IMG/VR virus record: IMGVR_UViG_3300008470_000022
Coordinates: 1-22,967 of that record
Direction: 5' to 3' (one strand)
Origin: a virus
Length of the DNA: 22,967 nt
Shown: one piece after another, positions 1 through 22,967 of the stretch
Position numbering within the stretch: the first letter of the stretch is position 1
Layout: every line of letters begins with the position of its first letter
Program-made: the position numbers and the translations under genes
Notes under the pieces: generated by a model
Told to the model about the DNA's origin: nothing
Seen by the model: the letters and a program-made list of their open reading frames with translations, nothing else
The model's database searches: none

Positions 1-1794
1 ATCACCTGTGTTTTGATAAACTCCCTTCGTGTTTTGTCCTACATTGCTTTTGTGTTCTCCAGTATTTTGGTTAGTTATATCGTAATAATCTGTTCCTGCT
101 AAATAAACGGTAAACCCATCTAAAGGAAGTGTTTGACCTGTCTTTTCAGCCATATCCCAAACTTCAGGGTCATTTCCTGCTCCTTCACTTATTCCTCCCC
201 AAACTGTTGTTGAAGTTGAAGTTCCTCCACCTGAACCATCTCCAAAATCATCTGGATTACCATCTTTTCTTATGGCTTGGTTTTTTGATGGGGAGCGTGA
301 TTGAGAATCGTCATCTGGCAGATTACCATTAAACATTGCTCTAATCATAAGTATTCCACTTACACTATGAGTTGGTGGTTTTACCCTTGATTCTACATCG
401 TCATATTCTACATCTATATTTGCGTCAATACAAGTAGGGTCTTGTTGTTCTAAATTGTTTGCGTAGAATAATCTATTCTTTACTGCATCTTGTGTTTTAG
501 ATAGAATTGGTACGTTATGGTATTGTCTTATAAATGCTTCTTGGTCAACTTCGTTATATTTAAAGTTATTATAGAAGTCAAAATGTGTTTCAGATATATC
601 AACAAATTCATATTGTTCTAATGAAGTTATTTTTTTCCATAATCCAAGCTCTCCTTCTTTTACAAACAGGTCTATTCGTTTTAAAGTTTGAAGATCTTTA
701 AGGATAAATAATTCTGGATACACATCTAACTTTATTTCAATATAGTTATTTATAATATCTTCAGCGAAGTACTCACAAGTGAATGGATTGTATATATTTG
801 GTGAGTATGGTGATACCACTGTTTTTTCATTATCATCATACACGTATGATGTGGCAAATTGGAATACTTTTTCTTTAACGAAGTTTCTTTCAAAAGTGTC
901 GTTAGACTTTAATTCAGCAGTTGGATTGCAGTGTGGAGGATGTTTGATTACATCAATAGTTCTCTCAATATATCCTTGGTAATGGTTTTGAGGTAATACC
1001 ATTGTATTCTTTACTCCGTTTTGATCTAATGACCACATAGAATAGAAGTCTGAACTATTTATTGTTATCTTAACAAATTCTCCACAAGCTGTAGCATTCC
1101 ATTCTGTTGGCACTCCATTTAGAGATGTTATTGCATTAAATTGATTTGCAACATCTTTTGCCAATTCTTTTTTATTATCTATTAGCGATTGGTCTAATAC
1201 TATTTCAATTTGACCAAGAAATGATGAAGTATCGTATCTTTTAGTTTTAATTTCAAAATCTATGCCTCTGGAAGAATTAAATCCAGCTACAGGCTCGATG
1301 TATTTATCTCCAAGATAGTAATGGAATACTTGTCTAAATGATTCTTTGTCAACATCTGCTTTAGAGATATTTATTTTTCTTTGAGGGTTTGCACTGTTTG
1401 CCCAATACAATAGTCCATCAATAATATTTATATCATTAATTAAGTCTTCTTCTGTGAATGCCAGTAATGGATCTATAACTAGAGCTCTGATTTCTCTTAT
1501 TCCAGATTCAAACACATAAACACCATGGTCTCCTAAACTATTAAACATAAAGAAATAGTTTGATCCTGAAGGTTGGTCTCCTTCACTTCCAATACATACG
1601 TTTCTTCCTTGTGGAAAGTCGTAAGATATCTCTGTTGTTCCTTTAATATTTTCTAATCCACCAACATTACTATCTTCAGAAGATCCTGAGCGTAGGTTTA
1701 CTATAAATCTGGATTCATTAGACTCTATAAGACTAGACTCATCATCTCTGTTCATACCGTTGTTAGGGATTCTCAGTTCAAAGTTTTGTGGCAT
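1..1794 (-). CDS. Large tail stabilisation/muzzle-type protein (crAss-like), 3' end beyond the window
   Basis: The frame is open from the ATG at 1794 to the left edge: 598 codons with no stop, so the C-terminus is missing. The ATG lies 5 bases after the upstream stop. My translation shows motifs I associate with the large stabilisation protein of crAss-like and related Bacteroidota phages: an N-terminal stretch ending SNVGGLENIKGTTEI, then LLYWANSANPQRKINI, HPPHCNPTAELK, QFATSYVYDDNEKTVVSPYS, KNRLFYANNLEQ and, near the edge, DGFTVYLAGTDYYDI. A Gly/Ser/Thr-rich linker (GSGGGTSTSTT) lies about 60 residues before the edge. Members of this family are virion tail components. It is the last gene of the tail run, directly behind the gp11-like adaptor. 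The family call is fairly firm. The exact position in the tail (stabilisation ring or muzzle) is inference. Confidence 0.8.
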   Translation of the reverse strand, partial: MPQNFELRIPNNGMNRDDESSLIESNESRFIVNLRSGSSEDSNVGGLENIKGTTEISYDFPQGRNVCIGSEGDQPSGSNYFFMFNSLGDHGVYVFESGIREIRALVIDPLLAFTEEDLINDINIIDGLLYWANSANPQRKINISKADVDKESFRQVFHYYLGDKYIEPVAGFNSSRGIDFEIKTKRYDTSSFLGQIEIVLDQSLIDNKKELAKDVANQFNAITSLNGVPTEWNATACGEFVKITINSSDFYSMWSLDQNGVKNTMVLPQNHYQGYIERTIDVIKHPPHCNPTAELKSNDTFERNFVKEKVFQFATSYVYDDNEKTVVSPYSPNIYNPFTCEYFAEDIINNYIEIKLDVYPELFILKDLQTLKRIDLFVKEGELGLWKKITSLEQYEFVDISETHFDFYNNFKYNEVDQEAFIRQYHNVPILSKTQDAVKNRLFYANNLEQQDPTCIDANIDVEYDDVESRVKPPTHSVSGILMIRAMFNGNLPDDDSQSRSPSKNQAIRKDGNPDDFGDGSGGGTSTSTTVWGGISEGAGNDPEVWDMAEKTGQTLPLDGFTVYLAGTDYYDITNQNTGEHKSNVGQNTKGVYQNTGD

Positions 1795-1799
1795 GGGAA

Positions 1800-2591
1800 T
1801 TATCTTTTAGGTGTTTGACTATAAGAAGCTCTTGTAAAGTCTAAATATTCTTCTACAGTGAAATCAAGAGTTAATCTTCTTACGATTTCATATTCATCGA
1901 TATAGCGTTGTCTAAGCCTTTCTTTTTCGCTTTGAGCCACTTTATCTTTATGTTCTCTTAGTTGCCAGTGAACATATCTAATTAGAGCTGGAATATATAT
2001 TCTTGATATAACAGTTGATCCATCTCCAGATATTCCAGAACTTTTGTATTCTAAAAGAACTTCGTCCAAGCTTATTTCACTATTAAATACAATTTTTCTT
2101 CTAGCTTCATCTATTCTATAGAATCCTGCTTCGTTTTGCATTCCTCTTCCTCCATACAGTTCTCCAACGAATTGACCGTTTCTGTAATGAGGTGTGTAGA
2201 AGTATCCGTTATATGGTAATGATGCTTGAGATAATCCTATTGGTGATTCAGAACATGAATCTATATTATCATTTACTCCATTTCCACAATCATCAGTTTT
2301 CCTAACCATCATTAAATCTTCATTTAATGTTAGTGTATGTGCTACTCCGTTTTTATTATATCCAATTTTTGTATATAAGATATAATCATCGGGAAGGTCT
2401 GCTGTTTTTGTTTGTTGATGTACTGGTAGGTAAGCTACTTTTACAGATTGTATAGTAGCAAGATTTAATGCCGTAAATCCATCAATAGCGTATTGAAGCA
2501 TCTTCTTATAATGTCTCATACTATTGTCATCTCTGTCCATAAGGACTCTATGTACAATGTAATCTAATGTTACGATTCCTTTAGTATCCAT
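1800..2591 (-). CDS. Tail tubular/adaptor protein, T7 gp11-like (crAss-like ring protein)
   Basis: The product is 263 residues. The start ATG shares one base with the stop of the upstream gene (TAATG), showing translational coupling. The N-terminal helix-rich segment (residues 1-60, with YKKMLQYAIDGFTALNL) is followed by VAYLPV, LPDDYILYTKIGYNKNG and a beta-rich middle. The C-terminal helical part contains YIPALIRYVHWQLREHKDK and the charged run SEKERLRQRYIDEYEIVRR. This order (helices, 'LPxDyvxYtKIG' segment, terminal helices ending in a basic Pro tail) is what I recall for the adaptor that joins portal to tail in crAss-like phages, related to T7 gp11 and P22 gp4. It sits between another connector gene and the large stabilisation protein, as expected. 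The family call is from memory of the motif order, not a search. Confidence 0.68.
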   Translation of the reverse strand: MDTKGIVTLDYIVHRVLMDRDDNSMRHYKKMLQYAIDGFTALNLATIQSVKVAYLPVHQQTKTADLPDDYILYTKIGYNKNGVAHTLTLNEDLMMVRKTDDCGNGVNDNIDSCSESPIGLSQASLPYNGYFYTPHYRNGQFVGELYGGRGMQNEAGFYRIDEARRKIVFNSEISLDEVLLEYKSSGISGDGSTVISRIYIPALIRYVHWQLREHKDKVAQSEKERLRQRYIDEYEIVRRLTLDFTVEEYLDFTRASYSQTPKR

Positions 2592-3244
2592 TATCCTGTA
2601 GGTATGTTAGGGTTATTGTCGTTATATTTATCTTGAGTAGTGTTCTTTGATGATTGAAGTAGTTGAGTTATCATTTGAATAAAATCAAACTCAAGGTCTC
2701 CGGGAACAGGTATCGGGTCATCTCCTGATAAATGTGATATTCCAGCTATCATTCTAATTATTACCTGATCTACAGCTATACCTATATTTCTATAATAAAG
2801 TTTAGTTCCTTGAACTCTAACTTCTGTTTTTGTATTTAAGTAGTGAACATCTAGTATTGAAAATACATCATCACTACCATTTCCGTTTATTGCAAAAGCG
2901 TTATCAAGATTTTTTAATTCAGAAACTCTCACTAGTCCTCTATCATCTTTTAATGATATTAACTGAGCTGGCAAATTACTATACTTCTCTCCTGTGATTG
3001 AATCTACTTCAACTGTTATTGGATTAGGATGTGAATCATTTGGGAATTGAGTTATAAACTCTCCGTTTATGATATATCCATTACTATCGTTATCCTTGAA
3101 CATTGAAGCTTTTAAGACTTTACCAATAGCTATATCTGCAGCTTTCCATATAATTGTAGGATGTAATTTTCCTGATAATGTCGGGTCTCCCCCCATTTCT
3201 ACATCTCTAATGAAGTCTGATAAATTGTTTTTAGTGATTGCCAT
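2591..3244 (-). CDS. Connector/tail structural protein of Bacteroidota phages, function not assigned
   Basis: The product is 217 residues and starts 2 bases after the preceding stop. It begins with a helix rich in charged residues (LSDFIRDVEMGGDPTLSGKLHP). The middle part is beta-rich (YSNLPAQLISLKDDRGLVRVSEL, then TKTEVRVQGTKLYYRNI). The C-terminus carries DDPIPVPGDLEFDFIQMITQLL followed by a polar tail, QDKYNDNNPNIPTG. The combination 'YxxLPxxxIxLxxxRGL', then 'IPxPxxxExxII', then 'QDKxND' recurs in head-tail or tail proteins of Bacteroidota podoviruses as I remember them. The place between two connector-type genes fits a ring or tail completion protein. No enzymatic motif is visible. Confidence 0.6.
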   Translation of the reverse strand: MAITKNNLSDFIRDVEMGGDPTLSGKLHPTIIWKAADIAIGKVLKASMFKDNDSNGYIINGEFITQFPNDSHPNPITVEVDSITGEKYSNLPAQLISLKDDRGLVRVSELKNLDNAFAINGNGSDDVFSILDVHYLNTKTEVRVQGTKLYYRNIGIAVDQVIIRMIAGISHLSGDDPIPVPGDLEFDFIQMITQLLQSSKNTTQDKYNDNNPNIPTG

Positions 3245-3246
3245 TT

Positions 3247-3795
3247 TTATACTCCTTTAGTTTTGTATTGGTCAACATACCCTGATAATTCTCCATCTCT
3301 CAAATTTATAGATAAATATCCTAAAACAAGCTTTGCTACGTCTGTAAATAATATATAATTCCAATCGAAGTCCGTACTTGATGTGGAATCATACTTTTCA
3401 ACTCCACCTACTATAGTGTATCCCCAGATAGGTTTGTTTGGTTCTCTTAAATAGCTAAATTCTACAGTATTTATATCTCTTGGTTCTATTCTTATTCTAT
3501 CTTTTAGAAAATTACAAACAGGAAAGTCTTTAGATGGAGTTTTTATGCTGTTGTCAACCCTCTCATTCCACTTGTCATCATCAATCCTTTCAACTGTCTT
3601 TCTTGATACTAAAGGTGGAGTTCCACAACATTGGTTAGCTATCTTTATGAATGCAATATCTGTTACGTGAATATAATCATCTGGTAAAATCATTTCACCT
3701 AAAGAATCTACAGGAATACTCTCTATCTCTTTACATGATCTTAAATCATCCTTCATTTTTTGTGTTACTTCATACCCCATTTTGGGTAATGGCAT
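3247..3795 (-). CDS. Connector/ring protein, C-terminal part of a frameshifted gene
   Basis: This 182-codon frame starts at an internal ATG (MPLPKMGYEV). The same frame is open upstream back to about 3840 and reads LRYGLPEEYTPAMPLPKMGY, with no start codon there. The missing N-terminus is encoded just upstream in another frame (3828-3956). Restoring one T in a TTTT run at 3835-3838 joins them into a single product of about 236 residues covering 3247-3956. Later features are LPDDYIHVTDIAFIKIANQCC, a beta-rich stretch with IRIEPRDINTVEFSYLREP, and a helical end (FTDVAKLVLGYLSINLRDGELSGYVDQ). This resembles a widespread Bacteroidota-phage structural protein whose N-terminus reads like MINVNEIxxFIxFIANKEQSG. 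A role as a portal-proximal ring is inferred from gene order. Confidence 0.62.
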   Translation of the reverse strand: MPLPKMGYEVTQKMKDDLRSCKEIESIPVDSLGEMILPDDYIHVTDIAFIKIANQCCGTPPLVSRKTVERIDDDKWNERVDNSIKTPSKDFPVCNFLKDRIRIEPRDINTVEFSYLREPNKPIWGYTIVGGVEKYDSTSSTDFDWNYILFTDVAKLVLGYLSINLRDGELSGYVDQYKTKGV

Positions 3796-3827
3796 TGCAG
3801 GAGTGTACTCCTCTGGTAATCCATACC

Positions 3828-3956
3828 TTAGTTGAAAAGATCCACATTTGCAGCTTGAAAAGCTAAGTTGAGTTGAGGTATAGAATATGCCGTTCCGGAT
3901 TGTTCTTTATTAGCAATAAAATCTATAAATCCTTTTATTTCGTTTACGTTAATCAT
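3828..3956 (-). CDS. N-terminal fragment of the frameshifted connector/ring protein
   Basis: The 42-codon reading frame begins MINVNEIKGFIDFIANKEQ, passes QLNLAFQAANVDLFN and ends at TAA (3828-3830). Its ATG lies 2 bases after the stop of the PLA2-like gene, so it has a proper position in the gene run. The sequence 'FIxFIANKEQSG ... NLAxQxAxxDLF' looks like the conserved start of the family, and the continuation is found in the -1 frame immediately after. It is therefore better read as the first part of the gene ending at 3247 than as a separate protein. A base loss in a T run (sequencing or biological) is the simplest cause. Confidence 0.6.
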   Translation of the reverse strand: MINVNEIKGFIDFIANKEQSGTAYSIPQLNLAFQAANVDLFN

Positions 3957-3958
3957 TG

Positions 3959-4225
3959 TTAATTATAGTTAAAATATTTCTTACCTCCTACTCTTACACC
4001 TAAAAAGTATATTACTGCCCAGCACTGATAATAAACTCTCTTAAACCATCCTTTTATTCTAAACGTATCCTTAAGTGTCATTATTAAAAACTTTCCGTCA
4101 CATTCAAATCTTCTAGCTTCATCACCTCCTATCCCATAGGATATATCATGCTTATTGCATGATGCTTCAAAGAATTTACCGTAAGGTAGTCTAATCCAAC
4201 TTCCATCTCCTCCACATCCATTCAT
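3959..4225 (-). CDS. Phospholipase A2-like small phage protein
   Basis: The product is 88 residues. Residues 2-8 are NGCGGDG, a candidate calcium-binding loop. CNKHDISYG (23-31) contains the His-Asp dyad and Tyr of the secretory PLA2 signature CxxHDxxY. FECDGKF (40-46) has a Cys-Asp pair resembling the second catalytic Asp region of PLA2 (CDxxxA). C23 and C42 could form the conserved disulfide. A hydrophobic aromatic stretch (residues 64-79, VYYQCWAVIYFLGVRV) ends the protein and could touch a membrane. Known relatives act on phospholipid sn-2 esters; parvovirus VP1 uses such a domain to breach membranes during entry. It lies among tail genes, 2 bases before the connector gene and just behind a 129-residue unknown, so a virion or lysis role is plausible but unproven. 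The family call is well supported by motif; activity is not shown. Confidence 0.72.
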   Translation of the reverse strand: MNGCGGDGSWIRLPYGKFFEASCNKHDISYGIGGDEARRFECDGKFLIMTLKDTFRIKGWFKRVYYQCWAVIYFLGVRVGGKKYFNYN

Positions 4226-4226
4226 A

Positions 4227-4616
4227 TTAATAGTTATTAGTTATGTAAGTATCTATTTCTGTTTGTAAATAGTCCTTCATTGTTTGGTCGTATAATCCAG
4301 ACAAAATAAGGGAAGGGTTAATACTTGTTGCTGTTAACCAACTACCAATAATTAACTCATCTGTTAACTGCTTTAAGTGAAACTCTAAAGCAATAACATC
4401 TTCTGGAGGGTTTGTACCAGACATAACGGTTAGCACTTGATGAGCTCTGAACTTTTCAAAAAAGTATTGCCCATCCTCTTCTCTTTGTGCGTATTTCCCT
4501 ATAATAAGAGGGATAAGCTCTTCCGGACTTACTATTTCAGTATATCCAGTTGGCTTTTCATTTTCAAAAGCTAATGCGTTTCCTGTCTCAGAATCTTCTC
4601 TATAAAACTTTCTCAT
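4227..4616 (-). CDS. Unknown protein in the tail operon
   Basis: The product is 129 residues and I do not recognise it. The ATG follows the upstream TAG by 2 bases and the stop precedes the PLA2-like start by 1 base, so it is part of the tail run. The sequence is mostly helical in appearance: SPEELIPLIIGKYAQREEDG, then an amphipathic segment around ALEFHLKQLTDELIIGSWLTATS, and a Tyr/Asp-rich end (YDQTMKDYLQTEIDTYITNNY). There is no signal peptide or membrane segment. Small helical proteins after fibre genes can be fibre chaperones or virion components; this one could be either, and nothing in the sequence decides. Confidence 0.55.
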   Translation of the reverse strand: MRKFYREDSETGNALAFENEKPTGYTEIVSPEELIPLIIGKYAQREEDGQYFFEKFRAHQVLTVMSGTNPPEDVIALEFHLKQLTDELIIGSWLTATSINPSLILSGLYDQTMKDYLQTEIDTYITNNY

Positions 4617-4618
4617 AA

Positions 4619-5653
4619 CTAACCTATTCTATTAAATGGTCTCCATCTTAAACTTGTATGGTCATACCAAAACCAAGCTGTTTCATTTGGCTTTAATGAC
4701 TTTTGTGCACCATCTCTCATTAGCAATCTGTTTACTGCTAAACTTCCTCCAGATTCGTGAGCAAACCTAATGTCTAATCCTGAAGCGTTTATATTGTTAA
4801 GCCCTACAATTCTATTCTCTCCTGCTGGTGGAGCTTGAAGTCCACTAATAATTCTATTGTTAATGTCAACATCTTGCCTGAAAAGGTCGGCTATAAGCCA
4901 GTCTGTTGGAGCATAATCACTTGCTGTAGCAGTAAGTGTTGATGGGGTTCTTATCCGAGCTGTCTCTATAGATGTAAAGAATGGAAAAGGTCTTTCTGAA
5001 ATAGGCTGTTTAATGTTAGCGTCTAACGAACCGTATCCATTAGCAATACCTTTATTAGCTAAATCTTCCTTTGCATCAATTTGAGCTTGAGCCTTTCTAA
5101 ATGCTTCGAATACTGAATCCGTAGCAGCTATTGCTACATTTGCTCCAACTGTGTACCCTACCATCAATACTGCTAAAGTAGCACTGGCGAAATCCGATAT
5201 TGTAGCTGCAATCTGTGTTCCGGTATGATTAGTTCTGTCTAATAGAACTGCATCTGTGCTATTTGCCGTTGCTCCTGTCTCAATTCCAGAAAGCTTTGCT
5301 TTTTCTGTAGGTGTGATAGAATCTGCGACTGTAGCGAATACATTAGATGATGAAGGATTATTAGCTCCTTGTATTGCTTCTAATTCATCTTTTGTTAGTT
5401 CATATACAGGAATTGTCTCAATGATAGTTTTAATAGCGACTATTAGATCTTTTACTGAAGACTCTTTGGGATAAAGATAGTTTGAAGGGTGAGAAAGTAC
5501 TATATTCTGGTCAGTTATCAAATCTTTCAATCCAACAAGACCATCATTATTAGAAAATGTCTCAACATTTACACGAGCATAGAAGTTAGTCTGATTACCA
5601 GATTTAACTCCTATTTGTGTTCCAGCCTCTATTATTTCAATTTTATCACTCAT
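4619..5653 (-). CDS. Tail fibre-like protein
   Basis: The product is 344 residues. Its ATG directly follows the TAA of the repeat-bearing fibre gene with no gap, and it ends in TAG. The N-terminal 100 residues are mixed, with DLITDQNIVLSHPSNYLYP. Residues about 110-160 hold the common phage-fibre segment LSGIETGATANSTD followed by NHTGTQIAATISDF, which occurs in many trimeric tail fibres. The C-terminal third is beta-rich with INNRIISGLQAPPAGENRIVGL and ends ETAWFWYDHTSLRWRPFNRIG, like the terminal domains of fibre proteins that coat trimer tips. It probably takes part in host surface recognition. The particular receptor cannot be inferred. It could instead be a head fibre. Confidence 0.68.
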   Translation of the reverse strand: MSDKIEIIEAGTQIGVKSGNQTNFYARVNVETFSNNDGLVGLKDLITDQNIVLSHPSNYLYPKESSVKDLIVAIKTIIETIPVYELTKDELEAIQGANNPSSSNVFATVADSITPTEKAKLSGIETGATANSTDAVLLDRTNHTGTQIAATISDFASATLAVLMVGYTVGANVAIAATDSVFEAFRKAQAQIDAKEDLANKGIANGYGSLDANIKQPISERPFPFFTSIETARIRTPSTLTATASDYAPTDWLIADLFRQDVDINNRIISGLQAPPAGENRIVGLNNINASGLDIRFAHESGGSLAVNRLLMRDGAQKSLKPNETAWFWYDHTSLRWRPFNRIG

Positions 5654-7261
5654 TTATGTTCTAGTATAAGAAACCGTTACATTAAGCTTTCCACCGGGAG
5701 TAGTTTTTGATGTTTCAAACCACATACTTTCTCCTGTTTCAAATGTGTTCTCTGCTGTTGGTGTAGATGTAGCACTATTGTTTATTGGAGTATTTGCAGG
5801 AATATCAATAGTTCCGCTTGTCATTATTGTTCCTGCATCATTTTTTGGTATTAATGTTGCGTCATCTGTAGCAGATATATCTTTAGATATAGATGCGTAA
5901 ATATTAAGTATAGTACAATCTATAGGTATCCTAACTCTTGTTATTCCTTGCTCTCCTGTTTCAAAACTTACTACGGTTGTAAAAAAGTCTATTTTAGCCT
6001 CTGCAGATAATTTATCTACTGTTACAGCTTCATTAACTATTTTGTCAGTAGTTATTGAGTTATCTACTATTTTATCAGTTGTTACTGCATCATTGACAAT
6101 CTTATCTGTAGTGATAGCATCATTAACTATTTTACTAGTTGTAATAGCATCGTTAATTACTTTGTCAGTTGTTACAGCATCGTTAATAATTTTATCAGTT
6201 GTAATGGCATCGTTAATGATTTTATCAGTTGTAATGGCATCGTTAATGATTTTATCAGTTGTTACTGAATTGTCTGCTAACTCTGTAGTTCCTATAGATA
6301 AAGCCCCTACAACTATAGGATTCCTAGCTATTTCTTTAAATACCAATCCATCTGTAGGGTCATCAACATATCTCAAGGATATCATTTGATCTGAATCTGA
6401 CATAATAAATGTAGTAGGATTAATTTTTATATTCCCACTAGAAATAGAAGCATCTCTAACTGTAATAGTAAATGCACTATTGTTTACAATTCTTATTTCA
6501 TCATTTATTGAAAAACTTCCTTGTACTACATCTAAATTAGTGTTTCCTGCAGCGTCTACATTGAAATAAGTTAAGTTTGATATTCTCTTAATGTCTAATA
6601 GCGAAGATTCAGATATTGTTTGGCTATGAGTTATTATTTGAGATTGAATACCTCTCATTATAACATCATCCGTAATTTCCAAAACATCCGGGGATGATAT
6701 GTCTGAGTAAGCTGCATCTTCAGATGCGTGTAAGAAATATCTAGCTCCATTAATCGTACTATATATTTCGCCTCCATCGCTACCTCCATCTATATTTACT
6801 GAAGTCCATGTATTTCCTATTAAAGAAGGGTTTACAGAGATAACATGACCATTAACAGAAGATCCTGCCGAAGGTGGTGCTAGTAAAATAACTTTAGTTC
6901 CAGAAGCAACTGCGTTGTAAATAACTCCAGAAGAAGGAATTGTTATATTAATTTCATTTGCTAGTAAAATAGCTGCAGCCTCTTCCTGACCAGATAATAC
7001 TGCTACAGGATTAGTTATCTGATCTATACCATCTATCTTGAAAGGAGATATATTATCGTTAGATGCTAAAGTGTTGAAGTCAAAACTACCAACAGCACCA
7101 ATACTTGATGATACTGGAGCTCTATTTAGAGCATTGTACTTTATTTCTCCGACTCCATTACTATTGTTTTTAGTTCCGGGATTAATGAATGTAGTCCCAT
7201 CATTTTCTGTGATATACAAAAGTCCTACTGAGTTTCCTAAAGATCCTATTGTTGTTGCCAT
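5654..7261 (-). CDS. Fibre/receptor-binding-type structural protein with decapeptide repeats
   Basis: The product is 535 residues, starting 5 bases after the upstream stop. Residues 1-320 are beta-rich, with many Ser, Thr, Asn and Gly and no enzymatic motif. Residues about 324-420 are nine to ten tandem copies of a decapeptide of the form TTDKI(I/V)NDA(I/V), a repeat seen in phage tail fibres and thought to form a trimeric shaft. The end (residues 421-535) is a small beta domain with FETGEQGITRVRIPIDCTILNIYAS and GKLNVTVSYTRT. The layout, an N-terminal attachment part, a repeat shaft and a distal domain, suits a fibre. Its partner may be the next fibre gene. Confidence 0.7.
   Translation of the reverse strand: MATTIGSLGNSVGLLYITENDGTTFINPGTKNNSNGVGEIKYNALNRAPVSSSIGAVGSFDFNTLASNDNISPFKIDGIDQITNPVAVLSGQEEAAAILLANEINITIPSSGVIYNAVASGTKVILLAPPSAGSSVNGHVISVNPSLIGNTWTSVNIDGGSDGGEIYSTINGARYFLHASEDAAYSDISSPDVLEITDDVIMRGIQSQIITHSQTISESSLLDIKRISNLTYFNVDAAGNTNLDVVQGSFSINDEIRIVNNSAFTITVRDASISSGNIKINPTTFIMSDSDQMISLRYVDDPTDGLVFKEIARNPIVVGALSIGTTELADNSVTTDKIINDAITTDKIINDAITTDKIINDAVTTDKVINDAITTSKIVNDAITTDKIVNDAVTTDKIVDNSITTDKIVNEAVTVDKLSAEAKIDFFTTVVSFETGEQGITRVRIPIDCTILNIYASISKDISATDDATLIPKNDAGTIMTSGTIDIPANTPINNSATSTPTAENTFETGESMWFETSKTTPGGKLNVTVSYTRT
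6002..6292 (-). repeat. Tandem 30-base coding repeats (decapeptide shaft)
   Basis: Roughly nine to ten consecutive 30-base units encode the TTDKIINDA-type decapeptide. Some adjacent units are almost identical at the DNA level, especially at 6160-6260, while others have drifted at third positions. Such arrays can gain or lose units by slippage or recombination, changing shaft length in 10-residue steps. The repeat also creates an apparent long frame on the opposite strand, which is not a gene. Confidence 0.88.
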
Positions 7262-7266
7262 TTTTT

Positions 7267-8892
7267 TTATGCGTTAATTATTACTGATATGCTTATCTTA
7301 TCAAAATCTCTATATAATTCAGAACCAGAAGAAGAAAATGTGTTATTGAATCTTTTTATATTAAAATATATTCTATTTCTTACTATGTCTATTTCTGCTA
7401 TTTCAGATGTGAAAGATCTTGGGTCTTTACATGGGTCTATTACAGATCCAATAGCTGTTACTTCTACAATCTGCATTAATGGCTTTGGCTTTTTCCCATC
7501 TTCAGTATTGTGATAATTTTCAAGATAAAAGCAATTAGAACTACCTATCCAAGAAGCTAGTGACGCATCGTTATCATTAACGATGCTTGGTTCTATTATA
7601 TTTAAACCAGAAATAGTACTCCATCCACTTCTGAATGACATACTAGGAACTACAGACTTATCAGAAAGGTCTATATCAATTATTCCTGAAAATATAGATA
7701 GAGATGTGGTGCTAACTGAAAGGTTATAAGTCTTTACGTATCCGTTAATAGCAGCTGCTATCGTTACAGATCCATCTATACTTGTTAAATTTGTTTCAGT
7801 TAATGCCGTTATCTTTTCCCATATTACATTGTCAAAACATACTGTATAAGTTGTTTCGTCTCCATCCGTAGCTGAAGTTACTGATAATGCACTATTTGTG
7901 TTGCATACACCTACAACATAAGTACCTCCATTGCCACCTCCACCGGAAGAATGTATTAAAGTAGGTGTGTCACTATCACTACATTCGCAATCAGGTTGTG
8001 AACCTGTAAATTTCAATACTTCTTGATAATACGATTCTGCTAAATCAAAATTACCACATTGTATATTTGAAGTGTACATAAAAGCGTTTATCATTGCAGG
8101 AACAACTTGTTGTTGCTGTATTGCTACAGCATCAATTGGATTGTATTGTAATGCGTCAGAATATCTTTTAGTTAATGACCTCATATTGCATTGTAAGTTG
8201 CAAATATTTATATCATCTTTAATGTCTTTTTCACTATTACCTGTAACAGTTACCTCAATTATGTGTTGACTAAATGAGTCTGAAGCAGAATATGTTAATG
8301 TAAGTATATTTGTAACCTTACCAGTCCAAGTCTTAGTTGTTATGGGGCTATATATGTTTGTTATTGTTGAAACAGTTGATACTGGATAATCAGTAGCATC
8401 CAATCCTGCTGGTGGATGTATCTCATGAGTTCTAGTACTAGACGTTAACTGTATAGGATATGATGTGTTATCAGTACTTGTCAATTTAGAATCTATAAGA
8501 TTTACAGATATCCCTACTTTTACATCAATTGCTTCGTAACAATAATTGTATGTAAAGCTTTTTGTGTAAGAAACTGGTCTTGGAACTGCATCAGATATTG
8601 CAATTGAATAATCTACAGTATAAACACCCTTAAGTACATCTCCATTTGAATCAGTTGGTAGAACTATTGTGTCAATATAATCTTGAACACTTAGGTCTAT
8701 ATCAAATGCCGGAAGTGTAGTGATGTGAAAAACTGTTCCAATAGGACTTGTTATAACGAAAGCTCCTGTAACATCTGCTGGGTCTACACCTTCTGAAGCC
8801 CAATCAGTTGTATCGGTTAATTTTATAATCTCATTAGGAGTGGTATTGAGCTGAAACCTAGTTTCAAGGTTCATCTTATCTATGATTGCCAT
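7267..8892 (-). CDS. Large structural protein with beta-sandwich and Gly linker (fibre or head decoration)
   Basis: The product is 541 residues. Residues 1-220 look like two or three Ig-like beta domains (for example GVYTVDYSIAIS at 89-100 and IIEVTVTG at 211-218). Residues 230-305 are helical with Cys at 231, 235, 279, 302 and 304, including CNLQCNMRSLTKRYSDAL and SYYQEVLKFTGSQPDCECSD. A GGGGNGG linker (317-323) leads to a beta-rich C-terminal half. I recall the 'GxxxxAExxxxEIL...DCxC' helical segment in structural proteins of Bacteroidota phages, but no precise role. It begins a new transcript: a terminator hairpin and a TATCTTTG promoter element lie just upstream, and all tail genes follow. 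It could attach fibres to the capsid or tail. Confidence 0.6.
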   Translation of the reverse strand: MAIIDKMNLETRFQLNTTPNEIIKLTDTTDWASEGVDPADVTGAFVITSPIGTVFHITTLPAFDIDLSVQDYIDTIVLPTDSNGDVLKGVYTVDYSIAISDAVPRPVSYTKSFTYNYCYEAIDVKVGISVNLIDSKLTSTDNTSYPIQLTSSTRTHEIHPPAGLDATDYPVSTVSTITNIYSPITTKTWTGKVTNILTLTYSASDSFSQHIIEVTVTGNSEKDIKDDINICNLQCNMRSLTKRYSDALQYNPIDAVAIQQQQVVPAMINAFMYTSNIQCGNFDLAESYYQEVLKFTGSQPDCECSDSDTPTLIHSSGGGGNGGTYVVGVCNTNSALSVTSATDGDETTYTVCFDNVIWEKITALTETNLTSIDGSVTIAAAINGYVKTYNLSVSTTSLSIFSGIIDIDLSDKSVVPSMSFRSGWSTISGLNIIEPSIVNDNDASLASWIGSSNCFYLENYHNTEDGKKPKPLMQIVEVTAIGSVIDPCKDPRSFTSEIAEIDIVRNRIYFNIKRFNNTFSSSGSELYRDFDKISISVIINA

Positions 8893-8922
8893 GTCTCATC
8901 TTTTAGGGAAATAAATATTATT

Positions 8923-8930
8923 CAAAGATA
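8923..8930 (-). promoter_or_regulatory. Bacteroidetes-type -7 promoter element (TATCTTTG) for the tail operon
   Basis: The minus strand reads TATCTTTG, matching TAnnTTTG, 30 bases before the ATG at 8892 and just downstream of the terminator at 8936-8963. A clear TTTG at -33 is not seen because that position falls inside the terminator T run. Its position at the head of an uninterrupted gene run supports it. Confidence 0.5.
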
Positions 8931-8935
8931 TAAAA

Positions 8936-8963
8936 AAAACCCTAACATTTCTGTTAGGGTTTT
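8936..8963 (-). terminator. Rho-independent terminator after the 354-residue gene
   Basis: A perfect 11-base-pair stem (AAAACCCTAAC with GTTAGGGTTTT) encloses a 6-base loop and on the minus strand is followed by a run of eight T. It lies 24 bases after the stop at 8988 and closes that transcript before the tail operon promoter. Confidence 0.88.
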
Positions 8964-8987
8964 AAATTATTGTAAAAGAAAGGATTA

Positions 8988-10052
8988 CTATTTTTCACCT
9001 ACCTTTTCTTTACCATCTTTTTTACCATCTTTTTTTCCTTCAGTATCAACGCTTTTACTTCCTTTGTTCGCTAATTCTAATTGAAGTTTAAGATTTTCAT
9101 TTTCTGCTAATAATAATCTTGTTTTTTCAGCATCAGCACTTTCAGATTTCTCTTTCAATGGTTGAATTTTACCTGTTTCTAACTCCATTATTTTTGCGTA
9201 GGTATCTTCAGTGTCAATGTTTTTTAACCATGACATAAGAGCTTCCATTTCATTCTCAGTTTGCCTAACTGGTGCGATAGTAACTGTTTTCTTGGTGCTT
9301 TCATTAACTAATTCCCACTTTCTTTTCAGAGCATTGTATTTGATAATACCTTTATCAGCTGCTTTCTGTAGGTTGGCTCTCATTTTAACTTCTTTTCCAA
9401 CACCTTTGAATGATAGGAATTTTTGAGGGTTTGTTTTACAGTAGTCTTCAATACTTGTTTGCACTAATGCAAGTTTCATATCATCAACTGAGGGTACTCT
9501 TAATGCTCTTCCGATAGTTCTTAGGTCTTCTTCACCTAATCTATGTTCTGGATCGTAGATTAATTTCTTCATTTGTGCTGTTGCAGATTCAGATTCTACT
9601 CTTTCTTTAGCTTCAGCATTTTTATCTTCTAAATAAAATATAGGTCTTTTTTTACCATCTCCATATTTATTCTTAGCTCTCCTTGGGTGATTCATTAATA
9701 AAATGAATAAATCAAAGTTTTGGAAAACACCATGCTCATCTACTAGATTTACAACAAGGTCTCCTCTACTTGAAAAAGTAAGTAGTCCGGGAGAAAATTC
9801 ATCAATAACAACGTTACCAATTGATTTCTTTTTAGTGGTTGTGTAGTATAGAAATTCCTGCGTATTACCATCCTCATCTTGAGTAGCAAACTGTGGTGGA
9901 AAACTATAACTTCTTGGTTGTTTTTTCTTGCCATCGTGAATACTGTTTACCAGTTTAAACACAACTTGTTTCTTATTTTTTATTAGGTCATACTCTTTAG
10001 GAAATTTTGTTTTCATTTCCTTTGTTACATTCTCATTATCCTTTCTTAACAT
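8988..10052 (-). CDS. Structural-module protein, function unknown, coiled-coil and Lys-rich tail
   Basis: The product is 354 residues, between the capsid gene and the tail operon. I do not recognise the family with certainty. Residues 25-130 look beta-rich (KQVVFKLVNSIHDG, then GLLTFSSRGDLVVNLVDEHG), resembling a small folded domain. A helical middle part follows (DDMKLALVQTSIEDYC). Residues about 300-330 form a heptad-like helix (TRLLLAENENLKLQLELANKG), and the C-terminus is a charged tail with GKKDGKKDGKEK. The gene stands alone between a long hairpin at 10081-10111 and a terminator at 8936-8963, suggesting its own level of expression. An abundant virion or assembly protein is possible. The leader contains CATCTGATATG, identical to the leader of the GroES-like gene. 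Confidence 0.55.
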   Translation of the reverse strand: MLRKDNENVTKEMKTKFPKEYDLIKNKKQVVFKLVNSIHDGKKKQPRSYSFPPQFATQDEDGNTQEFLYYTTTKKKSIGNVVIDEFSPGLLTFSSRGDLVVNLVDEHGVFQNFDLFILLMNHPRRAKNKYGDGKKRPIFYLEDKNAEAKERVESESATAQMKKLIYDPEHRLGEEDLRTIGRALRVPSVDDMKLALVQTSIEDYCKTNPQKFLSFKGVGKEVKMRANLQKAADKGIIKYNALKRKWELVNESTKKTVTIAPVRQTENEMEALMSWLKNIDTEDTYAKIMELETGKIQPLKEKSESADAEKTRLLLAENENLKLQLELANKGSKSVDTEGKKDGKKDGKEKVGEK

Positions 10053-10080
10053 ATCAGATGTTTTTAAGATATTAGTAAAT

Positions 10081-10111
10081 ATAAGGGGCTTTCGTTGTGA
10101 AAGCCCCTTAT
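10081..10111 (-). terminator. Strong hairpin downstream of the capsid gene
   Basis: A 13-base-pair perfect stem (ATAAGGGGCTTTC with GAAAGCCCCTTAT) encloses a 5-base loop 22 bases after the capsid gene stop. The flanking T run on the minus strand is weak, so it may be an imperfect terminator or an mRNA-stabilising or processing hairpin that keeps capsid mRNA abundant. Confidence 0.72.
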
Positions 10112-10133
10112 TTATTAGGTTTATTCTAAGCTA

Positions 10134-11510
10134 TTACGGCTTTAAAAGAATAGTTTGGTTTCCAACCATGTTATGCGAACCGATGTGAGCTCTTAAAAAG
10201 AGATTCTTACTATCGTTTTGCGTAACTTTTCTTCCTTCTCCAGCACCAGAAACATCCCAAACTTCAGTAAATCTACTATAGCTTCCTAGTTGCTTGTATC
10301 TCATACCAATTGTAGGTAATTTTTCAGATCTACCATTACTATCTAAAGCTTTATTCATTCCTAAAGGCATAAACATTGCTTGAGACGAATAGTTGTACCC
10401 TGAAGCACCATACGTTTTAGCGTTTGAGAAAGATGGCATACGTTTGAAACCGTAGTTTCTACCAGACTTCTTCAACATATCGAATCCAATGTCGATTTTT
10501 TTCTTTCCACCAGTGATTTCACTTGTAAAAGAAATGTTTGTGTCTTTGTTGTAATCAACGAAAGTATCATCAAACTCATCATGGATATCTATACCTAAGA
10601 AACCACAATAGTTGTCAGGAGAAACCTCCTTATCAGCAATCTTGTTGATTTCGTTAAATTTAGATACTGTAAAAGAACCCGGTGTATAGTTTACAGGATT
10701 TCCTGTATTCTCTACATAAGTGTATGTTCCTTCAGTTGTCTTGTGTTGAGCACCTGTTTCAGGATCAGTTGTATTCGGGTTGTCATTTCTAACTCCGAAT
10801 AAACAAGCTCCTTCCATTTCTAATGCTAAACGGTATTCAGCATCTTCTTGTCCTTTGATGTAGTAAGCAGAGATTGCTTTACCATCTTCACCAGCGTAAC
10901 CTACTCTGTTGAACCAGTTCTCATCAGTCATGTTAGTTCCTGTAACACTTAAAGTTTCTTTAATGATCTGTAAATCATTATCATACTTACGTGTTCCTGA
11001 GAATCTACCTTCTGGCTGATTAGTCCCTTCATCAGAAGAGTTAGATGTGATAGCCATCTCATCCGCTGCTACAACTGTAGCTACTTTAGAAACGTCAAAA
11101 GGAGAAACTGTTACTACTGGAGCTCCCGGTGTAGATACATCGATATCCTTAACGTAAACTCTTACGTCATTTTGTAATAACAAGTGATCTTTCTCTCTTA
11201 AGTAAAATCTGTTACTTCCATCTAAGTTAGCTGGAGACATTGTAAATGTCGTATCTGCTCCTGCAGCACCAACTACGATTGGAGCAATTGCACCAACTGT
11301 TTCGTGAATCCAATCATCTTCATAGTGACTGTAAGTTTCATTAGATGAAGCTACTTTGAACCCTAAAGATGTCAACATTGTGAAATACTCGGCTTTTTGA
11401 TTACCGTGAGATTTCATTAATGTTGCCCAAACTTCTGGTTTTAAAATATCAAATGATGTAGCAATTTCATTTGTATATACTGAATTAACAGCTGCATTTC
11501 CTGTTGCCAT
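10134..11510 (-). CDS. Probable major capsid protein
   Basis: The product is 458 residues, the size expected for an HK97-fold capsid protein without protease domain. The N-terminus reads ATGNAAVNSVYTNEIATSFDI, then LKPEVWATLMKSHGNQKAEYFTMLTSLGFKVASSNETYSHYEDDWI, resembling the N-arm and E-loop region of capsid proteins in Bacteroidota phages. The middle has EYRLALEMEGACLFGVRNDNP and a segment EINKIADKEVSPDNYCGFLGIDIHDEFDD, typical of the P-domain spine helix and following strands. It lies after the portal and an acidic scaffold-like gene, and a strong hairpin follows it, the standard place and setting of the capsid gene. The position carries most of the weight; sequence identity to a known capsid protein was not tested. 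Confidence 0.75.
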   Translation of the reverse strand: MATGNAAVNSVYTNEIATSFDILKPEVWATLMKSHGNQKAEYFTMLTSLGFKVASSNETYSHYEDDWIHETVGAIAPIVVGAAGADTTFTMSPANLDGSNRFYLREKDHLLLQNDVRVYVKDIDVSTPGAPVVTVSPFDVSKVATVVAADEMAITSNSSDEGTNQPEGRFSGTRKYDNDLQIIKETLSVTGTNMTDENWFNRVGYAGEDGKAISAYYIKGQEDAEYRLALEMEGACLFGVRNDNPNTTDPETGAQHKTTEGTYTYVENTGNPVNYTPGSFTVSKFNEINKIADKEVSPDNYCGFLGIDIHDEFDDTFVDYNKDTNISFTSEITGGKKKIDIGFDMLKKSGRNYGFKRMPSFSNAKTYGASGYNYSSQAMFMPLGMNKALDSNGRSEKLPTIGMRYKQLGSYSRFTEVWDVSGAGEGRKVTQNDSKNLFLRAHIGSHNMVGNQTILLKP

Positions 11511-11566
11511 TGTAATTATGTATTAGTTAAATTTTAAATTAATTTTAACCAATTTATTTCCTTTTA

Positions 11567-12787
11567 TTATAGTCCCATAACCTTTCTCATCGCTTCTTCT
11601 GCTGTTGGAAGTGCATCACCTTGTTGTGGTATTGCGTCTCCTCTAGCTATAACCGATGGGTTGTTCGATTCTCTAAAGTTTTTCTCATTAGTAGAGTTGG
11701 CAATTGCATTTCCGTAAGACTTAACAATTTTTGCTAAGTTGTCACTTTGATACTGTAGCTTAATCATATTCTTAGCAAGCTCTGGGTTTTCTCCAGCACT
11801 TGATCCAGATGTGAATAATGCTTCATCAACCTTGTCTGCTAATTCACTTAGATACGTATCGTCTGCGTCAAATTCGTATCTAAAACCTTTTCCATCACCT
11901 AAGTCGATAACGATTCCGTCATTTTTGAGAGAGTCTAATGCTGTATCAATTACAGGACTCCAATCATTCATCCTTGTTTCGTTTGCCTGTTGACTTGCGA
12001 CTTCGTTTCCTTGCTGGATTTCAGCTTGTCTACCTTGCCATTCCTCTTCAGAGATACCTCTTCGGTCTGCTGTTAAGTCTTCAGCTTGTAAATCCCTTAT
12101 CTGTTTTGATGCTTCATTGGAATCGATTATCGCTTGTGCGTTTTCGTCTCCATTATCACCATCTTCAAGATCATACTTATTAAGTATATACTCTTTAGCT
12201 TTCGCTTGAGATAAATTAGGGTTGTTCCAAGTTGTCTGAGTTACAAGTTTTTCAACTGTAGTCATGTTATCAACATTAACACCTTGAACTCTTGCGAAGT
12301 CTGCTGCTTTTCCACCACCTTGAACATAATCGTTCAATTGTTTAACGTAGTCATTAGCAAACTTAGGCTCGTTAGCCTTTTCAAGTTCTTCAATTTGTGA
12401 GTGAACTGTTTCTAAATAATTTCCAAGATCTTCTTCACTTTCAAATTCTCCATTCAGCATCTCACTGAAATCTGTTGAGGTTTGAGGTGTTAACGATTCA
12501 CTTGTTACTTCATTAGTAATAGTTTCCTCAGTGGGTAAATCAATAATCCCAGCTTTTGAAGTTTCTGTTTCTTCCGTAATGACTTCTTCTGTAGATGCTT
12601 CGGGTGTTATCTCTGCTTGCGTCTCACTAGCAGTTGTATCGATAATTTCTCCAGCTTCTACTATTTCTTCAGTAACGGCTTCTGTTGTAACTTCTTGCTG
12701 TTCGGTAGATTGTTCTGTAGCTACTGAATTTCCTGAAGCTTCAATAGCCTCTTCCATACTCATAGCTGCGTGGTCTTCTCCTGCCAT
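11567..12787 (-). CDS. Acidic scaffold-like head assembly protein
   Basis: The frame gives 406 residues, between portal and capsid genes. Residues about 20-125 are low-complexity and very rich in Glu, Thr, Ser and Ala (for example TEEVITEETETSKAG), almost surely disordered. The remainder is helical and charged, with QIEELEKANEPKFANDYVKQL, RDLQAEDLTADRRGISEEEW and a last stretch EEAMRKVMGL that may bind the capsid shell. Acidity, helices and position match phage scaffolding proteins. The promoter box TATATTTG ends only 2 bases before the ATG at 12787, so that start would be leaderless; the alternative ATGs at codons 9 (12763) and 11 (12757), reading MSMEEAIEA, would leave a short leader and may be the real start. 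No protease triad is visible. Confidence 0.62.
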   Translation of the reverse strand: MAGEDHAAMSMEEAIEASGNSVATEQSTEQQEVTTEAVTEEIVEAGEIIDTTASETQAEITPEASTEEVITEETETSKAGIIDLPTEETITNEVTSESLTPQTSTDFSEMLNGEFESEEDLGNYLETVHSQIEELEKANEPKFANDYVKQLNDYVQGGGKAADFARVQGVNVDNMTTVEKLVTQTTWNNPNLSQAKAKEYILNKYDLEDGDNGDENAQAIIDSNEASKQIRDLQAEDLTADRRGISEEEWQGRQAEIQQGNEVASQQANETRMNDWSPVIDTALDSLKNDGIVIDLGDGKGFRYEFDADDTYLSELADKVDEALFTSGSSAGENPELAKNMIKLQYQSDNLAKIVKSYGNAIANSTNEKNFRESNNPSVIARGDAIPQQGDALPTAEEAMRKVMGL

Positions 12788-12789
12788 AG

Positions 12790-12819
12790 CAAATATAATT
12801 TAGTTATTAATAAGACAAA
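12790..12819 (-). promoter_or_regulatory. Bacteroidetes-type promoter of the scaffold-capsid operon
   Basis: On the minus strand TTTG (12819-12816) is followed after 18 bases by TATATTTG (12797-12790), a full match to the -33/-7 consensus of Bacteroidetes primary sigma. The 16-base block containing the -7 box (12785-12800) recurs exactly at 19774-19789 and with one mismatch at 18861-18876. It overlaps the annotated start of the scaffold gene closely. Confidence 0.72.
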
Positions 12820-12841
12820 TTTATTAAAAATAATTTAAAAC

Positions 12842-13135
12842 CTATGTTTTTAGTAGGTCTTCTTTTATTTTATTATTAGAACGATTGTCATCTTGATCTT
12901 TTACAATGTCTCCTTTCTCTCTGTATTCCTGTACATCTGCAACACCTTTTGCACCAATCTTTTTAATGTCTTGGTTAGTTTGATTTTCAGATTCAACCAT
13001 TCTACCTTGAGTAGCATTTTGTTGTTGTTCTTGTATAGCTTGAGATTGAGCCTGTATTCTTTCCTGCTCTCTTTTAGCTTGTAGTTTTTCGTACTGATCT
13101 TCTTTGTATGCTAAAATCATTCTAGCATACTTCAT
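12842..13135 (-). pseudogene. C-terminal part of the portal protein beyond an in-frame TAA
   Basis: This 97-codon frame starts MKYARMILAYKEDQYEKLQ and continues as a Gln/Glu/Lys-rich helix (QSQAIQEQQQNATQGRM), ending in TAG. It is in the same frame as the portal gene: the portal stops at TAA (13157-13159) and seven sense codons (EEIKHGS) lead straight into this ATG. A Gln-rich helical tail after a 'GSxKYAxxxLAYKE' segment is what I expect at the end of crAss-like portals. I therefore read it as the severed C-terminus of the portal. If the ATG is used it would make a separate 97-residue coiled-coil-like peptide. Confidence 0.65.
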
Positions 13136-13156
13136 GCTGCCATGTTTTATTTCTTC

Positions 13157-15085
13157 TTATAGCATAATAACATCAGAAGATCTAATTATTCCTTTCTCTC
13201 CTGCGATATTAACTCTTTGTATAATACGAGCCTTATCTTCTGCTGTAGGTTTAAGATTTAATGATATTCCGTAACTAGAATGGGCTATAGGACTGTTTGT
13301 TTTAAACATTTCCATTAATCCTTTTCCAATAACATTATCATAAGGTTTGTAATCTTTATATCTAATAATATTCTGTATTCTATATGATAAGTCACTAGCT
13401 GTCTTCTCCTTGATTGTTTTGTATGAGAAGTACATTTGATACAATGAATTGTTTGTTCCTTGTTCTGCAAGCTCTGAAGTTGCAACCAGTGCGTTAGGTC
13501 TTGGTGCTGAAGCGTCCATTACTTCGCTAATACCGGTCAGTTGCCTAATCATGTTTATATTAAACTCCATAATCTCCATCTGCTCCTTAAGATATCCACC
13601 AACTCCACCGGGAAGGTCGAATACTGGTCTTCCTGCGTTTGGATTAATAACTTGATTGTGATGTGTTGTAGCACTGAATAATAAATCTCCTGTTTCTCTT
13701 CGTATTTGAAGAACTTGTTTTGGAGTCATTTTGTTTTTTCCAGTAGTAACGTTACTAATAGCATTTATATCTACAGCAATTCCGGGAGGAGCTGCTTTTG
13801 CAAGTGCATTTTGAAAATTTAACCAACCTAAATTTAATCCGTCTTCGTGAGGGATTATAGCTTCTAGCATTGATTTATTGGTAAGCTTATATATGTTGAA
13901 AGGTAGTTTTGCAGTCTTTTTTGTTGGTCTAAGAACATCTTCTTCAACTCCGTATGCGTAAACATAGTCTGTTCCAAGTATCCATTTACAACTGTAAACC
14001 ATTTGCTTTTGTCCAACTAATATTTTTCTTTTTGCGTTAGACTTCTTTTTGTAATCATAAGCAACTGGATTGTGATGCACTTCACCTCTATCATCTGTTC
14101 TGCTTTCCATTTTCATTGTATCAATAGTAAGCCATGCTAGATCTAATACTTCTAAGTTAGTATTTCCATGTCTATCGTAAAACTCCTCAACATTATTATA
14201 TGAATAGTCATAATTGCTATTTCCTTGATTCATTTCTATAATCTGGTCGATTATATCTTCTGGAAGGTCTTCTCCTGCAGCTACCCTCACTTGGTTTGGA
14301 GTTAAACTTTCTAATTCTCCTGCGTAATCAATATTGTCATAGTACTTATGGTTTGAGTTTCTAACAACTAGATCTTCAATATCTACAAATCTTGCCATTG
14401 CTTTTCCTGTAGCAATATCGGTATATGTTCTTGTTGCAATCATTCCTGTATCGAATAAGTTTTCGTACATTCTTTGCTTTATAACTTCCCAATCACTGAT
14501 CTGGAATCCGTCTTTAATTAACTTCTCCATTCCTGCTTCCCATAACAACTTGAAGCTTCCTACTGCTTCCATCATGTTTAGCTCTTCAACTGATTGAGGT
14601 ATTATCTGTTGTGCTTGGTCTTGTTCTACACCTACAGACATCATCTCTTTAAATGGTTCTAGGGCTCTTGAAAGTTCTGCTTTAGCCCAAACTTTAAGCC
14701 TCATCATTTCTCTTTCTTTTCCAGAGTTTTCGTCAATTGCTGAAGCTATAATGTCGTGATGTTGTTGTAAGAACTTTCCAATTACTATACTTCTGAATTT
14801 TGGAATAACGGAAATTGGTGCAAGACTCAAATCTAAAAGAGTCTTACGTTTGCCTACTTTATCTTTTGGGCAAACCATATCTATATACTTTTCAGATGGT
14901 TGTCTTCCTTCAGCATATAGTTTCAATAGTGCAATATCCCTTTTTTTAGAACCTCTAGCTCCACCCTGATCTCTTAGGTGTTGACTATATGCAGCTTTAG
15001 CAAAATCTAAGTTGTATTTAGGTAAACCTTTTAGGTTTGGGTCTATGTTATCTTTAGGGAATTTACTAGAACTTAAATCTGACAT
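13157..15085 (-). CDS. Portal protein, truncated by an in-frame stop
   Basis: The portal forms the dodecameric ring at the capsid vertex through which DNA enters and leaves. I start it at ATG 15085 (MSDLSSSKFP); a TTG two codons earlier is also in frame. The product is 642 residues. Features: KRDIALLKLYAEGRQPSEKYIDM near residues 48-70, the segment NLFDTGMIATRTYTD with FVDIEDLVVRNS (clip-to-wing region), and LNLGWLNFQNALAKAAPPGIAVD followed by QVLQIRRETGDLLFS and LTGISEVMDASAPRPNALVATSELAEQGTNNSL, which I recognise as conserved in crAss-like and related portals. The last codons (SSDVIML) precede TAA, after which the same frame continues to 12842. Reading through would give 747 residues, close to the usual length of these portals. 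Position directly after the large terminase confirms the call. Confidence 0.85.
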   Translation of the reverse strand: MSDLSSSKFPKDNIDPNLKGLPKYNLDFAKAAYSQHLRDQGGARGSKKRDIALLKLYAEGRQPSEKYIDMVCPKDKVGKRKTLLDLSLAPISVIPKFRSIVIGKFLQQHHDIIASAIDENSGKEREMMRLKVWAKAELSRALEPFKEMMSVGVEQDQAQQIIPQSVEELNMMEAVGSFKLLWEAGMEKLIKDGFQISDWEVIKQRMYENLFDTGMIATRTYTDIATGKAMARFVDIEDLVVRNSNHKYYDNIDYAGELESLTPNQVRVAAGEDLPEDIIDQIIEMNQGNSNYDYSYNNVEEFYDRHGNTNLEVLDLAWLTIDTMKMESRTDDRGEVHHNPVAYDYKKKSNAKRKILVGQKQMVYSCKWILGTDYVYAYGVEEDVLRPTKKTAKLPFNIYKLTNKSMLEAIIPHEDGLNLGWLNFQNALAKAAPPGIAVDINAISNVTTGKNKMTPKQVLQIRRETGDLLFSATTHHNQVINPNAGRPVFDLPGGVGGYLKEQMEIMEFNINMIRQLTGISEVMDASAPRPNALVATSELAEQGTNNSLYQMYFSYKTIKEKTASDLSYRIQNIIRYKDYKPYDNVIGKGLMEMFKTNSPIAHSSYGISLNLKPTAEDKARIIQRVNIAGEKGIIRSSDVIML

Positions 15086-15102
15086 TTGCAAGTAATTTTA
15101 TT

Positions 15103-15110
15103 CAAAAGTA
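15103..15110 (-). promoter_or_regulatory. Possible -7 promoter element (TACTTTTG) before the portal gene
   Basis: The minus strand reads TACTTTTG, matching TAnnTTTG, 18 bases before the portal ATG in the short gap after the terminase. No good -33 TTTG is seen at the usual distance, so this is a weak candidate. A single repeat-free match can arise by chance in AT-rich DNA. Confidence 0.3.
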
Positions 15111-15133
15111 TAAAAAATATACTTATAACCATA

Positions 15134-17197
15134 TTAATACGTATTGAAATCGAAAATATCATCTATGTCAATTCCATCATCATCCTCTTCCTTACTGCTG
15201 TATATTGCATTTTCATCAGCTATTGATATTAATGCCATACCTCCTGCAGCAAATAAATCGTAGTCACCCATATCATCTCCAATCTCAAGTAATTGCTCAA
15301 GAAGTTCGTCATGTACTATTCTGTATCCGTGTAGTTTAACTAACTGTTGGAACTCTCTGAATATTGCTTCCTTTTCCTTTTGTTGGGTATTGTATCCCGG
15401 ATTCTTTTTGTATTTTCCTGTAGTTTTATCTAGTACGTAAAATAAATATCCCGGATAACCTCTTCTTTCAAAGTGATCCATAATTGCAGGAACATTTATC
15501 TCTGGGCACATCTTACATCCGTAGTAAATTGACATCATAAGCATATCTTCTGTATAAATATCCACGTTACCGGGTCTGGATAAGTACGTGCATACCAATC
15601 TATGAGTTTCCCATTCGTTTAGCGGTCTGTCATCATGGTCAATTCCATGGTCTCTTTTCATAAATACAGCACCACCACCAGAAGACTTTTTACCACTTTG
15701 TGTTACTTTGAATTTGAATGTATCCCCTCCAGCTCTGAATCGATTGTCATTGGCAGGAATCTTTATTCCCATCTCCATATAATACCGATTTGACTGCTGT
15801 GGGTTTTCGAATAGATACGAAACTTTAAACCTTCCATTTTCTGCTGGCTGAAATATTACTCTTCCGTCAACTATTCCGTCTTTCCAAACAAAGTTTCCTA
15901 CAGTAACATCATCGTTTCCAAATTGGTATTTATCTAATTGGTCTTGAATTATCTTTGTATCGAAATTATCTTGATCGCTGGCATTCCTGAAACAATCTCT
16001 TAATCTAAGAGGGTATTGCCTAGTTGTTTCATTTAGTTTTTCATAATCCTCTACCTCTAAAGCGTGTTTTCTTTCGTTTAATAAATACTGTCTTGATTCT
16101 TTTTTTAATGAGTTTCCAAACTTGTCAATTTTATACCCCTCATCTGCAGGCATAAATAAAGTATATAGTCCAGAAGTAGTCTTATTATTTCCATCTCTCT
16201 TAGAATAATCTGAAGCCGTAATCAACTTCTTGAATTGCTGACCACCACCTTTAACCATTTCACCAGCCGTAGAAGTATATATACTTTTTCCCACTATTTT
16301 ATCAAGGAATGTCATACACTCTCTTGCAACCAAATGACGCTTATATACGTTTACGGTCTTGGTTTTTCCAATCTCATCTCCATGATACCTTTCCAGCCTC
16401 GAACCATCATACGCTCCTTCAGTAGAAGATTCAAAATCAATAGTGCTTTCGAGGTCTTCCATTTCATCAGCACCCATATTTGTACGTGTGATTCTTAATG
16501 GTGGTGCATTAAATGATAGTGATGCTTTTGGGTTTGTTGTTCCTTCAAAAATTGGCTTATACCAGAATGGTAATTTTCTCCAAGCTGGAACTAGATGCTT
16601 AGTGAATACTAATCCTGCATGGGTATCTGTCATTGATTGGATACCACCCCTTACTCTTTTTCTTCTTGAAGTGTATTCATAGTTCCAGCAAGCAGCCTTT
16701 GTTGTTGCTCCTTCCCTCCTGTGTTTTGGGTACACAAAACCGTAACAGTATTCGTCAAACTCACAAAACTCTGCAAACACAAAAAACAATCTATCCCTGT
16801 CTCTGTATGAAGGGTATCCTCTCTCAAGATACCAAGCTGTTAAGTAGAAATAAAATACTCCGGGAATATATGTTGGCTTTCCGTTTATATAATACCAAAC
16901 TCCGTTAATTCGTCTATGCCATTCCTCTTGAATAAAGGCTATCTCCTCTTCGTAGTATTCTGGATCTTCTCTTAGTATTTCAGATTTTTCATTATGAGGT
17001 ATTTTCTTGTCCTTATTTAATTCATACAATTTATTAGGCATGACTGGTCTCTTGAAGACCTGTTCATCATGGGGTAGTCCATATCCTATTATATCCTCTG
17101 CTGGAGGAGGTGTTGGCATGGGAACATCGATAGGTGTTAAGTCGGGATCATCATTAAATGTTATAAACTTATCAGCTCTCTTGTACTTTACTACCAT
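15134..17197 (-). CDS. terL: Terminase large subunit (ATPase and nuclease)
   Basis: TerL drives DNA into the prohead and cuts it. The product is 687 residues. Residues 98-125 (NGVWYYINGKPTYIPGVFYFYLTAWYL) and 128-150 are typical of the N-terminal part of TerL in Bacteroidota phages. PKHRREGATTKAA (157-169) occupies the place of the divergent Walker A. RYHGDEIGKT (270-279) gives Walker B, with the Asp-Glu pair at 274-275. TSTAGEMVKGG (308-318) fits the coupling motif. The nuclease domain starts near AGGDTFKFK (489-497), with Asp492 as a metal ligand, and TEDMLMMSIYYGCKMCPEIN (549-568) holds further acidic residues. The C-terminus is very acidic (EEDDDGIDIDDIFDF). Its ATG overlaps the stop of the upstream gene (TAATG), so the two are coupled. 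Confidence 0.88.
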   Translation of the reverse strand: MVVKYKRADKFITFNDDPDLTPIDVPMPTPPPAEDIIGYGLPHDEQVFKRPVMPNKLYELNKDKKIPHNEKSEILREDPEYYEEEIAFIQEEWHRRINGVWYYINGKPTYIPGVFYFYLTAWYLERGYPSYRDRDRLFFVFAEFCEFDEYCYGFVYPKHRREGATTKAACWNYEYTSRRKRVRGGIQSMTDTHAGLVFTKHLVPAWRKLPFWYKPIFEGTTNPKASLSFNAPPLRITRTNMGADEMEDLESTIDFESSTEGAYDGSRLERYHGDEIGKTKTVNVYKRHLVARECMTFLDKIVGKSIYTSTAGEMVKGGGQQFKKLITASDYSKRDGNNKTTSGLYTLFMPADEGYKIDKFGNSLKKESRQYLLNERKHALEVEDYEKLNETTRQYPLRLRDCFRNASDQDNFDTKIIQDQLDKYQFGNDDVTVGNFVWKDGIVDGRVIFQPAENGRFKVSYLFENPQQSNRYYMEMGIKIPANDNRFRAGGDTFKFKVTQSGKKSSGGGAVFMKRDHGIDHDDRPLNEWETHRLVCTYLSRPGNVDIYTEDMLMMSIYYGCKMCPEINVPAIMDHFERRGYPGYLFYVLDKTTGKYKKNPGYNTQQKEKEAIFREFQQLVKLHGYRIVHDELLEQLLEIGDDMGDYDLFAAGGMALISIADENAIYSSKEEDDDGIDIDDIFDFNTY

Positions 17198-17850
17198 TAG
17201 TCTTCAGTAATTTCTGCAGCATAATCCTCTGGAGTAAGCTTGATGTGCTCTGCTTCATTTTCAGCTAAATCCCATAATGATTCGTGTAGTGTCTTAGCAA
17301 CTTCACCTTCTAAGAAATCTCTAGCAGCAATCTCAAGTCTGCCCCTCATTTCTCCAGCAACCTTACTTAATTCAGCTTTAGATTTGGCTGTCTTATTTTT
17401 ATCCTCATCATCTTTATCAATACCTTTTATGATCTGTAGATTTATTTGATAGTAAGCTTCTTGGTCAACGGCTAATCCAGTAATATCCTTTCCTTGTAAT
17501 CGTAAATACCTAATAATCATCTCATTGATGTTGTCATGTTCACAATTAAGCATTTTAATTACAGATTCACTAAACCCTCTTTGATGTGTAGTTCTGAATC
17601 CACAATCAAGAGCTGCTTGAATCTTTCGTTCCCTTAGATCATCGATAAGGGTTACGTATGGAGATTTCTTGTCATACACGTAAACAATGTATGAGAACAC
17701 CTTATTTATAGGTAGTGATGACGGTACTTTAAGTCTGAACTCCTTATGACTAAGAAGATCTGGGTAAGCATCAAAAATGCCCATGCTCTGCTTAAGAGCA
17801 TGGACTTTATATAGAAGACCGTCAAAGTCTTTAGGTTTAAATTCAACCAT
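17197..17850 (-). CDS. Unknown protein coupled to terL; candidate terminase small subunit
   Basis: The product is 217 residues and its stop overlaps the terL start by one base. I do not recognise the sequence. It is mainly helical: FRLKVPSSLPINKVFSYIVYVYDKKSP, then DDLRERKIQAALDCGF, an Asn/Glu-rich helix (SESVIKMLNCEHDNINEMIIRYLRLQ), a long charged helix with DEDKNKTAKSKAELSKVAGEMRGRLEIAARDFLEGE, and an acidic tail. No clear helix-turn-helix is seen at the N-terminus. Small terminase subunits are helical and usually lie directly before terL, so that role is a reasonable guess from position only. Confidence 0.45.
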   Translation of the reverse strand: MVEFKPKDFDGLLYKVHALKQSMGIFDAYPDLLSHKEFRLKVPSSLPINKVFSYIVYVYDKKSPYVTLIDDLRERKIQAALDCGFRTTHQRGFSESVIKMLNCEHDNINEMIIRYLRLQGKDITGLAVDQEAYYQINLQIIKGIDKDDEDKNKTAKSKAELSKVAGEMRGRLEIAARDFLEGEVAKTLHESLWDLAENEAEHIKLTPEDYAAEITED

Positions 17851-17904
17851 GTTTAAATTTTACTGTTTTTAGAAGACAACTTCTGTAACAGATTAATAAT
17901 TTGG

Positions 17905-18144
17905 TTACTTATTTTTAGGAGACTCTTTTTTAGGAGACTTAACATCTTCTCCTTTCAAACTTCTCTTGTCTTGAGATTTGGCAAAGTTGTGAACTACTGT
18001 ACCTGTACCTTTCAAGGCTTTTGATACTTCTTTTTTATTAGACACTTCCAGAACTTTTGCTCTTGGGTTTTCTAATTTAGCCTTATGCTTATTTTTTAAG
18101 CTTACAGGGTCTTTTTTGTCATAAATAATAACTACTGGTTTCAT
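17905..18144 (-). CDS. Small Lys-rich protein of unknown function
   Basis: The product is 79 residues. It begins MKPVVIIYDKKDPVSLKNKHKAKL, a possible short strand-helix unit (VVIIYD, then KAKVLEVSNKKEVSKALKGTGTVVHNF resembling strand-helix-strand). The last 25 residues are a polar basic tail (KSPKKESPKNK) with repeated KSPKK/ESPK. It follows the GroES-like gene by 10 bases and probably shares its transcript. No family is recognised. A nucleic-acid-binding role would fit the charge but is not shown. Confidence 0.5.
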   Translation of the reverse strand: MKPVVIIYDKKDPVSLKNKHKAKLENPRAKVLEVSNKKEVSKALKGTGTVVHNFAKSQDKRSLKGEDVKSPKKESPKNK

Positions 18145-18154
18145 AATAATATAA

Positions 18155-18832
18155 TTAATTGTTGTAAATACTTAGGAGTTCTTTTCTTTGAGCCCTGAAA
18201 TAGGTTTCATCTAGGCTTTGGTGCATTCCATACTCTAAAGGAATGTCTGAATGAGGAAGGAATATAACGTTATCACCTTTACTTACATCTATTCCTTCAT
18301 CTGTTTCAGAACCATAAAAATATTCCGTTACAGGTTCTCCTACATGGATTATTTCACCCATTAAAGGATCGTGTGATTGTCTGTCTTTTGGAAGTGTATC
18401 AATGTATTTCTTGTCTTTATCCACGAACTTGGCTACAGGTTTAAGAAGCATCCATCCATTAAACATAATCATTTCTTCATTACGTATTCCACAAAACAAA
18501 CTATCGTGTTCTATGAATATATAGAACTTGCCATTTTCACGAAACACTTTCTTTTGACTTACTGCTTTATTTATCTGCAAGTAATGGAAGTAGACCTTAT
18601 CTCCGGGCTTAACTCTTATCTCAGTAAGATATTCTACAGAGTTTGCTCCATCTTCTTGATTGAAGTATAAATATTCAGGGATAACTTTTACTATACCTGA
18701 AGTCTGTGCGTGTTGTTCTTTTCCAAAAGAAGGATCAACAATTATTTGATAACCATCTTCAAACGCTATTTTTTTATGTCTTAAACAATCTACTTCTATT
18801 AGTAGATGATTTTTAGGAATCCTTTTTATCAT
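18155..18832 (-). CDS. Tandem GroES-like (Cpn10) co-chaperonin-type protein
   Basis: The product is 225 residues, about twice the length of GroES (near 97). Two successive segments follow the GroES order. First: HLLIEVD (9-15), SGIVKVIP (45-52), VKPGDKVYFHY (74-84), then IRNEEMIMFNG (116-126). Second: WMLLKPV (127-133), GEIIHVGEP (159-167), VSKGDNVIFLPH (183-194), then YFRAQRKELLSIY (211-223). Each has the 'G-x-V/I-x-x-V-G/P', 'V-k-x-G-D-x-V-x-F' and final '(E/R)xxIlai' pattern of Cpn10 domains. Phage co-chaperonins such as T4 gp31 replace host GroES for folding the capsid protein, and this gene heads the packaging-head transcript. No obvious mobile-loop IVL triad is visible between strands, so interaction with GroEL is uncertain. 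Confidence 0.55.
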   Translation of the reverse strand: MIKRIPKNHLLIEVDCLRHKKIAFEDGYQIIVDPSFGKEQHAQTSGIVKVIPEYLYFNQEDGANSVEYLTEIRVKPGDKVYFHYLQINKAVSQKKVFRENGKFYIFIEHDSLFCGIRNEEMIMFNGWMLLKPVAKFVDKDKKYIDTLPKDRQSHDPLMGEIIHVGEPVTEYFYGSETDEGIDVSKGDNVIFLPHSDIPLEYGMHQSLDETYFRAQRKELLSIYNN

Positions 18833-18865
18833 ATCAGATGATTTTGAATATTTTATACTTCATAG

Positions 18866-18892
18866 CAAATGTAATTATTTTTTTAATGCAAA
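18866..18892 (-). promoter_or_regulatory. Bacteroidetes-type promoter of the GroES-like/terL operon
   Basis: The minus strand has TTTG (18892-18889), 15 bases, then TACATTTG (18873-18866). The spacer is shorter than the 18-19 bases seen at the two sister promoters. The block 18861-18876 differs by one base from the 16-base cassette at 12785 and 19774. It lies between the terminator at 18890-18913 and the ATG at 18832, leaving a leader of about 30 bases. Confidence 0.62.
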
Positions 18893-18913
18893 AAACCCCA
18901 CATTTGCGAGGTT
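18890..18913 (-). terminator. Rho-independent terminator after the secreted-protein gene
   Basis: On the minus strand AACCTC pairs with GGGGTT (one G-U pair) around an 8-base loop and six T follow. It lies 21 bases after the stop of the gene at 18935-19357 and shares its T run with the -33 box of the next promoter. Confidence 0.72.
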
Positions 18914-18934
18914 ATTTGATTTGTATTGTAAATA

Positions 18935-19357
18935 TTAGTTGTAATCGTAAATTATATGTCCATCAAATATATTATATAAAACATCCTCTCTTCCGTCAGA
19001 ATAAGTAGTTGTTATTATAGAAAATGATCTATCCGCACCAGTTTTGAAATATAAAAAATATACAACCCTGTCATCTTCAATAACTTTTTCTGATTCTGAC
19101 CATTGTATTGGCAACACTAAGCTTACATTATTTTTAATTAGCTTAATTTCTGTATCGCTAACAATATGCTTCACACCTATAATAGGAAGTAAAAATGTTG
19201 AGTCGTTTAAATCATTTACTGCAGTTAGTGACATCTGACCAGTCATTCCTGTCAACTCAATAAAGTCAGACATTAAAGAAGTTGTTTCGGATTGACTAAA
19301 AGAAGTTAATGAGATTATTAATAATGCTGCAGATAATAATGTTTTTAAGTTTTTCAT
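18935..19357 (-). CDS. Secreted protein of unknown function with Sec signal peptide
   Basis: The product is 140 residues. Residues 1-22 form a classic signal peptide: MKNLKTLLSAALLIISLTSFSQ, with two early Lys, a hydrophobic core and a small-residue end before Gln, the style common in Flavobacteriia. There is no lipobox Cys. The mature part is beta-rich with alternating hydrophobics (VVYFLYFKTGADRSFSIITTTY, then EDVLYNIFDGHIIYDYN) and a Asp/Glu-rich middle. The gene is monocistronic: a terminator precedes it and another follows it. Phage-encoded exported proteins often block superinfection or aid lysis or act on the host surface, but no family is recognised. A 16-base inverted repeat lies 40-55 bases upstream. 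Confidence 0.68.
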   Translation of the reverse strand: MKNLKTLLSAALLIISLTSFSQSETTSLMSDFIELTGMTGQMSLTAVNDLNDSTFLLPIIGVKHIVSDTEIKLIKNNVSLVLPIQWSESEKVIEDDRVVYFLYFKTGADRSFSIITTTYSDGREDVLYNIFDGHIIYDYN

Positions 19358-19396
19358 AGTTTTGAGTTTATTAGGGGTTCGGTATAGTTAACGCAT

Positions 19397-19412
19397 AACA
19401 TTTGATAATGTT
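19397..19412. promoter_or_regulatory. Operator-like inverted repeat before the secreted-protein gene
   Basis: AACATT and AATGTT flank a 4-base centre, a perfect 6+4+6 inverted repeat located 40-55 bases upstream of the ATG at 19357. It could be a repressor site or chance in AT-rich DNA. No -7 box of the type seen elsewhere in the window was found beside it. Confidence 0.3.
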
Positions 19413-19423
19413 TCGCTTAAAGT

Positions 19424-19459
19424 AAAAAAATCCCTAACCATCTAGTAGTCAGGGATTTT
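19424..19459 (-). terminator. Rho-independent terminator after the 96-residue basic gene
   Basis: A 9-base-pair stem (AAAATCCCT with AGGGATTTT) encloses a 15-base loop, and the minus strand continues with a T run of seven. It lies a few bases after the stop of the gene at 19463. Confidence 0.82.
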
Positions 19460-19462
19460 AAT

Positions 19463-19753
19463 TTAATATTTTCTTTTTGTTATTTTAGCTCCAACACTTT
19501 TCTTGCCGGTCTTAGAGTCATAATCACCTCTCTGAGGAGCACTAGATTTATCTCTCCTAGCTACTGAAAGGCTGTTTGTATAATTTCCGTTTCTCAACTT
19601 GTACTTGCCTTGAGTTTTTGGCTTAGTAGGTGTGACACCGTTTACGCTTCTCATTTTAAATGTAGAAGCTGTTTTCGGATCTCTTGACGCATCTTTTTTT
19701 ACTGTAAGTTTTTTAGATCTTACTTTATACACTGGTTTTTTCTCTTCTGGCAT
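19463..19753 (-). CDS. Small very basic protein with repeated YKxR motif
   Basis: The product is 96 residues and is strongly positive (many Lys and Arg, few acidic residues). A short aromatic-basic motif recurs three times: YKVRS (9-13), FKMRS (32-36) and YKLRN (51-55), spaced about 20 residues by Thr/Pro/Lys-rich linkers. It is otherwise low in hydrophobics, so probably disordered or folded only on nucleic acid. The gene has its own promoter (19779-19809) and terminator (19424-19459), so it is expressed independently, perhaps strongly. A DNA- or RNA-binding or DNA-condensing role is conceivable; no family is recognised. Confidence 0.58.
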   Translation of the reverse strand: MPEEKKPVYKVRSKKLTVKKDASRDPKTASTFKMRSVNGVTPTKPKTQGKYKLRNGNYTNSLSVARRDKSSAPQRGDYDSKTGKKSVGAKITKRKY

Positions 19754-19778
19754 AGCTGTATGTTTTTCAATTACATAG

Positions 19779-19809
19779 CAAATATAATTATTATTATACT
19801 ATAAACAAA
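19779..19809 (-). promoter_or_regulatory. Bacteroidetes-type promoter of the 96-residue basic gene
   Basis: The minus strand has TTTG (19809-19806), 19 bases, then TATATTTG (19786-19779), the best match to the consensus in the window. It is followed by a leader of about 25 bases to the ATG at 19753. Its -7 block is identical over 16 bases to that before the scaffold gene. The -33 box touches the preceding terminator. Confidence 0.72.
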
Positions 19810-19835
19810 AAACCCTCTAAATAAAGAGGGTTTTT
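19808..19835 (-). terminator. Rho-independent terminator upstream of the 96-residue gene
   Basis: A perfect 11-base-pair stem (AAAAACCCTCT with AGAGGGTTTTT) with a 6-base loop ends in a T run on the minus strand. It is the second terminator after the winged-helix gene and insulates the next promoter. Confidence 0.85.
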
Positions 19836-19929
19836 AGTCGATTGGTTGCAGAGACAATTAAAAGGAATTAATTGATAAGACTGTAAATATACAATAAAAT
19901 TAAGTACCACAAAATATTAAGCAAAAAAA

Positions 19930-19955
19930 GAAAGCTAGATCTCCATCTAGCTTTC
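19930..19955 (-). terminator. Rho-independent terminator after the winged-helix gene
   Basis: An 11-base-pair perfect stem (GAAAGCTAGAT with ATCTAGCTTTC) with a 4-base loop is followed on the minus strand by seven T. It lies 52 bases after the stop at 20008, with a separate small hairpin in between. Confidence 0.87.
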
Positions 19956-19974
19956 ACCTAATAAACTAGAAACT

Positions 19975-19988
19975 GCCCAGAGCTGGGC
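19975..19988 (-). other. GC-rich small hairpin in the 3' region of the winged-helix gene
   Basis: GCCCA and TGGGC flank a 4-base loop (5-base-pair GC-rich stem). Matching AAACT (19963-19967) and AGTTT (19997-20001) could extend an outer stem. It sits between the stop codon and the true terminator, so it is more likely an RNA element (stability or processing) than a terminator. No protein-coding frame fits the gap 19754-20007. Confidence 0.5.
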
Positions 19989-20007
19989 AAGACTAGAGTT
20001 TGTAAAT

Positions 20008-20424
20008 TTATGAATTTTCTTTTAATTCCCGTGATTCTTTATGTGATTTTTTCATTTTATAGTAAGTCTCTTTTTCTTTTTCTCTAATCCATGTAGCATA
20101 TTGATCTAATAAAGCTCTTCCTTTGTTAGTTATCTGGTACTCATATCCTAAAACCTTATCTTTTTGACCGTACCTAATATACCTATCGGACATCATGTAG
20201 TATGATGATATTTCTATAATCTTATGCCATTTAGGTTTTCCATTCATAGTGTTAACTATATCTGAGTGCCAACAAATGTCTTTCAACTCTATTATGTGAA
20301 AAATCTTTAGTAGATTATTTAAAACAGTATCACTTCTTTGTCTGTGGATATGTAGAAATTCCTGCATATTCATGTAGTGTTGAAATTTTAAATAGTGAAA
20401 CTCTGCTAATATTGGTAAGTCCAT
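20008..20424 (-). CDS. Winged-helix-like protein of unknown function
   Basis: With the ATG at 20424 the product is 138 residues (MDLPILAEFHYLKF...). A longer frame would begin at a TTG at 20514, but that overlaps the 52-residue upstream gene; the ATG lies 5 bases after that gene's stop (20430), which fits the packing. The core is helical: LHIHRQRSDTVLNNLLKIFHIIELKDI looks like helices 2 and 3 of a winged helix, and YEYQITNKGRALLDQYATW has the 'YxLTxKGRxLLxxY' wing-and-helix form common in MarR/PadR-like folds. The C-terminus is a basic helix (EKEKETYYKMKKSHKES). A DNA-binding regulator is plausible but the match is at fold level only. Confidence 0.6.
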   Translation of the reverse strand: MDLPILAEFHYLKFQHYMNMQEFLHIHRQRSDTVLNNLLKIFHIIELKDICWHSDIVNTMNGKPKWHKIIEISSYYMMSDRYIRYGQKDKVLGYEYQITNKGRALLDQYATWIREKEKETYYKMKKSHKESRELKENS

Positions 20425-20429
20425 ATATA

Positions 20430-20588
20430 TTATTTGCTTTGTAGTATTTGTTTTCTTATAACTTTTCTTAATGCGTTTCCCATTCTCATAGTAGATATGG
20501 CTGCTCTGCCCCAAGGATTCTTATTAAGACGTTTCTTTTTCTTCCTTGGGTATCTTCTTTTTCTATCTGCTTCTTCTTGGTGTTTCAT
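20430..20588 (-). CDS. 52-residue highly basic protein, unknown function
   Basis: This short frame begins MKHQEEADRKRRYPRKKKKR and continues NKNPWGRAAISTMRMGNALRKVI, ending in TAA. Its ATG overlaps the TGA of the DUF3310 gene in an ATGA junction (4-base overlap), and its stop lies 5 bases before the ATG of the winged-helix gene. Both are typical of real phage genes, so I favour it over the longer frame starting at the TTG inside it. Arg/Lys clusters suggest nucleic-acid binding. No family is recognised. Confidence 0.62.
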   Translation of the reverse strand: MKHQEEADRKRRYPRKKKKRLNKNPWGRAAISTMRMGNALRKVIRKQILQSK

Positions 20589-20824
20589 TTTATTAGTTTA
20601 AAAAGTTCTTTTGCTTTGGCTTCATACCATTTAGCCTTTTTGAGGTCTTGTTCTAGTGGTGCATTTACTTTGTTTCCTATTCTCATACGGTACTTAAAAG
20701 CGTTCATTTCGCAATGTTTCATAGTTGCTTCTTCCCCCCAAATACTTATCATCATATCAATTACTTCTATTCTATTTGTTTTGTAATGAGTTGCATTACC
20801 TTCTTTGTCGTATGCTTCCTTCAT
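20585..20824 (-). CDS. DUF3310-type small phage protein
   Basis: The product is 79 residues. It contains THYKTNRIEVIDMM (12-25), NAFKYRMRIGNK (41-52) and DLKKAKWY (60-67), the order and residues of the DUF3310 family (HYxxxxIExID, then GNxxKYxxRxGxK, then DLxKAxWYL). The family includes T7 gp1.7, a nucleotide kinase-related protein, but most members are of unknown function and are widespread in phages. Its stop overlaps the next start (ATGA). The four-Cys gene precedes it. Nucleotide metabolism is a family-based guess. Confidence 0.8.
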   Translation of the reverse strand: MKEAYDKEGNATHYKTNRIEVIDMMISIWGEEATMKHCEMNAFKYRMRIGNKVNAPLEQDLKKAKWYEAKAKELFKLIK

Positions 20825-20865
20825 CCTTTTTATTTTTGTTTAATCCCTATATTGGGGTGGTTAAT

Positions 20866-21060
20866 TTATAATACTTCTTGTTTAGCTGTTTGGGTTAATG
20901 TTAATCCTAATTCTTTCCATAATTCACCTTCATAGCAAATTGCATTTATTCCTTTTTCTGCATAAACGGTTCCTACGCCACAAGTTTCGCCTAAATTAAA
21001 TTTACAGTTTAAGCAATTCTGAACCTTCTTCCTTTTAAATATTCTTGATAACCACGACAT
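20866..21060 (-). CDS. Small four-Cys protein, possible zinc-binding
   Basis: The product is 64 residues. After a basic start (MSWLSRIFKRKK), CLNCKF (16-21), CGVG (27-30) and CYEGELW (42-48) place four Cys with spacing 2, 7 and 14, compatible with a zinc site or with disulfides. The 'C-x-N-C-x-(F/Y)' pair and the 'CYEGELW' ending recur in small phage proteins of Bacteroidota as I remember them, without a function. It lies 41 bases before the DUF3310 gene. Upstream of it is a gene-free stretch of about 290 bases. Confidence 0.6.
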   Translation of the reverse strand: MSWLSRIFKRKKVQNCLNCKFNLGETCGVGTVYAEKGINAICYEGELWKELGLTLTQTAKQEVL

Positions 21061-21351
21061 CTTATTTTAGTTTTTCGTTTTGTAACTGATTAGCCTTTTT
21101 TAGTGCTTCTCTTTGTTTTTACCTGTCAATTCCATAATCTATTTTTTGTATTTATCGGTGTAGTATTGTTCGTCTTTATCTCTTTATCCATTTGTATAGC
21201 TTTATTTTGTTATTAATCTTTAAACTATCGCTTAACATATTACTCACTCATTCTTCGCTCCGTCATACGTTTTCTAACATTACGCTATATTTTATTCGTG
21301 CCTCACAAAACATTAGCTCATTGTTACCTACAAGTTCTAAGTTCGTAGGTA
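21061..21351. other. Gene-free stretch of about 290 bases
   Basis: I found only very short frames here (the longest about 20 codons, such as MLSDSLKINNKIKLY and MDKEIKTNNTTPIN, both with abrupt stops) and no coding pattern that survives in one frame. One frame ends in DEQYYTDKYKK, looking like the tail of a protein, but has no intact upstream part. It may be a decayed small gene. A hairpin with ACCTAC (21326-21331) and GTAGGT (21345-21350) lies just after the stop of the 192-residue gene and has no T run. Confidence 0.4.
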
Positions 21352-21930
21352 TTAATAATGTTTAGCCTTAAATTCTTCCGCCATTATATCCTGCATATTA
21401 ACTCTGTAGTATCGTGCTGTTTCGGGGTTGCTAATCTCATATATACCTGAGCAAGTATTTGGTATTGCTACTCCGAAACTAAGAAAGTCAACACATAAAC
21501 CAATATTATTCTCTCGTATCAAAAATTCTTCTTTAGTTAATATAAAATTTTCATATAGTTTATCACACATCTTAGTATACTCATCATACTTTTCAGTAAT
21601 ATCTTCCAATTTATCAGATGTAACACACTCTTTAATATTAGGGTAGTTTCTGATAGCTTCTGTTGTTTTTAACCAGTAACTACCTATTCGTTCACTATCT
21701 CTGGTTAATTTACCCATTTCATAAGCTCTGAAATGTTTATCATCCTCTATTTCTTGCTGAAATCTTAATGCAGGCGTGTCAGTTTCAAACGAAACAACTT
21801 CATTATTCACTATCCAATTTTTATTATCAATCTTTGTAATGTTGCTTTTGTAATCGCTTTTGCCTCTTAATATTTTTGAGAATCCCCATCCCATTAATCC
21901 ATAAAATACTATCATTGATATTAGTTCCAT
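21352..21930 (-). CDS. Membrane-anchored protein of unknown function
   Basis: The product is 192 residues. Residues 1-20 (MELISMIVFYGLMGWGFSKI) form a single membrane-spanning segment followed by LRGKSDYK, which predicts the bulk in the cytoplasm by the positive-inside rule, or a signal anchor if the topology is reversed. The rest is mostly helical and charged (RFQQEIEDDKHFRAYEMGKL, EKYDEYTKMCDKLYENFILTKEEFLI) and ends NPETARYYRVNMQDIMAEEFKAKHY. No enzymatic motif is seen. Phage inner-membrane proteins of this kind include exclusion and lysis-control proteins, but nothing specific supports either. Confidence 0.6.
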   Translation of the reverse strand: MELISMIVFYGLMGWGFSKILRGKSDYKSNITKIDNKNWIVNNEVVSFETDTPALRFQQEIEDDKHFRAYEMGKLTRDSERIGSYWLKTTEAIRNYPNIKECVTSDKLEDITEKYDEYTKMCDKLYENFILTKEEFLIRENNIGLCVDFLSFGVAIPNTCSGIYEISNPETARYYRVNMQDIMAEEFKAKHY

Positions 21931-21987
21931 AATCTTAATTTAATTCGTTAATAAATCCGCACCAGTAGGTAACACAATCTATAGTTT

Positions 21988-22021
21988 ATGCCAAAAAGCA
22001 CAAAACCATAGTTTTCGGCAT
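21988..22021 (-). other. Hairpin after the 79-residue Cys-tail gene
   Basis: The minus strand folds into a 10-base-pair stem (ATGCCGAAAA with TTTTTGGCAT) with one G-U pair and a 14-base loop. The corresponding plus-strand fold has an A-C mismatch at that point, which fits transcription of the minus strand. It starts 10 bases after the stop of the 22031 gene. There is no T run, so it may serve mRNA stability rather than termination. Confidence 0.5.
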
Positions 22022-22046
22022 TAGCAAACATTAATGCTCTTTAAAT
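22019..22046. repeat. 28-base direct repeat, copy 1 (end of Cys-tail gene)
   Basis: The 28 bases are identical to 22732-22759. The repeat begins in the non-coding DNA beyond the stop codon and runs into the last codons of each Cys-tail gene, so it marks a segmental duplication and not only protein conservation. Confidence 0.8.
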
Positions 22047-22270
22047 GTTTTACCACAATTTGTACAATTATTACTTTCTGTAAAAATAGCATCAGTTTCA
22101 AACATTGAACATTTGCTAACATCGTCTATATTTAATTTTTTAACTCGGTTTTCAAGGCTTTCGGTATACTCTACCAATTTATAATATTCATCTAATGCTA
22201 ATCCGCTTTGGTAGTGGTTAAGAGTTTCGCCTCTCATTTGCTTACTTAAATTTCCTATCTGTAATTCCAT
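22031..22270 (-). CDS. Small protein with coiled-coil and CxxCGKxFKEH tail
   Basis: The product is 79 residues. The first 45 residues are helical (EYYKLVEYTESLENRVKKLNI). The last 30 read DDVSKCSMFE...CTNCGKTFKEH and form a putative metal-binding knuckle, with Cys before and a CxxC pair followed by the terminal His. The same tail ends the neighbouring gene at 22744. The protein is unlike any family I recognise. It may bind metal through three Cys and the His. Its gene lies 46 bases downstream of the 70-residue gene. Confidence 0.58.
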   Translation of the reverse strand: MELQIGNLSKQMRGETLNHYQSGLALDEYYKLVEYTESLENRVKKLNIDDVSKCSMFETDAIFTESNNCTNCGKTFKEH

Positions 22271-22316
22271 CTTTGTAGTTATTTATTCGTTAAAAATCTA
22301 AACATAGTCTTTATCA

Positions 22317-22529
22317 TTAGCGGTCATTTCTAACAACCATTCCGTTATCCTCCAAATGTTTTAGGATTTTATCACAAACAGTTAAGCACTTTAAAATCCC
22401 TATTCCCTCTTCGTGCAATGCGTTTTGAATAGAGGCTCTTATATCATCTAAATCAAACGAACCGCTAACACTACCTATATGTAATGCCTTATTTTCGCTT
22501 AATTCGTTGTTTTCTGTTTCTTTACTCAT
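22317..22529 (-). CDS. Unknown 70-residue protein
   Basis: The product begins MSKETENNELSENKALHIG and continues SGSFDLDDIRASIQNALHEEGIGILKCLTVCDKILKHLEDNGMVVRNDR. The second half is a helix-rich segment with two Cys. It is too short to assign and no motif is clear. It lies between two small genes of the right-hand cluster and reads in the same direction. I accept it because of its codon pattern and position, with modest confidence. Confidence 0.5.
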   Translation of the reverse strand: MSKETENNELSENKALHIGSVSGSFDLDDIRASIQNALHEEGIGILKCLTVCDKILKHLEDNGMVVRNDR

Positions 22530-22610
22530 TTTGTTTATTATTTAAAAGTTAGTGTATATTTATACGGCACTACACATAGCCAAACCGTTAGGTTGCAATT
22601 AAAAAAGTGC

Positions 22611-22712
22611 CTAACACATAATATATAAAATTATTCCTCCTATTATAAAAAAGAGTAGCAATATATTATCTTCTCCATTTCCTCCACCTTGTTCTAAATT
22701 ATCATCATCCAT
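22611..22712 (-). CDS. 33-residue single-membrane-span peptide
   Basis: The frame reads MDDDNLEQGGGNGEDN, then ILLLFFIIGGIILYIM and a final Cys before TAG. A charged, acidic N-terminal half precedes a 16-residue hydrophobic span, giving a small membrane peptide with the N-terminus probably outside or periplasmic. It fills the gap between the two Cys-tail or unknown genes and reads in the same direction. Small holin-like or regulatory membrane peptides have this form, but the length is too short to assign, and a chance frame cannot be excluded. Confidence 0.48.
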   Translation of the reverse strand: MDDDNLEQGGGNGEDNILLLFFIIGGIILYIMC

Positions 22713-22731
22713 AACTTTACATATTATTATT

Positions 22732-22759
22732 CATTAGCAAACATTAATGCTCTTTAAAT
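22732..22759. repeat. 28-base direct repeat, copy 2 (end of second Cys-tail gene)
   Basis: Identical to 22019-22046; see copy 1. It covers the stop codon and last codons of the gene at 22744. Confidence 0.8.
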
Positions 22760-22967
22760 ATTTTCCCACAATTATCACATTTATCAGAATCTTCAAAGTA
22801 AAATGTTTCAGATTCATACATATTGCAACGTTTGCTATCATCGTCTATATTTAATGCTTTCTTTATTTCTTTGTATTCAGCTAACCTTGCCTTTCCTCTC
22901 TCGTGCAAAAGGTTGTCTTCGTCCCATTGGGTAAGTTGCCATATTTCGCAATCTAAATGTTCTGTTG
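22744..22967 (-). CDS. Paralogous Cys-tail protein, 5' end beyond the window
   Basis: The frame is open from the right edge to TAA at 22744-22746, about 74 codons with no start inside, so the N-terminus is missing. It reads HLDCEIWQLTQWDEDN, then RLAEYKEIKKALNIDDDSK and ends CDNCGKIFKEH. The last 37 or so residues match the neighbour at 22031-22270 (LNIDD.SK, then CxMxE, then CxNCGKxFKEH). The two are therefore paralogues at their C-termini, with unrelated-looking N-termini in the visible part. Confidence 0.6.
   Translation of the reverse strand, partial: TEHLDCEIWQLTQWDEDNLLHERGKARLAEYKEIKKALNIDDDSKRCNMYESETFYFEDSDKCDNCGKIFKEH

What the first reader, a model, noticed from the sequence alone, without database searches (positions are those of the whole stretch)
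13136..13180. Portal gene interrupted by one in-frame TAA
The portal frame (from 15085) stops at TAA 13157-13159 after SSDVIML, yet the same frame runs on through EEIKHGS into a 97-codon frame (MKYARMILAYKE..., Gln-rich helix) to TAG at 12842. Without the stop the protein would be 747 residues, close to what I expect of crAss-like portals, and the tail sequence looks like the end of one. Explanations are a sequencing error, a nonsense mutation in a decaying phage, or programmed readthrough/reinitiation making two portal forms. TAA ends many other genes here, so global reassignment is unlikely.
Basis: partly seen in the sequence, partly recalled or inferred. Interest (0 to 1): 0.72.

Follow-up and report, generated by a model that had tools for sequence, protein, structure and literature searches.

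The report
Damaged phage portal gene, false stop
The stop codon in this phage's DNA-gate (portal) gene is real in the contig, but it is most likely a small local lesion or assembly error in an ordinary one-piece gene and not a programmed signal, because about 140 relatives read straight through this point and the conserved amino-acid motif is still there in the DNA, pushed out of frame.

Summary
In detail: the portal frame (from 15085, - strand) stops at TAA 13159-13157 after 642 codons and continues open, with full coding bias, to TAG 12844-12842. It is a crAss-like portal: PHROG 6547 aligns through the stop, and the read-through model best matches the phicrAss001 portal over its whole length. 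None of 144 homologous portals that reach this point ends there. The stop falls on a near-invariant arginine (61/62 and 139/142 homologs in two alignments), whose codons all lie at least two substitutions from TAA.

New here: the segment around the stop is one codon longer than in any homolog (14, against 11 in 142 and 13 in 2). In the +2 frame the same bases (13163-13152) read AIRR, the family motif, in exact register between the flanking in-frame parts. So two tiny compensating length changes, not a simple nonsense substitution, probably made the stop. Whether they are consensus errors or a real null mutation cannot be decided without reads; I lean to error. Programmed readthrough, paired frameshifting or a split two-chain portal is not excluded but unsupported: no relative has the stop, no close relative was found, no suppressor tRNA lies in the window.

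The parts
13160..15085 (-). Portal gene, N-terminal 642 codons (clip, stem, wing and most of the crown)
   Evidence: PHROG 6547 portal protein E=2.3e-59; 20-30% identity to crAss-like portals
13157..13159 (-). In-frame TAA, on the column of a near-invariant arginine
   Evidence: R in 61/62 and 139/142 homologs; Arg codons AGA/CGT/AGG/CGC/CGA in homologs, none one step from TAA
13152..13163 (-). Conserved motif AIRR encoded in the +2 frame, in exact register between the in-frame DVI before it and IK after it
   Evidence: Best off-frame profile match in the gene; 0/62 homologs, 18/2000 local shuffles, 6/1238 window segments reach its score; only 4 of 45,910 four-codon stretches of the window, both strands, score as high on those columns
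12842..13156 (-). In-frame continuation: end of the crown helix and barrel helix of the portal, to TAG
   Evidence: Adds 11.7 bits to the PHROG 6547 match, which extends to profile position 723/827; coding bias equal to the portal's; model shows helix 651-702
13096..13182 (-). Inverted repeats GATCTTCT/AGAAGATC and GTATGCTA/TAGCATAC around and after the stop; TATGCTA recurs at 13166, 13129 and (inverted) 13113
   Evidence: fold z -3.6 to -4.1, about tenth of 381 windows

Best explanation
This is an ordinary one-piece crAss-like portal gene carrying one very local lesion. A small length change on each side of the 12 bases that encode the conserved AIRR motif moves the motif into the +2 frame; the two changes together restore the downstream frame (net one extra codon) but leave a TAA in frame 0. 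As written, translation would give a 642-residue portal without the end of the crown helix and without the C-terminal barrel. Shown: stop, open coding continuation, homology across it, length excess, off-frame motif in register. Inferred: that the motif marks an intact ancestral reading. Origin not decidable here: I put a consensus or assembly error (about 0.5 overall) ahead of a real loss-of-function mutation in this genome (about 0.35), because a portal-null lytic phage should not dominate a sample and all other genes are open.
For: All 144 homologous portals that reach the site read through it; the 137 closed frames have at least 113 residues beyond it (for 62 of them). None of 163 homologous loci has a split portal. 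The stop column is a near-invariant Arg, and no Arg codon is one substitution from TAA. The segment from D638 to the K of MKYARM is 14 codons here, against 11 in 142 and 13 in 2 homologs (Cellulophaga phage phi18:3 and Aquimarina longa L171); with AIRR in the +2 frame as the true reading it is 13, a length the family has. AIRR itself occurs in 3 homologs. Off-frame score: 18/2000 shuffles, 6/1238 segments, 0/62 homologs. The rest of the window is a tight row of open genes, with TerL, the scaffold-position gene and MCP in the same order as in L089/L090.
Against: Four residues is a short motif, found after looking at the data; AGAAGA also arises easily from GAAGAA. Nearest homologs are only about 27-30% identical, so lineage-specific drift in the linker cannot be excluded: frame 0 DVIML also resembles relatives that have AIMIR. 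Two length errors within about 20 bases and none visible in the other genes is odd for random sequencing error.
Confidence: 0.83

Rival explanations
1. Simple nonsense mutation: a sense codon changed to TAA by substitution in a real genome (decaying provirus or minority variant), with a natural three-codon linker extension beside it.
For: Frame 0 is coding on both sides; linker length varies a little in the family (11 or 13); frame 0 DVIML fits relatives with AIMIR.
Against: The lost residue is a near-invariant Arg whose codons need at least two substitutions to become TAA; no homolog has a 14-codon segment; leaves the register-exact AIRR unexplained.
Confidence: 0.1
2. Programmed recoding: stop-codon readthrough, or a pair of frameshifts that visits the AIRR frame and returns, makes a long and a short portal; the RNA fold around the stop would stimulate it.
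For: Local RNA structure z -3.6 to -4.1, with the stop inside a region enclosed by an 8-bp stem; AIRR lies in an alternative frame; the tail keeps normal coding bias.
Against: About tenth of 381 windows for structure; no stop in any of 144 homologs; two opposite frameshifts within 20 bases would be without precedent known to me, and I see no slippery heptamer; no tRNA gene in the window.
Confidence: 0.03
3. Split portal: the short portal ends at TAA and the barrel helix is made as a separate 97-residue chain from ATG 13135.
For: ATG 13135 lies at the start of the barrel helix in the model (helix 651-702); P22 portal residues 1-602 without the barrel can be made and crystallised (PMC5290284), so the core could fold alone.
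Against: No homolog is split; the cut is inside the last crown helix (636-648), removing a near-invariant Arg; a hydrophobic residue at the ATG column is ordinary in uninterrupted homologs; the six bases right before ATG 13135 are GGCAGC, unlike the A/T-rich contexts of most other starts.
Confidence: 0.02

Closest known systems
Crassvirales portal protein (phicrAss001 gp20, PDB 7QOI/7QOG; PHROG 6547)
   Same: Fold match over the whole read-through model (E=2.3e-23, probability 1.00); PHROG match through the stop; same gene order TerL-portal-scaffold position-MCP
   Different: Interrupted by TAA at the end of the crown; read-through length 747 against about 760-835 in relatives; only about 20-30% identical to any portal found
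Portals of Cellulophaga phage phi18:3 and of Aquimarina longa contig L171
   Same: The only homologs with the 13-residue segment (RIARGNMKQA / RIAKMNIKQA) that this contig would have if AIRR is the true reading
   Different: Uninterrupted; about 21-24% identical overall
Stop-codon reassignment and gene fragmentation in crAss-like phages (PMC7886860)
   Same: Stops inside conserved genes such as the portal are used there as evidence of alternative coding
   Different: Those are TAG or TGA, genome-wide; here a single TAA in a window where TAA is the usual terminator

Membership tests
Crassvirales-type portal protein | Profile match to the crAss-like portal family over the whole length | tested here: met
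   PHROG 6547, E=6.7e-63, residues 5-707 with the stop as X; own 62-homolog HMM E about 1e-113, residues 9-732
Crassvirales-type portal protein | Portal fold with C-terminal helical barrel | tested here: met
   Model mean pLDDT 72.8; top PDB hits are the phicrAss001 portal over 748-779 columns; TM about 0.5 and part of the barrel is low confidence; TAA was set to Q for the fold
Crassvirales-type portal protein | Located directly between TerL and the scaffold-position gene plus MCP | tested here: met
Crassvirales-type portal protein | Single uninterrupted reading frame | tested here: not met
   TAA 13159-13157 in the contig; 163/163 homologous loci uninterrupted
Alternative genetic code (stop reassignment) | The stop codon recurs inside many genes and is avoided as terminator | tested here: not met
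   TAA ends 22 of 26 frames; other genes open
Alternative genetic code (stop reassignment) | Matching suppressor tRNA | tested here: inconclusive
   No tRNA in the window, but the record is a 22,967-base fragment
Programmed readthrough or frameshift | Stop or shift site conserved in relatives | tested here: not met
   0 of 144 homologs; no close relative available
Programmed readthrough or frameshift | Both products made | not testable with these tools
   Needs proteomics or a reporter

The most novel reading that the evidence does not exclude
A phage portal whose crown-barrel junction is deliberately interrupted, so that barrel-less and full-length (or two-chain) portal subunits are both made by recoding at a structured stop site.
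Probability: 0.04. Interest if true: 0.75.

Novelty: not a real feature. Interest (0 to 1): 0.15.

Why it matters
It shows how a suspicious stop in a metagenomic phage gene can largely be resolved without reads: by checking register, segment length and off-frame motifs against relatives. For annotation, the contig's portal should be treated as one interrupted gene, not as a 642-residue portal plus a new 97-residue gene, and the stop should not be counted as evidence of stop-codon reassignment.

Tried and rejected
Close relatives by single-protein pattern scans of portal, TerL and MCP, and by a degenerate DNA pattern across the stop: none found (the MCP scan gave two loci at 27%). The first portal alignment was too diverse to search with. 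MCP by tblastn in phages: nothing. Sequence search of the PDB: nothing; fold search succeeded. Global stop reassignment rejected. RNA structure as a recoding signal: present but not exceptional. Terminator-like sites near the stop: none. A templated mutation from the nearby TATGCTA/TAGCATA repeats is possible but was not tested.

Full report
OBSERVATION. The frame from ATG 15085 on the - strand encodes 642 residues and stops at TAA 13159-13157; the same frame stays open to TAG 12844-12842. The downstream part is coding in that frame: log-odds codon score 0.332, against -0.80 and -0.93 in the other forward frames and 0.353 for the portal. The window is the whole of one virus record of 22,967 bases, so probably a fragment of a larger genome.

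IDENTITY. The protein is a crAss-like portal (PHROG 6547, E=2.3e-59). With the stop written as X, the match extends through it to profile position 723 of 827 and gains 11.7 bits. TerL (PHROG 6681) lies upstream, a gene in the scaffold position and the MCP-like gene downstream, the order of Cellulophaga, Maribacter and Flavobacterium phages. The AlphaFold2 model of the read-through protein (TAA set to Q; pLDDT 72.8) best matches the phicrAss001 portal (7QOI/7QOG, E=2.3e-23 over 765 columns). In phicrAss001 the C-terminal residues 672-739 form the barrel above the crown (PMC10172136). In the model the stop lies in helix 636-648, followed by a long helix 651-702: the stop removes the end of the crown and the whole barrel.

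RELATIVES. TerL- and portal-based scans and phage records gave 163 loci with portal hits. None has a portal split into two frames. The portal-based scan ranks by portal match and could disfavour broken genes; the TerL-based set has no such bias and is also free of splits. All 144 that reach the site read through it; the 137 closed frames have at least 113 residues beyond it. So the portal does not normally end here, and the 97-residue part is not a separate gene in relatives. The nearest portals are only about 27-30% identical; no close relative was found, so conservation of the stop within the species or genus could not be tested.

WHAT THE STOP IS. In homologs the region reads D-A-I-x-I-R-x-I-K-N-x-K-L-A. 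The stop falls on the R, present in 61/62 and 139/142. Homolog codons there are AGA, CGT, AGG, CGC and CGA; none is one substitution from TAA. The segment from D638 to the K of MKYARM is 14 codons here, 11 in 142 homologs and 13 in 2 (phi18:3, Aquimarina longa L171). The +2 frame at 13163-13152 reads AIRR. It follows DVI (frame 0) and precedes IK (frame 0) with no profile column skipped. Its score is the best off-frame match in the gene, reached by 18/2000 local shuffles, 6/1238 window segments and 0/62 homologs; counting fixed columns only, 4 of 45,910 four-codon stretches of the window reach it. With AIRR as the true reading the segment is 13 long, as in phi18:3 and L171. The simplest account is a small length change on each side of the motif, compensating each other.

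ERROR OR MUTATION. The consensus sequence alone cannot tell. For error: the other genes are open, a virion-producing population without the portal barrel should not dominate, and no relative is broken. For a real event: two changes so close together are unusual for random error, and the 7-mer TATGCTA at the first change recurs as the arms of a hairpin 35-55 bases downstream, which would suit a templated mutation (inference, not tested).

RECODING. A 121-base fold around the stop has z -3.6 or -4.1 with the stop at a fixed offset, against a mean of -0.56 for the window; about ten of 381 windows are as strong. Homologs at the same place average -0.5, so the structure is not a family feature. This keeps recoding open at a few percent. 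TAA reassignment is excluded by its use as the terminator of 22 of 26 frames; reassignments reported in crAss-like phages concern TAG and TGA (PMC7886860). The P22 portal core (residues 1-602) without its barrel can be made and crystallised (PMC5290284) and the last 50 residues of the P22 portal are dispensable (PMC4992974), so a truncated portal need not be wholly dead; this is why a real mutation is not dismissed.

VERDICT. Observation confirmed; most likely not a biological signal. I have not written out a mended gene.

Noticed in passing
window 13182-13096 (- strand): Inverted repeats enclosing the stop site, fold z about -4, among the ten most structured of 381 windows.
   Followed up: partly
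window 10187-10007 and 20027-19367 (- strand): Strongest predicted RNA structures of the window (z to -5.9), after the MCP-like gene and around the small genes at 19.4-20.0 kb; possibly terminators or regulatory elements.
   Followed up: no
window 3959-4225 (- strand): 88-residue protein with a CNKHDISY stretch that recalls small phospholipase A2-like proteins (from memory); matches only PHROG 6098 of unknown function (1.7e-7).
   Followed up: partly
window 18155-18832 (- strand): GroES-like protein (Pfam Cpn10 2e-5) a little upstream of TerL, as in the Cellulophaga and Flavobacterium relatives.
   Followed up: partly
window 5654-7261 (- strand): Tail-fibre-like protein with a run of near-identical TTDKIINDAI repeats, mirrored by a spurious 115-aa antisense frame at 6042-6389.
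   Followed up: no
L171 (Aquimarina longa SW024, NZ_KQ474099.1): A crAss-like portal on an 837-kb bacterial scaffold, near its end: a possible integrated or co-assembled relative.
   Followed up: no
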